Assembly (NCBI GenBank): GCA_024278855.1
Contig: JAJRSJ010000027.1
Location: 62,001 to 126,000, forward strand
Source: Alphaproteobacteria bacterium
GTDB taxonomy: Bacteria; Pseudomonadota; Alphaproteobacteria; Caulobacterales; Maricaulaceae
DNA length: 64,000 bases
Reading direction: 5' to 3'
Of this stretch, positions 1 through 64,000 are shown piece after piece (positions within the stretch are counted from its first letter, which is position 1; every line of letters begins with the position of its first letter). The translations under genes were made by a program, and so were the position numbers. Under the pieces are notes generated by a model. That model saw only the letters and a list, made by a program, of their open reading frames with translations, did not search any database and was not told where the DNA came from.

Positions 1-1
1 G

Positions 2-751
2 ATGCGCACTTTGGCGACTTTACAGCTTCCAGATAGCGGCACGGTCAACTTGAACGGTGTAAATATTGCAGAAAACCCTGATGTCATGCGCAGGACTTTA
101 GGTTATCTGCCGCAAGATTTCGGGGTTTACCCGCGCATGAGTGCCGTAGCGCTTTTGGATCATCTGGCCATTTTACAAGGCATTACCGATAATGATGGGC
201 GCAAAACCCAGGTGGAAAGCCTGCTTAAAGAAGTCAATTTATGGCCGAAACGATATTCTGCAGTGTCCACATATTCCGGCGGCCAAAGGCAAAGGTTTGG
301 CGTGGCGCAAGCTTTGCTGGGCGACCCCAAAGTTCTCATTGTTGATGAACCTACCGCCGGGCTGGACCCGCTAGAACGCCAAAGGTTTCTCAACCTTTTA
401 AGCGAGGCAGCAGAGGACAGGATTATTATTCTCTCAACCCATATTGTCGATGATGTGCGCGATCTGTGCCTCGACATGGCCATAATGGGCGACGGCGAAA
501 TAGTTGCACGCGGTGCGCCGGAAGATTTGATCGCCAAGATAGACGGTAAGGTCTGGCGCAAGCAAGTTGATAAAGACGAGGTTGAAGCCTTGCGAGAGAA
601 ACATCAGGTCTTGAAAACCCAGATCCAAAAAGGCGGTGTCACAGTGAGCGTTCTGGCTGACAAGGCACCAACTGGCTCCTCTGCCGGATTTAAAAAATCC
701 GCCCCCGATCTCGAAGACGCCTATTTCGCCCATTTGAACAGATTTGTGTAG
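2..751 (+). CDS. ABC transporter ATP-binding protein (5' partial)
   Basis: This is the nucleotide-binding subunit of an ABC transporter, cut by the window edge. The visible part carries the signature YSGGQRQRFGVAQALLGDP near residue 90, Walker B with the D-loop (VLIVDEPTAGLDP) and the H-loop histidine (ILSTHIVDD). The Walker A P-loop is missing. The first Met matches the Met just after the P-loop in this family (TLMR-LATL), so it is internal and the true start lies upstream. The gene ends 9 bp before the permease-peptidase gene and almost certainly forms one operon and one exporter with it. The substrate cannot be told from sequence. Confidence 0.93.
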   Translation: MRTLATLQLPDSGTVNLNGVNIAENPDVMRRTLGYLPQDFGVYPRMSAVALLDHLAILQGITDNDGRKTQVESLLKEVNLWPKRYSAVSTYSGGQRQRFGVAQALLGDPKVLIVDEPTAGLDPLERQRFLNLLSEAAEDRIIILSTHIVDDVRDLCLDMAIMGDGEIVARGAPEDLIAKIDGKVWRKQVDKDEVEALREKHQVLKTQIQKGGVTVSVLADKAPTGSSAGFKKSAPDLEDAYFAHLNRFV

Positions 752-760
752 GGGGCCGCT

Positions 761-3700
761 ATGTTTGGCAAGCTTTTGGCATTCGAAATAAAACTCCACA
801 CGAGCCAAATCGGATTTTGGGTGGTTGTCTCCATCATGTTTATTCTGGGCGCTTTATTTATGTCGTTGGACTTTCTGTCTATGTCTGCCACCGGGGAGCG
901 CATTAAGGCTAATGGGGCTCTGACAGTCGCGGTTATGGTTTCGTTTTTCAGCATGTTTTCAATATTTTTTGGGGCGGTATTTGTGGTCGGCGGCGTGATG
1001 CGCGATCAGGTACATAACTTCCTCGAAATCACCCATAGCGCGCCGATCAAAACCAGTACAATGATGATCACCCGCATGGTCGGTGTCTATATCGCCGTGT
1101 TTTTATGCCTTTTTGCCTTCGTACTTGGTTTGGCTATGGGGCAATATATGCCGTGGTTGGCCACAGAATCTTTGGGGCCGAAAAATCTTCTGTATTTCTT
1201 GCAGCCTACATTGGTGTTTATGGTCATCAATGCATTACTGGTCAGCGGCATATATACGGCTGTCGCGGCCATTACCCGCAATAAAGCTTTGGTTTATGTT
1301 ACGGCTATTGCTTTATTTCTCCTCTACATGGTCAGCGGTTTGATGACCACGCAAAGCACGCCCAAATGGGTGATGGCTTTGGTTGACCCTTTCGGGGCCA
1401 ATGCACTCGCCCTGGCGGCAGAGTTCTGGCCTGCGGCCGAGCAAAATACCCGCATGTCGCCCCTTGGCGGTTATGTGGGCCTGAACAGGTTAGTTTGGGG
1501 CGGCTTTGCCATCTTCTTGTATTTGGCCACATTCAAACTATTCAAGCGCGGGCTTGTTGCAGGCAAGAACAAAAACGCAATAGAGGCCGAAACCCTTAGC
1601 ACAAAAGCAATCACCCTGCCCACGGCGAAAACCAATTACAATACCGGGAGCGCGGTGAAAGCATTTTGGGCGCGGTTTAAGCTTGAATATTTACGCACGG
1701 TCAAATCTATTCCCTTCATTATTCTGGCCGGGCTTTGTGTTGTGTTCTTCGCCCTCATTGTGATTATTCAGCTCAACTTTGCACCCGACCCGGTCTTGCC
1801 GACCAATGCTTTGCTTGTGGGCATGGTGTTTGGCAGTTTGTCTTTGCCGACCATGTTGATCATTATTTTCTTTAGCGGCGAAATTATCTGGCGCGACAAA
1901 GTAGCTGGCATGACCGAAATTATAGATGCTAGCCCGGTTAGAAATTGGTCGTTAATGGCGGCAAAATGGGCCGCACTTATGGCCATTGTTTTCACCATAT
2001 TTATCGTCGGTCTGGCCTTTGGCATGACCGCACAAGTGTTCATGGGCGATGTGCCGGTTAATCCGCTGACCCATTTTAAATTCACCGCATTTGGTTTCGT
2101 GCCGACATTTGCGCTGTATTGCATCCTCGTATTGTTCGTACAAAATTTCATGCCAAACCGCATAGCCGGCATGGTGGCTTCGGCGGCGGTTTTAATCTTT
2201 TTTGTCATCGGTATCAATTTTCTACCCTTCGCCCATCCGTTGATGGATTACGGCTCCGTGCCGGCTGGAAGTTTGTCGGAACTAAACGGCTTTGCCAGCC
2301 TGATCGGGTTTAAATGGTTTTTGTTGTATTGGGGTTCATTGGCAGCATTGTTCGCGGTTCTCAGCATCTGGCTGTGGCGACGCGGGCTACAATCCTCCCT
2401 GCGCGCCCGCATGAAAGGCTTGCGTAAACGGATTACCGTACCCTCAATTGCTGTGGCCAGCCTGTTTTTGGCCAGTTTTGCCGGTTCGGGGGCTTATATC
2501 TATAAGTCCTATAATATTGACAATAATTTTAGAACAGCAAAACAGGCCGAACTTAGGCGGGGTAAGTGGGAAAAACTGCTCGGCGATCAATTAAAAGCCC
2601 CCATACCGAAAATCCGCAGTGTTGATGTTGAAATGCAGTTTTCACCATCACAGCAATCCTCGGTAGTTAAAGGCACATATATTCTCGAAAATGCCAACGC
2701 CGAACCCTTGCGCGAGGTTTATGTCAGCGTCCCGGTTTCCCACAAAAGAGAAATACTGCAGCTTGACATAGACGGTGCCAAACTTGTCACCGACGGTGAA
2801 AACATCAAAGATCTTGAAAGTTTCGGCATTCAGCTGTTTAAATTTGATCCGGCATTTATGCCCGGTGCCAAAACCACACTTAGCTTTGAGCTCGTGCAAA
2901 GCCCGCCAGTCCTCGGAGACGGAAGCCGAATTTTACGCAACGGCACATTCGTGGATAATTTCTCCTCCATGCCGCAACTGGATATAAGAGACCGCCGCCT
3001 GACCAATCCGGACAAGCGCCGCAAATACGGCCTGGGGGAGCGCGAGAAAGCGCCGGACCGCACCGATATGCTTGCCCGTCAATCCCTGTTCTTTGGCCGC
3101 TCAGCCGACCGGGTGGATTTCAAAGCCAAAGTCTGTACGGATATTGGCCAAATTCCTATCGCGCCGGGTAAAATGATGCGCACTTACGCGGAAAACGGCA
3201 AGGCGTGCCGGGATTATCAAGCCATCAATCCGATTATGAATTTCTTTTCTTTCTTGTCGGCAGACTTTGAAGTCGTTCGCAGTGAGTGGAAAGACACCAA
3301 AGGCCTAAACGGCAAAGACGTTGACCTAGCTATCTATTTTCACCATGAACACGCCTATAATACCGAACTTATGATGCAAGCCATGAAAGACAGCCTTGAT
3401 ACGTTCACGGAAATTTACGGCCCCTATCAATATAACCAGATCCGGATTATGGAATTTCCTTATCGGAGCTTTGCCCAAGCCTTTGCCGGCACCATCCCGT
3501 TTTCGGAAAATATGGGTTTTGTTCGCGATCCGGGCGACCCGGATGATAACAAATCCGTTGATCTGGCCACCTATATCACCATGCACGAAGTCGGCCATCA
3601 ATGGTTCGGCCACCAGATTGTGCCTGCCTACACTAAAGGCTTTAATATACTGTCGGAAGGTTTGACGGAAAACGCGGCCATGACCGCCTATGAACAAAAA

Positions 3701-4396
3701 CTTGGCTGGCAAAAGGCCCGCAGATTGTTGGAGCAATACACAATTCAGGCTTATCTGACGGGGCGCATTGTTGACCGGGACGACGAGCCGCCATTGGCCA
3801 AAGCCGAAGGGCAGGGCTACTTGAATTACAACAAAGCCAGTTGGGTGTTTTGGGGACTTAAACACAACATGGGCGAAGAGAAAATGCAGGCGGCGATTCG
3901 CGGTTTTCTGGACGAATACGGCACTAAAAATGCCCCCTACCCGACCACAATCGAGCTAGTCAACGCTCTACGCGCCGCCGCGCCCGAAGATATGCAAGGC
4001 CTGATTACCGATTATTGGGACAGGATTGTGTTTTGGCGCATGAGTGTGGGCGGTGATGTCAAGCTGACGGGTAATGAAGCGGACGGATACGAGGTCAGCT
4101 TCACCGCCAAGGTCGATAAACGCATCGCATCCGAAGCAGACGGCAAGGAAACATCCGTCACCGAAATTGACGGCGAAAGTTTAAACGAATGGGTCGAGAT
4201 CGGGTTTTACGACCAAGACCCGAAAGACACATTGGGCGGCGATTGGCTAAAGCTGGAGCGGGTGAGGATCACCAAAGCCGAGACGGAGCTTTCGTTTACC
4301 CTCAAACAGAAACCCACTCACGTCCTGCTCGACCCGCGCCGCTTGCTGATCGAGCGCAATGTCACCGATAATGTGAAAAAGATTATCACGGAGTAG
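761..4396 (+). CDS. ABC-2 type permease fused to M1-family aminopeptidase domain
   Basis: A 1211-residue fusion protein. The first ~590 residues hold two sets of hydrophobic helices typical of ABC-2 permeases. One more membrane segment near residue 565 leads into a large C-terminal M1 (gluzincin) peptidase-like domain. That domain has the zinc motif HEVGH at about residues 942-946, the third ligand in LSEGLTE and a GAMEN-like SENMG. The spacing from the second His to the third ligand is one residue longer than in classical M1 enzymes; I recall the same spacing in other permease/M1 fusions. With the upstream ATPase it probably forms a membrane complex coupling ABC activity to a periplasmic peptidase-like module. 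The start follows a GGGGGC-type ribosome site. Substrate unknown. Confidence 0.9.
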   Translation: MFGKLLAFEIKLHTSQIGFWVVVSIMFILGALFMSLDFLSMSATGERIKANGALTVAVMVSFFSMFSIFFGAVFVVGGVMRDQVHNFLEITHSAPIKTSTMMITRMVGVYIAVFLCLFAFVLGLAMGQYMPWLATESLGPKNLLYFLQPTLVFMVINALLVSGIYTAVAAITRNKALVYVTAIALFLLYMVSGLMTTQSTPKWVMALVDPFGANALALAAEFWPAAEQNTRMSPLGGYVGLNRLVWGGFAIFLYLATFKLFKRGLVAGKNKNAIEAETLSTKAITLPTAKTNYNTGSAVKAFWARFKLEYLRTVKSIPFIILAGLCVVFFALIVIIQLNFAPDPVLPTNALLVGMVFGSLSLPTMLIIIFFSGEIIWRDKVAGMTEIIDASPVRNWSLMAAKWAALMAIVFTIFIVGLAFGMTAQVFMGDVPVNPLTHFKFTAFGFVPTFALYCILVLFVQNFMPNRIAGMVASAAVLIFFVIGINFLPFAHPLMDYGSVPAGSLSELNGFASLIGFKWFLLYWGSLAALFAVLSIWLWRRGLQSSLRARMKGLRKRITVPSIAVASLFLASFAGSGAYIYKSYNIDNNFRTAKQAELRRGKWEKLLGDQLKAPIPKIRSVDVEMQFSPSQQSSVVKGTYILENANAEPLREVYVSVPVSHKREILQLDIDGAKLVTDGENIKDLESFGIQLFKFDPAFMPGAKTTLSFELVQSPPVLGDGSRILRNGTFVDNFSSMPQLDIRDRRLTNPDKRRKYGLGEREKAPDRTDMLARQSLFFGRSADRVDFKAKVCTDIGQIPIAPGKMMRTYAENGKACRDYQAINPIMNFFSFLSADFEVVRSEWKDTKGLNGKDVDLAIYFHHEHAYNTELMMQAMKDSLDTFTEIYGPYQYNQIRIMEFPYRSFAQAFAGTIPFSENMGFVRDPGDPDDNKSVDLATYITMHEVGHQWFGHQIVPAYTKGFNILSEGLTENAAMTAYEQKLGWQKARRLLEQYTIQAYLTGRIVDRDDEPPLAKAEGQGYLNYNKASWVFWGLKHNMGEEKMQAAIRGFLDEYGTKNAPYPTTIELVNALRAAAPEDMQGLITDYWDRIVFWRMSVGGDVKLTGNEADGYEVSFTAKVDKRIASEADGKETSVTEIDGESLNEWVEIGFYDQDPKDTLGGDWLKLERVRITKAETELSFTLKQKPTHVLLDPRRLLIERNVTDNVKKIITE

Positions 4397-4474
4397 GCCA
4401 TATTTAGCAGTCATACCCGTGACAACGGTGCAACTATAGGCATACTGTCACATATAGATAAATTGAGGTGGTGA

Positions 4475-5668
4475 ATGTTTTATCGATTTGGCGTTGTTGT
4501 TCTGAATATTATTTTTTCAATTTTTGTCTTGTCTCTAGCTTGGGGGCAAAACGCAGAGGCAAGTGATAATACGCAAAAGCTGAAACAGCATTATCAATCC
4601 TATCAGACCGCAGTGAAAAACGGCGAGTACCGGCTGGCTCTGGTGGCGGCTGATGATGCATGGAAGACATCGGAAGACACACTGGGTCACGCCAAGCAAA
4701 CTGGAGATTTCGCCTATATCTATGCAGCTTTAGGACAACAACTTACAGGCAATAAACGCAATAAACGGGTTGAGAAAGCTTTTGAAAGAAGTCTAGAACT
4801 AGCCAATTTGCACGGCGAAAAAACTGCAAAACACACAATCATGCGGCAATTAAGGTACGGGGTTTATTGGACACAAATTGGCAAGCGCAAAAAAGGCAAT
4901 GCGCAACTTGAAGCCGCCGAACAATTGGCGCAATCCTCCGGATTAACGACCAACAAAACCTATGCGACTTTATTGCACGTAAAATCCAAACTTGCCTTCG
5001 AAAGAAAACAATACGCTACGGCGGAAACAGCCGCCGTTTTGGCACTGCAAATTATGGAAAACCTGGATCTAGCCGAAACCCGCATTGGCTATGAAATGTT
5101 ATATAGCCGTGCATTAGTGCAGTTAAAGTTGAAACAATGGCCTGAGGCCATAGACGGGTTTGGAAAAATTTCCGCCAATGTGGATAGGGTTCTGCCAAAA
5201 GCCCATAGATTTATCGGCCGGGCATATTTTCTGGAAAGCCGGGCCGTTCAGCAATACGATAAGGCCAACAATCTCGATTATAACGAAATTACCGATATCG
5301 GTAACTGCCGGGGTTGTTGGCCAAATTTTGACCCTAAATACACGGCTAATTTAAGCTTGAGGATGAAGTATAACGTTGAAAGGCATCCTCCGGTCATGCC
5401 AAAATATGCGCACGGCTCTGGGGTTGTGGCATTGATGTACGATACCGATGACGCGGGCAAGCCTGTAAATATCAGAATAATTGAACGCTCCTCTGCCAGG
5501 GCTTTTGATAGGCCAAGCATTGAGGCAGTGGAAAAATGGAACATCACCGACAAACAAACTGGTTTGCCAGCAAAGAGGGCCAAAGACCTGGTCACCATAA
5601 TGACATTTCAGCTCACCGACCAAACCGGGAAATTATTGGATTTTTATGGCAAGGCCATTGAGAATTAG
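4475..5668 (+). CDS. Secreted TPR-like protein with TonB C-terminal domain
   Basis: The protein (397 aa) starts with a clear signal peptide or N-terminal anchor (hydrophobic residues ~5-25, then AEAS). Helical TPR-like repeats follow over roughly residues 30-270. The last ~100 residues (RHPPVMPKYAHGSG... to FDRPSIEAVEKW) match the pattern of a TonB C-terminal domain: a DxxGKPVNIRI strand followed by a helix. It probably acts in the periplasm or at the inner membrane in TonB-type or envelope interactions. No proline-rich spanning linker is visible, so it is not a classical TonB. The start ATG follows GAGGTGGTGA. It sits 78 bp after the permease-peptidase gene and may be a separate transcript. 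Confidence 0.75.
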   Translation: MFYRFGVVVLNIIFSIFVLSLAWGQNAEASDNTQKLKQHYQSYQTAVKNGEYRLALVAADDAWKTSEDTLGHAKQTGDFAYIYAALGQQLTGNKRNKRVEKAFERSLELANLHGEKTAKHTIMRQLRYGVYWTQIGKRKKGNAQLEAAEQLAQSSGLTTNKTYATLLHVKSKLAFERKQYATAETAAVLALQIMENLDLAETRIGYEMLYSRALVQLKLKQWPEAIDGFGKISANVDRVLPKAHRFIGRAYFLESRAVQQYDKANNLDYNEITDIGNCRGCWPNFDPKYTANLSLRMKYNVERHPPVMPKYAHGSGVVALMYDTDDAGKPVNIRIIERSSARAFDRPSIEAVEKWNITDKQTGLPAKRAKDLVTIMTFQLTDQTGKLLDFYGKAIEN

Positions 5669-5682
5669 TCTATAGCGGGCGA

Positions 5683-6591
5683 ATGACCAATACCTCACCA
5701 CCAATTGCCCCGCCCTTTGTCCCACCCTTTGCTTTGTTTATTCGCGGGCCGTCTGCCCGGATTTTTGCCTTGTCCGATGATCTCGGCTTTGAAATGGAGA
5801 TGCAGGCTTTGGCGGTCTCCGTGTTTGAAGACGGGCCGGACACGATGCATGTGCAGGCCTTGTTCAACACTGAAGACGAGGCTAATGCCTGTGAAGCTGC
5901 GCTTGATTTGAACGGGCTTGAACATTTTATCACCCAATTACCGAACGAAGACTGGACGGCCAAATCCCAAGCCGGACTGCCGCCCGTGATAGCCGGGCGG
6001 TTCTTTATCTACGGCTCTCACGATACGGACAATATCCCAAAGCAGGTGGTTTTCCCCATTTGCATCAATGCGGGTCTGGCCTTTGGCACCGGGCATCACG
6101 GCACGACCACGGGCTGTTTATTGGCCTTTGAAGCTTTGATAGCGCAAAATTTGGAGGCCGAGAAAGCGGCGGCCTGGCCGGCAAACATTCTGGACTTGGG
6201 GTGCGGCGCAGGCGTGTTGGCCATTGCAGCAGCCAAAGCTTTAAACCGCAATGTGACCGCAACCGACATTGATATGGATGCAGTTAACGTGACCAATGAT
6301 AATGCCCGCATCAATGATGTCGCCCACCTTATCACCACAAGGCAAGCGGACGGTATTGTAAACGGCGCAAAATACGATCTGATCTTCGCCAATATTTTGG
6401 CAAAACCCCTCATGCTTATGGCCCCGGATATTGCCGGTGCTTTGGCGGCGGGTGGTGTAGTTATTTTATCGGGACTTTTGGACGAACAAGCCCAGGACAT
6501 GATCACATGTTACGAAGCCCAAGACCTGAAACTTATCCGCCGCGCCAGCCTCAAAGGTTGGACGACACTAAGTATGAAGCGCGTACTGTAG
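5683..6591 (+). CDS. prmA: Ribosomal protein L11 methyltransferase
   Basis: PrmA is a cytoplasmic SAM-dependent enzyme that methylates ribosomal protein L11. The diagnostic stretch GLAFGTGHHGTTTGC is present around residue 130, followed by SAM motif I (ILDLGCGAGVLAIAAAK), the acidic ATDID motif that binds the ribose, and DLIFANILAKPL, the post-motif of this family. Length (302 aa) is normal for the family. The start lies 15 bp after the preceding stop codon with only a weak GCGGG ribosome site. The downstream neighbours are on the opposite strand, so the genes converge. Confidence 0.95.
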   Translation: MTNTSPPIAPPFVPPFALFIRGPSARIFALSDDLGFEMEMQALAVSVFEDGPDTMHVQALFNTEDEANACEAALDLNGLEHFITQLPNEDWTAKSQAGLPPVIAGRFFIYGSHDTDNIPKQVVFPICINAGLAFGTGHHGTTTGCLLAFEALIAQNLEAEKAAAWPANILDLGCGAGVLAIAAAKALNRNVTATDIDMDAVNVTNDNARINDVAHLITTRQADGIVNGAKYDLIFANILAKPLMLMAPDIAGALAAGGVVILSGLLDEQAQDMITCYEAQDLKLIRRASLKGWTTLSMKRVL

Positions 6592-6603
6592 GACTTCAAA
6601 TCT

Positions 6604-6840
6604 TTATCCCAGAATTTTTGCTTGCACATAACCAAGCGCAAATAACCGTAAATATGAAGCCAAACCGTGGGGGCTATCTGTCGCCGTGCGTTCATCGTCA
6701 AGGGCGGTAATAAAGGCCGCCAAAGACCGCCCATCTGCCTTAACTGCCCCGTCAATCACCACCCAAAACTCTACCTCAAGGGCAATAGATGTGCGGTGGG
6801 TGTGGATAGAGATCGAGCGTTTTTGCAAAGCTTTATTCAT
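6604..6840 (-). CDS. Ribbon-helix-helix domain protein (RHH_4-like)
   Basis: This 78-aa protein matches the RHH_4 pattern: an N-terminal strand KRSISIHTHRTSIALE, then EFWVVIDGAVKADGRSLAAF and a C-terminal LASYLRLFALGYV. Such proteins are small dimeric DNA-binding folds common in alphaproteobacteria. Its start codon overlaps the last codons of the DUF4169 gene by 8 bp (stop at 6833-6835, start at 6840), so it is the third member of a fumC-DUF4169-RHH_4 unit. The DNA target is unknown. Confidence 0.85.
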   Translation of the reverse strand: MNKALQKRSISIHTHRTSIALEVEFWVVIDGAVKADGRSLAAFITALDDERTATDSPHGLASYLRLFALGYVQAKILG

Positions 6841-7012
6841 CTAATTTGCGGTCATCGTGGCGTTTTTTATCTTGGACTTTTTCAAACTCGTCCAGACGCT
6901 TTTCGGCCTTGTTGCGGCCAAATTTTTTGCGGTTTTCGGATGCCTGCGTTTCTTTTTGAGCGTAGCCTGCCCGCTTTTTGGCCCGCTTAAAATTGACGAT
7001 ATTACCCGTCAT
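6833..7012 (-). CDS. DUF4169 family small protein
   Basis: This 59-aa gene is too short for the ORF track. I translated it from the minus strand. It begins [20 protein letters not shown] and continues with a highly charged Lys/Arg/Glu-rich helix ending DDRKLDE. The opening '[10 protein letters not shown]' and the overall size match the DUF4169 family, known from alphaproteobacteria. Its ATG overlaps the fumC stop codon (ATGA overlap) and its stop overlaps the RHH_4 start, a strong sign of translational coupling. The function of the family is unknown. Confidence 0.85.
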
Positions 7013-8418
7013 TTTTTTGGGCCAATCATCAATTTAGGCTGCACAACTTTGTCAAATTCAGCCGCCGTAACGAACCCAAGACCCACGGCTTCTTCGCGCA
7101 AGGTTGTGCCGTTTTTGTGAGCAGTTTTTGCGACTTTGGTGGCGTTATCATAGCCTATTTTGGGCGCAAGGGCCGTGACCAACATCAAGGAGCGTTCCAG
7201 CAAGACCTTGATCTGGTCTTCATTGGCGCTAATACCAACAACGCAACGCACCGAAAAGCTGATGCAAACATCGGACAATAATCTTATACTCTGGTCCATA
7301 TTATACATCATCACCGGCTTATAAACATTAAGCTCGAAATGCCCCTGAGAACCGGCCATGGTCATGGTGGTGTTATTACCCATAACCTGAGTACACACCA
7401 TGGTCAGGGCTTCGATCTGGGTCGGGTTGACTTTGCCCGGCATGATGGAACTGCCCGGCTCATTGGCGGGCAAGCTGATTTCGCCAAGGCCAGACCGGGG
7501 GCCGGACGCCAAAAACCTGATATCATTGGCGATTTTGTACAGGCTCGCGGCCACCGTGTTCAGCGCACCGTGGCACGACACAAATGCATCATGGGCGGCG
7601 AGGGCTTCAAATTTATTGGGCGCGGTCTTGAACGGTAATTTGGTGTAACTGGCTACTTCTTCGGCGAACATTTTGGCAAAACCCGGCTTGGTGTTCAGCC
7701 CCGTTCCTACCGCCGTACCGCCCTGGGCTAAAGGCATTAGTTCCTTCAGACCGGCTTTGATGCGCTTGATACCGTTGTCCAATTGGGCCACATAGCCGGA
7801 AAATTCCTGACCCAAAGTGATGGGCGTGGCGTCTTGGGTATGGGTGCGGCCAATTTTGATGATTTTGCGAAATTCCTGTGATTTATCATTGAGCGCATTT
7901 CGAAGCACGGCGAGCGCGGGCAATAAGCGGTGATGAATTTCTTCTGCCGCGGCAATGTGCATGGCGGTCGGGAAAGTATCATTGGAGCTTTGCCCCATAT
8001 TGACATGGTCATTGGGATGTACCGGGTCTTTGGAGCCAATCTCCCCGCCCATGATCTCGATAGCCCGGTTGGCGATCACCTCGTTGGCGTTCATATTGCT
8101 TTGGGTGCCTGACCCGGTCTGCCAAATAGACAGGGGAAAATTATCGTCCAGCTTGCCCTCGGCGACTTCGGAGGCGGCGCGAACAACGGCTTTGGTGCGC
8201 CCGCTATCCAGATCTCCCAAAGACCGATTGGTCAGGGCGGCACTTCGTTTGACAATACCGAGCGCCCGCACCATTGCTTGGGGCATGATCTCGATCCCGA
8301 TGGGGAAATTGATCAAGGAACGCGCCGTCTGCGCCCCGTAATATTTATCCGCAGGCACTTTAAGCTTGCCAAAACTGTCGGATTCAGTACGCGTAGAATT
8401 GGGGCGGGTCTTTGTCAT
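7009..8418 (-). CDS. fumC: Class II fumarate hydratase
   Basis: FumC interconverts fumarate and malate in the TCA cycle without an iron-sulfur cluster. The superfamily signature [13 protein letters not shown] lies around residue 315-325. Other conserved blocks are [33 protein letters not shown] and the N-terminal [16 protein letters not shown]. Length (469 aa) is typical. It is the first gene of a minus-strand unit with the DUF4169 and RHH_4 genes, sharing an ATGA overlap with DUF4169. sspB lies 32 bp upstream on the same strand. Confidence 0.97.
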
Positions 8419-8450
8419 GTTAGGTCTCTGAAATTTAATGTTGTTTGTGG

Positions 8451-9122
8451 TTATTTCTTGCGAAACGCATCCAGACTGACGACTTTGTTGGCCCCATCTT
8501 CACTTTTGTCGCCTTTTTTGCTTGTATCCTTCGGACGGCTGGTATCGACTTTCGCGGGTTTTTTGCCGGGTTTTATCGCGGTTTTTTTACTCGGCTTCTT
8601 GCCTGATATTTTATTCGGTATTTTGCCGGATATAGGCGCAGGCTCAACCGCTTTGGGGCCGGGCGCGGCTTCCGGTCTTAACTTGGCCAAAGTCACGGGT
8701 GCATTTTTTTGTGTATCCCCGGCAGCACCTACTGGTGCATCGGACATTTCCCCAGACATTTCCTTAGGCGGATCAAATTGCATAGCAAAACCGACACTGG
8801 GGTCGTGAAATCTTGTAATGGCCGTATAAGGTACGGACAGATATTTCGGCACACCGCCAAATTTTAGCGTCACCTCGAAACTGTCATCATGGGCTTTCAG
8901 GTCCCAAAATTGATGTTCCAGCACAATGGTGATTTCGTCTTCGTATTTATCGGCCAAACTTGCGTCCACATCTACACCCGGAAAACGGGTGAGAAAGGTG
9001 ATGTAAAAATGGTGGGCGCCCGGCAAACCGTCTTCGCGGATAACACGGCGAATTGCATCGCGCACCACGCTGCGAAGGGCCAACTGGGTCATCCGGTCAT
9101 AATTCATTAAATCTTGGGACAA
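8451..9122 (-). CDS. sspB: SspB-family ClpXP adaptor (alpha type)
   Basis: SspB binds ssrA-tagged proteins and delivers them to ClpXP for degradation. The N-terminal ~130 residues match the alphaproteobacterial SspB fold: [55 protein letters not shown] and [19 protein letters not shown]. The C-terminal ~90 residues are a Pro/Lys-rich disordered tail, consistent with the flexible tail that carries a ClpX-binding segment at the extreme C-terminus. The start is a TTG with AGGAG six bases upstream, better than any downstream ATG. Confidence 0.88.
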
Positions 9123-9307
9123 ACTTCGCTCCTGATAATTAACCCCAACCTAACCCTCTAGCGCGAATAATCAACCGTGATTTATGATGATATGCCAATC
9201 CAATATTCGCATCACAGGAGAGGCAACAGTATTTGTTAATCATAAATACAGTCCGGTTATTAAGGCTTTTGGCATATGTATTGCACAAATGTGGGAACAG
9301 GTTGGAA

Positions 9308-10435
9308 ATGACACAAATGAACGCACACATGCAAATGAACAATCATAAGGGGCAAATGAACGATCATAAGGGGCAGAGACATTTGGCTGGGCTTGGCCCG
9401 GTGCGCATGTTGGTCATTGCCCTGATTGCATTTGGCTATGCCTCGACCATGCCGCGCGGGCCGCAGAGCGCCGAGTATCTCAACATATTTGGTTATGATC
9501 CCAGTTGGTACGGCATTCAGATGATTTTTATGATCAGCGGGTTTTTGGCTCTGCGCAGCCTACGGCGGCACGGCTCTGGGCTGAAACTTCTGGCCTCGCG
9601 TCTCGCTAGAAATGCACCGACTGTGATTGTTTTCGCACTCTTGGTTATTGCCGTATTGTTTCCGCTGTTTAGCGCCCCTCTCGCCGCCGGGGAAACCCGC
9701 CTCAGCCAACACTTGCTATATTTCATCAAAGTGGTTTTGTGTATTGAGCCAAATATCATTACACCCGGCCTGCTGGATAATGCGCTTTATATGTGCGTTA
9801 TCCAGGGCGGATTGTGGACATTTCGCTGGGGCCTGATTGCATTTATCGCCACCGCTATATTGTGGGCGGTTGGCGGGCTTAGAAATGCGCGGTTATTGGC
9901 AATCCTGACTTTGGGCGCGACACTGGTTTATGCAGCGCTAGTTGTTTATGTCGGCGCCAACCCGCAAACCTCTGACAATGGCATGTTGCAAGCGGCTGTT
10001 GTCGGGCTACGGCTCGGTTGGGCCTATCTGGCCGGCATGTATTTATTTGCTTACCGCCGCCGTTTGCGCCGTTCCTTTTTCATACCCGCCGGGCTTTTGG
10101 CAATCGCAGCCATGCAGTTCTATTTCCTGCGTTGGACACCCTTTATTGAAATCACGGCCACATTGGGCTTTGGTTATGTGGTATTTTTGGCCATGACAAG
10201 CCGTACACCGGTTCCCGCATTCATGGGCCGGATGCCGGATTTATCCTTGGGGCTATATGTTTATAACTGGCCCGCCGCACAAATTACCCTCTTGCTAATC
10301 CCAAGCCTTACACCCTATCCGCTGTTTGCAATTTCCTTTCCCGTCACCATAATCCTGTCCTATCTAACATGGGTTTTGGTCAGCCGGAAAATCAATATGG
10401 GTGTCCGTAACCGCTTGGAAATTAAACCCGCGTAA
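9308..10435 (+). CDS. Acyltransferase-3-like integral membrane protein
   Basis: A polytopic membrane protein with about 10 hydrophobic helices. The first region (GPVRMLVIALIAFGYAS, then MIFMISGFLALRSLRR) resembles the acyltransferase-3/OafA family, and the rest (RLARNAPTVIVF, FMGRMPDLSLGLYVYNWPAAQ) fits. It may transfer acyl groups to an envelope polysaccharide. I prefer the ATG at 9308. The ORF opens at a TTG at 9233 that has an AGGAG about 12 bases upstream, so a start 25 codons longer is possible. The N-terminus holds a short tandem repeat (NNHKGQM/NDHKGQ). Confidence 0.7.
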   Translation: MTQMNAHMQMNNHKGQMNDHKGQRHLAGLGPVRMLVIALIAFGYASTMPRGPQSAEYLNIFGYDPSWYGIQMIFMISGFLALRSLRRHGSGLKLLASRLARNAPTVIVFALLVIAVLFPLFSAPLAAGETRLSQHLLYFIKVVLCIEPNIITPGLLDNALYMCVIQGGLWTFRWGLIAFIATAILWAVGGLRNARLLAILTLGATLVYAALVVYVGANPQTSDNGMLQAAVVGLRLGWAYLAGMYLFAYRRRLRRSFFIPAGLLAIAAMQFYFLRWTPFIEITATLGFGYVVFLAMTSRTPVPAFMGRMPDLSLGLYVYNWPAAQITLLLIPSLTPYPLFAISFPVTIILSYLTWVLVSRKINMGVRNRLEIKPA

Positions 10436-10521
10436 CGAACCTCGAACGCCGACGTCTATTCACCGGGTTTTGCAGGTTTAGCACAGAGCAGCACAGAGCA
10501 GAGTTGGACATATTGGGCGCT

Positions 10522-12114
10522 TTACGTGCCTTTAAGGGTCTCCAACAGGCTTTCTATACTGGCATTGAGGCCTGAATCCTCGGCCCGCAATTGGTCTATG
10601 CGTTTGACGGCGTGGATGACCGTTGTGTGGTCGCGACCACCGAACCTTCGACCTATATCGGGCAGTGATCTTGTGGTCAGCATTTTACACACATACATGG
10701 CCACTTGGCGCGGGCGTGCTATAGCGCGAGCCCGGCGTTTAGACAGCATTTCTTCCATGCTAATGCCGAATTGTTTAGCGGCGGCGCGCTGGATTTTATC
10801 AACTGTCGGGCGGGTCTGTCCAGTATAGCGCGAATGGGCCAAAGCGTCCTGGATACTGTCTAGGGTCAATGGTTTGCCGAGAAATTCAAGCCGGGCCACG
10901 ACCTGATTAAAAGCGCCCTCCAGATCGCGAGGGGTCGCATTGATCCGGGCAGCCAGATGATCACGGGCATCTTGGGGCATAGCCAAAGTCGGATGCCCAT
11001 TTGTTCGCCGCCGCTCAATCAGTCGGTCAAGAATACGGCGACGCAATTCATAATCCGCCGCGCCAATATCGCATAACAAGCCGCCGCACAGATAGGATTT
11101 GAGCCGCTCACTGGCTTTGACAATCGCGTGGGGATGGCGATCAGAGGCCAGCAAAATTTGTTTGCCGCCGTCCACCAAAGAAATCAGCGTGTGCATCAAC
11201 TCTTCTTGGGACCCCGGCTTGTCGGCAATGAAATGGGCATCATCAATAATCAGCAAATCCACATCCCGCAGCCCGGCTTTAAAGGCATCTATTTCACTAC
11301 GACCTTGAGCGCGTACCGACTGCACAAAGGACGCAACAAAATCTTCAGACGAGATCAGGCGCACCCGCCTTGCCGGGTCTTTTTTAGCCACTTCGGCTTT
11401 GACTGCGTGCAATAAATGGGTTTTGCCCATGCCGTGGGGGCCGTGAATGACAATGGGGTTGTACTGGCTGTCCACAGAATTTGCGACGCGGCGCGCCGCC
11501 GCAAAGGCCAATTCATTGGGTATGCCGACCACAAAATTATCGAATGTAAACCGTTCATGGTTTTGAATGGGTGTCGTCACGGTAAATCCCGGCGTTGGCG
11601 ACGAGCTATACGGGTTTTCGGCGAGAGATGTGCCGGCTTGGCGGTTTAACCCCGGTTTGGCAGCTAAACCCTGAATTTGCTTTTGGCGTGCAGGCTTTGC
11701 CCCCGCGCCCATACCAGTCGGGTTGCCAAGCGGATTACCAAGCGGATTGCTAGGCGGATTGCTAGGCGGATTGCCAATTTTCACATAACGGTCATCGCAC
11801 TGCGCCCATAATTTGCGTACCAAGTCGCCATATTTGCCGTCAATACGTCCGGCAATGAATTTGGACGGTGCGCCCAGTATGACGCATTCTTCATCCGCAG
11901 ATTGCAAAACCAATTGTCCGGTCCAGGACATATGAACCCGGTCGCCTAAATGGACCCGTAATTTTCCCTGGACTTGCCGCCAAATATGGGCGGGATCGCT
12001 ATTTTTCTGGTGGTCATGGGTAATAATGCCAAGATTGGCACAATCTTCCGGCGGCCGCTTTTCTTGGGGCTGGCCCTTGGCCGTTCCGTCAGAATTATCT
12101 TGCCAATCGCTCAC
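10522..12114 (-). CDS. dnaA: Chromosomal replication initiator DnaA
   Basis: DnaA binds DnaA boxes at the origin and opens the duplex. Domain III (AAA+) has Walker A GPHGMGKTH near residue 225 and Walker B LLIIDDAHF near 288. Domain IV carries the DNA-binding signature GGRDHTTVIHAVKRI near residue 498. Domain II is a Pro/Asn-rich linker with a tandem repeat. I chose the GTG at 12114 (GGGGGTTAAA upstream, protein starting VSDWQDN). The ORF can be extended to a TTG at 12198, but those residues do not look like a DnaA N-terminus. The neighbouring rpsT is the usual alphaproteobacterial partner. I see no convincing cluster of DnaA boxes here, so the origin is not shown. Confidence 0.97.
   Translation of the reverse strand: MSDWQDNSDGTAKGQPQEKRPPEDCANLGIITHDHQKNSDPAHIWRQVQGKLRVHLGDRVHMSWTGQLVLQSADEECVILGAPSKFIAGRIDGKYGDLVRKLWAQCDDRYVKIGNPPSNPPSNPLGNPLGNPTGMGAGAKPARQKQIQGLAAKPGLNRQAGTSLAENPYSSSPTPGFTVTTPIQNHERFTFDNFVVGIPNELAFAAARRVANSVDSQYNPIVIHGPHGMGKTHLLHAVKAEVAKKDPARRVRLISSEDFVASFVQSVRAQGRSEIDAFKAGLRDVDLLIIDDAHFIADKPGSQEELMHTLISLVDGGKQILLASDRHPHAIVKASERLKSYLCGGLLCDIGAADYELRRRILDRLIERRRTNGHPTLAMPQDARDHLAARINATPRDLEGAFNQVVARLEFLGKPLTLDSIQDALAHSRYTGQTRPTVDKIQRAAAKQFGISMEEMLSKRRARAIARPRQVAMYVCKMLTTRSLPDIGRRFGGRDHTTVIHAVKRIDQLRAEDSGLNASIESLLETLKGT
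11721..11775 (-). repeat. 12-bp tandem repeat in the dnaA linker
   Basis: About five imperfect 12-bp units (GGCGGATTGCTA and variants on the plus strand) encode the run NPPSNPPSNPLGNPLGNPTG in domain II of DnaA. The repeat keeps the reading frame, so copy-number changes would only lengthen or shorten the flexible linker. Confidence 0.8.
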
Positions 12115-12280
12115 TTTAACCCCCAACGGTACCGGTGACTTAAAACGGTAAAATCGCTCTAAATCATTGAAATATATACATAGTTTAGCTAAAACCAAAA
12201 GAAAACCGTGTAGATTTCCTCCAGCTTTGGTTAGGCACTTTCTCTAAGACACCCCCACAGGATGGCCCTCCCTTGCCCCC

Positions 12281-12309
12281 TTTAAAGCCCCTTTGAAGCA
12301 CTGCGTCAA
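12281..12309 (-). promoter_or_regulatory. Candidate dnaA promoter
   Basis: On the minus strand TTGACG (12309-12304) and TTTAAA (12286-12281) are separated by exactly 17 bases and point towards dnaA. The same TTGACG-N17 layout occurs upstream of rpsT. Confidence 0.5.
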
Positions 12310-12491
12310 TGGGCTTTTTTCATGTTTTCTTAAGATTTTCCACTTGACAGAAAAAAAGTTAATTTCCACGGGCATTTGCTTGTGGGAGGCTAAAAAATTA
12401 TTTTTTTTCTGTGCGTCAGCACCCTTACTGGTTGTGTTTTCGGACGCATATCCTACCAGTAGATTCACTACAAATTTATAGCCTTAAAACG

Positions 12492-12521
12492 ATAAAACCC
12501 GACCAAAAGGCCGGGTTTTAT
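12492..12521 (-). terminator. Rho-independent terminator after rpsT
   Basis: A GC-rich hairpin (ATAAAACCCG ... CGGGTTTTAT) lies 26 bp after the rpsT stop codon. The minus-strand side gives a GGGTTTTAT end. Confidence 0.75.
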
Positions 12522-12546
12522 TTATATCTCTAAATGTCTAGCGTTT

Positions 12547-12813
12547 TTAACCAGCCATTGCCTTCACACGCTTGGACAAGCGGGAAATCTTGCGGGCGCC
12601 TGTGTTTTTGTGGAAGATCCCCTTGCCAACGGCGCGCATCATGGCCGGCTCGGCTTGACCAAGCGCGGCTTGTGCGGTTTTTTGGTCCCCTGCAGTGATT
12701 GCATCTTCAACTTTGCGAAGGGTTGAGCGCACATTGGTGCGGCGGTTCTTGTTGGTTGCCGTTTTGCGGGCCATTTTGCGCACGCATTTTTTAGCGGATG
12801 ATGTATTTGCCAT
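12547..12813 (-). CDS. rpsT: 30S ribosomal protein S20
   Basis: S20 binds 16S rRNA in the body of the small subunit. The 88-aa product begins [14 protein letters not shown], and the Lys/Arg-rich helices ([34 protein letters not shown]) match the family. The ORF track begins 8 codons earlier, but the family N-terminus MANTxSAKK and the AGGAAAAA ribosome site fix the start at 12813. A hairpin terminator follows and a good promoter precedes the gene. Confidence 0.97.
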
Positions 12814-12857
12814 TTTTTCCTCATATGTGCCGAACACCGGCGTAATTTCAAACCCGG

Positions 12858-12886
12858 CCTATAGCCCCAAGTTTTCCACCCGTCAA
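12858..12886 (-). promoter_or_regulatory. Candidate rpsT promoter
   Basis: On the minus strand TTGACG (12886-12881) and TATAGG (12863-12858) are 17 bases apart and about 45 bases upstream of the rpsT start. Confidence 0.6.
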
Positions 12887-12890
12887 CCGC

Positions 12891-14342
12891 CTAATCACTA
12901 TAAAAAATTTGCTTGAGCAGGTTTGGCAGGGCCACCGGTATGTCGCTGGCGATCAATCCGGGGCCGAGATTTGTGCCGGCCGCGCCGTGGTACCAGACTG
13001 CGGCGCAGGCGGCAGCAAGGGGCGGCATGTTTTGTGCCATCAAGCCGGCAATAATTCCGGCCAATACATCACCTGAACCGGCGCTAGCCAAATGTACGGA
13101 GCCATTGGTATTGACAAATGCTGGGCCGTTCGGGGCGGCGATAACCGTATCGGCCCCTTTATAGACAACAAACGCGCCGCTTTGCTCGGCAGCAACCGCC
13201 GCCGCCTCTAGCTTCGAGCCTAGGCCGACCGCAAACAGGCGAGCAAATTCACCGCCGTGGGGGGTGAGGATTACCGGCGCGGTGCGGGCTTTGATTTTCG
13301 CAAACAATTCTTGCGGATCATCTGCAAATATTGTCAGGGCATCAGCATCCAGAACCAGCATCCCATTGGACGCTAAAGCCGCCAAGACTTTGCCGCGAGC
13401 ATTTCCGTCCAAACCCAAACCGGGTCCAATTAAAATGACGTTTTTACGTTTATCCTCGGCTATCTCGCCAAGCATCGCCCCGTTATCGGCTTTTATAAGC
13501 ATGATTTCTGTGAGGTGGGCCGCGTGGGTCATCATAACCGCGCCGGGCGCAGCAACGGTCACAAGCCCGGCCCCGATGCGCAGTGCGCCCATGGCCGCCA
13601 ATCTGATTGCCCCGGTTGAGCCCATGAGGCCGGACACACACAGCACATGCCCGTTCGTATATTTGTGCCCGGTGGTTTGGCGTTTGGGAAAATCATCTCG
13701 CCATAAATCCGGCGCGTTTTCAAAATATTCAGGCCCGTCCATTTGGCCCAAAACTCCGGCTTTAATACCAATATCCCGACATATAATTTCCCCGCAATGC
13801 GCCCGCCCCGGATACAGAACATGACTAGGTTTTTTACGAAAAAATGTCACCGTCAAATCTGCCGTGATGGCAATTGGAGTGCCTAGCCTGCCTCTTGTAC
13901 ACGCCGACCCGGTATCGCCGTCAATACCCGTCGGAATATCAACACTGATAACGGGGGTCTCGCTTTGGTTTATCCGTTTAACCAAAGCCTGCAAATCCTT
14001 GCCCAAAGGCCGGGACAGTCCGGCCCCGAACAGGGCGTCAATAATCAAACCAAAACCGCCTAAATCAAGCGCGGGTTTACTTTCCCCGTAAGACCCAACC
14101 CGAACCTTCCAACCCAAGCCGGCAAGTAGCTCTGCCGCCCCTCTACCATCCGCCCCGTTATTCCCGGGGCCAGCCAAAACCAAAACCGGACATTTTTCGT
14201 AGCGCGCAACCACCGCCGCACAAACCCGAGCCGCCGCTTTGGCAATCAATTCTGGCTCGGAGATACCGCTCTTAATTGTCAAACGGTCAGCCTCATACAT
14301 TTGCTCGGTGGTGATCAAGCGGTGCTGGCTGTCTGCATGCAT
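12891..14342 (-). CDS. nnr: Bifunctional NAD(P)H-hydrate epimerase / ADP-dependent dehydratase
   Basis: This enzyme repairs hydrated NAD(P)H. The N-terminal half (residues ~1-215) is the YjeF_N epimerase with LVLAGPGNNGADGRGAAELL and VSVDIPTGIDGDTG. The C-terminal half is the ADP-dependent dehydratase with ILIGPGLGLDGNARG, VILTPHGGEFARLF and the catalytic AGSGDVLAGIIAGL. The fused form is usual in bacteria, and 483 aa is a normal length. Its start codon overlaps the stop of the upstream enoyl-CoA hydratase gene by one base (TAATG), so the two are translationally coupled. Confidence 0.95.
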   Translation of the reverse strand: MHADSQHRLITTEQMYEADRLTIKSGISEPELIAKAAARVCAAVVARYEKCPVLVLAGPGNNGADGRGAAELLAGLGWKVRVGSYGESKPALDLGGFGLIIDALFGAGLSRPLGKDLQALVKRINQSETPVISVDIPTGIDGDTGSACTRGRLGTPIAITADLTVTFFRKKPSHVLYPGRAHCGEIICRDIGIKAGVLGQMDGPEYFENAPDLWRDDFPKRQTTGHKYTNGHVLCVSGLMGSTGAIRLAAMGALRIGAGLVTVAAPGAVMMTHAAHLTEIMLIKADNGAMLGEIAEDKRKNVILIGPGLGLDGNARGKVLAALASNGMLVLDADALTIFADDPQELFAKIKARTAPVILTPHGGEFARLFAVGLGSKLEAAAVAAEQSGAFVVYKGADTVIAAPNGPAFVNTNGSVHLASAGSGDVLAGIIAGLMAQNMPPLAAACAAVWYHGAAGTNLGPGLIASDIPVALPNLLKQIFYSD

Positions 14343-15130
14343 TACTTATTCTTGAAATGCGGTTTGCGCTTTTCTGCGAAGGCTGCCATGCCTTCTTTTT
14401 GGTCTTCGGTGGAGAACATAGCTTGGAACAGGCGGCGCTCGAAATGTATGCCTTGGCTGAGGGTGGTTTCAAATGAAGTGTTTACCGCTTCCTTGGTCAT
14501 CATGGCGATAGGCCCAGATTGACCTGCGATCTTTTTCGCCGCCTCCATTGTGGTTTCCATCAATTCGTCCAAAGGCACCACCCGCGACACCAGACCGCAA
14601 GCGTGGGCTTCATCAGCTTTCATCATCCGCCCGGTCAGGCACATATCCATAGCTTTGGATTTACCCACGGCTTTGGTGAGCCTTTGGGTGCCGCCTGCGC
14701 CCGGCATAACACCGAGATTGATTTCTGGCTGACCGAATTTGGCATTATCCGCCGCAATAATAAAATCGCACATCATAGCTATTTCGCAACCACCGCCCAG
14801 CGCATATCCGGCAACAGCAGCAATGATCGGCTTACGAAACCGGGCCACCGCTTCCCAATACAGGCCGAACACATCATGGTCATACATGCCCAGGAAAGTC
14901 CCGTCTTTAAGCTCGGTAATATCAGCCCCGGCGGCGAAGGCCTTGTCTGAGCCTGTCAATATCACACAGCCTATTTTATCGTCTGCCTCCAATTTTCCCA
15001 GCGCATCGGCTAACTCCGTGGTTAGCTCCGCGCACAATGCGTTTAAGGCATTGGGGCGGTTCAGCTTGATAGTGCAAACACCCCCGTCTTTGGTAATGTC
15101 TTTGGTGACTTCTAGCGTATTATAGGCCAT
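14342..15130 (-). CDS. Enoyl-CoA hydratase
   Basis: A crotonase-family enzyme of fatty acid beta-oxidation, adding water across trans-2-enoyl-CoA. It has the oxyanion-hole segment KAFAAGADITELKD and AVAGYALGGGCEIAMMCDFIIA, and the two catalytic glutamates fall in the expected blocks (GGCEIAM and PEINLGVMPGAGGTQRL). Length (262 aa) is typical. The ATG follows AAGGAACCCAC. It overlaps nnr by one base at its 3' end. Confidence 0.93.
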   Translation of the reverse strand: MAYNTLEVTKDITKDGGVCTIKLNRPNALNALCAELTTELADALGKLEADDKIGCVILTGSDKAFAAGADITELKDGTFLGMYDHDVFGLYWEAVARFRKPIIAAVAGYALGGGCEIAMMCDFIIAADNAKFGQPEINLGVMPGAGGTQRLTKAVGKSKAMDMCLTGRMMKADEAHACGLVSRVVPLDELMETTMEAAKKIAGQSGPIAMMTKEAVNTSFETTLSQGIHFERRLFQAMFSTEDQKEGMAAFAEKRKPHFKNK

Positions 15131-15211
15131 GTGGGTTCCTTTTGAATTTCAAGCTTGGTATTTTACGCAGCCAACACAAAGAGTCACGGACTATTTTAGC
15201 GAGATTGGTAA

Positions 15212-15784
15212 TCAGGCGAATAATGCCAACACCCAAAACACCACCGTACCAAAGGTCAAAGCTGCAATGGTTTTACGGCGATAGGCCCGCGCTAGCAAGC
15301 CGACCAGCAAGCCGCCCAAAATTACGGCGAGCAAGGAGAATGCGACAAATTTTTGGTAAAGCTTAAATATTTTAGGCCCGTGGCCAGAATGTAGCTCCAT
15401 CATTGCTGCTTGCAAATTCGGGGTCATCATCGCAGCTTTTAGCCCGCTCTGGGTCTGTGTCATCTCAATATAGCGGCGCGAGGTCGGGCGCAGATGGATT
15501 TTATCATCCCCGCGGGTTTTAACATATTCAAACCGGTGTTTTATCCCGGCGTCTGCGAGCAAAGTCCGCACATCAGCCTCCAGGGTTTTTGATTTAAAAT
15601 CCAAACTGGCCGCCGCAGGCAGTTCAATCACCTGCGCCGTCGTCTGGCCTTTATTGCCAAGTAAATACAAACCACCGGATACGGCGACGAGTAAAAAAGC
15701 CGGGGCCATAAATCCGGCAAATAGCAAGTGCAAAGTTACAAGTATTTGGCGTAGCTTAAGGGGTGAAATTGCGGAAAGTGCCAT
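15212..15784 (-). CDS. PepSY-like membrane protein
   Basis: A ~190-aa protein with one N-terminal helix (LLFAGFMAPAFLLVAVSGGLYLL), a soluble middle of about 90 residues and two C-terminal helices. The architecture resembles PepSY-associated TM proteins, which usually sit in the inner membrane with the middle part in the periplasm. The start at MALSAISPL (15784, with GGAGATC upstream) is preferred over the ORF-track start, which gives an unlikely Cys/Pro-rich extension. It lies between mutM and the enoyl-CoA hydratase gene. Role unknown. Confidence 0.65.
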   Translation of the reverse strand: MALSAISPLKLRQILVTLHLLFAGFMAPAFLLVAVSGGLYLLGNKGQTTAQVIELPAAASLDFKSKTLEADVRTLLADAGIKHRFEYVKTRGDDKIHLRPTSRRYIEMTQTQSGLKAAMMTPNLQAAMMELHSGHGPKIFKLYQKFVAFSLLAVILGGLLVGLLARAYRRKTIAALTFGTVVFWVLALFA

Positions 15785-15859
15785 GATGATCTCCAATCGG
15801 TTTAAGGGCGGTGAACATATCTTGCACCGCAAGGTTTGACAAGGTTGTGGCGGCACCAA

Positions 15860-16741
15860 TTATTTTTGGCACATATCACAATAAAAGCTGGAACGCCCGG
15901 CTTGTTTCGTGCGGCTTATTGTCCCGCCGCAATTTTTATCCGGGCAGGTTTTGTCCTTTTGCGCGTAAACTTTAAAACGGTGTTGGAAATAGCCGAGCGC
16001 CCCGTCCACGGCAGCAAAATCATTAAGTGTGGAGCCGCCCGCTTTTATGGCCAGTTCCAGTGTGGTCTTAATTTCTACGCTCAACAGTTCGCACTCATCC
16101 ACGCTCAAAGTGTTCGACAAGCGCAAGGGCGAAATATGTGCGCCGTACAATGCCTCGCAGACATAAATATTGCCAAGCCCGGCGACAATGCGCTGGTCGA
16201 GCAGTGCGGATTTAATGGGCGCTTTTTTGGCCGCCAAAGCGGCGTGTAGCACCGGGCCCCTAAAACTGTTGGAGAGAGGCTCCGGGCCAAGCAAGGCCAT
16301 ACGGCCTTGATCGCCAACGGACAGTAATTCCATAAACCCGAACCGCCTCGGGTCATTATATATGATGACAAAAGGCGAAGAGCGCGTAGCGCGACCGGGA
16401 CTATCAGAAGGCTGGTCGTTCCCAGACATGGTAAAGACAACATGGTCGTGTTTGGGATTGTGAGTGCCGCTTTCAGCGGGACAGTTGTCGGCCCCTATAA
16501 CGAACCGCCCGCTCATACCCAGATGCATCAGCAGGGTTTCACCGCTAGACAGTTCCGCCACCAAAAATTTCGCCCGTCTACTTAAGCGCTTAAGTACTGC
16601 ACCTTGCAAACGCCCGACAAAATTATCCGGAAACGGAAACCGAATATCGGCACGGTTAAGCCGCACATGCTCAAACCTGCGTCCCTCCATAACCGGTGCA
16701 AGCCCGCGCCGCACGGTTTCAACTTCTGGCAGTTCAGGCAT
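15860..16741 (-). CDS. mutM: Formamidopyrimidine-DNA glycosylase
   Basis: MutM (Fpg) removes oxidised purines such as 8-oxoguanine and nicks the abasic site. The mature N-terminus PELPEVETVRRGL supplies the catalytic Pro2 and Glu3. KAGGSTLNDFAAVDGALGYF is the conserved helix-two-turn-helix region. The C-terminus carries the zinc finger (CPDKNC ... YCDMC). Length (293 aa) is normal. In many alphaproteobacteria mutM is next to ubiE, transcribed divergently. Here a TonB-dependent receptor gene lies between them. Confidence 0.96.
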   Translation of the reverse strand: MPELPEVETVRRGLAPVMEGRRFEHVRLNRADIRFPFPDNFVGRLQGAVLKRLSRRAKFLVAELSSGETLLMHLGMSGRFVIGADNCPAESGTHNPKHDHVVFTMSGNDQPSDSPGRATRSSPFVIIYNDPRRFGFMELLSVGDQGRMALLGPEPLSNSFRGPVLHAALAAKKAPIKSALLDQRIVAGLGNIYVCEALYGAHISPLRLSNTLSVDECELLSVEIKTTLELAIKAGGSTLNDFAAVDGALGYFQHRFKVYAQKDKTCPDKNCGGTISRTKQAGRSSFYCDMCQK

Positions 16742-16820
16742 AGTTTCCTTTGTATTTATATTTGTTTGCAGTTACAGGGTTTGGGCAAGCTAGCATAGGC
16801 AATATTTAGGCACAGAGACA

Positions 16821-19018
16821 ATGAAAATACACTATAAAGGGCGGATGTGCGCGGGCCTGGCTATTTGCCTGTCTATCTCCGTTTACGCAACCGCCCAGAC
16901 AAACACTCTACCAATAGACGAGATTATTGTGACCGCAACCAAACGGGCACAGAAAACACAAGATGTGCCTATATCCCTGAGCGTGTTTGGCGCAACGCAG
17001 ATCGAAGATTTACGAGCGGACGGGCTGTCTGATCTAGGTTCGTTCATCCCCAATATGTACCAACCTCCGGCCGGGGAAGCGGGCCAAAGCAATATTGCCA
17101 TTCGCGGCATAGGCGCGGGCATTAACCGCACGGCCGGGCGGGCCGTGGGTGTGTATATTGACGGGGGTTATGTGAGTGCCGACACCGCGCTGGATGTGGC
17201 CATGGCGGATATTGAGCAGGTGGAAATTCTGAGAGGGCCGCAAGGTACATTGTTTGGCCGCAATACTATTGGCGGGGCTATCAACATCACCACAAAGCCG
17301 CCTACCGTGTCGGACACCAAAATCAGCGGACGTATCCAAGGGCAATACGGCAATTTTGCCCGCAAGCAGGTTATGGCCAATGCCAATATACCCCTGATCC
17401 AGGATAAATTGGCTATCAGGGTATCCGGGCTGAAACGCGGCGCAGACGGATATATCACCAATTTAAACGGCGGGCGAAAACTGGGCAGCGAGAACCGCAC
17501 AGCCCTAAGGGGTCAAATGCTGTTTGCTCCCAATGATAAATTTACCGCCCGCCTCAGCTATGATTATCAACACCGGGATGACCACCCCAATGCCCAGGGC
17601 GAGCCGATCACCAATATAGGGGCAGACAATATCCCCTACACGGTTAATTTTGACCAAGAAGAACGCCAGACCCAAAAGGCGCAGCGGGCCGCTTTGTATC
17701 TGGATTATGTTACAGATAGCGGCTTTGCCTTCAAATCCATTAGTGCATGGTCGGATGTGCGCGACTTTTATATCCAAGACAGCGACCGCCTGCCCCAGGC
17801 CATAACTGTCAACCAGTTCGGAGGGGCCAATCAAGATATCGCCCAAGAGTTTCGCCTAAGCTCGCCTCAATATGAGCGCTATGATTATGTGGTCGGGCTC
17901 TATTATTTAAAAACCCAAAGCCTGTATGCGCCGACCTTTCCCCTGATGAGTACCGCATTTTTAGAGCAGGTGTTTTTTCTACCCCCTGCCCTGCATCCGC
18001 CCGACGAATTGGACGGGCAAAGGATTGTCACCAATAATGAGAGCATTGCGATTTACGGACACGGAAACTTTAAATTAACCGACAAGATCAATCTATTCAG
18101 CGGGCTTCGTTACACCCGCGATACGCGAAATGTAGACTATGCCATTTTGGGGAAACCTTTGCCTTGTTCGGGCTAAATGCCCTACGCACCACGCAAAGCT
18201 TGCGCGATGATCCAGTGTCGTGGACTTTGGGCGGGCGTTATAAATTAAGCAATAGTTTAACCACCTACATAAGTGCAGCGCGGGCTTTTCGCAGTGCGAC
18301 CGTAAAAGACAACTTCATTGGCCAAGCTGATCTGGATGCACCCAGCGGATTTTTCACCGAGCCGGAATTTGTCACCAATTACGAAACCGGGTTTAAGTTC
18401 CAAACATCTGATCGACATTTCCGGCTAAACGCTTCGGCATTTTATATGGACTATACGGATATACAGGTGTACATTTCCCAAGAACCATTTTTGTTTTTGC
18501 GCACCCTGACCAACGCTGCCAAGGCGCGTGTCTGGGGGGTTGAAGCGGATATGAACTGGCGCGCCTCAAAAAATCTGAATGTAGGGGCCAATCTGGGGTA
18601 TTTAAAAACCAGATATACCGAATTTATACCTGAACCGGGCCGGGATTTGTCCGGCACAGGCTTTGGCACGGCCCCGGAATTAAGCTTTAGCGCCGTGGTC
18701 GATTATCAACACCCACTAGAGAACGGGACATGGCAAACACATCTTGATTATGCAAACCAGATCGCGCCGGATGATTTCGAATTACGGACATTGGGCTTTG
18801 TTGGCAGCCATGCCGTCGTCAATGCTTGGACGGGCTATAGGCCGAGTAACGGAACATGGGCGGCTAGATTATGGGTGAAAAATCTTTTTGACCTCAACAA
18901 GCCCGTGACCAATTTTCATTGGGGGGCGGGGTTGGGGCCTTTGCTGGATAATGTGACGGTGCAATACGAAAAACCGCGCCGCTACGGCATAACACTTGAT
19001 TATTATTTCGGGCCGTAA
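16821..19018 (+). CDS. TonB-dependent receptor (split by a frameshift)
   Basis: This outer-membrane receptor imports a large ligand using TonB energy. The signal peptide is followed by the TonB-box-like [13 protein letters not shown], the plug domain ([39 protein letters not shown]) and beta-barrel strands to the C-terminal [11 protein letters not shown]. The frame is lost near 18150: ORF 16821-18176 ends and 18164-19018 continues the barrel. One extra G in the GGGG run near 18151 restores a continuous reading ([14 protein letters not shown]). The restored product is ~732 aa, a normal size. The break is either a sequencing error or a recent pseudogene. The ligand is unknown. Confidence 0.85.
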
Positions 19019-19064
19019 ATTATCCACTCTTGAAGCCGTGTGGTTTTCTTGCCATGTTGAGACC

Positions 19065-19831
19065 ATGACAAAGCAAAGCACAATTGATTTCGGGTTTGAA
19101 GATATTCCCGTTTCCGAAAAACAAGCCAAGGTACGCGGTGTGTTCGATAGCGTTGCCGCTAAATACGACATTATGAATGATGCCATGAGCATGGGGGTTC
19201 ACCGCTTGTGGAAAGACATGACCATCAACAAGGTCAACCCGCAGCCCGGCGAGCTTCATATTGATGTGGCCGGCGGCACGGGCGATTTGGCCAGACGGTT
19301 TATCAAAAGGCTGCGCAAGCGCGCTTACGTAGAGGCGGCCCGCCCGCCCGAGCTTTTATTGCCGATATCAATGCCGAAATGCTGTTGGCGGGTATTGACG
19401 AGAAAAAAGACGCGGGCATGGATATCACCCGTGTGTGCGGTAATGCTCAGGCCCTGCCATTTGCGGATAACTTTGCTGATGTTGTCACCATCGCCTTTGG
19501 TATTCGCAATGTTACAGACCGCATGTAAGCGCTTCGGGACATGGGCCGGGTTCTGAAACCGGGTGGGCGGTTTTTCTGTCTGGAGTTTAGCACACCGCCA
19601 ACCGAGTGGCTGCGCAAATTTTACGACCTCTATTCCTTTAACGTCATCCCGCCTATGGGCGGAATATTGACGGGCGACCGGGACAGCTATCAGTATTTGG
19701 TGGAAAGCATCCGAAAATTTCCCAAGCAGGAAGAATTTGCGACCATGATGCGGCAAGCCGGATTTGCGCGCGTCGGATACGAAAATTACACAGGCGGCGT
19801 CTGTACCCTACATTGGGGTTGGAAAATCTAG
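19065..19831 (+). pseudogene. ubiE: Ubiquinone/menaquinone methyltransferase UbiE, damaged copy
   Basis: UbiE is the C-methyltransferase of ubiquinone synthesis. The beginning ([19 protein letters not shown], then [10 protein letters not shown]) is intact. The frame is lost near 19335 in the GGCCCGCCCGCCC stretch. The family sequence resumes in another frame ([14 protein letters not shown], then [18 protein letters not shown]) but meets an in-frame TAA at 19526-19528 before [21 protein letters not shown]. The tail to [16 protein letters not shown] is normal. Two separate lesions make a real pseudogene more likely than for the other broken genes here, yet UbiE is usually essential for respiration. 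No ubiB follows, although it is common downstream in this group. Confidence 0.85.
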
Positions 19832-19872
19832 AGGGTTGAAAAATCTAGAGGTGTAGATTGAGGCTCGAGAGC

Positions 19873-20433
19873 CTATTTTTCAATCGTTTCCTCGGCTTCC
19901 ATGACAATAATTTTGCCGCCCTCTGGTGTATTCACTACAACGCCGTTCTGCTTTACCTTGGGATACAATTTAGGATCACCCACATAAATAGCCACACCGT
20001 AGCTACGCATCATGGCCTGACCATTGCCAGCATCTGCGCGGGCTTGCAAATTCACATAATACTTGCCCGGTGTTGGCGCGCTTACACTTATATTGAGTGT
20101 GCGAACAGCTTCGCCGACCATAGAAAAACTGGCCTGCTCATTTGCAGTTAGCGTCAAACCCTCACTAGCATTCATGCTGATATCCAACGTGCCTGCGGCG
20201 TATTCTTCCTGGACGAAAATCTGGAAATTTTCCGTAAAGCCCGGATCGGTTTTACCGTCATAATTGTGGGAAAAACTGACATCAGCCCCTTGTTTAATGG
20301 TGGCAGTTTCTACCATAGCCGCAGGGTCTTTCACCGCCGTTTGTTGTTCCGCTACATTCTGGCTGGAACAGGCGGAAATCGCGGTTAATGCCAAACCACC
20401 TGCAACGGTGGATAAAGTCTTTAAAATATTCAT
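19873..20433 (-). CDS. Lipoprotein of unknown function
   Basis: The 186-aa product has a lipoprotein signal with lipobox LTAISAC near residue 22. The rest is predicted all-beta (for example SASFSMVGEAVRTLNISVSA-like strand patterns and KYYVNLQARA), suggesting an immunoglobulin-like or pre-peptidase-like beta-sandwich in the periplasm or at the outer membrane. I do not recognise the family. It lies 16 bp after the upstream metalloprotease lipoprotein gene on the same strand, so both are probably co-transcribed and may work together. Confidence 0.75.
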   Translation of the reverse strand: MNILKTLSTVAGGLALTAISACSSQNVAEQQTAVKDPAAMVETATIKQGADVSFSHNYDGKTDPGFTENFQIFVQEEYAAGTLDISMNASEGLTLTANEQASFSMVGEAVRTLNISVSAPTPGKYYVNLQARADAGNGQAMMRSYGVAIYVGDPKLYPKVKQNGVVVNTPEGGKIIVMEAEETIEK

Positions 20434-20449
20434 TTTTCGCTCCTAGCTG

Positions 20450-22108
20450 TTAATCTGTTAGCACAATATTATAACACGCATCGCCGGCATTTGCCGTATT
20501 GCTGCTGAGGTTATGGGCATCAAATGCATCCACCATATGCGTGCCGGCACTGAGTGCGCCCGTAAATGTCTCGGTTTCGGCTGGCACTGTATCTGCCCTG
20601 GCAACCAAAGCACCACTACGCCAAATGTTGAAGTCAGGATCACGACTGGTGTCTCCAGATATCCTAGTCATGGTGATTGTGTAGGTTCCAGCCGCCGGTA
20701 AATTCATGCGCAAATAAGCCCTGTTGCCTAGCCGGTTATACCGACCAGCATCATTGAGGGAACAAACTTCAACTGCAGCCCCGTTTAGGGTGAGGATTTT
20801 ATAAACGGGTAGCGTCGATACAATACCGCCGTCATTGGTTTCTCCAACACCTGTAGGCCCGGTTCCGTTGATCACTTGTCCCGTCAGCAAAGCATCTATA
20901 TTTGCCACACTTCCGGGTTGGCGGGTTTTAAGTTCGTTCATAAATGTAAAAACATTGATGAAAAATTCGGTGCCAGTATAACTAGGTGCCGTCAAAGCCT
21001 CGTAAATTGGCCCTATGCCCAAAGAAATAACATCGGCACCATCATCATCCGCGCCGTACAGATCATACAACACCGACCACACAGATGCGGCGCTAAACCA
21101 GCCCTCGGTTGCGTTGGCGTTATTCTCTACATTGATCGAAAATCCATTTGCTTGCTGATTGCCTGAACTGTCACGGTAAAACGGATCATCCGTCATCATG
21201 CCCGACAAGGCATTGCCAAAACCTTCCCCGAAGGCAATGCGGCTATCGAGGCGACTATTACCGCTCCAGGAACCGCCAAGGGAATCTGATCTCGACATCC
21301 GGTCTTCGAAATAATGGCCCCATTCATGGACAACAACATGAGTGTCATATTCGTCCGTATCACTATTGTCGTCCCCTAGAATATAAACATTACCTACGCC
21401 GCCAATGGAGACATAAGAAGATGTGCCAATATCGCCATTGGCCCGATCGCCGCTCACGGCTCTATTATTGATGCTCCAACGAAACTCGACCGGAGGGAAA
21501 TTGACATCTGGGTCAACGGCAACTATTTTTTGAATAGCCGTGTAGATAGGGTCCAATATGGCAAAAGGCCCGGCGGCTCTTGTGCCTGTGTATGAAGTAC
21601 CGCCCCAGCCAGACCCGGCATTAAGATTACGCACCGAATTTGCAGTGCCTGAACTGGTCAGACTGCCCGCCAAAGTATAAAGCGCATGGCCATTTGTATT
21701 GTCGGTAACGCTGAGGTCCCACATTGCGCCTGTAGTTTGCACAATCCTTGCACTGGCGCGAATACGGACATTTGTATTGGAATCCACGCTAAATGAATAA
21801 TCACCATTGTCATCAGACGTAACGGTTTCTAGCACCGCACCGCCGTTATCAAGTATTGAAATAGGTACGCCGCGTACCGGCCTTGGGCGCGTATTCCCAT
21901 AATCCAAACCGTTTGTACCCGTGTTAAACGGCACAAAATCAAAGGTAACCTTCCCGCTGATTGTAACTTTTTCCGGAGGGGGCGGTGGAGGTGGAGGTGG
22001 AGGTGGAGGCGGAGGTGGGGGTGGAGGTGGGGTAACGGTACCGCCGCCGCATGACGCCACAGCCAAAGCTACAAATACCATAGCAAATATTTTAACCAAA
22101 TTTTTCAT
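20450..22108 (-). CDS. Poly-proline lipoprotein with HEWGH metalloprotease domain
   Basis: A 552-aa lipoprotein (lipobox ALAVASC). Immediately after the signal is a run of 19 prolines, a stiff spacer that would hold the protein away from the membrane. Next comes a beta domain resembling carboxypeptidase-regulatory repeats (VPISILDNGGAVLETV, DDNGDYSFSV). The central part has the zinc motif VVVHEWGHYFED and a downstream AFGEGFGNALSGMM that can supply the third ligand. The C-terminus (TYTITMTRISGDTSRDPDFNIW) resembles a pre-peptidase beta-sandwich. It is probably a surface or periplasmic metallopeptidase. Its substrate is unknown. Confidence 0.8.
   Translation of the reverse strand: MKNLVKIFAMVFVALAVASCGGGTVTPPPPPPPPPPPPPPPPPPPEKVTISGKVTFDFVPFNTGTNGLDYGNTRPRPVRGVPISILDNGGAVLETVTSDDNGDYSFSVDSNTNVRIRASARIVQTTGAMWDLSVTDNTNGHALYTLAGSLTSSGTANSVRNLNAGSGWGGTSYTGTRAAGPFAILDPIYTAIQKIVAVDPDVNFPPVEFRWSINNRAVSGDRANGDIGTSSYVSIGGVGNVYILGDDNSDTDEYDTHVVVHEWGHYFEDRMSRSDSLGGSWSGNSRLDSRIAFGEGFGNALSGMMTDDPFYRDSSGNQQANGFSINVENNANATEGWFSAASVWSVLYDLYGADDDGADVISLGIGPIYEALTAPSYTGTEFFINVFTFMNELKTRQPGSVANIDALLTGQVINGTGPTGVGETNDGGIVSTLPVYKILTLNGAAVEVCSLNDAGRYNRLGNRAYLRMNLPAAGTYTITMTRISGDTSRDPDFNIWRSGALVARADTVPAETETFTGALSAGTHMVDAFDAHNLSSNTANAGDACYNIVLTD
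21976..22031 (-). repeat. GGTGGA-type repeat coding for 19 prolines
   Basis: A low-complexity tract of GGN triplets (mostly GGTGGA) on the plus strand, read on the minus strand as CCN proline codons. The unit is a multiple of three, so slippage would change the spacer length and keep the frame. Confidence 0.9.
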
Positions 22109-22249
22109 GATCTAACCCTTTTTCTGTCCCACATACACACTTACACTATAGTACAAAATACTTTGCTGCACTTTTGTGCGTCCCTAAACGTTGAAATTAA
22201 CAATCCACTTTTATATTATCATCCTCTTTTACATTTTATCAAACGTAAT

Positions 22250-22521
22250 ACTAGGGCGTAGACCCATTAATTTCACCGTTTCTGCTCTTTTTAGGTGCTT
22301 TTTGAGTAGGCGCAAGGTTGCAGGAAGTGCCCATCACTTTCCAAACCTTGCAACGCACGCAAAATGCATCTAAAAAGAGCCCGAAGGGTTGGTCATAGCC
22401 GCCCCTGGTGCGGCGAAAACGGGTCTTGAATTAGCCCAAGCTAGTCCTGCGACCCGTTTCCTTGCTCCAAGAACGGCTATGGCCAACAGAAACGGTGAGA
22501 TTAATGGGTCTACGCCCTAGT
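22250..22521. mobile_element. MITE-like palindromic element
   Basis: A 272-bp element with 35-bp terminal inverted repeats (22250-22284 and 22487-22521) that differ at one base. The ends read GGGCGTAGACCCATTAA, and CTAG is found at each outer edge, consistent with a CTAG/TA-type target site as in some IS5-family elements (inference). Inside are two separate hairpins: GCTCTTTTTAGGTGC (22284-22298) with 22366-22380, and GGTCATAGCCG (22391-22401) plus AAACGGGTC with 22451-22484. It has no coding capacity, so a transposase would have to act from elsewhere. It lies in the 429-bp gap between the gyrB end and the metalloprotease start. Confidence 0.75.
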
Positions 22522-22537
22522 GCATTTTTTACGAACC

Positions 22538-24958
<2,421 letters not shown>

Positions 24959-25168
24959 TTACTCGCCTCTAGTGGCCGGATTAGCCATATTTTTCCTCAA
25001 ATCTAAAAATGCCCGAATCACCGGGAGATTATGGGGTAATATAGGGGAGGTTTGGGGAAAATGCGAGCGAAATACGGGGGTGTTTGTATAGTTGAACCAT
25101 GACACTTGATTGCTCACTTGTCAGAGCAGGTTACTGATGTATACTTGCATAAGAGCAGGGAGTACATC

Positions 25169-26773
25169 ATGCCACAAAGAAATTTTGCCAAGCTACTCGT
25201 ATTAATATTCTCACTCTTTTCACTTGCGGCATGCTCACCTAAAACCACCGATGCAAAACGCAATAAAGATGCGCCGCTTAATGGCGATAAAGTTATCACG
25301 CTCCTTTTTACAAATGATGTGGAAAGCGCCTATGATCCCATACCGGCTTTCTGGCTTGATGACGTAGAGAGCATTGGCGGCATTGCCGAACTAACGACGC
25401 TTATCAACGACATACGTCACAAGCAGCCGAATGTATTTTTGTTTGATGCAGGCGATATATTTACGGGTTCCTTGGCCAAAGAAACCAACGGCGCACTGGC
25501 TTTTGACCTGATGACACTCATGGATTATGACGCTATGGCGATCGGCAATCATGAGTTTGAGTATGGTGCCGATGTGCTTGCCTGGCAGAAAAATCGTGCG
25601 CCGTTTCCCGTGCTTGCCGCCAACATATTCTACCAAGGCACAGACCATCCCTTTGCCCAAGCTTATACTATTGTTGAGCGCAATGGTGTGCGCATAGGGG
25701 TCGTGGGGATTATGGGGCGTGATGCCGTGTCTGCGATTATACCTTCTTTTGTTGCTGCGGTTGATGTGCGAGATGAAGCTGTCACAGCCCAACGCGCTAT
25801 TGATGCGATACGCGGCGAAGTAGACGTAGTCGTATTACTAACTCACCAAGGGAAAACCGCACCAATGCAGACCGATGCAGAAAGTGACCCACGCTTACAG
25901 CGCGACATTGATGCTGATATTACATTGTCAGGCACTTTACACGGCGTAGACGTTCATTTTGCAGGTCACGCAGATGCAGGAACGCCCGAGCCATTGGTCC
26001 ATCCCAAAACCGGCACCTTGATCATGCAAACATATGGGCAGGCGACCCATTTAGGGTTTCTACAACTCACACTCGACGGCACAACGGGCAAAGTAAAGAG
26101 CCATACGGGTAAGCTTATCCCTGTAAACGCGCAGCAATATAAACCCAACAAACTGATTGCAGCACGGCTCACCGAATATCGGAAACGCTTCCCCGAACTT
26201 TATAACACGGTTGGGTATTCAAGCAAATATATGAGTAGACGTTATATTGAAGAATCAGATGTAGGCAATCTATTTGCCGACATCATGCGTGCGACTGCCG
26301 GCACAGATATTGCACTTCTGCATGCGGGTAGCTTGCGCAAAGATATCCCCGAGGGGGCCGTCAACCGGGCTGACCTTCTTGACGTTTATCCGTTCATTGA
26401 CACTGTAGATACGTTGCAAATAACTGGCGCTCAATTACGCGAGGTGCTTGAACAATCCTTAACATTGGAAAGAGGCTTGTTACAAATTTCAGGATTTGAA
26501 ATTAGCTATGACTTATCCAAGCCGGAATTTGCTCGCCTTGTCTCGATGACACGCGGCGGTGTCAACATTCGTCCCTCTGATACTCTCTCCGTTGCCGCCC
26601 CCAGTTTTCTCGCCGAAGGGGGAGATTTGTACACAACATTTTCCGGCATCAAAGCTGAAGCTGATTTTGGGTTGGTTTCTACTGTTATCATTGACTATTT
26701 TGCCAAATCCGGCACGAGCAACCGCGTGCCGCCGCCGCCTAAAGGACGACAAACAGAAATAAAGCATAATTAA
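25169..26773 (+). CDS. 5'-nucleotidase / cyclic phosphodiesterase lipoprotein
   Basis: A UshA-type periplasmic hydrolase that removes phosphate from nucleotides. The lipoprotein signal ends in SLAAC near residue 21. The N-terminal metallophosphatase domain has LLFTNDVE, FLFDAGDIFTGS and AIGNHEFEYG, which carry the two-metal ligands. The C-terminal nucleotidase domain has DIALLHAGSLRKDI and DVYPFIDTVDTLQITGAQL, which bind the substrate base. I chose the ATG at 25169 because a lipoprotein signal begins there. The stop codon lies inside the first copy of the duplicated terminator-ended element. Confidence 0.88.
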   Translation: MPQRNFAKLLVLIFSLFSLAACSPKTTDAKRNKDAPLNGDKVITLLFTNDVESAYDPIPAFWLDDVESIGGIAELTTLINDIRHKQPNVFLFDAGDIFTGSLAKETNGALAFDLMTLMDYDAMAIGNHEFEYGADVLAWQKNRAPFPVLAANIFYQGTDHPFAQAYTIVERNGVRIGVVGIMGRDAVSAIIPSFVAAVDVRDEAVTAQRAIDAIRGEVDVVVLLTHQGKTAPMQTDAESDPRLQRDIDADITLSGTLHGVDVHFAGHADAGTPEPLVHPKTGTLIMQTYGQATHLGFLQLTLDGTTGKVKSHTGKLIPVNAQQYKPNKLIAARLTEYRKRFPELYNTVGYSSKYMSRRYIEESDVGNLFADIMRATAGTDIALLHAGSLRKDIPEGAVNRADLLDVYPFIDTVDTLQITGAQLREVLEQSLTLERGLLQISGFEISYDLSKPEFARLVSMTRGGVNIRPSDTLSVAAPSFLAEGGDLYTTFSGIKAEADFGLVSTVIIDYFAKSGTSNRVPPPPKGRQTEIKHN

Positions 26774-27028
26774 CCCCCCGCTAACCACCCTACCGAGAAT
26801 TAGCCCCTGCCCCAAAATTGCCTTATTTGCGCCCTGTTTGTGACAAGATGGGGGGTCATACAGATTTTACTGAACGGAAAGCACAAACAAGACACGGTTT
26901 TTCAGCCCCCCAGCCCCAACCCGTAGCATCTGGGTTTTGGCTTTCCGTTCATTTTCTACCTTATAAGGCCCACCTTATAAGCCCACATATTCAAACCCTG
27001 CCGCTCCCATCGGCAGGGTTTTTGATTT
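26769..27028 (+). ncRNA. Candidate structured small RNA, copy 1
   Basis: About 260 bp nearly repeated at 27951-28185. It runs from a TTAACCCCCCGCTAA motif through an almost invariant block (TTGCCTTATTTGCGCCCTGT...) to a rho-independent terminator, so the repeat looks like a whole transcription unit. An 11-bp stem pairs GAACGGAAAGC (26872-26882) with GCTTTCCGTTC (26940-26950). In copy 2 the changed base of the stem is matched by the complementary change on the other side. GGGGGG near 26851 could also pair with CCCCCC near 26906. No conserved ORF spans both copies. I cannot assign a known RNA family. Confidence 0.6.
26993..27023 (+). terminator. Terminator of small RNA copy 1
   Basis: AAACCCTGCCG, a loop CTCCCAT, CGGCAGGGTTTTT: a perfect 11-base stem followed by T residues. 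Confidence 0.9.
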
Positions 27029-27180
27029 ATTGCGCCCGATTAGGTAAATTTTCTCAAAAATAGCATCAAACATGGTTTCTTGCTTGTTATGCCAAAAAAT
27101 GTTACGGAGCCTCCCATAAATTAGTTTTCAGGGCAAAGACTAAATAATTAGCAACCCTGATATTATAAAGGGGATTAGCT

Positions 27181-27905
27181 ATGAAGAGAACTTTGATTTT
27201 ATTATATGGGGTCACATCCTATTTTTGGGCGTTATTGGGTTGGCGTGTATTATTTTGGCGTTGGCGGGCCTTATCCCTTACGGGTTTTGGCTAGGCGGGA
27301 AAGGCGGCGGCGTAAATCCGGTCTTATGGAATAGCGCATGGGTTATCATTTGGGGTGTTATACACACTGGTATGGCCAGGCCTGGCTTTAAGCGGGCTTT
27401 GACAAAAACCATCCCCGAAGCCGCTGAACGCTCTACCTATATTCTAATGGCAGGTCTAACAAGCGTCGCACTGATAGCCTTTTGGCAAGCGGTCCCAGGT
27501 CAGATTTGGCACATTGAAACGGCTAGCATAGCCTATGTGTTATGGGCCATATTCATTTTCGGTTGGGTTTTTCTGTTGGGCGCAACATTTGCTATCAATC
27601 ATTTTGATCTATTTGGATTAAGGCAAGTATTTCTCAATTTTAAAAACAGCCCGCGCCCACCTCTTAAATTCACAAAACGCGCCATGTATAAATATATTCG
27701 CCATCCCATCCAGACAGGTGTGCTGATAGGTATTTGGGCCACACCGTCTATGACAAACACGCAAATAGTTTTGAGCATAGGTTTCACCATCTATATTTTT
27801 GTCGGTTTGTGGTTTGAAGAGCGCGATCTTGTTGCCGAGCACGGTGAGAGTTATTTGCAATACCGTAAGGAGACGGGGAAAGTTCTGCCAAAATTCGGCG
27901 GATAG
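27181..27905 (+). CDS. MddA/NnrU-like membrane methyltransferase (N-terminal frameshift)
   Basis: A small polytopic membrane methyltransferase resembling methanethiol S-methyltransferase (MddA), which makes dimethyl sulfide with SAM. Supporting blocks are INHFDLFGLRQVF, YKYIRHPIQTGVLIGIWATPSM and FEERDLVAEHGESYLQYRKE. The ORF track starts at a TTG at 27225. The family N-terminus (MKRTLILLYGVTSY) is encoded from the ATG at 27181 (with AAAGGGGATT upstream) in another frame. Adding one T to the TTTTT run at 27222-27226 joins them as SYFLGVIGLACI, giving about 241 aa, the expected length. NnrU or isoprenylcysteine methyltransferase relatives are alternatives. The gene sits between the two copies of the structured repeat. 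Confidence 0.65.
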
Positions 27906-27950
27906 CTATCAGGCGCAGGCTATTTTTAGGGGCTATATGAAAGCTCTAAA

Positions 27951-28185
27951 ATTAACCCCCCGTCAACCACCTTACCAAGAATTAACCCTTGCCTTAATAT
28001 TGCCTTATTTGCGCCCTGTTTGTGACAAGATGGGGGTTCATACAGATTTTACTGAACGGAAGGCGCAAACAAGACACGGTTTTTTCAGCCCCCCAGCCCC
28101 CGGGTTTTGGCCTTCCGTTCTTTTCCCACGTTAAAAGACCCACGTATTCAAACCCTGCCGTTCCCATCGGCAGGGTTTTTGATTT
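27951..28185 (+). ncRNA. Candidate structured small RNA, copy 2
   Basis: Second copy of the unit at 26769-27028, 45 bp after the MddA-like gene. The stem reads GAACGGAAGGC (28054-28064) and GCCTTCCGTTC (28110-28120). Relative to copy 1 an A-U pair has become G-C, a compensatory change. The loop is 12 bases shorter, with the AACCCGTAGCAT part missing. The upstream motif (TTAACCCCCCGTCAA) and the terminator are retained. It converges with the DUF1223 gene. Confidence 0.6.
28150..28180 (+). terminator. Terminator of small RNA copy 2
   Basis: AAACCCTGCCG, loop TTCCCAT, CGGCAGGGTTTTT. It is identical to copy 1 except for one loop base. Confidence 0.9.
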
Positions 28186-28222
28186 GGCGGGTCATTAGAA
28201 ACCCAAAATTTTGTTGGAAAAA

Positions 28223-28963
28223 CTACCCAGGTACATAATTAGCGGCGCTCAAGATAGGGCCGCCAGGGCCGTCTTGCACCAAAATTACCAGAGCTTCGCC
28301 GGGCTTTAAAGATTTAATGTGCGTGCTAAAGCTTTCGCGTCCACCGATCTTGCCAATCTCTTTGCAAGACTGCACCACATTGGCCAGCTTAATCGTGCGA
28401 CCGGAATTTTCGCCGCGCTTTACCGGTACGCTTTGGATACCGGGCCGATAGCGCACCGCCATGACATTCCAGGTTTTTTGCAGTGCGCCCGTGGGGGTGA
28501 TTTGCACATCTATACCGTCTGCGCTGCTGCCAATACGGATATCGGGAATATTATCCAGTTTTAAGCTCCGTACTTTTTTACGCGAAAATTTTGTGGCATG
28601 TATCTCGCCGTTGACCACCATTTGCGGTGTATAGACCTTGCCGCCAAATTGTTTGCCGTATGTGCGCTGATGCTTGGAAAACTCCGGCTTGCCAAATGTA
28701 TCCTTCCAGCCCTTATAATCCCAATAATCAACACTATAGGACAAGGTGAGCAGTTCTGGCCCACCGTCCAGTTCGCGGACAAATGTATTGGCGGCCGGGC
28801 AAGATGAACAGCCTTGGGAGGTAAATAATTCTAGCACGGTGACGGGTGTGGAGACATTACGGGACCCCGGCGAGCTAGCCCCTGCAAACACCGACGCAAG
28901 CACCGACACAATTGTCACCAATAACACGGCCAAGAATACAATGGTCAGCTTCATAAATCTCAT
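28223..28963 (-). CDS. DUF1223 thioredoxin-like exported protein
   Basis: A thioredoxin-fold protein of the DUF1223 family, exported by an N-terminal signal (LTIVFLAVLLVTIVSVLASVFA). The active-site-like motif FTSQGCSSCPAA lies near residue 55, followed by VDYWDYKGWKDTFG, YTPQMVVNG and a C-terminal beta domain. The CxxC suggests redox activity in the periplasm, but its role is not established. ATG codons at 28963 and 28954 are both possible starts. The longer ORF-track start adds residues before the signal. The gene converges with small RNA copy 2. Confidence 0.85.
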   Translation of the reverse strand: MRFMKLTIVFLAVLLVTIVSVLASVFAGASSPGSRNVSTPVTVLELFTSQGCSSCPAANTFVRELDGGPELLTLSYSVDYWDYKGWKDTFGKPEFSKHQRTYGKQFGGKVYTPQMVVNGEIHATKFSRKKVRSLKLDNIPDIRIGSSADGIDVQITPTGALQKTWNVMAVRYRPGIQSVPVKRGENSGRTIKLANVVQSCKEIGKIGGRESFSTHIKSLKPGEALVILVQDGPGGPILSAANYVPG

Positions 28964-29005
28964 AAGCTTGTTTATCGCGGTGCGCCCCCAAACACCAGAC
29001 ACATT

Positions 29006-29046
29006 TACATCACATGGGTGTGAAAGTCAGGTACATCACATGGGTG
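29006..29046. repeat. 15-bp direct repeat upstream of lolA
   Basis: TACATCACATGGGTG occurs twice (29006-29020 and 29032-29046), 26 bp apart, in the divergent gap between the DUF1223 gene and lolA. It could be a protein-binding site or a chance duplication. Confidence 0.5.
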
Positions 29047-29170
29047 AGCAGTCTGGTGACTGCTTTCTTACGCAAGTTTAACGCATATGGCCGGGATCTA
29101 ACCGTAAAATTCACTTTATGTACAGATTGGGTTTGCTAAGGTTTGTTAATTAAAGGGCAAAGGAATCGCT

Positions 29171-29878
29171 ATGAAACGTATTTTATTTAAATCAGCTCTG
29201 GCTATTTTGCTCGGCACTTCGGCCCTTGGCGTACCATTGAGCATTGCGGCCCAGCAAAATACACAAGCCGCGCAACCCCGTGAGCAAGCCTCGCAACCCA
29301 ATGGGCAAGCCCAGCGCCTGCCCGCTTTCACCCATCCAAATACCGTGCCCCAGGATTTAGCCCGCATAGACGCAGCCATGAACGCCACCGCCAGTTTTTC
29401 CGGTCGGTTCGCCCAATACGGCTCGGACGGTTCATTTTCACAAGGCAAGGTCTATTTAAAACGCCCCGGCAAAATCCGGTTTGAATATGACGCGCCCGCC
29501 AGCTTGCTGATGGTGTCGGACGGGGTGACCTTAACCCAGATCGACACGGCCCTAGAGACCAAAGACCGCGTACCGCTCAAAGCCACACCGTTGGCGTTCT
29601 TTTTGGCGCAAACCGTAAAGCTTGAAGATGATGTGGAAGTGATCTCCTTACAAAAAACCATAGAGGCCATCAGCGTCACTGCCAAGGACGGCAGCGGGGA
29701 AATGGACGGGGCCATCACCATGATCTTTGACCCGAACACATTTGCCTTGCGCGAATGGATTGTCCACGACGGGTTTGGCCAACAAACCAAAATCTTGTTA
29801 TCAGATTTGCAATACAACCAACGCCTCAATCCGCGCTTGTTTGTCTTGCGCGACGAGAGGCGTGGGCGCAGACGATAA
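29171..29878 (+). CDS. lolA: Outer-membrane lipoprotein carrier LolA
   Basis: LolA ferries lipoproteins through the periplasm to the outer membrane. The protein has a signal peptide (ALAILLGTSALGVPLSIAA), a short Gln/Pro-rich spacer and the LolA fold: SFSGRFAQYGSDGSFSQGKV, RPGKIRFEYDAPASLLMVSDG and MTMIFDPNTFALREW-type strands. Length (235 aa) is slightly long because of the spacer. AAAGGAATCGCT precedes the ATG. xthA follows 41 bp downstream on the same strand, so they may be co-transcribed. Confidence 0.93.
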   Translation: MKRILFKSALAILLGTSALGVPLSIAAQQNTQAAQPREQASQPNGQAQRLPAFTHPNTVPQDLARIDAAMNATASFSGRFAQYGSDGSFSQGKVYLKRPGKIRFEYDAPASLLMVSDGVTLTQIDTALETKDRVPLKATPLAFFLAQTVKLEDDVEVISLQKTIEAISVTAKDGSGEMDGAITMIFDPNTFALREWIVHDGFGQQTKILLSDLQYNQRLNPRLFVLRDERRGRRR

Positions 29879-29919
29879 AACCACTTGTGCGAATCGGTGC
29901 GGTGCGTCATGTCCGGCCC

Positions 29920-30771
29920 ATGATAAACTCTCGAAAACAGATAAAACTCACCAGTTGGAATGTGAATTCCGTTCGCTTACGCGCACCGCAAATTGCCCGT
30001 TTTACGCAAGAACAAAACCCCGACATTATCGGGCTGCAAGAGATTAAATGCCTGGAAGAGCAATTCCCCTACGCCGAATTCAAGGCTATGGGGTTTGAGC
30101 ATATAGAAATTTCCGGCCAAAAAGGCATGCACGGGGCAGCCACGGTTTCCAAATTTCCACTCACCCGCATGGATACGGATTTTTGCCCCGAAGGTCATGC
30201 AAGGCATGTCAGCACTAAAGTTGACTTGGGGGCTAATTTGGGCGGCAGCGATAATTTCGAATTTCACAATTTCTACATCCCGGCCGGCGGCGATGAGCCG
30301 GACGTTAAGGCCAACCCGAAATTCGCCCACAAGATGGATTTCATTGACCGCATGATAGATTATTTTGGCGAGCGTGCGGACGAAAATGCTCGCCAGGTTC
30401 TGGTCGGGGATTTCAATATTGCGCCCCACGAGAACGATGTTTGGTCACATAAACAACTCCTCAAAGTCGTTAGCCACACCCCGGGCGAGGTGGAAATTTT
30501 AAACAAGCTCTTGGCTTGCGGCGACTTCACAGATTGTGCGCGCATCTTCACACCGGACGATGTTAAACTGCATAGCTGGTGGTCATACCGTTCCCGCGAT
30601 ATCAACAAATCCGACAGGGGCCGACGCTTGGATCATATCTGGGTCAGCCCGGCGCTAAAAAACGCGGCAAAAAATGCTAGGGCCGCAGGTCACGAAATCC
30701 ACCGCCCGTGCCGCCTATGGGAACGCCCGTCCGACCATGCCCCGGTGACGCAGATATTGGATTTTTCCTAA
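29920..30771 (+). CDS. xthA: Exodeoxyribonuclease III
   Basis: An AP endonuclease / 3'-5' exonuclease of base-excision repair. Motifs are KLTSWNVNSVRLRA at the start, DIIGLQEIKCLEE (metal-binding Glu), VLVGDFNIAPHE, RGRRLDHIWVSP and the C-terminal ERPSDHAPV with the catalytic Asp-His. The start at 29920 gives the family N-terminus. The ORF track extends upstream into lolA with no family match. The stop overlaps the pyrC stop tail-to-tail by three bases. Confidence 0.94.
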   Translation: MINSRKQIKLTSWNVNSVRLRAPQIARFTQEQNPDIIGLQEIKCLEEQFPYAEFKAMGFEHIEISGQKGMHGAATVSKFPLTRMDTDFCPEGHARHVSTKVDLGANLGGSDNFEFHNFYIPAGGDEPDVKANPKFAHKMDFIDRMIDYFGERADENARQVLVGDFNIAPHENDVWSHKQLLKVVSHTPGEVEILNKLLACGDFTDCARIFTPDDVKLHSWWSYRSRDINKSDRGRRLDHIWVSPALKNAAKNARAAGHEIHRPCRLWERPSDHAPVTQILDFS

Positions 30772-31817
30772 ACCAGTCCCGCGAACCGCCAATTTAGTTT
30801 TTCGCCGCCGTGGAACGGAATGATTTTCGTCCCCATGATATCCAAGGTTTTTGGCACGTCTATATCTGCTCGCTCCAGAACGATTTTGCGCTTATTCGGC
30901 TCCAGCCCGTAAAAATCCGGGCCGTGGAGGGATGCAAAACCTTCCAGCTTGTCTAACGCATTTTCTTGATCAAACACGCAAGCATAGCTCTCTAGCGCGA
31001 AAGGCGCATTAAACACGCCGGCACAACCACAAGCAGACTGTTTGGCGTCAATACTGTGGGGCGCGCTATCCGTACCCAAAAAGAATTTAGCGGAACCGGA
31101 CGTTGCGGCCGCCCGCAAGGCCAATCTATGAACTTCCCGCTTGGCGATGGGCAAGCAATAAAGGTGCGGCCTGATACCGCCCTCAAATATGGCGCTGCGG
31201 TTATAAACCAGATGATGAGGTGTGATGGTGGCGGCGATATTGGCACTGCTCTCTTTGACAAAATCAACGGCCTGTTTGGTAGTGATATGTTCGAACACGA
31301 TTTTGAGTCCCGGAAAATCCCTGGTGATTTTGCTCATAATGCGGTCAATAAACACGGCTTCGCGGTCAAATATGTCGATGTCCCCGTCCGTCACCTCGCC
31401 GTGAACCAACAAAGGCATGCCGATACGCTGCATGGTTTCCAACACATTTGTGATCTTGCCAATATCCGTAACCCCGTGGTCGGAATTGGTGGTGGCGCCT
31501 GCCGGATATAATTTACAGGCTGTAAACACGCCGCCCATAAAGCCCGTCTCTATTTCCCCTTGGTCAATATTGTCGGTTAGATAACAGGTCATCAGCGGCG
31601 TGAAATCGTATTTTGCGTCCACCGCCGCCAGTATCCGCGCACGGTAGTCCCGCGCCGCCGCCGCACTGGTAATCGGTGGGGCCAGATTGGGCATAATAAT
31701 CGCCCGGCCAAATTGCCGCGCCGTAAAATTAACAACTCCCGCCAACACTCCTGCGTCCCGGACATGCACATGCCAATCGTCCAGCTGGATGATGGTGAGG
31801 TTGTTTTTAGCGGTCAT
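30768..31817 (-). CDS. pyrC: Dihydroorotase
   Basis: PyrC closes carbamoyl-aspartate to dihydroorotate in pyrimidine synthesis. The metal-binding DWHVHVRD lies at residues ~15-21 (His16, His18). Further blocks are AIIMPNLAPPITS, LVHGEVTD, VFEHITTKQAVDFV, ATITPHHLVYNR and FLGTDSAPH, as in the class II homodimeric enzymes. Length (349 aa) is normal. Its ATG overlaps the stop codon of higA (ATGA), so pyrC appears to be the third cistron of the higBA operon. No strong separate promoter is visible in the overlap. Confidence 0.95.
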   Translation of the reverse strand: MTAKNNLTIIQLDDWHVHVRDAGVLAGVVNFTARQFGRAIIMPNLAPPITSAAAARDYRARILAAVDAKYDFTPLMTCYLTDNIDQGEIETGFMGGVFTACKLYPAGATTNSDHGVTDIGKITNVLETMQRIGMPLLVHGEVTDGDIDIFDREAVFIDRIMSKITRDFPGLKIVFEHITTKQAVDFVKESSANIAATITPHHLVYNRSAIFEGGIRPHLYCLPIAKREVHRLALRAAATSGSAKFFLGTDSAPHSIDAKQSACGCAGVFNAPFALESYACVFDQENALDKLEGFASLHGPDFYGLEPNKRKIVLERADIDVPKTLDIMGTKIIPFHGGEKLNWRFAGLV

Positions 31818-32104
31818 GCTGCAAAAACAGGCTTAATATGGTTTAGTTTTGGCAACGCGTCTTCCGCCATTTGTAATTCGTAACGGGATTGTAAATTCAT
31901 CCAAAATTCCGGAGATGTTCGCAAGGCCCGCCCTAACCTGATGGACGTATCTGCCGTGATCGCCGACGTGCCACCCAAAATACGGGTTATCCGGTTCGGC
32001 GGCACACCAAGTGCCTTGGCAAATGCAGTTGCAGATAGACCAAGCGGATTTAGAAATTCCTCTTTAAGAATTTCTCCCGGATGTATAGGTGCCAGTCGTG
32101 CCAT
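31814..32104 (-). CDS. higA: HigA-family antitoxin
   Basis: A 96-aa helix-turn-helix antitoxin. RLAPIHPGEILKEEFLNPLG is the family start. The HTH (ATAFAKALGVPPNRITRIL) is followed by SIRLGRALRTSPEFWMNLQ, typical of HigA/VapI. It should neutralise HigB and repress its own promoter. The ATG at 32104 (GGAGAACGAC upstream) is preferred over the longer ORF. The stop overlaps the pyrC start. Confidence 0.93.
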   Translation of the reverse strand: MARLAPIHPGEILKEEFLNPLGLSATAFAKALGVPPNRITRILGGTSAITADTSIRLGRALRTSPEFWMNLQSRYELQMAEDALPKLNHIKPVFAA

Positions 32105-32147
32105 GTCGTTCTCCTTCGTTTTACTTTCCCGTCCTAATGCCCGGTTC

Positions 32148-32426
32148 CTAATGATAGTCCACAATTTCTACATCATGCGGCCCGTTATCTTTCCAAACGA
32201 AACAAATCCGCCATTGCCCGTTGATCCGAATAGAAAATTGACCTTTCCTGTTGCCCCTGAGAGCCTCCAATCGATTGCCGGGCGGTGACCGCAATTCATC
32301 CAAAACCAGTGCTGCATTCAGCATTTCAAGTTTATGCCTAGCACTTCGTTCAAAGGCCGCAAATTTACGGACACGCCGCCTGTCAAATAAAGCCGCAGTA
32401 TTTTTATCAGCAAAGCTTTGTATCAT
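32148..32426 (-). CDS. higB: HigB-family toxin
   Basis: A RelE-superfamily mRNA interferase of 92 aa, normal for HigB. Matching blocks are SFADKNTAALFDRRRVRKF, LRSPPGNRLEALRGNRKGQ, SIRINGQWRICFVW and the C-terminal DVEIVDYH. The gene lies 43 bp upstream of higA in the toxin-first order of HigBA modules. The protein cleaves translated mRNA in known members; activity here is inferred. Confidence 0.92.
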   Translation of the reverse strand: MIQSFADKNTAALFDRRRVRKFAAFERSARHKLEMLNAALVLDELRSPPGNRLEALRGNRKGQFSIRINGQWRICFVWKDNGPHDVEIVDYH

Positions 32427-32429
32427 ATC

Positions 32430-32460
32430 GTTACATAATCCGTAACGTGTAACTTGTCAA
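32430..32460 (-). promoter_or_regulatory. higBA promoter with overlapping palindrome
   Basis: On the minus strand TTGACA (32460-32455) and TATGTA (32437-32432) are separated by exactly 17 bases. The inverted repeat GTTAC-N7-GTAAC (32430-32446) covers the -10 box and is a likely operator for HigA autorepression. The start of higB is only a few bases downstream, so the leader is very short. Confidence 0.75.
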
Positions 32461-32481
32461 GGCCTGACACCAAACCACCCA

Positions 32482-32958
32482 TCACCTCTCCCTATAAGGA
32501 TCGCCCAGCATCACCGACAACCTGCGACCGTTTTCCGACAAGGCGGCTACGTCCAGGGCGACCATTTGGCTGCAGGCTTGGTTGCGGTCTTTTTGGGCAT
32601 AATATCCGGCGTTGAAAGCCCGGATTAACTGGCGGTGATAGGCCGGGTTTTCGGGGGCTTCAATGCGCATCATGTCTGCTGCCACCGTTCGCCATTTCTG
32701 GTCATCGTCACCAAAACAAAGCGTGCGCAAAAAATGTAATTGGCCAAGATTATTGGCCATGGCTTCCACCAAACCGGTCATGGACATCATATTTTCGTCA
32801 ATGCGGGTTTCGATTTTGCGGGCCGCGTCTTGTGTATCAAGCTTGGGGGTATCACCCTGTTCCTGATCGGCAGGGGTACCGCTTGTCTGGGCTAGCGCAG
32901 GCCCAACAACCACGAAAGCCAGGAGCAAAAAAACCAATATGAGCAAAACACGTTTCAT
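32482..32958 (-). CDS. TIGR02301-family exported protein
   Basis: A 158-aa protein with a signal peptide (VLLILVFLLLAFVVVGPALA) and the pattern LGQLHFLRTLCFGDDDQKWR ... FNAGYYAQKDRNQACSQM, which identifies the alphaproteobacterial TIGR02301 family. Its function is unknown. A pair of Cys residues could form a disulfide in the periplasm. It is divergent from yedK and ends about 20 bp before the higBA -35 box. Confidence 0.85.
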   Translation of the reverse strand: MKRVLLILVFLLLAFVVVGPALAQTSGTPADQEQGDTPKLDTQDAARKIETRIDENMMSMTGLVEAMANNLGQLHFLRTLCFGDDDQKWRTVAADMMRIEAPENPAYHRQLIRAFNAGYYAQKDRNQACSQMVALDVAALSENGRRLSVMLGDPYRER

Positions 32959-33025
32959 AAACCCATCTTACGTGTATCATCATGCCGCGTCATGTGTTTT
33001 TTGCATTTGAAAGGAGCACTCTTAA

Positions 33026-33700
33026 ATGTGCGGACGATATGTATTGGCGGCGGGCCTAACCGAAATCTCCGCCTATTTTAACGGCGAGGTCGCCCATGAT
33101 GGACTTTGGACATGGGAGCCGAACTGGAATATGGCCCCGGCTGTGGTGGCGCCAGTGCTAGCATTAAACGGTCAGGGCAAACGCACCATTGTGCCCATGC
33201 GTTGGGGATTGCACCCCCATTGGCGCAAGGAAATGCCAACAGGTAAACCCCTGTTCAACGCCCGCACGGAAACCGCATTTGAAAAGCCTAGTTTTCGCAC
33301 TCCGTGGAAACGCCGCCGCGCCCTGATCCCTATGAACGGTTGGTATGAATGGGAGGGTGTCACTAGCCCCAAAACCCCGCATTATATCCGCCCTCAAGGC
33401 GGGGAATTATCCGCATTCGCCGGGCTATGGGATCAATGGCGGGCGGGGGAAGGTATCACATTATTGTCGTTTACAATCCTGACCACACCGGCCATCGGCC
33501 CCGTTAAATATTTACATCACCGCATGCCCGTGCGCCTCCCCCCAGACCAATGGCAAAACTGGCTCGACCCGGATGTGAAACCAGAACGGACAATTTCGCA
33601 TATGCTAGGCAGTGATGATCTCGAATTTCATGAAGTGTCCCGCGCCGTAAACTCAGGCCGGACCCAAGGTGCAAACCTGATCCTAAAAACCGTGGACTGA
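33026..33700 (+). CDS. yedK: SOS response-associated peptidase YedK (HMCES family)
   Basis: The family shields abasic sites in single-stranded DNA by forming a covalent link through Cys2. The protein begins MCGRYV, so the catalytic Cys is in place. Further conserved blocks are FNARTETAFEKPSF, RALIPMNGWYEWEG and LHHRMPVRLPPDQW, the last containing the active-site His. Length (224 aa) is normal. The ATG follows AAAGGAGCACTCTTAA. No LexA box is recognisable in the short upstream gap. Confidence 0.95.
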   Translation: MCGRYVLAAGLTEISAYFNGEVAHDGLWTWEPNWNMAPAVVAPVLALNGQGKRTIVPMRWGLHPHWRKEMPTGKPLFNARTETAFEKPSFRTPWKRRRALIPMNGWYEWEGVTSPKTPHYIRPQGGELSAFAGLWDQWRAGEGITLLSFTILTTPAIGPVKYLHHRMPVRLPPDQWQNWLDPDVKPERTISHMLGSDDLEFHEVSRAVNSGRTQGANLILKTVD

Positions 33701-33702
33701 AA

Positions 33703-33975
33703 CTAATCCACTAAAGGTTCTTTCCCTAAATTTTGGGATGTTTCTTGCTTTTTATAAGGCATTTTCATGACGGCTATGCCCATGGCGCAATTGCCAAAGG
33801 TAATGGCAAAACCGACCATCAACAAGCCAATAGCCATGACGGTGTTAGAGGAATTGAAAATAATAGTCCGCACCCCGCCCAAGTCCGAGATTAAAAACAC
33901 GGCCAATATAGTCCAGCCCAACGCTACCCCCTTGCAGAGATTCTTCAGTAAAAACCTGTTAAAGCGTGTTTTCAT
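33703..33975 (-). CDS. Small membrane protein of unknown function
   Basis: A 90-aa protein with two hydrophobic helices (CKGVALGWTILAVFLISDLGG and TVMAIGLLMVGFAITFGNCAMGIAVM) and a short charged tail. It looks like an inner-membrane protein of a type widespread in alphaproteobacteria. I do not recognise a named family with confidence. It converges with yedK, the two stop codons being two bases apart. Confidence 0.7.
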   Translation of the reverse strand: MKTRFNRFLLKNLCKGVALGWTILAVFLISDLGGVRTIIFNSSNTVMAIGLLMVGFAITFGNCAMGIAVMKMPYKKQETSQNLGKEPLVD

Positions 33976-34056
33976 AACACTCGTCCCCTTAAATTTATCC
34001 CCGTATTATTTTCTTTATGCGACCATGTGTCGCACAAAGAGCCGGAGAAATCAAGG

Positions 34057-34072
34057 GCTAGAGCGCTCTAGC
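34057..34072. repeat. 16-bp perfect palindrome
   Basis: GCTAGAGCGCTCTAGC is a perfect palindrome between two minus-strand genes. Just upstream lies TGCGAC-CATGT-GTCGCA. Either could be part of a terminator of the 34650-34105 gene or a protein-binding site. There is no T-run. Confidence 0.5.
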
Positions 34073-34104
34073 AGTTTAAAGTGCGCCTAAGGTCGCCTGC
34101 GCTC

Positions 34105-34650
34105 TTATCGCAAAGCGGCCATAGCACCGGCGCAATCGCGGTCACGGTCAAGCAGGTCACGGGCGATATATTGGTATTTGGCCCCCAAGGTTTCAAAGGC
34201 GGCTTTCTCGGTTTGGTACGTAGCCCGTGCGGTTTTATAGGCCGCGTGTTTTTGTTTGCGGTCTCGGATTTTATCGTTGAGCCTGACAAGTTCGCCCGTA
34301 TCTAGCCAATTGGCCTTGTAAACTTCGTAAGCACTGGTTGAGCTACCCGCTTGTTTGGCCGCAGATTTATGCCGCGCTCTAAATGGTTTGAGAATTTCAT
34401 CTATGCCCAGAATTTCCGTGCGTAATTGATCCGTCTTGGCCCGCGCACTTTGCCGTGCTTGTTTTAAGCGTTTCAGCTTCGCAGCCATATCGGCCACTTG
34501 CGTTTTAATTTTGGGTAAATCAGCGTCCGAACCAGTTTTACAAATCACATTTTGGGGGGGTGTAGAGGTTTGCCCATGGGCCGAATTAAAGCGACCTGCC
34601 GCGATCAGAACACCTATAAAAAATACGGACAAGAAAAAACGGATCATCAT
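34105..34650 (-). CDS. Exported coiled-coil protein of unknown function
   Basis: A ~181-aa protein with a signal peptide (FFLSVFFIGVLIAAG) and then a Lys/Ala/Arg-rich helical region predicted to form coiled coils over most of its length (KIKTQVADMAAKLKRLKQ ... KTARATYQTEKAAFETLG). Cysteines occur near both ends of the mature protein (VICKTG and RDCAGAM) and may pair. No known family is recognised. The start at MMIRFF fits the signal peptide better than the ORF-track start. Confidence 0.65.
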   Translation of the reverse strand: MMIRFFLSVFFIGVLIAAGRFNSAHGQTSTPPQNVICKTGSDADLPKIKTQVADMAAKLKRLKQARQSARAKTDQLRTEILGIDEILKPFRARHKSAAKQAGSSTSAYEVYKANWLDTGELVRLNDKIRDRKQKHAAYKTARATYQTEKAAFETLGAKYQYIARDLLDRDRDCAGAMAALR

Positions 34651-34711
34651 ATGTGTTTCATACACCACCAAAAATAAAATACAATGGAGCCTGGCAGTAC
34701 AGGCTTATGCC

Positions 34712-35509
34712 TTATTTTTTGGTGGAGCCTTTGGGCGGGGGTTGTTGGCGGGTAAACACTAGCAGTTCAGGCGTGGTTTGGCTGTCGTTTACGGCGTAGC
34801 CCTCAACATTAAACCCGCGCAAATCGTCCGCCGTCTCTATGCGATTTTCAACAATCCACCTTGCCATCAACCCTCTAGCCCGCTTGGCATAATACATCAA
34901 ATTGCGGGCCTCGCCGTCTTTGATATTGAGAAATTTGCTTTCAATAACTGGAGCGGCAAGCGTGTTTTTGTCCACGGCCTTGAAATATTCATTGGACGCC
35001 AGATTGACCACGGCTTTTTGTGTATGCCCGGCCAGATCGTCCATCAAATTTTGCGCAATAACACTGCCCCAAAACTTGTATAGATTTGCCCCGCGCTTGG
35101 TAGCCAATTTGCGGCCCATTTCCAACCGGTAGGGCTGGATAGCATCCAGTGGCCGCAGCACACCATATAGCCCCGATAAAATCCGTAAATGGTCTTGGGC
35201 AAATGCCATGTCCGCGCCGGACAATGAACCCGCGTCCAATCCCTCATATACATTGCCGTTAAAGGTAAGCACCGCAGGCTTGGCCGAATTTGAACGCCCG
35301 TCCAGACTGAAAGCTTTGAACCGCCGGGCGTTAATCTCGGCCAAATTGTCCGATAATTTCATCATGTCTTGTAATTGCCCGGCAGACAATTTCTTGGCCG
35401 CCTTGGCCAATATTTCCGTGTGGCTGTGCAACGCAGGCAGGCTCGGCGGCATGACCGCTTGCACTGGCTCCAGATCAAGTTTTTTGGCAGGTGATAACAA
35501 AGTCAACAT
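34712..35509 (-). CDS. yaaA: Peroxide stress protein YaaA
   Basis: A DUF328/YaaA-family protein, which in E. coli lowers free iron and protects DNA during peroxide stress. Conserved blocks are MLTLLSPAKKLD at the start, FNGNVYEGLDAGSL, RILSGLYGVLRPLDAIQPYRLEMG and VNLASNEYFKAV. Length (265 aa) is typical. The C-terminus ends in a lysine-rich tail. The ATG at 35509 has AAGGATTCTAA upstream. Confidence 0.95.
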   Translation of the reverse strand: MLTLLSPAKKLDLEPVQAVMPPSLPALHSHTEILAKAAKKLSAGQLQDMMKLSDNLAEINARRFKAFSLDGRSNSAKPAVLTFNGNVYEGLDAGSLSGADMAFAQDHLRILSGLYGVLRPLDAIQPYRLEMGRKLATKRGANLYKFWGSVIAQNLMDDLAGHTQKAVVNLASNEYFKAVDKNTLAAPVIESKFLNIKDGEARNLMYYAKRARGLMARWIVENRIETADDLRGFNVEGYAVNDSQTTPELLVFTRQQPPPKGSTKK

Positions 35510-35550
35510 TTAGAATCCTTATAAAAAGCCCTTTTAGCCAAGACAATCCG

Positions 35551-36990
35551 TTAAAGCAACACACGCGGATTTAAAATATTGTCCGGATCCAATGCGGATT
35601 TTATCTGTCGCATCATTCGGAGTTTCGCCGGGTTAGCGCGGCGGGCAAGTTGTTGTTTTTTCAAAACCCCAATCCCGTGTTCCGCCGAGATAGAGCCGCC
35701 GAGCCCGTCCACAATATTATAAACAAGGTCGTTTATGTGCGGCTCCCACGCCGTAAAATCTGCCCCCGATATATTTTCAGGTTGGCCAATATTATAATGG
35801 ATATTGCCGTCGCCCAAATGCCCGAACGGTAAAGGGCGGCAGTGTTTGACTAATTTAAGGACGGCGGCATTGGCGCGGGCAATAAACTGCGGCACTTTGG
35901 CAATGGGGACGGATATATCGTGCTTGATGGTGGCCCCGATTGGTTTTTGCGCCGCAGACAGATTTTCGCGCAGGGCCAAAAGCGCGTTCGATTGTGCTTG
36001 ACTGTTGGCGATCACCGCGTCGCGCACCAGACCATTATCAACAGCTTTTGCCAATATGTTTGCCGCGAAGTTCTGCGGGTCTTCGCCGCCAATGTGCGAA
36101 GCACGAGAGGTACTTCCTTTGGTCGCCTGCCTCTTGTACAACTCCCATTCAGCCAATACATACCAAGGATGGGGCGCTGTGAACGGGTCTTTATGGCCGA
36201 CCATATGTTCCGTGACATATGCCAAGCCTAAGCGCGGGATCAGCTCGAACATTGACAAGCGGTCACCGCACCGCACCAACCCCAATAATGCCAAAGCGGC
36301 ATCAGGGCTATCTACCGCGACCAATGCCCGCACACATTCCCTTGGTTTTGGGAATAGTTTCAAACTGGCCGCCGTGATAATGCCGAGCGTCCCTTCCGCG
36401 CCTATCAAGGTTTGCGACAAATCAATCCCGGTATTGTCTTTTCGTAAAGCCGCAAGCCCGTCAAAAATACTGCCGTCGGCTAGCACGGCTTCAACCCCGA
36501 ATGTCAGGGCGCGGGCCGTACCGTATTTAACCACATGCACCCCGCCCGCATTGGTGGCCAGATTACCGCCTATGCTACACGACCCCTCAGAGGCCAAAGA
36601 CAAGGGGAATTTTAGCCCCATATTATCCGCCGCCGCTTGCACGGCGTGCAAGCTGACGCCCGCCTCGCAAATCATATGCATATTATTTGCATCGGTTTCA
36701 CGGATTTTGTTGAGCCCCATTGTGGACAGCAAAATCTCGCCGCGCGGAATTTGCCCGCCGACCAGACCCGTATTGCCGCCTTGCACCGTGATCGGAGTTT
36801 TGTGGCGCGCACAAATTTTGACCGCCGCTGCCACGTCTTTGGTTGTTGTCGGTAAAAGTAGGAGCGGCGTATCGCCGTGCCAACGCCCCCGCCATTCGCA
36901 CAAAAAAGGCGCGGTTTTCTCCGCGTCTTGCGTCCAGCCTTGCTCCGGCAATGCGGATTTTAATTCTGTGATGGTTACCTCAAAGCTCAC
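35551..36990 (-). CDS. FAD-binding oxidoreductase (D-2-hydroxyacid dehydrogenase type)
   Basis: A VAO-fold flavoenzyme of 479 aa. The FAD-binding part has PITVQGGNTGLVGGQIPRG and GSCSIGGNLATNAGGVHVVKYG. The C-terminal FAD-oxidase domain has PFGHLGDGNIHYNIGQ with metal/substrate histidines, and ends with ISAEHGIGVLKKQQL. This pattern is shared by D-2-hydroxyglutarate and D-lactate dehydrogenases, so the substrate cannot be decided. The ATG overlaps the tsaC stop by four bases (ATGA), and the two are translationally coupled. Confidence 0.9.
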   Translation of the reverse strand: MSFEVTITELKSALPEQGWTQDAEKTAPFLCEWRGRWHGDTPLLLLPTTTKDVAAAVKICARHKTPITVQGGNTGLVGGQIPRGEILLSTMGLNKIRETDANNMHMICEAGVSLHAVQAAADNMGLKFPLSLASEGSCSIGGNLATNAGGVHVVKYGTARALTFGVEAVLADGSIFDGLAALRKDNTGIDLSQTLIGAEGTLGIITAASLKLFPKPRECVRALVAVDSPDAALALLGLVRCGDRLSMFELIPRLGLAYVTEHMVGHKDPFTAPHPWYVLAEWELYKRQATKGSTSRASHIGGEDPQNFAANILAKAVDNGLVRDAVIANSQAQSNALLALRENLSAAQKPIGATIKHDISVPIAKVPQFIARANAAVLKLVKHCRPLPFGHLGDGNIHYNIGQPENISGADFTAWEPHINDLVYNIVDGLGGSISAEHGIGVLKKQQLARRANPAKLRMMRQIKSALDPDNILNPRVLL

Positions 36991-37604
36991 TGGGGCGACA
37001 CCAGTCCAAATTCCGCAAATTTTTCGGGGGCGATGGCCCCAATACGCAACAGTTTTATGTTGTCATTTTCCACGGCGAGTATAGTCGATTCCCGCCCGCC
37101 CTTGCACGGCCCGCCGTCCAAAATCAACGCGACTTTGTCACCAATATCCGCCTGCGCCTGCGCCGCTGTTACTGGGGCAGGAAGTCCGGATGTGTTGGCA
37201 CTGGGCAGAACCAGTGGTGCCGTGAACCCCAATTTTGCAAAGGCTTGTGTCCAGCCTATATCCGGGCATCTTACGGCCAAAGTCTGGACGCCCCCGTAAA
37301 CACCGCCCCGCGCGGGCAACACCAAAGTCAAAGCACCGGGCCAGAATTTGTCCATCAATGATTGAGCCAGAGGCGAAATATGTACGAGGTTTGTTGCATG
37401 TTCAGGCGCAAACACCACCACCGACAATGCTTTGGCGTCGGGCCGCCGCTTGACCTTATATATTTCGGCGATAGCTTTCGGGTTGTCGGCCCGTGCCGCC
37501 AGGCCGTAGACCGTATCTGTGGGCAATATGACCAGTTCCCCGGCCCTTAACAACTTGGCCGCTTTGGCATAGCCTTCTGCATTTGTTGGGTGTATTTCGG
37601 CCAT
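36987..37604 (-). CDS. tsaC: L-threonylcarbamoyladenylate synthase
   Basis: TsaC/Sua5 makes threonylcarbamoyl-AMP for the t6A modification of tRNAs reading ANN codons. The YrdC fold is shown by GELVILPTDTVYGLAARA, IYKVKRRPDAKALSV (binds ATP), FWPGALTLVL and PSANTSGLPAP. At 205 aa it is the short TsaC-type form, lacking the full C-terminal Sua5 domain. The start codon follows directly on the yceI stop. Confidence 0.9.
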   Translation of the reverse strand: MAEIHPTNAEGYAKAAKLLRAGELVILPTDTVYGLAARADNPKAIAEIYKVKRRPDAKALSVVVFAPEHATNLVHISPLAQSLMDKFWPGALTLVLPARGGVYGGVQTLAVRCPDIGWTQAFAKLGFTAPLVLPSANTSGLPAPVTAAQAQADIGDKVALILDGGPCKGGRESTILAVENDNIKLLRIGAIAPEKFAEFGLVSPQ

Positions 37605-38222
37605 TTATTGCTCGTAATGCTCGAAATACTCGTTAAACTCGACCTCAATGGTGAGGCTTATTTCGTCGCCAATGCCAAAGTTTAGCAGAGTATCCAAGCC
37701 AAAATCAGACCTGTTCAAAGTCCCGGTGGCAGAAAACCCGAGCGTCTTGCCTTTGTGGCCAAAAGATTTTCCCGCACCGTTAAATATGGTGTCGAGGGAG
37801 ACGGGAATTATGACGCCGCGAATATCAAGATTGCCCGTAATGACACCCCTATTCTCACCCGTAATTTTGATGGACGTAGAGGTAAAACGGATTTGGGCGA
37901 ATGTGTTCGCCTTGAAATAATCCTCCCCAATGGTTTTATCAAATTTCTTATCACCCGTACTGACACTCAGCGGATCAACCCAAATATCCACCTTACTGTT
38001 GGCAGGCGTTTCGGGGTCAAAGGCAAGCGTGCCGCGAATATGGTCAAACCGGGCCGTATATTTAGACAATCCCACATGGGAAATTTGCCACACCACACTG
38101 GCATGGGCCGGATCAAGCACATAATTGCCCGCCAACGCCGGCGCACGGTTGACCTTAGGCGGTGTGAAACAAGCGCTCAAGCCAAAGGATAGGAACATAA
38201 TAAATATAGTACGGTATTTCAT
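37605..38222 (-). CDS. YceI-family lipocalin-like lipoprotein
   Basis: A 205-aa YceI-like beta-barrel protein. The signal carries a lipobox-like GLSAC at residues ~14-18, so it is probably lipidated. The YceI pattern is visible in YVLDPAHASVVWQISHVGLSKYTARF, FDKTIGEDYFKANTFAQIRF and KGKTLGFSATGTLNRSDFG. YceI proteins bind isoprenoids in the periplasm. It is the first gene of a minus-strand unit with tsaC and the FAD oxidoreductase, and it diverges from lepB. Confidence 0.9.
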   Translation of the reverse strand: MKYRTIFIMFLSFGLSACFTPPKVNRAPALAGNYVLDPAHASVVWQISHVGLSKYTARFDHIRGTLAFDPETPANSKVDIWVDPLSVSTGDKKFDKTIGEDYFKANTFAQIRFTSTSIKITGENRGVITGNLDIRGVIIPVSLDTIFNGAGKSFGHKGKTLGFSATGTLNRSDFGLDTLLNFGIGDEISLTIEVEFNEYFEHYEQ

Positions 38223-38305
38223 AGCACCTCATATTACAGGAAATATATTTGATTGTAATGTGGAAAATTATCATAGATAACGGCGTCCTGAAACAAAGAG
38301 GTGAC

Positions 38306-39109
38306 ATGTCTAAAAAATCCAAAAATCAATCAGGGACTGATGCGCAAGAAGACGTGCCAAGTGCGCAGCCTGCATCTAGTAAAACCCGCCGCGAGATCAT
38401 AATCGAGGAAGCCAAGTTTTTCGCCGGGCTCGGAGTTTTCCTGTTGCTGTTTTTCAATCTGTTCTTTGGCCATTTCAAAATCCCGTCCGAAAGCATGCAA
38501 CCAACTTTGGAGGTTGGAGACCGCCTTTTTGTCAACAAAGCTTATTACGGTATTTCGCGGGAAAGTTTGGCTTGGCCATTTCGTAAAATGCCCCTACCGG
38601 ACGGGCGCGTATTTTCCCGCGACCCCAAGCGCGGCGATGTTATTGTGTTTCGTTCGCCCAAGTCCGGGATCATCATGATCAAACGCCTGACCGGTCTGCC
38701 GGGAGATACGATTGAGACAAGACGGGGGCGTTTATATATCAATGGTAAATTGATCGAGCGGACGGTAGAGGACAAGTTTTCTTACCGCGAGCACAGGGGA
38801 TTGGTGCAAGACGTTACCCAATTCGCAGAGCAATTACCGGGCGAAAAAAACGCCCACAGCATATTTGAACGCAATGACGGCTTTTACCCGAACGATAACA
38901 AAGGCCCGTTTATTATCCCGGCTGGCAAATTGTTCTTTATGGGTGACAACCGCGACAATTCAGAAGACAGCCGTGCGCCCGGCGGCCCCGGATTTGTGCC
39001 TTTCGATTATGTGATCGGCAAGGCGCAATTGATGATGGTTTCCTTTAACAAATGCGATAAAACTGAAGATTTGCGCTGTCCGGGCCGGCGGATTTTTATC
39101 AAATTATGA
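38306..39109 (+). CDS. lepB: Signal peptidase I
   Basis: LepB cleaves signal peptides at the outer face of the inner membrane. One N-terminal membrane helix (FFAGLGVFLLLFFNLFFG) is followed by the catalytic Ser63 in PSESMQPTL and the Lys region VIVFRSPKSGIIMIKRLTGLPGD. The C-terminal box MGDNRDNSEDSR is typical. The ATG at 38306 (AAAGAGGTGAC upstream) is preferred over the longer ORF. It starts a plus-strand operon. The stop overlaps the next ATG. Confidence 0.95.
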   Translation: MSKKSKNQSGTDAQEDVPSAQPASSKTRREIIIEEAKFFAGLGVFLLLFFNLFFGHFKIPSESMQPTLEVGDRLFVNKAYYGISRESLAWPFRKMPLPDGRVFSRDPKRGDVIVFRSPKSGIIMIKRLTGLPGDTIETRRGRLYINGKLIERTVEDKFSYREHRGLVQDVTQFAEQLPGEKNAHSIFERNDGFYPNDNKGPFIIPAGKLFFMGDNRDNSEDSRAPGGPGFVPFDYVIGKAQLMMVSFNKCDKTEDLRCPGRRIFIKL

Positions 39110-39690
39110 CACAGATTGATGTCATCATTCTGGTGCGCCACGGTGAGCCGGCTTTGTCGCGCAAAACAAGAATGAACTGGCGGGGCTATAAATTTTGGTG
39201 GGGCCTGTATGATGAGGGCGGTTTAACGCCCGGTCAAGACGCACCGCAAGTGATCAAAAACCTGGCCAGACATGCGGATATTGTCATAGCTAGCCCCCTG
39301 CGCCGGGCCGTAGAAACCGCCACCTTGGCCAAGGACGCGCCGCCGGACACCCTGGAGCCGCTGATGGTAGAGGCCGGATTGCCGCCGCCTAATCTGGGCT
39401 ATATCCGCCTGAAACCGCCAACATGGGGAGTGCTGTCGCGCATATGCTGGATGCTGGGATTTTCCGGAGAAGTGGAAAGCCAGGTGGAAGCCAAGTTGCG
39501 GGCTGAAAAGGCGGCTGATGTATTATCCAAAGAAGCCGAGGGCGGCAAAACCGTATTTGTCGCGGCCCACGGCTGGTTTAACCGCATGATGCGCCCGGCC
39601 CTCAAGCGGCGCGGTTTTCGTTGCGTGGAAGACCACGGCGATCTACACTGGAGTTACCGGCGCTATGAAAAAATACAGGAAGAAAAATGA
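39106..39690 (+). CDS. Histidine phosphatase family protein
   Basis: The 194-aa protein begins with the RHG motif LVRHGEPALSRKT and has a conserved Arg in IASPLRRAVETATLA and a second His in VAAHGWFNRMMR, the triad of phosphoglycerate mutase-like phosphatases. The substrate is unknown. It shares four-base ATGA overlaps with lepB upstream and xseB downstream, so the three are coupled. Confidence 0.85.
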   Translation: MTQIDVIILVRHGEPALSRKTRMNWRGYKFWWGLYDEGGLTPGQDAPQVIKNLARHADIVIASPLRRAVETATLAKDAPPDTLEPLMVEAGLPPPNLGYIRLKPPTWGVLSRICWMLGFSGEVESQVEAKLRAEKAADVLSKEAEGGKTVFVAAHGWFNRMMRPALKRRGFRCVEDHGDLHWSYRRYEKIQEEK

Positions 39691-39932
39691 CCGACCATAA
39701 TGACATCCAAGGCTTAAGCTTTGAAGACGCCCTGTCCGAATTAGAAAACATTGTCTCTAAACTGGAGCGCGGCGATGCGCCCTTGGAAGAAAGCATAGAC
39801 ATTTACGAGCGCGGGGCGCGGCTGAAAAAATACTGCGAAAGCAAATTGAAAGCCGCTCAACTCAAGGTCGATAAAATTGTGCTAGGTTTCGATGACAGTA
39901 TAACTACAGAGCCGCTGGACGGCGAAGACTGA
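39687..39932 (+). CDS. xseB: Exodeoxyribonuclease VII small subunit
   Basis: The 81-aa product has LSFEDALSELENIVSKLERG and LEESIDIYERGARLKKYCES, the hallmark of XseB. With XseA it forms the single-strand exonuclease VII. It is the usual first member of the xseB-ispA-dxs cluster and overlaps the phosphatase gene by four bases. xseA is not in this window. Confidence 0.95.
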   Translation: MTDHNDIQGLSFEDALSELENIVSKLERGDAPLEESIDIYERGARLKKYCESKLKAAQLKVDKIVLGFDDSITTEPLDGED

Positions 39933-39941
39933 TTGTTAAAT

Positions 39942-40832
39942 ATGTCCGGTACATTCCAGACCCGTCTTGCCAACATTGCCACTGAAATGGAAACCGTTTT
40001 GGCCCAGGTTTTGCCGGAGCCTGCCGGGCCACAAAAGCGTGTCATGGAAGCAATGCGCTACGCGGCACTCAAGGGCGGTAAAAGGTTTCGGCCGTTTTTA
40101 CTGGTTGAGGCGGCGCGCATGATGGGACACGAAAGCCTAGGTGTTTGGCACGCTGCTGCGGCTTTGGAATGTGTCCATGTTTATTCCCTCATCCATGATG
40201 ATTTGCCGTGTATGGATGATGATGATCTTAGGCGCGGCAAACCAAGCGTGCATAAAGCTTACGACGAGGCCTTAGCCGTATTGGCCGGCGACGCGCTTTT
40301 AACCCTGGCGTTTGAAACCCTGACCCAAGATATTATACACCCGGATGCCAAAATCCGCCTGCAACTTATCAGTGATTTGGCCGCAAGTTCTGGCACCCAC
40401 GGCATGATCGGCGGGCAGGTGATTGATATTACGGCTAGCCAGACACAACAAGACGAAGCTTTAATCACCCAATTACAAGCCCTAAAAACCGGGGCGCTTA
40501 TGCATTATGCAGTCATTGCAGGTGGACGGCTTGGGGGGGCAAGCCGGGATGATTTGCGTAATCTCAGCAGGTTTGCAGACGCCCTTGGTCTGGCCTTTCA
40601 AATTCGCGACGATATTTTGGATGTGGAAGGCGATAGCACCGCCATGGGCAAGCACACGGGCAAGGATTTTGGTCTTGGAAAAGCCACATTCGTCGGCGTT
40701 CACGGGCTGTTAGGGGCCAAGGCCAAAGCCAAAGATCTGGGCGAGGCGGCGAAAACTGCGCTTGAGCCCTACGGACATAAAGCTGACATATTGAAGGCTA
40801 GTGTTGATTTTGTTCTGAATCGACAGAAATAG
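39942..40832 (+). CDS. ispA: Farnesyl diphosphate synthase
   Basis: A trans-prenyltransferase joining DMAPP/GPP with IPP. It has GGKRFRPFLLVEAARM, the first Asp-rich motif HDDLPCMDDDDLRRGKP and the second FQIRDDILDVEGD. The short chain (296 aa) and the residues before the first motif (HVYSLIHDD) fit FPP or GPP synthase. The start is the ATG at 39942. The ORF track opens at a TTG three codons earlier. Confidence 0.93.
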   Translation: MSGTFQTRLANIATEMETVLAQVLPEPAGPQKRVMEAMRYAALKGGKRFRPFLLVEAARMMGHESLGVWHAAAALECVHVYSLIHDDLPCMDDDDLRRGKPSVHKAYDEALAVLAGDALLTLAFETLTQDIIHPDAKIRLQLISDLAASSGTHGMIGGQVIDITASQTQQDEALITQLQALKTGALMHYAVIAGGRLGGASRDDLRNLSRFADALGLAFQIRDDILDVEGDSTAMGKHTGKDFGLGKATFVGVHGLLGAKAKAKDLGEAAKTALEPYGHKADILKASVDFVLNRQK

Positions 40833-40881
40833 GTGAAATGCCTCGCCGTATGCTGTAAGCGCTGAAGTATAAAACGAGATT

Positions 40882-42789
40882 ATGTTGCAAAAAACCAAAT
40901 TACTTGATCAGGTATCCATACCTGCAGATATTCGCGGATACTCCGCCGAACAGCTCAAACAGCTGGCGGACGAAGTGCGCACCGAAATTATTGATACGGT
41001 TTCGGTTACAGGCGGGCATTTAGGGGCCGGACTGGGCGTGGTCGAATTGACCGTGGCCTTGCATCATGTGTTCGACACCCCCCATGACCGCTTAATCTGG
41101 GATGTGGGTCATCAATGCTACCCCCACAAAGTCCTGACCGGGCGCAAAACGCAGATGCGGACAATTCGCCAAGGCGGCGGCTTGTCGGGCTTTACCAAAC
41201 GCGACGAAAGCGAATATGACGATTTTGGCGCCGGGCACGCCTCGACCTCGATCTCTGCCGGGCTCGGCATGGCGGTGGCCCGCGACCTGCAAGGCGAGGA
41301 CCGTAATGTTATTGCCGTGATTGGTGACGGCTCCATGTCGGCAGGCATGGCCTATGAAGCCATGAACAATGCCGGGGCTATGGATGCGCGGCTCATCGTT
41401 ATTTTAAACGATAATGATATGTCCATCGCACCGCCTGTCGGCGCTATGTCAGCCCATTTAGCGCGTATAGTCTCGTCCAGAGGTTATAGGACATTTCGCG
41501 GCATCGCCAAGGGCATGGTGGAAAACATGCCGGCCCCGATTAAATCCACCGCCCGCAAGGCCGAAGAATACACACGCGGCATGGTCACGGGCGGCACCTG
41601 GTTTGAGGAACTTGGGTTTTATTATGTCGGCCCGGTGGACGGTCACGATTTGGATCATCTATTGCCTGTCTTGCGCAATGCCAAAGCCATGCAAAACGGC
41701 CCCGTTTTAGTGCATGTAGTGACCCAAAAAGGCAAGGGCTATAAACCCGCCGAAAATGCACCGGACAAATATCACGGCGTTTCCAAATTTAATGTGGTGA
41801 CGGGCGAACAAAGCAAATCCGCACCGGGAGCGCCTAGTTATACCCGCGTCTTTGCCGATGCTTTGATAGACCAAGCGAGCCGCGACGAAAAAATTGTCGC
41901 CATTCCCGCCGCCATGCCCAGCGGCACCGGGCTTGATTTATTTGCGCAACAATTTCCAGATAGATGTTTTGATGTCGGCATTGCCGAGCAACATGCGGTG
42001 ACCTTTGCGGCCGGGTTGGCGGCTGACGGCATAAAACCGTTTTGCACGCTGTATTCCACATTCTTGCAACGGGGCTATGACCAAATTGTCCATGATGTCG
42101 CCATTCAAAAACTGCCCGTGCGCTTTGCTATAGACCGGGCCGGACTGGTCGGGGCGGACGGGCCAACCCACGCCGGCTCATTTGATGTCGGGTTTTTAGG
42201 CGCGCTGCCGGGCATGGTATTTATGGCGGCGGCGGACGAGGTTGAACTGGCGCGTATGGTTGCCACATCTGCAGCCATTGACGACAGACCCAGCGCCTTT
42301 CGGTTCCCGCGCGGAGAAGCTACAGGCCTGGACATGCCGTCCGAAATCAACCCACTGGAAATCGGCAAGGGCCGCATTGTCAAGCAAGGGTGCAAAATCG
42401 CGATTTTATCTTTGGGCACACGGCTCGCAGAAGCTTTGCAAGCAGCCAATGATCTGGATGCGCTCGGCCTGTCAACAACGGTAGCAGATGCCCGCTTCAT
42501 TAAGCCGCTAGACAAGGAATTGATCCGCAGGCTGGCTGATGAACATGAGGTTTTGATCACCATAGAAGAAGGGGCAATGGGCGGGTTTGGCGCGTTTGTC
42601 ATGCAGGAATTGGCCGAGAGCGGCAGGCTCGAGCGCGGGCTTAAAGTCCGCTCCATGTTTTTGCCAGATGTGTTTTTAGATCACGATACACCGCAAAAAG
42701 TGTACGAGAAAGCCTGCCTGGACGCGCAAGCTATTGTCGAAAAAGTGTTTAGCGTCCTTGGCCGCGACATGGCACGCAACCAAGCTTAA
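40882..42789 (+). CDS. dxs: 1-deoxy-D-xylulose-5-phosphate synthase
   Basis: Dxs makes DXP from pyruvate and glyceraldehyde-3-phosphate, the first step of the MEP isoprenoid pathway, using thiamine diphosphate. Blocks are [36 protein letters not shown], the TPP motif [18 protein letters not shown] and [18 protein letters not shown]. Length (635 aa) is normal. It sits with ispA and xseB, as in many proteobacteria. A 49-bp gap follows ispA. Confidence 0.97.
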
Positions 42790-42820
42790 CTGCCTTCACT
42801 TCAGATTTAACTGTGACGCC

Positions 42821-43462
42821 TTAATGCCCTCTACGTCGATGTGTTGGCCGCCGATGGCTTGGCCTATGTGGTCGCGTGTAGTGAGGGCGGGATTGATGAG
42901 GTCTTGAGTAATGAGGTCTTGAGTAATGAGGTCTTGAGTAATGAGGTCTTGAGTAATGGGGTCTGGAATAATAGGGTCTGGAATAATAGGGTCTGGAATA
43001 ATAGGGTCCATAACCGTAACCATATCCGGAATTTAAGCTAATGCTGACCCGTGGACGGCCATAACTATAATATGAATTTGTTTGGGCATAGCCGCTATAG
43101 GGTTGGGTCACGCCGTAGCCGCGATTATAATTGCTGCCGTAAGTACCGTTGCTGTAATAACTCTGGTTGACATATCCGGTGTTTCTGTACGGTTGGCTAT
43201 TCCCACCCGCTATCGCCGCACCCGCTAGTCCGCCGACAACCGCGCCGATGACTGTGCCTTCATCCTGTACACCGCCGCCCGCTACATTGGAGCCGATAAC
43301 CCCGCCGACAACTGCGCCGACCAAACCGCCAACCAGTTGGTTGTTGCCGCTTGCCTGATGTCTGTGGGCATAACCATTTTCATGGGCAAAGGCGGAGGAC
43401 GCAGCGATTGGTGTGGCCAACGCCACGACGCAAGTCGCTAAAATTCTATATGAAATTTTCAT
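42821..43462 (-). CDS. Glycine-zipper protein with Tyr/Arg/Pro repeat tail (paralog 1)
   Basis: A 213-aa exported protein. The signal peptide (VVALATPIAASSAFA) is followed by a glycine-zipper 2TM segment, LVGGLVGAVVGGVIGSNVAG ... GAVVGGLAGAAIAGG, then a Tyr/Asn/Gly-rich region and a tail of YSRPH/YSRPY pentapeptides ending in a His/Arg-rich C-terminus. The zipper is typical of 17-kDa-antigen-like outer-membrane proteins. The ATG at 43462 has GGAAAGGAAACACC upstream. The ORF-track start is 46 codons earlier and lacks support. Two paralogs follow within 4 kb. Confidence 0.8.
   Translation of the reverse strand: MKISYRILATCVVALATPIAASSAFAHENGYAHRHQASGNNQLVGGLVGAVVGGVIGSNVAGGGVQDEGTVIGAVVGGLAGAAIAGGNSQPYRNTGYVNQSYYSNGTYGSNYNRGYGVTQPYSGYAQTNSYYSYGRPRVSISLNSGYGYGYGPYYSRPYYSRPYYSRPHYSRPHYSRPHYSRPHYSRPHQSRPHYTRPHRPSHRRPTHRRRGH
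42883..43002 (-). repeat. 15-bp minisatellite coding for YSRPH units
   Basis: Eight 15-bp units in the glycine-zipper gene: four copies of GAGGTCTTGAGTAAT, then three of the (A/G)GGGTCTGGAATAAT type, after one degenerate unit. Units are grouped by subtype and keep the frame (five residues each). Confidence 0.95.
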
Positions 43463-43562
43463 GGTGTTTCCTTTCCAAGATACACAAAACAACGCAGACC
43501 ACCATACTAACCCGCCAACATGAACGTGGGCTGAAGAATCTATGTGATATTTTAACAATTTT

Positions 43563-45494
43563 TTACCGCAAATATTCATCCAAAAAGGCCACATAGGCAT
43601 TTGAGGCTGTTATGCGGTTACCCCTTTTGCGAAAGCCGTGGCCTTCATCGGGGAAGACGATATATTCTACCGGTACATTATTGGCTTTTACTGCCGCGAC
43701 CAGTTCATCACTTTCAATTTTCAAGACGCGGGGGTCATTGGCCCCTTGCACCACCAATAAAGGCTTGACGATATTATGGGCGTGAAATAGCGGCGAAATA
43801 GCCCGGTGGCGTTCGCCGTCCGTTGCCGGGTCGCCCATTTCGTCGTAAAGTGCCTCTTTGAAGCTTTCCCACCAGGGCGGAATAGAGGCCAATGTGCGCT
43901 CCCAATTGGTCACACCGAAAATATTGATGCCGACATCAAATACTTCTGGTTCAAAGGCCAAAGCCGCCGCAACCATATAGCCGCCGTAACTGCCGCCGAT
44001 AATGCCGATTTTTTCGCCGTCGACCCAATCAAGTTCCGCAAGATATTTTTTGGCCCACACCACGTCTTTCAAATCCACATCCCCGTGTTTTTTATCGTCC
44101 ATGTGGAAAAATGTTTTGCCGTAGCCGGACGAGCCACGGTTGTTCATGGCGTGAACGGCATAGCCGTGATTGACCAAATGCTGGACCATGGCCCGGTAGC
44201 CTTTGCGGTTTTGCCCGCCCGGCCCGCCGTGAACCAACACCAGAGCCGGTGCAGAATTGGCGGCACTGGCACCGTGGGGTTTATAAAGAATGCCCGGAAT
44301 GTCCAACCCGTCATAACTTTTATAGCGGACGATTTCGCCCTCGACCAGATAGTCCGGTTTTATCTCGGCGTTAAGAGCCGAGGTCAGCGGCTTGTGCGTG
44401 CGGGTTTCCAAAGACGCAATATGAATATTGGACGGGGCGCGGTCGCCGTTCATAATAAAGGCGATTTGGCGTTCGTCTTTTGAAAACCGGACATTGCGCA
44501 TATTGCCTTCGGGTAGGTCTTTCAAAGCAAGCACGGTGTCGGTTTTCAGGTTTTTGAGCGTCATCTGGCTGACGCCGTCAGCATTGACGCCGCTGATCAT
44601 ATAATCTCCCGAGCCAGACTGGGCCACAAAAGACACATCCCAATTGGCGGTCAGAAGTTCGGATTTTTCCCCGCTCGCCAAACCGTAACGCCAAGCTTGT
44701 GTAAATTCGCCAAATTCATTGGTAGAATAGAACAGTGATTTGCCGTCAGCACTAAAGCCGTAAGAGCCGTAGGCAATATTGCCCTTATGCTCTGTGATCA
44801 ATTTGGCGGTTTTGTCCCCGGCTTGCAAATCAACCAGAAAAATATCGGAATCCGCTGATGTCCGGTTTTTGGTCAAGGCGACCCAACGCCCATCCCTGCT
44901 AATCGCGCCTATTTGTTTACCGTCATTTTCAAAAATCAGCTCGGACGCATAGGTTTTTGCATCATATTTATAAATGTCAAATGTCCGCTGATCCCGTTTA
45001 TTGCTGCCAAGATATAAATGTTGGTTATCATCGCTCCACCCGATAAAGAAAGCTTTCAGCTTGTTGCCCGGGGTTAAATCCCTGACCGTGCCGTCACTTT
45101 CGCGCACATAAATATGGTTTAATTCGTCGCCGTTCCCGTCGGAGGTATAGAGCATCCGCTCGTCGCCGGGGAACCAACTAACGGCACTTGCCGCTGTTGT
45201 TGTTGAATTGGTCAGAGCGGTTGTTTCGCCGGTTTTCGGGTTAAGACGATAAGCATTAAAAACCCCGCTTGCATCAGACGTAATCAGCAAATCACCTAAG
45301 AGCGGGCCGAATGTATAACCGGCGCTCGACGGCAAACTATATGAAGTCGTTTTAAAAAATGCTTCGGCGGAAAATTTTGGCACTGAGCTAGACTGGTTTT
45401 GCGCCATTTCGCCATTGTCTTGCGGCGGGCCTTTGCTGCACGCCGATAATGTTAAAGCCGCACCGCAGATTAAAATCCAAAAAAACTTACCCAT
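43563..45494 (-). CDS. S9-family prolyl oligopeptidase-type peptidase
   Basis: A 643-aa enzyme with a lipoprotein-like signal (CGAALTLSACSKG). The first ~370 residues form a beta-propeller-like region. The C-terminal alpha/beta-hydrolase domain has Ser502 in GGSYGGYM, Asp587 in VVQGANDPR and His619 in FPDEGHGF, the complete S9 triad. It probably trims peptides at the cell envelope. It lies between glycine-zipper paralogs on the same strand, though with gaps of ~90-100 bp. Confidence 0.92.
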   Translation of the reverse strand: MGKFFWILICGAALTLSACSKGPPQDNGEMAQNQSSSVPKFSAEAFFKTTSYSLPSSAGYTFGPLLGDLLITSDASGVFNAYRLNPKTGETTALTNSTTTAASAVSWFPGDERMLYTSDGNGDELNHIYVRESDGTVRDLTPGNKLKAFFIGWSDDNQHLYLGSNKRDQRTFDIYKYDAKTYASELIFENDGKQIGAISRDGRWVALTKNRTSADSDIFLVDLQAGDKTAKLITEHKGNIAYGSYGFSADGKSLFYSTNEFGEFTQAWRYGLASGEKSELLTANWDVSFVAQSGSGDYMISGVNADGVSQMTLKNLKTDTVLALKDLPEGNMRNVRFSKDERQIAFIMNGDRAPSNIHIASLETRTHKPLTSALNAEIKPDYLVEGEIVRYKSYDGLDIPGILYKPHGASAANSAPALVLVHGGPGGQNRKGYRAMVQHLVNHGYAVHAMNNRGSSGYGKTFFHMDDKKHGDVDLKDVVWAKKYLAELDWVDGEKIGIIGGSYGGYMVAAALAFEPEVFDVGINIFGVTNWERTLASIPPWWESFKEALYDEMGDPATDGERHRAISPLFHAHNIVKPLLVVQGANDPRVLKIESDELVAAVKANNVPVEYIVFPDEGHGFRKRGNRITASNAYVAFLDEYLR

Positions 45495-45580
45495 TGCTTC
45501 ACTCCCAATTATTGTTTTTTGGAAGCTAGCACAGTTGACGGGTTAAGTCACGCGCCACTACGAAGTGGCGAATATGCGCC

Positions 45581-46294
45581 TTAACGGCAGGTAGCACTTC
45601 CTGTCGTGATTCTATATCCGCGCCGCACATGGGGTTTATTGATACCCCCATAGCAAATGCCATGTGTTGGCGCAGGCCTGATATCATGTGTTGGCGCAGG
45701 CCTGATATATTGTACGGGCGGGTAATGTATTTGCTGCGTGATGTAGGGAATTGTGTAAATTTGCACCAAATTCGGGCCTTGGATATATTGCGTTCCTCGC
45801 AGCATATTTGGTTGTATTCTTGGCCAATAAACCGGCGGGACAAAGGGGGGCTGGATATACGTGCCACTATAATTTGTGCCAACATTCGTGTTCACATAAC
45901 TGCCGCCAAATGTGCTATAAGGTACAGAGGTGCGCCGGTTCTTTGCATATCTATAATCCGAGCCGTAACCCGGCCCGTAGCTAGGCATAAAACCGCCGTA
46001 CCGACTTGAGCGCAGACGAGGACTCCGATTGGCATTCCGGTTGGCTATTGCCGCCCCGGCAATCCCGCCGAGAACCGCCCCAATTGCCGTGCCTTCTTGT
46101 TGCACGCCCGTGCCTGCCAAATTAGAGCCAAGTATCCCGCCAAGCCCGGTGCCAATACCCGCGCCAAGCAAAGTCTTTCCGCCGTTGCCGCCATAAATTT
46201 GCGCCGATGCGGGCGTTGTGATCAAAAATACGCTGGCCAACATGCCGCAGGCTAATGCGTTTAATTTGAGTATATTTGAAAACATCATAGGCAT
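45581..46294 (-). CDS. Glycine-zipper protein (paralog 2)
   Basis: A 237-aa exported protein with a signal peptide (CGMLASVFLITTPASA) and a glycine-zipper segment LLGAGIGTGLGGILGSNLAG ... GAVLGGIAGAAIANR, closely like the paralogs at 42821 and 46451. The C-terminal half is Tyr/Pro/Ile-rich (PPFVPPVYWPRI, IHYPPVQYI) and includes the doubled IRPAPTHDIRPAPTH. It probably acts in the outer membrane or periplasm. Exact function unknown. Confidence 0.78.
   Translation of the reverse strand: MPMMFSNILKLNALACGMLASVFLITTPASAQIYGGNGGKTLLGAGIGTGLGGILGSNLAGTGVQQEGTAIGAVLGGIAGAAIANRNANRSPRLRSSRYGGFMPSYGPGYGSDYRYAKNRRTSVPYSTFGGSYVNTNVGTNYSGTYIQPPFVPPVYWPRIQPNMLRGTQYIQGPNLVQIYTIPYITQQIHYPPVQYIRPAPTHDIRPAPTHGICYGGINKPHVRRGYRITTGSATCR
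45661..45708 (-). repeat. 24-bp perfect tandem duplication
   Basis: CATGTGTTGGCGCAGGCCTG plus ATAT occurs twice in direct succession (45661-45684, 45685-45708) and encodes a doubled octapeptide (RPAPTHDI). It is in frame. Confidence 0.95.
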
Positions 46295-46450
46295 CCACCA
46301 TAAGTATATGTCCCGTAGTGGGACAATTCACGACTGAACCAAATACAGTGCAAAACCCGCGCCTGTTAGAAAGGCAAGCCCCAACGCAAAACGGGCCCGG
46401 CAATGCCGGACCCGTCTATTGTGCTTGTCTGCCACCTAGGTGGTACCAAA

Positions 46451-47278
46451 CTAGTGGCGTGCACGTCTGTTCAAACGACGCTTTTTTTTCTGTAAGCGTC
46501 TGATTTCTTTATTAACCCAATTGCGCCGGTTTTGCGTGCGGTAGTCATACTGGCTTTGCAATCTGTGATCTAACCTTTTGCTCTCCTGGCGAAGGTTTTG
46601 CAAACGGCGGCGAACATCTTCCAATTGGGCATAGGTGTTGTTGTTTTGCCCATATCCGCGATTGTTGTAACCTCGGTTATTACGGTAACCATTATAGCGG
46701 TAGCCATTATAGTGCGGCGAACTGTGCGCAGGACGGTAGATCCGGTTGTGAGGAACGGGACGGTGAGGACTATAGCCCGGACGGGTATGTGTCACTGTAC
46801 GGCGGTGGGTCACCGGGGCTGAACGGCCATAAGCAGTGCGGCCATAAGTCTGGTTACCGTAAACCCGGCGCTGGGAAACCGTGCGCGTATAGCCCACTGG
46901 CGCAGAACGGCCATAGGTTTGGCCATTATAATAGGTGGTATTGTAGCTTTGGCGACGCCTTTTGTCGCAATCAACACTTTTGTCGCCAATTCCGGCCCCG
47001 GCCAGACCGCCAAGCACGACACCTATGGTCGAGCCTTCAGTCCGGGCGCCATTGCCGGACACTTGTGAGCCGATAACACCGCCAGCAACCGCGCCAAGCA
47101 AGCCGCCAACTACTCTGGCATTGTTTTCCTGTTTGCGGCATTCTTGGCCTGGATTATAATAGCCACGATTGTAATCCGAAGCCTGAGCCAAGACTGGCAG
47201 AGAAAGCACTGGGAGGGAAATTGCCGCACCCGCAATGGTCGCAATAGAAGCGGCGCGTAAAGTTATAAGCATTTTCAT
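46451..47278 (-). CDS. Glycine-zipper protein with basic C-terminus (paralog 3)
   Basis: A 275-aa exported protein. The signal (AAISLPVLSLPVLAQA) is followed by VVGGLLGAVAGGVIGSQVSG ... GVVLGGLAGAGIGDK, a glycine zipper like its neighbours, then Tyr/Asn/Arg-rich linkers (YGRSAPV repeated, NNRGYNNRGYG) and a predicted coiled coil at the C-terminus (LEDVRRRLQNLRQESKRL ... RRLQKKKRRLNRRARH). The start at MKMLITL (47278) has AGGAGTTTGAC upstream. The basic tail could bind polyanions such as LPS or nucleic acid (speculative). Confidence 0.8.
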   Translation of the reverse strand: MKMLITLRAASIATIAGAAISLPVLSLPVLAQASDYNRGYYNPGQECRKQENNARVVGGLLGAVAGGVIGSQVSGNGARTEGSTIGVVLGGLAGAGIGDKSVDCDKRRRQSYNTTYYNGQTYGRSAPVGYTRTVSQRRVYGNQTYGRTAYGRSAPVTHRRTVTHTRPGYSPHRPVPHNRIYRPAHSSPHYNGYRYNGYRNNRGYNNRGYGQNNNTYAQLEDVRRRLQNLRQESKRLDHRLQSQYDYRTQNRRNWVNKEIRRLQKKKRRLNRRARH

Positions 47279-47410
47279 GTCAAACTCCTGATTTAAGGCC
47301 CCGGACCAGCACAATTGCTTTGCGGGCTTCCTTGTAGGATTGCCTTATAGAAAATACTGTCTGAACCTTGTCTGAGGCCTAGATTTATGTTCTGTTCATC
47401 TGAAGATAAC

Positions 47411-49057
47411 TTAGAGCAGCCAGCCTTTATAGGAGATCAGCCTGCCAAACACGGGGAGTTTAATCTCCACATCAAAGACAAACCGCCCGTCCTGCACCCG
47501 TTCATGGCTGATAGATTTTGGCAGCAAAAATTTGGGAAACGGCAAGCCAAACAATTTGGCCGAAACAATATCATAATGCAGTTTTGCGTCTTCTATACGA
47601 AACAACATTTTGAATTTAACCGGCCCGAAGCGTTCATAGATCTCGTGGGGCTTCACACCCTTGGACAGGACGGAACGAAAAGACTTGCCGTCTATAGTGC
47701 GCGTCCAGACTTCCTTTTGGTTTTTTAAATCCATTGTTATGGTGATGGGCTGATCGGTTCCGGTTTTGGCAAACCCAATTATGGATGCGACCAATTGCGA
47801 GAGCGGGTTTTTGCCGCGCACCACATCCACCCGCCCGGGCATAATTTTAGTGTTAGCGACTTGGTGTCCTATGCGAACAACCTCTGGCAATTTATCAAAG
47901 TTCTCACCCAGAACCCGCATAAACAAATAAGGCGCAGGTTTAACATCCCCAAATTCCGACTTTATGGCAAGGCTAGAAAATGCTTTTTCAAATTCGGACA
48001 AACTGATTTGACTAAGCGCCGGGCGTGCGCCGGGCGTGGGTTCTTGTTCCAACCAACGTCTGGTTAAAATCTCCGCCGCCAATATAGGTATAAACGGCCC
48101 GTCGCCTTCGGATGCGATGAGGTTCCATGTCTGGCTTATGGGGTTTGCGGCATCGTCTATGCCCAATATGCACATATACATACCGCCGCGCTCACTGGCA
48201 AAATGTCCAAGCCAACTACCTACACGGCTAAAGAGCCTAGCGTGGTTTTGCAGATTGTGCAGGATTTTCCGCTTTTGCAACCAAGCCAGAATACGAATGC
48301 TTATATGGACCAGCCGTAATTCTTGAGAGCCGTAAAACCGCACCGTCTCGACGCCCTTATAATGCTCCGGGAACAACAATAAATCCGGCGCATCGCACAG
48401 ACCAAAATACCGGTTTAATATTTGCTCACCTTTTAGCGAAATTTTGTGCTTGTGAACGCGGGCGTAACCAAGCGCCTGTGTCCATGTCCCGCCGACAAAT
48501 ATTTTAAGCGGCTTGCCCAAATAAGACAACACCGCCTGGGTCACCGACACGCCAATATCTATTTTGCCGCCGGGCGATATACCGCCCTCTATGGATGTTA
48601 TGCGGGAAAACCGGGATTTTGCCGCGTCCACGACTGCAGATGACAAGGCGGGAACCGAACTGGCCCCGCTGATCACGCAGACAGCACGGCGTTTGGCGCT
48701 TGTGTCAAGCTCGGTAATTCCTTGCGTAAATACACCGCTGTCCGACAGGTCAATATAATGCACGCCCAGTTCTATACAGGCTTTGGGCAAAACAGTGCCG
48801 CGACCAAACACATTTTGGAACGGCCCCGAAGCGTCTATGACCAGCCAAGGTTTTAGCACTTTAAGTTGGTCGTCCAAATCCGCCGCCAGATCAAAAACCC
48901 GGGGCGATAAATTACCGCCATATTGACTACACAGAACCTCGGCCTTGGACAAATTTCGCCCGGCTACCAGCACTTTGATATCCTCAATATCCGATAATCT
49001 CTGACAAAGCCGCCCACCAAATTGGCCGTAGCCGCCAATAACCAAAACGGGTTTCAT
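47411..49057 (-). CDS. Saccharopine dehydrogenase-like / DUF4166 protein
   Basis: A 548-aa protein. The N-terminal half is a Rossmann NAD(P)-binding domain ([41 protein letters not shown]), as in saccharopine-dehydrogenase-like oxidoreductases. The C-terminal ~190 residues ([44 protein letters not shown]) match DUF4166. The combination is known in proteobacteria but its reaction is unknown. The ATG at 49057 overlaps the aroC stop (ATGA), so the genes are coupled. Confidence 0.8.
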
Positions 49058-50124
49058 CCCATCTGACCAATATGCATCAGTTTTTGATCGGCCAATACCA
49101 GTGCCAACATAGCTTCGGCGACGGGGACGGCACGGATACCCACGCACGGGTCGTGGCGGCCTTTGGTGCGAATTTCGGTTTCCTCGCCTTTTGATGTAAT
49201 AGTCTTGCGCGGGGTAAGAATTGATGATGTCGGTTTGATTGCCATGCGGGCGACGATTGTATCGCCGTTGGATATGCCGCCCAAAATACCGCCCGCATTG
49301 TTGGACATAAATACCGGCTTGCCGTCCCGCATGCGAATTTCGTCCGCGTTGTCAACGCCGCTAAAACTGGCGGCTGCAAAGCCTGCGCCGATCTCTACAC
49401 CTTTGGCGGCGTTGATCGACATCAGGGCGGCGGCGATTTCCGTGTCGAGTTTGCCGTAGACCGGCGCCCCCCATCCCGCAGGAACCCCGTCCGCTTGGAC
49501 TTCAACAATAGCCCCCACTGAATTACCGTCCTTGCGCAGGGCATCCAGATATTTCGCCCATTCGTTTGCCGTATCTTTGTCCGGGCAAAAGAATGGATTT
49601 TTCGCGACCTCGTCCCAGTCCCAATTGTCCCCGTCGATCATCTTGCTACCCATTTGGGTCAAAGCACCGCGAATGTTCACACCCGTCCCCAAGACCTTGC
49701 GGGCCACCGCACCCGCCGCAACCCGCATAGCGGTTTCGCGGGCACTGGAACGTCCACCGCCCCGGTAATCCCGAAACCCGTATTTGGCATCATAGGTAAA
49801 GTCCGCATGGCCGGGGCGGTACACGTCCTTGATGTCGCCGTAATCCTTTGAGCGGTGATCGGTATTTTCGATCAACAAGGATATTGGTGTACCGGTGGTG
49901 CGGCCCTCAAACACGCCGGACAGGATTTTCACCCGGTCGGCTTCACGCCGCTGGGTGACAAATTTTGATGTGCCAGGCTTGCGCTGATCGAGGAATTTTT
50001 GGATGAAAGCTTCGTCCAAATCAAGCCCCGGCGGCGTGCCGTCAATGACACAACCAATGGCCGGGCCGTGGCTCTCCCCCCAAGAGGTGAAGCGAAACAT
50101 ATGTCCAAATGTGTTATATGACAT
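49054..50124 (-). CDS. aroC: Chorismate synthase
   Basis: AroC makes chorismate from EPSP, using reduced FMN, at the end of the shikimate pathway. Family signatures are [21 protein letters not shown][13 protein letters not shown], [30 protein letters not shown] and [20 protein letters not shown]. At 356 aa it is the normal bacterial size. The start sits in [20 protein letters not shown], the standard N-terminus. Confidence 0.98.
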
Positions 50125-50204
50125 AGGGCCAAACTAGGGCAGGTCTAGCTTGCATGCCAGTAAAATCTCCCACTCCCTGAGACTAAACCTTAAAAAACTA
50201 AACC

Positions 50205-50420
50205 TTAAAAAGCGCGGGAGCCGGCCCTGATGCGAATATGTTGCGGCGCGGGGGGGATTAAGGTCTCGAACGCCTGTTTGCACTTCAAGAACGCATTGAC
50301 ACTGCCGTAGGGGCCATCGGGGTGGTAAAATTTGGCTTTAGCCCGCCATGCCGTGCGGATGTCTGCCTCGCGGGCGCTCATATTAAGCCCTAATGTCATC
50401 ATTGCCTGATGCCGTGTCAT
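50205..50420 (-). CDS. Minimal J-domain protein
   Basis: A 71-aa protein consisting almost only of a J-like domain: a helix with TLGLNMSAREADIRTAW, RAKAKFYHPDG containing the HPD tripeptide that stimulates Hsp70 ATPase, and a helix VNAFLKCKQAFETL. The ORF track starts much further upstream, but the ATG at 50420 has a strong GGAGGG eight bases before it, and the longer start would run into the divergent pdxH. It may act as a DnaK co-factor at a specific site. Confidence 0.7.
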   Translation of the reverse strand: MTRHQAMMTLGLNMSAREADIRTAWRAKAKFYHPDGPYGSVNAFLKCKQAFETLIPPAPQHIRIRAGSRAF

Positions 50421-50494
50421 TATCGTCCCTCCATTATAGACAGACAGGGTTAAGCCCCCTATGGTAAAGGCTCCCCTAACAAGCATGGTTAACA

Positions 50495-51166
50495 ATGAAA
50501 CAATCACCAAAAAAATCACCAAAGAAACCATCTGCGCAAACATACGCTGACCAATCCAAAGCCAATGCAGGCCCGATGTTTCGCGCCCAAGACCCCTATG
50601 CTTTATTCGCTGCATGGATGGACGAAGCCAAATTGGGCGAGCCAAATGATCCAAATGCTATGGCCCTGGCCACGGTGGACGCGGACGGCCTGCCAGATGT
50701 GCGCATGGTTTTGCTTAAAGGCGTCGATGAACGGGGGTTTGTGTTTTATTCCAACACAGGCAGCACCAAGGGCGGTCAACTTAAACATAACCCCAAGGCC
50801 GCCTTAAATTTTCACTGGAAGTCTTTGCGCCGACAAGTTCGGGTGCGCGGCACGGTCGAGTCCTTAAGTAAAATTGAGGTTGGTAAATATTTTGCGTCGC
50901 GCCCGCGCGATGCTCAACTTGGTGCCTGGGCCTCAAAACAATCCAAAACCATGGCAAGTAGAGGCGTGTTTGAAAAAGCGATCAAAACTGCGCGGGACAA
51001 GTTTTCCGGGGCCAGTGTTCCCTTGCCGCCGGGGTGGCGAGGATGGCGTGTCCTGCCAACACAAATCGAATTTTGGCGCGACCGCCCATTTCGCCTCCAT
51101 GACCGTTTATTATTTACTTGGGACGATGCGTCTAAAACATGGACAAAGCGGCGGCTTTACCCCTAA
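50495..51166 (+). CDS. pdxH: Pyridoxamine 5'-phosphate oxidase
   Basis: PdxH oxidises PNP/PMP to pyridoxal 5'-phosphate with FMN. Blocks are DPYALFAAWMDEAK, VDADGLPDVRMVLLKG, NFHWKSLRRQVRVRGTVE, YFASRPRDAQLGAWAS and the C-terminal EFWRDRPFRLHDRL ... WTKRRLYP. A Lys/Pro-rich N-terminal stretch precedes the domain. Length (223 aa) fits. It diverges from the J-domain gene. Confidence 0.96.
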   Translation: MKQSPKKSPKKPSAQTYADQSKANAGPMFRAQDPYALFAAWMDEAKLGEPNDPNAMALATVDADGLPDVRMVLLKGVDERGFVFYSNTGSTKGGQLKHNPKAALNFHWKSLRRQVRVRGTVESLSKIEVGKYFASRPRDAQLGAWASKQSKTMASRGVFEKAIKTARDKFSGASVPLPPGWRGWRVLPTQIEFWRDRPFRLHDRLLFTWDDASKTWTKRRLYP

Positions 51167-51208
51167 GATGAAGTTAGACCCGAAATGTTTAGGGCAAAAG
51201 GATAGGTT

Positions 51209-51712
51209 ATGGACGGTTTTATATTTTTCCTGATTTTTATTTTCATCATTATACCCATCATAAAAAATATTGTTGGCACAAATAAGTCTACCAAAAAGAA
51301 CGCCCGCACCAAAACAAATCCCCACACCAAAACAAATCCATGGGGGCAAAACCATGAACAGCTTAAAACCCAGCAGGCAAACCCCGTTATTACCAATCGC
51401 GGTAATAACCACAAACCAACCCGCTACCAAACCCATCAACGTACCCATCAGCGCAACCAAGACCAAATAGACCGCGAAAGAGCGCAAGACCTGCGCCAAC
51501 GCGACGCCCATCAACGTCTGGAGAGCCTGCAAAACCGCAAGCGCGGCCGCGACATCATTCGCATTGGCAATAAAGGTCGGGACGATTGGGGGGTCAAGGG
51601 CGATAATAGCGGTGTCGGCGGGGTGATCACAGTTGTTATTCTAGGGGTTATTGTCTTCTTTGTCATCTCAGAATTCGCGCCCGTCTTGATGGATATGTTG
51701 AACGATTTTTAG
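51209..51712 (+). CDS. Two-helix membrane protein with basic Asn-rich linker
   Basis: A 167-aa protein with a very hydrophobic N-terminal helix (FIFFLIFIFIIIPII), a Lys/Asn/Gln/Arg-rich, probably helical or disordered cytoplasmic or periplasmic linker of ~110 residues (HQRTHQRNQDQIDRERAQDL) and a C-terminal helix (GVITVVILGVIVFFVISEF). I recognise no family. It lies 42 bp after pdxH and 10 bp before the DUF1499 gene and so belongs to their operon. Confidence 0.65.
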   Translation: MDGFIFFLIFIFIIIPIIKNIVGTNKSTKKNARTKTNPHTKTNPWGQNHEQLKTQQANPVITNRGNNHKPTRYQTHQRTHQRNQDQIDRERAQDLRQRDAHQRLESLQNRKRGRDIIRIGNKGRDDWGVKGDNSGVGGVITVVILGVIVFFVISEFAPVLMDMLNDF

Positions 51713-51722
51713 GAATGACAAA

Positions 51723-52505
51723 ATGGACAAACTTGTAACGCTTAAATCTTGGCTGCTGAAGCTGGCCATTTGTCTGGCCGTACTCATACCTGTATATTTT
51801 CTCGTCGCCGCTCTGGGGACGAAATTCGGCCTTTGGGGTTGGCAAATTGGGTTTGGCAAATTGACATTTGGCTATGGGCCAAAATTGATCATGTTGGCAC
51901 TGGGCGCGAGTTTAGTGTCCGTGATTATGGCCTTTGTTGTCAAGCCGCGTAAAGGTTGGCTAATAAGCCTGTTGTGTTTGGCCGTACCGCTAACCGCATT
52001 TGGTATTGGTAAGAACCTGCGCACCAAGGCCGGCAAGCTGCCACCAATTGCTGACATTACAACGGACACCCAATCCCCGCCGACATTTTCCGAAACGATC
52101 GCTACGCGCCGTACAAAAAACCAATGTAGCAACACGCTAGATTATATGGGAAAAACATTTGGCCAAGACAAAACCTTGGTCTCGGCGGCGCAAGTCAAGG
52201 CTTACCCGGACATTCGCACACTGGTATTTGCCAAGCCCACAAAAGCCGTGTTTGACAAAGCCCTTGCTGCGGCGAAATCCATGGGTTGGGACATCGTTTC
52301 ACATTCGGAGGATACGGGCATAATAGAAGCTACGGCTACAAGTTTTTGGTACGGGTTTAGCGATGATGTTATTATCCGCATTGGGCCGGCAGACGGCGGC
52401 GGCAGCTTGCTTGATATCCGCTCAATCAGCTGCGTTGGCCGCTCGGACATTGGTGTCAATGCGGCCCGTATTCGCAAATTTCGCGGCAAGCTAGAGGGGC
52501 TTTAG
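51723..52505 (+). CDS. DUF1499 membrane protein
   Basis: A 260-aa protein with three N-terminal hydrophobic segments (LLKLAICLAVLIPVYFLVAAL, LIMLALGASLVSVIMAFVV, LISLLCLAVPLTAFGIG) and a C-terminal DUF1499 domain: CSNTLDYMG, KAVFDKALAAAKSMGWDIV, and DVIIRIGPADGGGSLLDIRS followed by GRSDIGVNAARIRKF. The latter is the signature of the family. Function unknown. It converges with the AI-2E family gene. Confidence 0.88.
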   Translation: MDKLVTLKSWLLKLAICLAVLIPVYFLVAALGTKFGLWGWQIGFGKLTFGYGPKLIMLALGASLVSVIMAFVVKPRKGWLISLLCLAVPLTAFGIGKNLRTKAGKLPPIADITTDTQSPPTFSETIATRRTKNQCSNTLDYMGKTFGQDKTLVSAAQVKAYPDIRTLVFAKPTKAVFDKALAAAKSMGWDIVSHSEDTGIIEATATSFWYGFSDDVIIRIGPADGGGSLLDIRSISCVGRSDIGVNAARIRKFRGKLEGL

Positions 52506-52525
52506 AGGTTCACATTGAAGACTTG

Positions 52526-53584
52526 TTACATTGATTTTTGCGGCCCATAGCCTTCAATGTCCGGATTCCCGTCCGCAGACAAAAGAATAGCAATCCAGCG
52601 TGTAGTGGAAAACTGCCCGAGTATAATCATCAAAATTACGGTCAGGGGCGCCGAAAGAAAGGCCCCTACCCCGCCCCATAAAGCTTGCCACAACACCAAT
52701 GATAAAATCACCACAAGCGCCGATAAATTCATGCTGTCGCCCATCATTTTTGGCTGTAAAGTATTGGAGATGACAAATTGCACCACGAACAACAAACCCG
52801 CCATCATCCCGACCATGGCAAAGCTGTCAAATTGCACCACGGCAAACATGGCCGGTAATATCCCCGCCAGCACCGAGCCGACCACCGGAATATAATTGAG
52901 GATAAAGATCACCAAAGCCCAAAACAGCGCATTATCAAGGCCAAATATTTTCATGATAATAAAACTAAGCACGGTCATAATGATGCTCATCAAGGTCTGG
53001 ATGCCAAGATATTTTTCAATACTGGCCCGGATGCGCTCACCAACCAAAGTCGCCTGTTTGCGTTTTTTAGGGTCGGGCCAAATATCATCCATTTTTTTGC
53101 CGAAGGAATTTTGCGCTGCAAATAAAAACACCACATATAATGCAATAAACACAAAACTCGACATCACGCCTTGGATCGAGCGCGCAAAACCACCGAGCAA
53201 AGCTTCAAAGCGTGACGTCAACCCAAAGCGTTCATTGAGCCCGTTCCACGAACCGTCGCCAAATCTGTCCATGACCGGATTTACAATCTCGTCGAGCCGT
53301 TGTTGGTAACGGGCGGCGTCCTGAGCAATACCGTGGGCCGTATCGGCAATAATCATCACGATGCCCGCCAATGCGGCAATCACCACTAAAAACGAAATGC
53401 CCAAGGTGGCAAAATAAGGTAGAAAACTGACCTTGCGATTAAGCCAGCGGGCAAATGCATCAATGATCAACCAGAAAAATATCGCCAATGCAAAGGGCGC
53501 CAATATATCGCGCATCCAGTACAAAACCCACCCTGCCAGCACGAATGCCACAAATAAAATACTGCCCCGAGCCGCTCTGTCCAT
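52526..53584 (-). CDS. AI-2E family transporter
   Basis: A polytopic membrane protein of 352 aa. The pattern LAPFALAIFFWLIIDAFARWL, YIPVVGSVLAGILPAMFAVV and NTLQPKMMGDSMNLSALVVILSLVLWQALWGGVGAFLSAPL is that of the UPF0118/AI-2E family (PF01594), which contains putative efflux or ion/proton transporters. Membership does not imply AI-2 transport. About seven membrane helices are visible. Confidence 0.92.
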   Translation of the reverse strand: MDRAARGSILFVAFVLAGWVLYWMRDILAPFALAIFFWLIIDAFARWLNRKVSFLPYFATLGISFLVVIAALAGIVMIIADTAHGIAQDAARYQQRLDEIVNPVMDRFGDGSWNGLNERFGLTSRFEALLGGFARSIQGVMSSFVFIALYVVFLFAAQNSFGKKMDDIWPDPKKRKQATLVGERIRASIEKYLGIQTLMSIIMTVLSFIIMKIFGLDNALFWALVIFILNYIPVVGSVLAGILPAMFAVVQFDSFAMVGMMAGLLFVVQFVISNTLQPKMMGDSMNLSALVVILSLVLWQALWGGVGAFLSAPLTVILMIILGQFSTTRWIAILLSADGNPDIEGYGPQKSM

Positions 53585-53635
53585 GATAGGTTCTCCACTA
53601 ATTTGCGGACACCCTAACTTGTTTGCCCGCCTATG

Positions 53636-54403
53636 TTAAGCAGGATTTTCTTCACTTTTCGCCAACATATCCGCAAACTCGGTGGCTAGCTTGTAAACAT
53701 CGCCAGGCCAGCGAGCCGAAATCAGGTTTTTGTGTTTGACGATAAAGCCTTTATTTGGGTTTTTTGCGCTGCCAAAGGCCGGAAACATCGGGCCGGGCTT
53801 GAAAGCCTTGGGATCGGCTAACACGGCGCTAACTTCGTCCTGCACACTGGTTGGATAGGTTTGGTAATGGGTGCCCATAGCTTTTTTGGTCATTTTATAG
53901 GCGATGTTTTCCTGGAAATTATTCAGGCCGGTAACGGTGTAGTCGTACAATAACGAGCGGCCACCCGCGTTTTTCGCTCGTGCCAAAGCCAGCACGCCGT
54001 GACAGACACTGGCCACAGGTGCGTTACGCTCAAAGAAATTGCGACATATGGCAAAGACATCTTGCGATTCCAGATATGGCTTCATGCCCGGCGCGTGGCC
54101 GCCCGGCAAGACCAAGCCGTCATAATCGCCCGGCTTGACATTCTCCCAGGAAAACGGGGTTTGGAAGTTGGCGTCCGCCGCCATTTGGTGGTAAATATCG
54201 GCGTTCTCGGGCTTGGCGGCCAAGGATTTAAGCAGGCCGGTCAGACCCGTGCCGTTCAGCGTGCTTTGATCACACCTGGCCGGCGTGCCGTCGCCCGTAG
54301 CAAAATACACCTCATGCCCGGCGTCCTTGAGCACACGCCACGGTACGCCCGCCTCGGTGGGGTCGAAATCTTCATTGGGCAAGACCATGAGAACTTTAGC
54401 CAA
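53636..54403 (-). CDS. DJ-1/PfpI family type-1 glutamine amidotransferase-like protein
   Basis: A 255-aa protein of the DJ-1/PfpI superfamily, Hsp31/YhbO-like. The nucleophile elbow is ASVCHGVLALARAKN with Cys in place. The acidic partner is in DYDGLVLPGGHAPGM. The N-terminus (VLMVLPNEDFDPTEAGVPWRVL) fits. Roles include glyoxalase-type or chaperone activity; substrate unknown. The start follows AGGAGCGTAAACTT. Confidence 0.9.
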   Translation of the reverse strand: MAKVLMVLPNEDFDPTEAGVPWRVLKDAGHEVYFATGDGTPARCDQSTLNGTGLTGLLKSLAAKPENADIYHQMAADANFQTPFSWENVKPGDYDGLVLPGGHAPGMKPYLESQDVFAICRNFFERNAPVASVCHGVLALARAKNAGGRSLLYDYTVTGLNNFQENIAYKMTKKAMGTHYQTYPTSVQDEVSAVLADPKAFKPGPMFPAFGSAKNPNKGFIVKHKNLISARWPGDVYKLATEFADMLAKSEENPA

Positions 54404-54419
54404 GTTTACGCTCCTATTG

Positions 54420-56711
54420 TTATGGACTGATTTTTATAGATTTTCTGGCAACCACTCTTTTGCCGCCAAGCACATATCTAATCTCGTATTCGCCCGGCGT
54501 TTTGGGCATTGTCAGCGTTTGCGGGCTGCCATTTACCGAATAAAAATAATCCGTGTATTTACTGGCCCTCGCATCCGGCGGCACCACGGTGATCCAGTCA
54601 CCGCGCTCCGCAGGGCCTGCAAAACCTACCGAAATATCGTCCCCGGTTTTGGCTTGAGCGGGGGCGTCAAGGGATATTGAAATATCCGTTATGGTGATGT
54701 TTTGGCGCGCAATGACTTTAGCATTATTCTGCACATACCGAAGCTCATAAAGACCCGGCTCAAGCGGCATGGATATTTTTGCAGGCGAACCGTTTCTGGT
54801 ATAGGCATAATCCAGATAGCTTTTCTCTCGTGCGTCCGGCGTCGTTACTGTGATAAAATCACGCGGCTCATCGGTCGGGCCAACCCAATCTATTTCAACC
54901 GCGCTCCCGACAATGGCAGATTTAGGTCCCCTTAAACTTGCCTGTACTTGCGTGATTGTGACGGGTTTGCGGGCAATGACTTTATCGCCTTGCAACCCAC
55001 CCTTTTGCACATAGCGCAGTTCGTATAGACCGGGGGTGAGCGGCATTCTGATTTTTGACGGACTGCCATTGCTGGCATATTTATAGTCCCCGTAACTATT
55101 TTGGGCCGCGTCCGGTTTGGTCACCGTAATATAATCTCCTGTGCCCTCTGGCCCACTCCATTCAATGCTCAGCGTCTCGCCTGTTTCGGCGGTGTCTGGG
55201 CCGTCAAGACTGGCACCGACCGCAGTAATCACGACAGGCTGTCGTGCAATGACACTATGGGCGTTGCCGCTGGTGTCCGCACCGGGGCCGACAAAAACAT
55301 AGCGAATTTCATATTTGCCCGGCTTAACCGGCATGGTTAAATCATGGGGTGTGCCTGCGTCTTTGGTATAAAAATAATCCAGATATGCCGCCGCCTCAGC
55401 GTCTATGGGCGTTATGGTGATAAAATCGCTCTGGGAGGCCGGGCCGCTCCACTGCACGGAAAAAACACTGCCTGCCTCAGCCTTTTGCGGGCCTTTGACG
55501 CTGGCCACAGCTTTACCGACCTGCATAGGGGTGCGGGCTAATACTTTATAGGGATTATTTAAAACATAGCGCACCTCATAACTGCCCGGCGTTATCGGCG
55601 CGGTGAGCCTGAGCGGATTGCCGTTACTGGTATAGGCATAGCTGGTATGGGATCTCGCCTTGGCATCCGGCGCGGTGATAGTGATAAAATCCGCACGCTT
55701 ATTTGGCCCGGTCCATTCAACAACGAATGCGAGCCCGGCTCCAACTTGTTCGCGCTCCGGTGTCACGCTGGCTTCATATTGCGGATCAAGGGCAATGGTA
55801 ATATTTGTTTGGCGGCCCGGCGCTATGTTCATCAGGCGGCGTACACCCTTAAGGCCGTCTGAAATTTGGGTGACAAAGACATCATAAACCCCGGGCGGAA
55901 TTTCTGTGTTGACTTCGCCTTTATTATCGCCCTCGTAAACGATCTCCCCGCCGCCTGTTTTTTGTACACGCCAGTTCAAGCCCGTCCCTATGGTCGGGCC
56001 ATTTTCCAACACCGTTGCTGCCAAATAAAGCTTAGCCGGTGCTGCCCCGACTTGTTGGGAAACTATTGTCGCGCCAACCGCCGTGGACAGTTCGCCGGCA
56101 TTTGCGGCTGACAAATAAAGCCCGCCTGTGCTTTCGGCCAAGCATTGCAATTGTGTTTCCGTCTTTTTATCGACAATATCAAAGCCGACCACATGGGCGG
56201 TGAAATCCACACCGTCTGCCGCCAATTGCTTGCCCAAGGCGCACGGGTCGAGATTACAGGTCTCGATGCCGTCGCTGATCAAAATGACCGTGGCCTTGCT
56301 TTGCGTGTATTTCAACTTTTCCGCCGCCATTTTGACAGAGGCCGATATCGGGGTTTTGCCCTTGGGGCTGATCCCCTGAACTGCTTTTTTAATTGCGGCC
56401 CGACTGGCGCCTATTTCGGACAAAAGCGCAATATCAGAGCAATCCCCTTTTTTTGTATGACCGTAAGCCATCAGGCCGAGGCGGGTACTGGCCGGCATTT
56501 CGTCCAATAATTCGCTCAACACGCCGCGCGCAATCTCGATTTTGGCCTTGCCCTCAATCTGCCCCCACATGGAGCCGGACGCGTCCAATATGAGAATCGC
56601 GTCCTCGCTAGGCGTTTCCTGATCTGCATTTTGAGCGGTCGCAGGGCTTACCCCCAACATGACAGAAACAATTAGCCCCACTAGAATCCGGTGAATATTT
56701 GCATAATTCAT
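54420..56711 (-). CDS. vWA-domain exported protein with five C-terminal beta repeats
   Basis: A 763-aa protein with a signal peptide (ILVGLIVSVMLGVSPATA) and a von Willebrand A domain at residues ~35-220. Its MIDAS motif is LILDASGSMWG, with T in KGKTPISASV and D in LISDGIETC. After a beta linker come five ~75-90 aa repeats with the core WSGP ... DYITVTKPDA ... YELRYV. The repeats should form a string of Ig-like or pre-peptidase-like beta domains, suited to adhesion or surface scaffolding. The start is ATG at 56711 with AAAGGG upstream. Confidence 0.85.
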   Translation of the reverse strand: MNYANIHRILVGLIVSVMLGVSPATAQNADQETPSEDAILILDASGSMWGQIEGKAKIEIARGVLSELLDEMPASTRLGLMAYGHTKKGDCSDIALLSEIGASRAAIKKAVQGISPKGKTPISASVKMAAEKLKYTQSKATVILISDGIETCNLDPCALGKQLAADGVDFTAHVVGFDIVDKKTETQLQCLAESTGGLYLSAANAGELSTAVGATIVSQQVGAAPAKLYLAATVLENGPTIGTGLNWRVQKTGGGEIVYEGDNKGEVNTEIPPGVYDVFVTQISDGLKGVRRLMNIAPGRQTNITIALDPQYEASVTPEREQVGAGLAFVVEWTGPNKRADFITITAPDAKARSHTSYAYTSNGNPLRLTAPITPGSYEVRYVLNNPYKVLARTPMQVGKAVASVKGPQKAEAGSVFSVQWSGPASQSDFITITPIDAEAAAYLDYFYTKDAGTPHDLTMPVKPGKYEIRYVFVGPGADTSGNAHSVIARQPVVITAVGASLDGPDTAETGETLSIEWSGPEGTGDYITVTKPDAAQNSYGDYKYASNGSPSKIRMPLTPGLYELRYVQKGGLQGDKVIARKPVTITQVQASLRGPKSAIVGSAVEIDWVGPTDEPRDFITVTTPDAREKSYLDYAYTRNGSPAKISMPLEPGLYELRYVQNNAKVIARQNITITDISISLDAPAQAKTGDDISVGFAGPAERGDWITVVPPDARASKYTDYFYSVNGSPQTLTMPKTPGEYEIRYVLGGKRVVARKSIKISP

Positions 56712-56926
56712 AAGGCACCCTTTCAAGTACAGGCCTTAAGCCTAGCACATGATTGGTATTTTTGGAATAATTGTTTAAATCGGCCATAAGCACAGATTAC
56801 CAGAACATGTTTCGTTTTTTATCACCTTTGGGTTGTCGAGCGCGCAAATATTTTACCAAAAATGTCGCAAATCACCTTATGTTCTACACAGATGAAAACT
56901 GGAATCATTATAGGTTGAAGTGCGGA

Positions 56927-56992
56927 CTTGTTTTTTGGTTTTTTTGCAAAAAAAATTATAAAATAATTGAAAAAAAATATTGCAACCAAAGC
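56927..56992. other. Very AT-rich tract upstream of nrdA
   Basis: About 65 bp of almost pure A/T with long A and T runs (TTTTTTGG ... AAAAAAAATTATAAAATAATTG), far from the composition of the surroundings. It lies upstream of the CtrA-type boxes in a 568-bp gap and may be a bent or nucleoid-protein binding region. No gene is seen in the first part of the gap. Confidence 0.6.
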
Positions 56993-57018
56993 TTTGGAAT
57001 ATCAGGAAGTTTTGGCGA

Positions 57019-57057
57019 TTAACCCGGCGTTAACCACGGAGCTTAACGGGTTATTAA
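57019..57057 (+). promoter_or_regulatory. Two tandem CtrA-type boxes upstream of nrdA
   Basis: TTAACCCGGCGTTAA (57019-57033) and TTAACGGGTTATTAA (57043-57057) each match TTAA-N7-TTAA exactly, 24 bp apart. This is the consensus for the cell-cycle regulator CtrA in Caulobacter-type bacteria. Binding itself is inferred. Confidence 0.7.
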
Positions 57058-57110
57058 CAATAAAAATACCAAACTACACACACAAGGTATTGACGGCGTG
57101 GTGGAAATGG

Positions 57111-57126
57111 ACACTATATGTAGTAC
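57111..57126 (+). promoter_or_regulatory. NrdR-type box at the nrdA promoter
   Basis: ACACTATATGTAGTAC closely matches the NrdR consensus (ACAC-ATATAT-GTGT type). It overlaps the -10 region of a TTGACG promoter whose -35 is at 57091-57096. Only one clear box is visible; NrdR sites usually come in pairs. Confidence 0.6.
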
Positions 57127-57165
57127 GAAGACCGTTTGGGTTTCCAAAACTTGATGAATTGACAG

Positions 57166-57185
57166 CGGATATGGGTACATATCCG
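57166..57185 (+). promoter_or_regulatory. Inverted repeat in the nrdA leader
   Basis: CGGATATG-GGTA-CATATCCG is a perfect 8-bp inverted repeat with a 4-bp spacer, between the promoter and the start codon. It could be a further operator or an RNA hairpin. Confidence 0.5.
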
Positions 57186-57279
57186 AAGGGGATATTTGTC
57201 ACTGTAAATACCAGTTTAATCACGCGGCGCTTTGGGAAAAGGGGCCACAAAACAGATAACGCTACAAAATGGGGGAATT

Positions 57280-59262
57280 ATGTCAGAAGCACCGACAACA
57301 GGAGCCGCGACCACACATCAAGCCGCACATCAAATTTCTGATGATAGCAGCCATATAACAACGCCTGTTTCATCTGATTATAGCAAGTCCCCTAAAGTTA
57401 CGAACACAAGAGGCGCTAAGCACACACCAACTTCGCTTAAACTGGTAAAGCGGGTTAAAATCAACCATGAGCGCGACGAACTTTTGACCGATTTTGGCAA
57501 AACCACCTTGGTTGACCGTTACCTCCTGCCTGAAGAAAGCTACCAGGACATGTTTGTCCGCGTCGCCGAGCATTACGCCGACAAGGACGACCCGGCCCAC
57601 GCCCAGCGCCTGTATGATTATATGTCCAAACTTTGGTTCATGCCTGCCACACCTATTCTCTCAAACGGCGGCGCCAAGCGCGGCCTGCCCATATCGTGCT
57701 TCTTAAATGCCGTAGACGATAGCCTTGATAGCATTGTTGAGGTATGGAACGAAAATGTCTGGCTCGCCTCCAACGGCGGCGGTATTGGTACCTATTGGGG
57801 CAATGTCCGCTCTATCGGCGAAAAAATTGGTCGGGCCGGTAAAACATCCGGCATTATTCCGTTTATCCGGGTCATGGACAGTTTGACTTTAGCCATTTCC
57901 CAAGGCTCATTACGCCGGGGTTCTGCCGCTGTCTATCTGGACATTCACCACCCAGAAATTGAGGAGTTTCTCGAAATCCGTAAACCGAGCGGCGACTTTA
58001 ACCGCAAAAGTCTGAACCTGCATCACGGCCTCAACATCACCGACGAATTTATGGAAGCGGTACGGGACGGGGATGAATTCGCCCTGCGTTCGCCCAAGAC
58101 AAAAGAAATTATCAAGAAGATCGACGCCCGTAAATTATGGCAAAAAATCCTGGAAATGCGCTTGCAGACCGGCGAGCCATATATGGTGTTTTCAGATACG
58201 GTCAACAAAGCGTTGGCGACGCACCAAAAGGAACAAGGCCTACGCGTACAGCAATCCAATTTGTGTGCCGAGATTATGCTGGCCACGGGTAAAGACAAAT
58301 CCGGGCGGCAACGTACCGCCGTGTGTTGTTTGTCATCGGTCAATGCCGAATTGTTTGAAGAGTGGAAAGACGACGAAAACTTCATCGAAGACATATTGCG
58401 GTTTTTGGATAATGTCTTGCAGGACTATATCGACAATGCGCCCGAAAAAATGGCGGACGCGGTTTATTCGGCCCACAGAGAACGTTCCGTCGGGCTTGGC
58501 CTGATGGGTTTTCATTCTATGCTCCAAGCCAAAGGTGTACCGTTTGAAAGCGGTATGGCCAAGGCCATGAACAAACGCTTGTTCAAACATATTCGCACGC
58601 AAGCCGATGCAGTCAGTGTCAAATTAGCCGTCGAGCGCGGGGCTTGCCCGGACGCGGCAGATGCAGGCATGATGGCAAGGTTCTCCCATAAACTGGCCGT
58701 GGCCCCGACCGCGTCTATTTCGATCATATGCGGCGGTACATCGGCGGGTATTGAGCCGATTCCGGCCAATATCTACACCCACAAAACCCTGTCAGGTTCG
58801 TTTACGGTGCGCAACAAACATCTGGAAGCCGTGCTTGAGCAAAAAAATGCCAACACGCCGGAGGTCTGGAACTCTATGTTGGAGCAAGAAGGCTCCGTTG
58901 CTCATTTGGACGAATTATCCGAGGACGAAAAGGCAGTATTTCGCACCGCATTTGAGCTTGACCAGCGCTGGATTATTGAACTGGCCGCCGACCGCGCGCC
59001 GCTGATTTGCCAAGCCCAGAGCCTGAATATTTTCATCCCCGGCGACGTGAATAAATGGGATCTGCACATGCTGCACTGGAATGCTTGGGAAAAAGGCATT
59101 AAATCTTTGTATTATTGCCGCTCAAAATCCGTGCAGCGTGCCGCATTTGCGGGCAGTGGGGACAAGCCAACAAATGACCAGGCGGGCGAGGTGGACGACA
59201 TGCAAGCCGCTATGCAAGCCGCCGCCCCGACGGATTACGACGAATGTCTGGCGTGCCAGTAG
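57280..59262 (+). CDS. nrdA: Class I ribonucleoside-diphosphate reductase alpha subunit
   Basis: NrdA carries the active site that turns ribonucleotides into deoxyribonucleotides. Blocks are MPATPILSNGGAKRGLPISC (active-site Cys), GGGIGTYWGNVRSIGEK, SNLCAEIML, and the C-terminal YDECLACQ tail with redox cysteines. At 660 aa it is shorter than E. coli NrdA, and no ATP-cone is seen at the N-terminus, so the allosteric overall-activity site appears absent. I chose the ATG at 57280 after GGGGGAATT. nrdB is not next to it. The upstream region holds CtrA- and NrdR-type boxes. Confidence 0.95.
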   Translation: MSEAPTTGAATTHQAAHQISDDSSHITTPVSSDYSKSPKVTNTRGAKHTPTSLKLVKRVKINHERDELLTDFGKTTLVDRYLLPEESYQDMFVRVAEHYADKDDPAHAQRLYDYMSKLWFMPATPILSNGGAKRGLPISCFLNAVDDSLDSIVEVWNENVWLASNGGGIGTYWGNVRSIGEKIGRAGKTSGIIPFIRVMDSLTLAISQGSLRRGSAAVYLDIHHPEIEEFLEIRKPSGDFNRKSLNLHHGLNITDEFMEAVRDGDEFALRSPKTKEIIKKIDARKLWQKILEMRLQTGEPYMVFSDTVNKALATHQKEQGLRVQQSNLCAEIMLATGKDKSGRQRTAVCCLSSVNAELFEEWKDDENFIEDILRFLDNVLQDYIDNAPEKMADAVYSAHRERSVGLGLMGFHSMLQAKGVPFESGMAKAMNKRLFKHIRTQADAVSVKLAVERGACPDAADAGMMARFSHKLAVAPTASISIICGGTSAGIEPIPANIYTHKTLSGSFTVRNKHLEAVLEQKNANTPEVWNSMLEQEGSVAHLDELSEDEKAVFRTAFELDQRWIIELAADRAPLICQAQSLNIFIPGDVNKWDLHMLHWNAWEKGIKSLYYCRSKSVQRAAFAGSGDKPTNDQAGEVDDMQAAMQAAAPTDYDECLACQ

Positions 59263-59314
59263 TCTATCCCGTCGGCGATTTGCGCCCTTGCATTGGGTGT
59301 TCAGTTTACCGACC

Positions 59315-59343
59315 TTGATATTTTGCCAAATTTGTGCTAGTCT
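59315..59343 (+). promoter_or_regulatory. Candidate promoter of the small membrane protein
   Basis: TTGATA (59315-59320) and TAGTCT (59338-59343) are separated by 17 bases, about 30 bases before the ATG at 59374. Confidence 0.45.
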
Positions 59344-59373
59344 CTACCCGTTACAATAAAAACGGGGGAAATT

Positions 59374-59829
59374 ATGACGGATACAAGCGAACATAAATTA
59401 CCGGTCTGGTTCTGGGTTATTACCGTTTTGGCACTGCTGTGGTATCTTTTCGGTGTTTACCAAGCCTATTGGGCCAGCACGGCCACACGCGAGGCCTTAC
59501 AGCCTTATCTAGACGACAAAACCATGACACCCGCATATGCAGACTTTATCCTGTCTTATCCCGCTTGGGCGCAGGGTGCGTTTTGGCTCGCCACTGTCAG
59601 CGGTGTTTTAGGGGCAATTTGCCTCTTGTTGCGCAAATCTATCGCCGTGCCGCTGTTTGGGCTGTCCGCGCTTGGTGCTGTCGTCATGTACGGGTATAAT
59701 TATGTGCTGAGCGGCAAGGCGAGTGTCTTCACCGGGTTTGACCATGTCATAACGGTGGCTGTAGTCCTCATCGCATTTTTTATGTTTGGGTTTGCGCGCA
59801 ATAAAAAAGCCGAAAACTGGCTAAAGTGA
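59374..59829 (+). CDS. Four-helix membrane protein of unknown function
   Basis: A 151-aa protein with four hydrophobic helices: VWFWVITVLALLWYLFGVYQ, GAFWLATVSGVLGAICLLL, VPLFGLSALGAVVMYGYNYV and VITVAVVLIAFFMFGFA. The first helix is followed by a soluble loop. The arrangement is a simple inner-membrane protein; similar proteins are common in alphaproteobacteria as unnamed families. GGGGGAAATT precedes the ATG. It ends just before a bidirectional terminator shared with rpmE. Confidence 0.75.
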   Translation: MTDTSEHKLPVWFWVITVLALLWYLFGVYQAYWASTATREALQPYLDDKTMTPAYADFILSYPAWAQGAFWLATVSGVLGAICLLLRKSIAVPLFGLSALGAVVMYGYNYVLSGKASVFTGFDHVITVAVVLIAFFMFGFARNKKAENWLK

Positions 59830-59851
59830 AACTGTCAAGGATTTAGGCCAT

Positions 59852-59880
59852 AAAAAAACCCGCCTCATGGCGGGTTTTTC
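59852..59880. terminator. Bidirectional rho-independent terminator
   Basis: AAAAAAACCCGCC-TCAT-GGCGGGTTTTT has A-run and T-run flanks and serves the plus-strand membrane protein gene and the minus-strand rpmE. Confidence 0.92.
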
Positions 59881-59896
59881 TGTGTTTGTATTTGCG

Positions 59897-60115
59897 CTAT
59901 ACAAAACCTTTGAACTTGTCCTTGAAGCGCGAAACGCGACCGCCTCTATCCAGAAGCTTTTGCCCGCCGCCCGTCCAGGCCGGGTGGGAAGAGGCGTCGA
60001 TATCCAAAACCAGGGTATCGCCTTCTTTGCCGTAGGTTGAACGGGTCATATATTCTGTGCCGTCCGTCATCACCACTTTGATGGTGTGATAATCGGGGTG
60101 TAAATCTTTTTTCAT
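59897..60115 (-). CDS. rpmE: 50S ribosomal protein L31
   Basis: L31 of the large subunit. The 72-aa product starts [19 protein letters not shown] and has THP-like [23 protein letters not shown]. The zinc-binding CxxC pair seen in some L31 proteins is absent, so it is the C-minus type common in alphaproteobacteria. The ORF track starts two codons earlier. Confidence 0.96.
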
Positions 60116-60197
60116 TGTCAATTCCTAAATAAATAACGGGTTCAAGCCTTAGTGGTCCCCCGCTAGCGGCGCTCTATAGAGCAAGACAAAACCGAAA

Positions 60198-61211
60198 TCA
60201 AGCGGCTGTTGCGGGAAGTTTCACCTTATCTTTTTTCGGTCCCTTATTCTGCCCCTCATTTTCGGTTTCGCAATCCGTGACAATGTGCAAATGCGGATGC
60301 TCAATATAGGCGGACGGGGCGCCGTGTCTGAAATGTTTTTGATCTTGCAACAAAGCATCGACAATAAAATCAAATGCGGCGCGTACCCGCGCACTTTTTT
60401 TCAAATCCTCATGGGCAACCACCCATAAATCCTCAACCCGCTCCAACTCCGGCAAGACTTTGATCAGCCCCATTTCCGCCGGATGGGCGGCGTGGCCCAG
60501 CATACCAATCCCGTAGCCGGCCAAAACTGCATTAAAATGGGCCATAAGATTATTGGTGTGCATGACGGTGCGCGGCATGGGCAAAAGTTTACCAGCACTG
60601 TCCAAAGGCCAAAAGGTCTCTGGCCCCAAATTTAAACGCACCCCATCATGGTTGAGCAAATCTGCGGGTGTTTTGGGCGTGCCTCTCTTGTCCAGATATT
60701 CCTTTGATGCATAAAGCCCGAAACCAAAACTGGTAACGCGCCGCCCGACCAAGCTGTTTTGGGTGCCTGGCCCAATCCAACGCAGAGCAATATCCGCCTC
60801 GCGTTGGGCCAGATTAAGCGAGCGGATATCAACATTGATATCAACAATAATATCCGGATTATCGCGGCGAAAGCGCTGCATTATGGCTGGCAGCCAAAAA
60901 TCGCCAATCCCCTCGGAAGCCGTGATCATCACCGGGCCGACCAAAGAATGCTCAAGGGTGGCGGACGAGCGGGTGATGGCATCAGCCTCCGCCTCCATAC
61001 GCCTAACATGATCAAGCACCAGATAGCCAAATTCGGTTGGTGACAACCGCCCCTCTTCTTTGGTCAACAAAGGCGCGCCAAATCTTTGTTCAAGGGCTTT
61101 CATGCGCCGCCCAACGGTGGGCTGGCTAATGCCAAGTTGTTCGCCAGCCGCCGTTAGGCTGCCAGTTTCGGCAACGGCGAGGAGAATAGGATAGTCGGAC
61201 CAGTTGTTCAT
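60198..61211 (-). CDS. LysR-family transcriptional regulator
   Basis: A 337-aa LTTR. The winged HTH is at residues ~5-60: LLAVAETGSLTAAGEQLGISQPTVGRRMKALEQRFG. The ligand-binding domain follows (MITASEGIGDFWLPAIMQRF, ADIALRWIGPG). It has the longer C-terminus (~30 extra residues, Lys/Glu-rich) compared with typical 300-aa members. The start at MNNWSDYPIL fits the family. It is divergent from the TPR gene. Confidence 0.93.
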   Translation of the reverse strand: MNNWSDYPILLAVAETGSLTAAGEQLGISQPTVGRRMKALEQRFGAPLLTKEEGRLSPTEFGYLVLDHVRRMEAEADAITRSSATLEHSLVGPVMITASEGIGDFWLPAIMQRFRRDNPDIIVDINVDIRSLNLAQREADIALRWIGPGTQNSLVGRRVTSFGFGLYASKEYLDKRGTPKTPADLLNHDGVRLNLGPETFWPLDSAGKLLPMPRTVMHTNNLMAHFNAVLAGYGIGMLGHAAHPAEMGLIKVLPELERVEDLWVVAHEDLKKSARVRAAFDFIVDALLQDQKHFRHGAPSAYIEHPHLHIVTDCETENEGQNKGPKKDKVKLPATAA

Positions 61212-61244
61212 ACAAATATGTATAATACTCCTGCAAATTAAGTC

Positions 61245-61274
61245 AATTGTATTCTCATATGAACTACACATATG
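61245..61274. promoter_or_regulatory. LysR/TPR divergent control region
   Basis: Two CATATG palindromes 13 bp apart (CATATGAACTACACATATG) lie in the ~90-bp gap between the LysR and TPR genes, where an LTTR normally binds to control both. This is inference from position. Confidence 0.4.
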
Positions 61275-61304
61275 TTAGTTAGTTCATCAAAACAGGAGAC
61301 AGAT

Positions 61305-61808
61305 ATGAACATTTCCCCCACCCCGACCTTAACTAAAGCCCTAATTGCCGCGACATTTTTTGCAGGTGTAGCCAGCACAGCCAATATCGTAGCAGCCAGT
61401 GAGACCTCAAATAGTGAAACCTCAGCCACGACGCCGCAATTTACGGCCCAACACTCCACAAAACGCGTGGTCAACAAAGGCTTTAGCGCCTACACAAAAG
61501 GCGATTTTTCCAAATCCGTAGCCTATAGCCGCTATGCCCTACAACAAGGCCTGAAAAAATCCCACAAAACAATTGTCTATAACAATCTATGCGCCGCCCT
61601 CGGCACCCAAGGTCGTTACGCCGACGCAGTAGAGGCTTGTGACAAAGCATTGGAACTCACCCCGGCCAATTGGCAAGCCTATTCAAACCGCGCCGCCGCC
61701 AACTGGCTAGCCGGAGATAAGCTACAAGCCCGGCAAGATATAGAAAGTGCCAAAGCAATCGACGGACAGGCACCGGAGATCACGTATAATGTGAATGTGT
61801 TTGGCTAA
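61305..61808 (+). CDS. Exported TPR protein
   Basis: A 167-aa protein with a signal peptide (LIAATFFAGVASTANIVAA), a Ser/Thr-rich spacer and tetratricopeptide repeats: YTKGDFSKSVAYSRYALQQG, NLCAALGTQGRYADAVEACD and ALELTPANWQAYSNRAAAN. TPRs mediate protein contacts. Its role is unknown. The ATG at 61305 has AGGAGACAGAT upstream. It is divergent from the LysR gene and could be its target. Confidence 0.75.
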   Translation: MNISPTPTLTKALIAATFFAGVASTANIVAASETSNSETSATTPQFTAQHSTKRVVNKGFSAYTKGDFSKSVAYSRYALQQGLKKSHKTIVYNNLCAALGTQGRYADAVEACDKALELTPANWQAYSNRAAANWLAGDKLQARQDIESAKAIDGQAPEITYNVNVFG

Positions 61809-61817
61809 AAACTATCT

Positions 61818-61844
61818 CCTTCCCCCATTTTTCATGGGGGAAGG
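61818..61844. terminator. Perfect hairpin after the TPR gene
   Basis: CCTTCCCCCAT-TTTTC-ATGGGGGAAGG is an 11-bp perfect stem just after the TPR stop. There is no T-run on the plus strand, so it may act as a terminator-like or stabilising hairpin. Confidence 0.55.
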
Positions 61845-61929
61845 AAAACGCGCAGTGCGCAAACTATCTTTCACTGGCGGATACGCGGTGATTCTTGGCG
61901 GTTAATCCTCCAAAGTAGCCGTTAGAAGG

Positions 61930-62409
61930 TCACTCTAAAAGCCAAAGGTGAGGTTGTGAATCAATTACGTCTTGAACGCACCTATCATCCCAAGGAAAAA
62001 AACCTTGTTGTGCTCCCGGCCAAACAATTTGATAAACTTCAGGATTACCTGTGTTTCCAGTTTCACGCCAAAACCAATTCGCAGATGTAGTAAATTCTGT
62101 ATATAAGTCTTTATGACTAGCTTTTCGGGTTATGCAGTCAAATCCCTCTAATAATCCCCGCCAACGCATGCCATCGACTGGGGTAGCTCCGTTTTCCACT
62201 TGACGAAAAACTTCCCATATCATGTGGTTCATTACGTTTGTCGGGAGGCCAAAGACGATAAATTCTGGGGCATTAAGAGATTTTGTAAAGCCAACTGAAT
62301 AAGCAAAATCTGGCTGCTTGCCCTCATTATCGAATACATAGGTAAATTGCCATCCATGTTTTTCAACCATGGAAAAAAGCTTGTGTTCATAATCAGAGTA
62401 AGATGTCAT
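61930..62409 (-). CDS. DUF4262 domain protein
   Basis: A 159-aa protein of the DUF4262 family: WQFTYVFDNEGKQPDFAYSVGF, PEFIVFGLP, the central His/Trp-rich strands and the C-terminal VYQIVWPGAQQGFFPWDD. Function is unknown; the family is often found scattered in accessory DNA. The codon use and AT content look slightly lower in GC than the neighbours (impression, not counted). It diverges from the DEAD-box gene. Confidence 0.85.
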   Translation of the reverse strand: MTSYSDYEHKLFSMVEKHGWQFTYVFDNEGKQPDFAYSVGFTKSLNAPEFIVFGLPTNVMNHMIWEVFRQVENGATPVDGMRWRGLLEGFDCITRKASHKDLYTEFTTSANWFWRETGNTGNPEVYQIVWPGAQQGFFPWDDRCVQDVIDSQPHLWLLE

Positions 62410-62550
62410 ATTAAGATGCTAGCAAAGCTAATCTTCATTGCCAACCTTAACGCCTGCTTTTGCCTTCAACCCACCCCCATAACCACCTAAAGCTTGCGTC
62501 CCTGCGCCAAACCCCTATAGAGCGGCTACACTTTAACCAAATCGTAATTT

Positions 62551-64000
62551 ATGCTCACCCCATCTCAAACCAAACCCCAAACCGTCTTTGCCGATCTCGG
62601 CTTGTCCTCGCCCATTTTGAAAAAATTGGAGCGGCAGGGCTATGAGCATCCTACGCCTATTCAGGCCGGGGCCATCCCGCTTATATTGGCGGGCAAGGAT
62701 GTGGTAGGTTTGGCGCAGACCGGTACGGGGAAAACCGCCGCTTTTACTCTGCCGCTTTTGCAGCGTGTCCAGGAAGCACTTGATCGCGACAGCGGTCATG
62801 AAAACATCAAACGCGCCATTCGGGTTCTCATCCTGACCCCGACCCGCGAACTGGCGGCGCAAATTGACAAGGCTGTGCGAAATTACGGCGAGAACCTGAC
62901 CACTCGCTCCGCCTGCGTAGTTGGGGGTGTGAACATGAAACGCCAAATTAAACCGCTCAAGCAGGGGGTTGATTTGTTGGTGGCAACGCCCGGACGGCTG
63001 GAAGATTTACTGGGCCAAAAAATCATCACCCTTGACTGGATCGAGACCGTGGTGCTCGACGAAGCTGACCAGATGCTCGACATTGGCTTTATGCCGGCCA
63101 TCAAACGCATATTGGCCCTGACCCCCAAGGCCCGCCAGACGCTGTTGTTCTCCGCCACCATGCCGCGCCAAATCCGCGAACTGGCCAATAAATATATGAA
63201 AGCCCGGTGGAAATCTCCGTTTCCCCGGCCTCCAAAACCGCTGACAATGTCGCCCAAAGCGTCATGTTTATCGCCCAGCCTGACAAGACCAAGGCGGCCA
63301 TTGCTCTGTTGAAAACCTACAAAAACAAACGGGTGATTTTATTTGCCCGCACCAAGAGAGGCTGCGACCGGATTGCCAAACGCTTAAACGCTAACGGCCT
63401 CAGCGCCCAGCCCATTCACGGTAATAGATCGCAAAACCAACGCACCCGCACCCTGGACGCATTTCGGGCCGGCGAGGTCGATATATTGGTGGCCACAGAT
63501 GTAGCGGCGCGGGGCATTGATATACCGGGCGTCGAGCTTGTGCTTAATTTTGACCTGCCGCAAGTGGCCGAGGCCTATGTGCACCGGATTGGCCGCACGG
63601 GCCGGGCCGGGAAATCCGGAACGGCCATCGCATTTTGTAACGACGAAGAAAGCGCCATGCTGCGCGACATAGAAAAAATCATCAAACAAAGAATACCGGT
63701 GCGTAAAGACGACGGCAAAGTCGAAGCCCAAGCCCAATGGGACCCGACCAAAAATCCGAAAGCCGAACGCACATTTGACCACCTTAAACAGCGCGACACG
63801 GAAGCCTACGAACCGGACAGCCATCAAGGCGAAGCCAAAGGCCCAAAAGGACATGATAAACAAGGGTTCGGCGAAAAACGCAAAGCTCAACCAGACCCAA
63901 AAAACACCCCGCGCAAGCGCCGGCGCAAAAAACCTAAATCCAAAAAACCCGGCCCAAACATACCTGAACAAAAAAACCCAAAGCAGGAAAAACCAACCGC
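62551..64000 (+). CDS. DEAD-box RNA helicase (frameshifted, 3' partial)
   Basis: A RhlE-type ATP-dependent RNA helicase. The N-terminal RecA domain has [21 protein letters not shown] (motif I), [16 protein letters not shown] (II) and LFSATMP (III). The frame is lost near 63203: ORF 62551-63312 ends, while the helicase-C domain continues in another frame ([40 protein letters not shown]). One extra C in AGCCCGG gives [10 protein letters not shown] and restores a continuous protein. The Lys/Pro-rich C-terminus runs off the window. The break is likely a sequencing error. Confidence 0.88.

Follow-up and report, generated by a model that had tools for sequence, protein, structure and literature searches.

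The control region of nrdA, the gene for the class I ribonucleotide reductase alpha subunit, raises the question of whether DNA-precursor synthesis can be tied at one promoter both to the cell cycle, through CtrA, and to the regulator NrdR. A preliminary description of the region had proposed such a link, and every motif that it named was located at its position. The nrdA control region proves to be real and conserved, and it is a new combination of known regulators with a candidate leader RNA. We consider it likely that the promoter is composite, with three conserved layers, namely a pair of NrdR boxes, a CtrA box, and a structured leader (Table 1).

The window, meaning the whole 64-kb stretch of DNA that was analysed (G000:C34:62001-126000), comes from a 2.72-Mb genome, which is a Robiginitomaculum-type MAG and thus a marine relative of Caulobacter. 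Named relatives of its NrdA are found in Robiginitomaculum, Hellea, Algimonas, and Hyphomonadaceae records, mostly MAGs. The nrdA product scores 1009 bits with NF006577, for which the cut-off is 620. The nrdB gene is located away from nrdA on a separate contig (C67), and C44 carries a class II nrdJ-like gene. The divergent neighbour of nrdA (window 54420-56726) encodes a VWA-domain protein, listed with a length of 768 aa, in which domains are repeated. Between the two genes, GAATC, a CcrM-type GANTC site, occurs at window 56902-56906 within TGGAATCATTATAG, a sequence found again at this place in several members of the genus.

Table 1. Features of the nrdA control region (positions are those of the window)
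Feature	Position	Strand	Remarks
A/T-rich tract	56931..56995	.	most A/T-rich 65-mer of the window, 83%
Distal CtrA-type box TTAACCCGGCGTTAA	57019..57033	.	motif match; exact in one relative (G004)
Proximal CtrA-type box TTAACGGGTTATTAA	57043..57057	.	conserved; starts 71 bp upstream of -10
NrdR box 1 ACACAAGGTATTGACG	57080..57095	+	overlaps -35 TTGACG (57090-57095)
Inferred promoter TTGACG-N18-CTATAT	57090..57119	+	from sequence and conservation
NrdR box 2 ACACTATATGTAGTAC	57111..57126	+	overlaps -10 CTATAT (57114-57119)
Structured nrdA 5' leader, GAAGACC...stem-loop...GTCRCT	57123..57209	+	covariance model R1 match
Leader stem-loop	57153..57200	+	P1 57153-57159 / 57194-57200; P2 57166-57173 / 57178-57185; 4-nt loop
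Inverted repeat CGGATATG-GGTA-CATATCCG	57166-57185		unique in genome
nrdA, class I ribonucleotide reductase alpha subunit	57280..59262	+	NF006577; 660 aa; start codon ATG at 57280, with GGGGGAA ahead of it as RBS

The promoter elements listed in Table 1 gave no match in a generic sigma-70 scan, and transcription is expected to start near position 57126. The A/T tract of the preliminary description is indeed the richest of its length in the window, but at 83% it is therefore not pure A/T. It reflects a composition bias within the genus only, where the A/T fraction at this position is 0.62-0.83 as against 0.50-0.57 for the loci overall, and it is not general in sister genera.

A single NrdR box over the -10 element had been noted. 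This box exists, but it belongs to a pair whose second member, at 57080-57095, had been missed. The distance between box 1 and box 2 is exactly 31 bp, leaving a gap of 15 bp, and published NrdR sites consist of two 16-bp boxes with 15-16 bp between them (PMC12051234). Among all pairs in the window spaced by 31 or 32 bp, the one at nrdA ranks first, with 23.6 bits vs. 9.8 for the next. Box 2 is the highest single site in the window (18.7 bits), while box 1 alone reaches 4.8 bits and has a poor right arm. This arm doubles as the -35 element, which accounts for the weakness of box 1 alone and means that half of its conservation has another cause. C4 and G13 are present in both boxes, and those of box 1 are invariant in 18/18 genomes. 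The conserved G-C pairs of NrdR sites are read by residues D15 and R17 (PMC9110341), both of which are present in the NrdR encoded here, whose gene is intact and scores above the curated cut-off. The 31-bp spacing is kept in the genus and in sister genera; in other lineages the partner box lies elsewhere, yet commonly 31 or 32 bp away.

The arrangement thus resembles the NrdR pairs of bacterial ribonucleotide reductase promoters in its two 16-bp boxes, its 15-bp spacer, its position over the promoter, and its cognate NrdR with D15 and R17. It differs from the usual pairs in that the -35 element replaces one arm of box 1 and a CtrA box is added, and the genome differs in that a matching set of boxes also precedes gcrA. 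Upstream of nrdB (L176:214-276), only weak NrdR-like sites are found, including the palindrome TGTCTATATGTAGACA with altered arms, and that region contains no CtrA box. Elsewhere in the genome, an NrdR-like pair, with boxes of 13.8 and 11.7 bits at a spacing of 31 bp, occurs at G000:C9:38423-38469 (L168:1468-1514) between divergent genes, one of which encodes a small membrane protein.

NrdR control of gcrA, if the boxes there are what they seem, would be the most interesting consequence of this analysis, reaching beyond the original finding. A genome scan returned a single zero-mismatch NrdR box, ACACAACATATAGTGT, at C36:67288-67303 (box D), which ends 46 bp upstream of the start codon of gcrA. 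The upstream region of this gene (G000:C36:67174-67303; L171:1675-1804) contains four NrdR-type boxes, with A, B, and C spaced in 31-bp steps upstream of D. Using a scoring matrix built from nrdA boxes only, a single NrdR box above shuffles (p<0.05) was found in 57/58 gcrA upstream regions vs. 3/38 control pieces. A pair at 31 or 32 bp reached p<0.05 in 57 of the 58 regions and p<0.01 in 52, compared with 2/38 controls; the 58 regions span five families, and related genomes among them are not independent. The box layout is conserved, and it extends to a Caulobacter species and to Caulobacteraceae MAGs, being weaker in Brevundimonas. In this genome gcrA is also preceded by a CtrA box (TTAAACTTTATTTAA), which is not conserved and was taken as incidental.

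It is possible, though somewhat doubtful, that these boxes represent the -35 and -10 elements of the gcrA promoter, or the site of another factor with a related palindrome, rather than NrdR sites. A plausible promoter, TTGTGT-N16-TACGAT, shares positions with boxes B and C, so part of their conservation may be that of the promoter itself. Moreover, a DnaA-like sequence, CTGTGGATA, lies between boxes A and B, and the gcrA promoter of Caulobacter has been reported to be activated by DnaA (PMC3193534). Against such a reading stand boxes A and D, which are conserved despite lying outside the promoter, the perfect match of D, the retained 31-bp phase, and the retained C4 and G13, as well as the fact that the matrix was trained on nrdA only. 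NrdR targets outside ribonucleotide reductase do exist, as indicated by topA of P. aeruginosa (PMC4409342); that case differs from gcrA in involving a single box, activation, and a topoisomerase instead of a cell-cycle regulator. No open-access paper describing NrdR control of gcrA was found, and the papers naming both concern other organisms.

Downstream of the promoter, the extra inverted repeat of the preliminary description is present and unique in the genome. It does not behave as an operator; on the grounds of comparative folding, it is the tip of a putative structured leader RNA, its two arms forming helix P2 nested in the longer stem 57153-57200. In the genus alignment the repeat changes in sequence, and a distinct repeat occupies this position in almost every species. 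RNAalifold applied to 13 leaders recovered the hairpin, with compensatory double changes in 6/8 pairs. Paired cells, including those of the enclosing helix, amount to 83.0% vs. 71.6% in shuffles, and the covariation score is 0.542 vs. 0.309 for shuffled alignments (0/500), while slid-pairing controls reach at most 0.186. The folding z of the leader stem-loop is -3.05. A covariance model finds one strong match per genome, before nrdA, in 13/14 genomes of the genus, and no further strong match in 61 genomes. The genus genome without a leader match, G006, carries only a partial nrdA match. Outside the genus, the model gives no significant match at the sequence level; similar stem-loops of sister genera fold well in part of the cases only, with z of about -2 to -3.5 in 4/7 folded.

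The alternative that the repeat is the DNA operator of a further, fast-evolving regulator, and not an RNA structure, would suit the perfect 8-bp palindrome found in this species. It is nevertheless unlikely, since complementarity is retained where the sequence itself differs even in the nearest relative, a second covarying helix encloses the repeat, and the repeat is located downstream of the inferred start site. A conserved operator was rejected outright because the sequence is not kept in relatives.

Structured 5' leaders preceding nucleotide-metabolism genes are known, among them the 2'-dG riboswitch and other leader RNAs, and nrdA here resembles these genes in having one. In contrast to the 2'-dG riboswitch and its kin, the nrdA leader matches none of the Rfam models at E up to 1, has no terminator-like site, and is narrow in taxonomic range. 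No intrinsic terminator was found in the leader, which makes attenuation unlikely, and a role in message stability or translation is our guess. A pairing of leader UCUCC with the ribosome-binding site, noticed by eye, was set aside as inconsistent across the genus.

The third layer of the promoter is the CtrA box. Two had been described, and both are present; only the proximal one is conserved, whereas the distal one, exact in G004 alone, was rejected as an essential part. The right half-site of the distal box, GTTAACC, is commoner among relatives than the full box. The window contains TTAA-N7-TTAA twice, both times at nrdA and within 39 bp. A shuffled window predicts about two such motifs anywhere in 64 kb, so the case for CtrA must rest on position and conservation. 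The proximal box is kept in 13/13 readable nrdA upstream regions of the 14-genome genus. When the 140 bp before -10 were scanned in 46 genomes of several families, at least one CtrA box was found in 25 of them vs. 0.73 expected from dinucleotide shuffles. In 23 of these 25 genomes the box starts at -70 to -72 relative to CTATAT; the remaining two have it at -84 and -82, about one helical turn farther. This near-constant register to -10 is what functional contact would be expected to produce, and the position fits a polymerase-contacting upstream activator better than a simple block. Robiginitomaculum antarcticum (L017/L096) lacks a CtrA box upstream of nrdA, as do several other genera. That the promoter is an ordinary NrdR-controlled one, with CtrA boxes arising as chance matches beside the A/T tract, could draw on the shuffle expectation and on the A/T-richness of the nrdA region, but is very improbable against the 25 genomes, the fixed -10 spacing across families, and a total of only 38 such boxes in the whole genome.

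A CtrA ortholog is encoded, with 86% identity over 204 aa to a Caulobacter query. Together with the TTAA-N7-TTAA(C) box, it likens this promoter to the CtrA-controlled promoters of Caulobacterales; in a relative that is stalked and budding, ChIP-seq gave the consensus TTAA-N7-TTAAC (PMC7200025). Nrd terms are absent from the main text of that 2020 study (PMC7200025), nrd genes are unmentioned in a 2010 alphaproteobacterial comparison, and the papers searched yielded no mention of nrdA as a direct target of CtrA. The nrdA gene of Caulobacter crescentus (CCNA_03607) is likewise a class I nrdA within the cell-cycle programme; it differs in that it is reported to be down in delta-ccrM cells and to have a conserved promoter GANTC (PMC3973325), and in the DnaA control proposed for it (PMC8203912). 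Elsewhere in the genome, two overlapping TTAA-N7-TTAA boxes lie at G000:C44:33495-33520 near a gene whose product was recognized by eye, from its sequence, as RelA/SpoT-like.

The proposed tie of nrdA to the cell cycle and to NrdR, which was to stand or fall with the presence of the boxes in close relatives, survives this comparison. Every readable close relative keeps one CtrA box together with the NrdR boxes, and both regulators are encoded. We infer all NrdR and CtrA binding, and the direction of regulation, from sequence. When dATP is high, an NrdR tetramer loaded with dATP/ATP would occupy the two boxes over -35 and -10 and exclude RNA polymerase. CtrA would bind a single box on a fixed helix face, about 71 bp upstream of -10, and thereby gate nrdA by the cell cycle. 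The nrdA mRNA would start with the leader, whose stem-loop, kept by compensatory changes, probably affects stability or translation.

As NrdR-type paired boxes also precede gcrA, NrdR probably signals the dNTP level to two recipients, ribonucleotide reductase and the cell-cycle circuit. In its broadest form, which we advance only tentatively though it is plausible, NrdR may be a dNTP-sensing arm of the alphaproteobacterial cell-cycle circuit. Loaded with dATP, it would bind conserved phased boxes at gcrA and nrdA, and the precursor level would in this way be conveyed directly to the S-phase regulator.

In Caulobacter, an increase in dNTPs prolongs G1 without the involvement of CtrA, by a mechanism left open in that work, and delta-nrdR cells are hyper-spreading on soft agar (PMC12186491). 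The conserved NrdR boxes of gcrA suggest a route from dNTP level to G1 length, and NrdR acting at gcrA, if true, could explain part of this CtrA-independent delay. With the leader stem-loop, a replication-essential gene also gains a candidate RNA element. The nrdA and gcrA boxes may represent a concrete circuit that couples the supply of DNA precursors to a cell cycle of the Caulobacter type.
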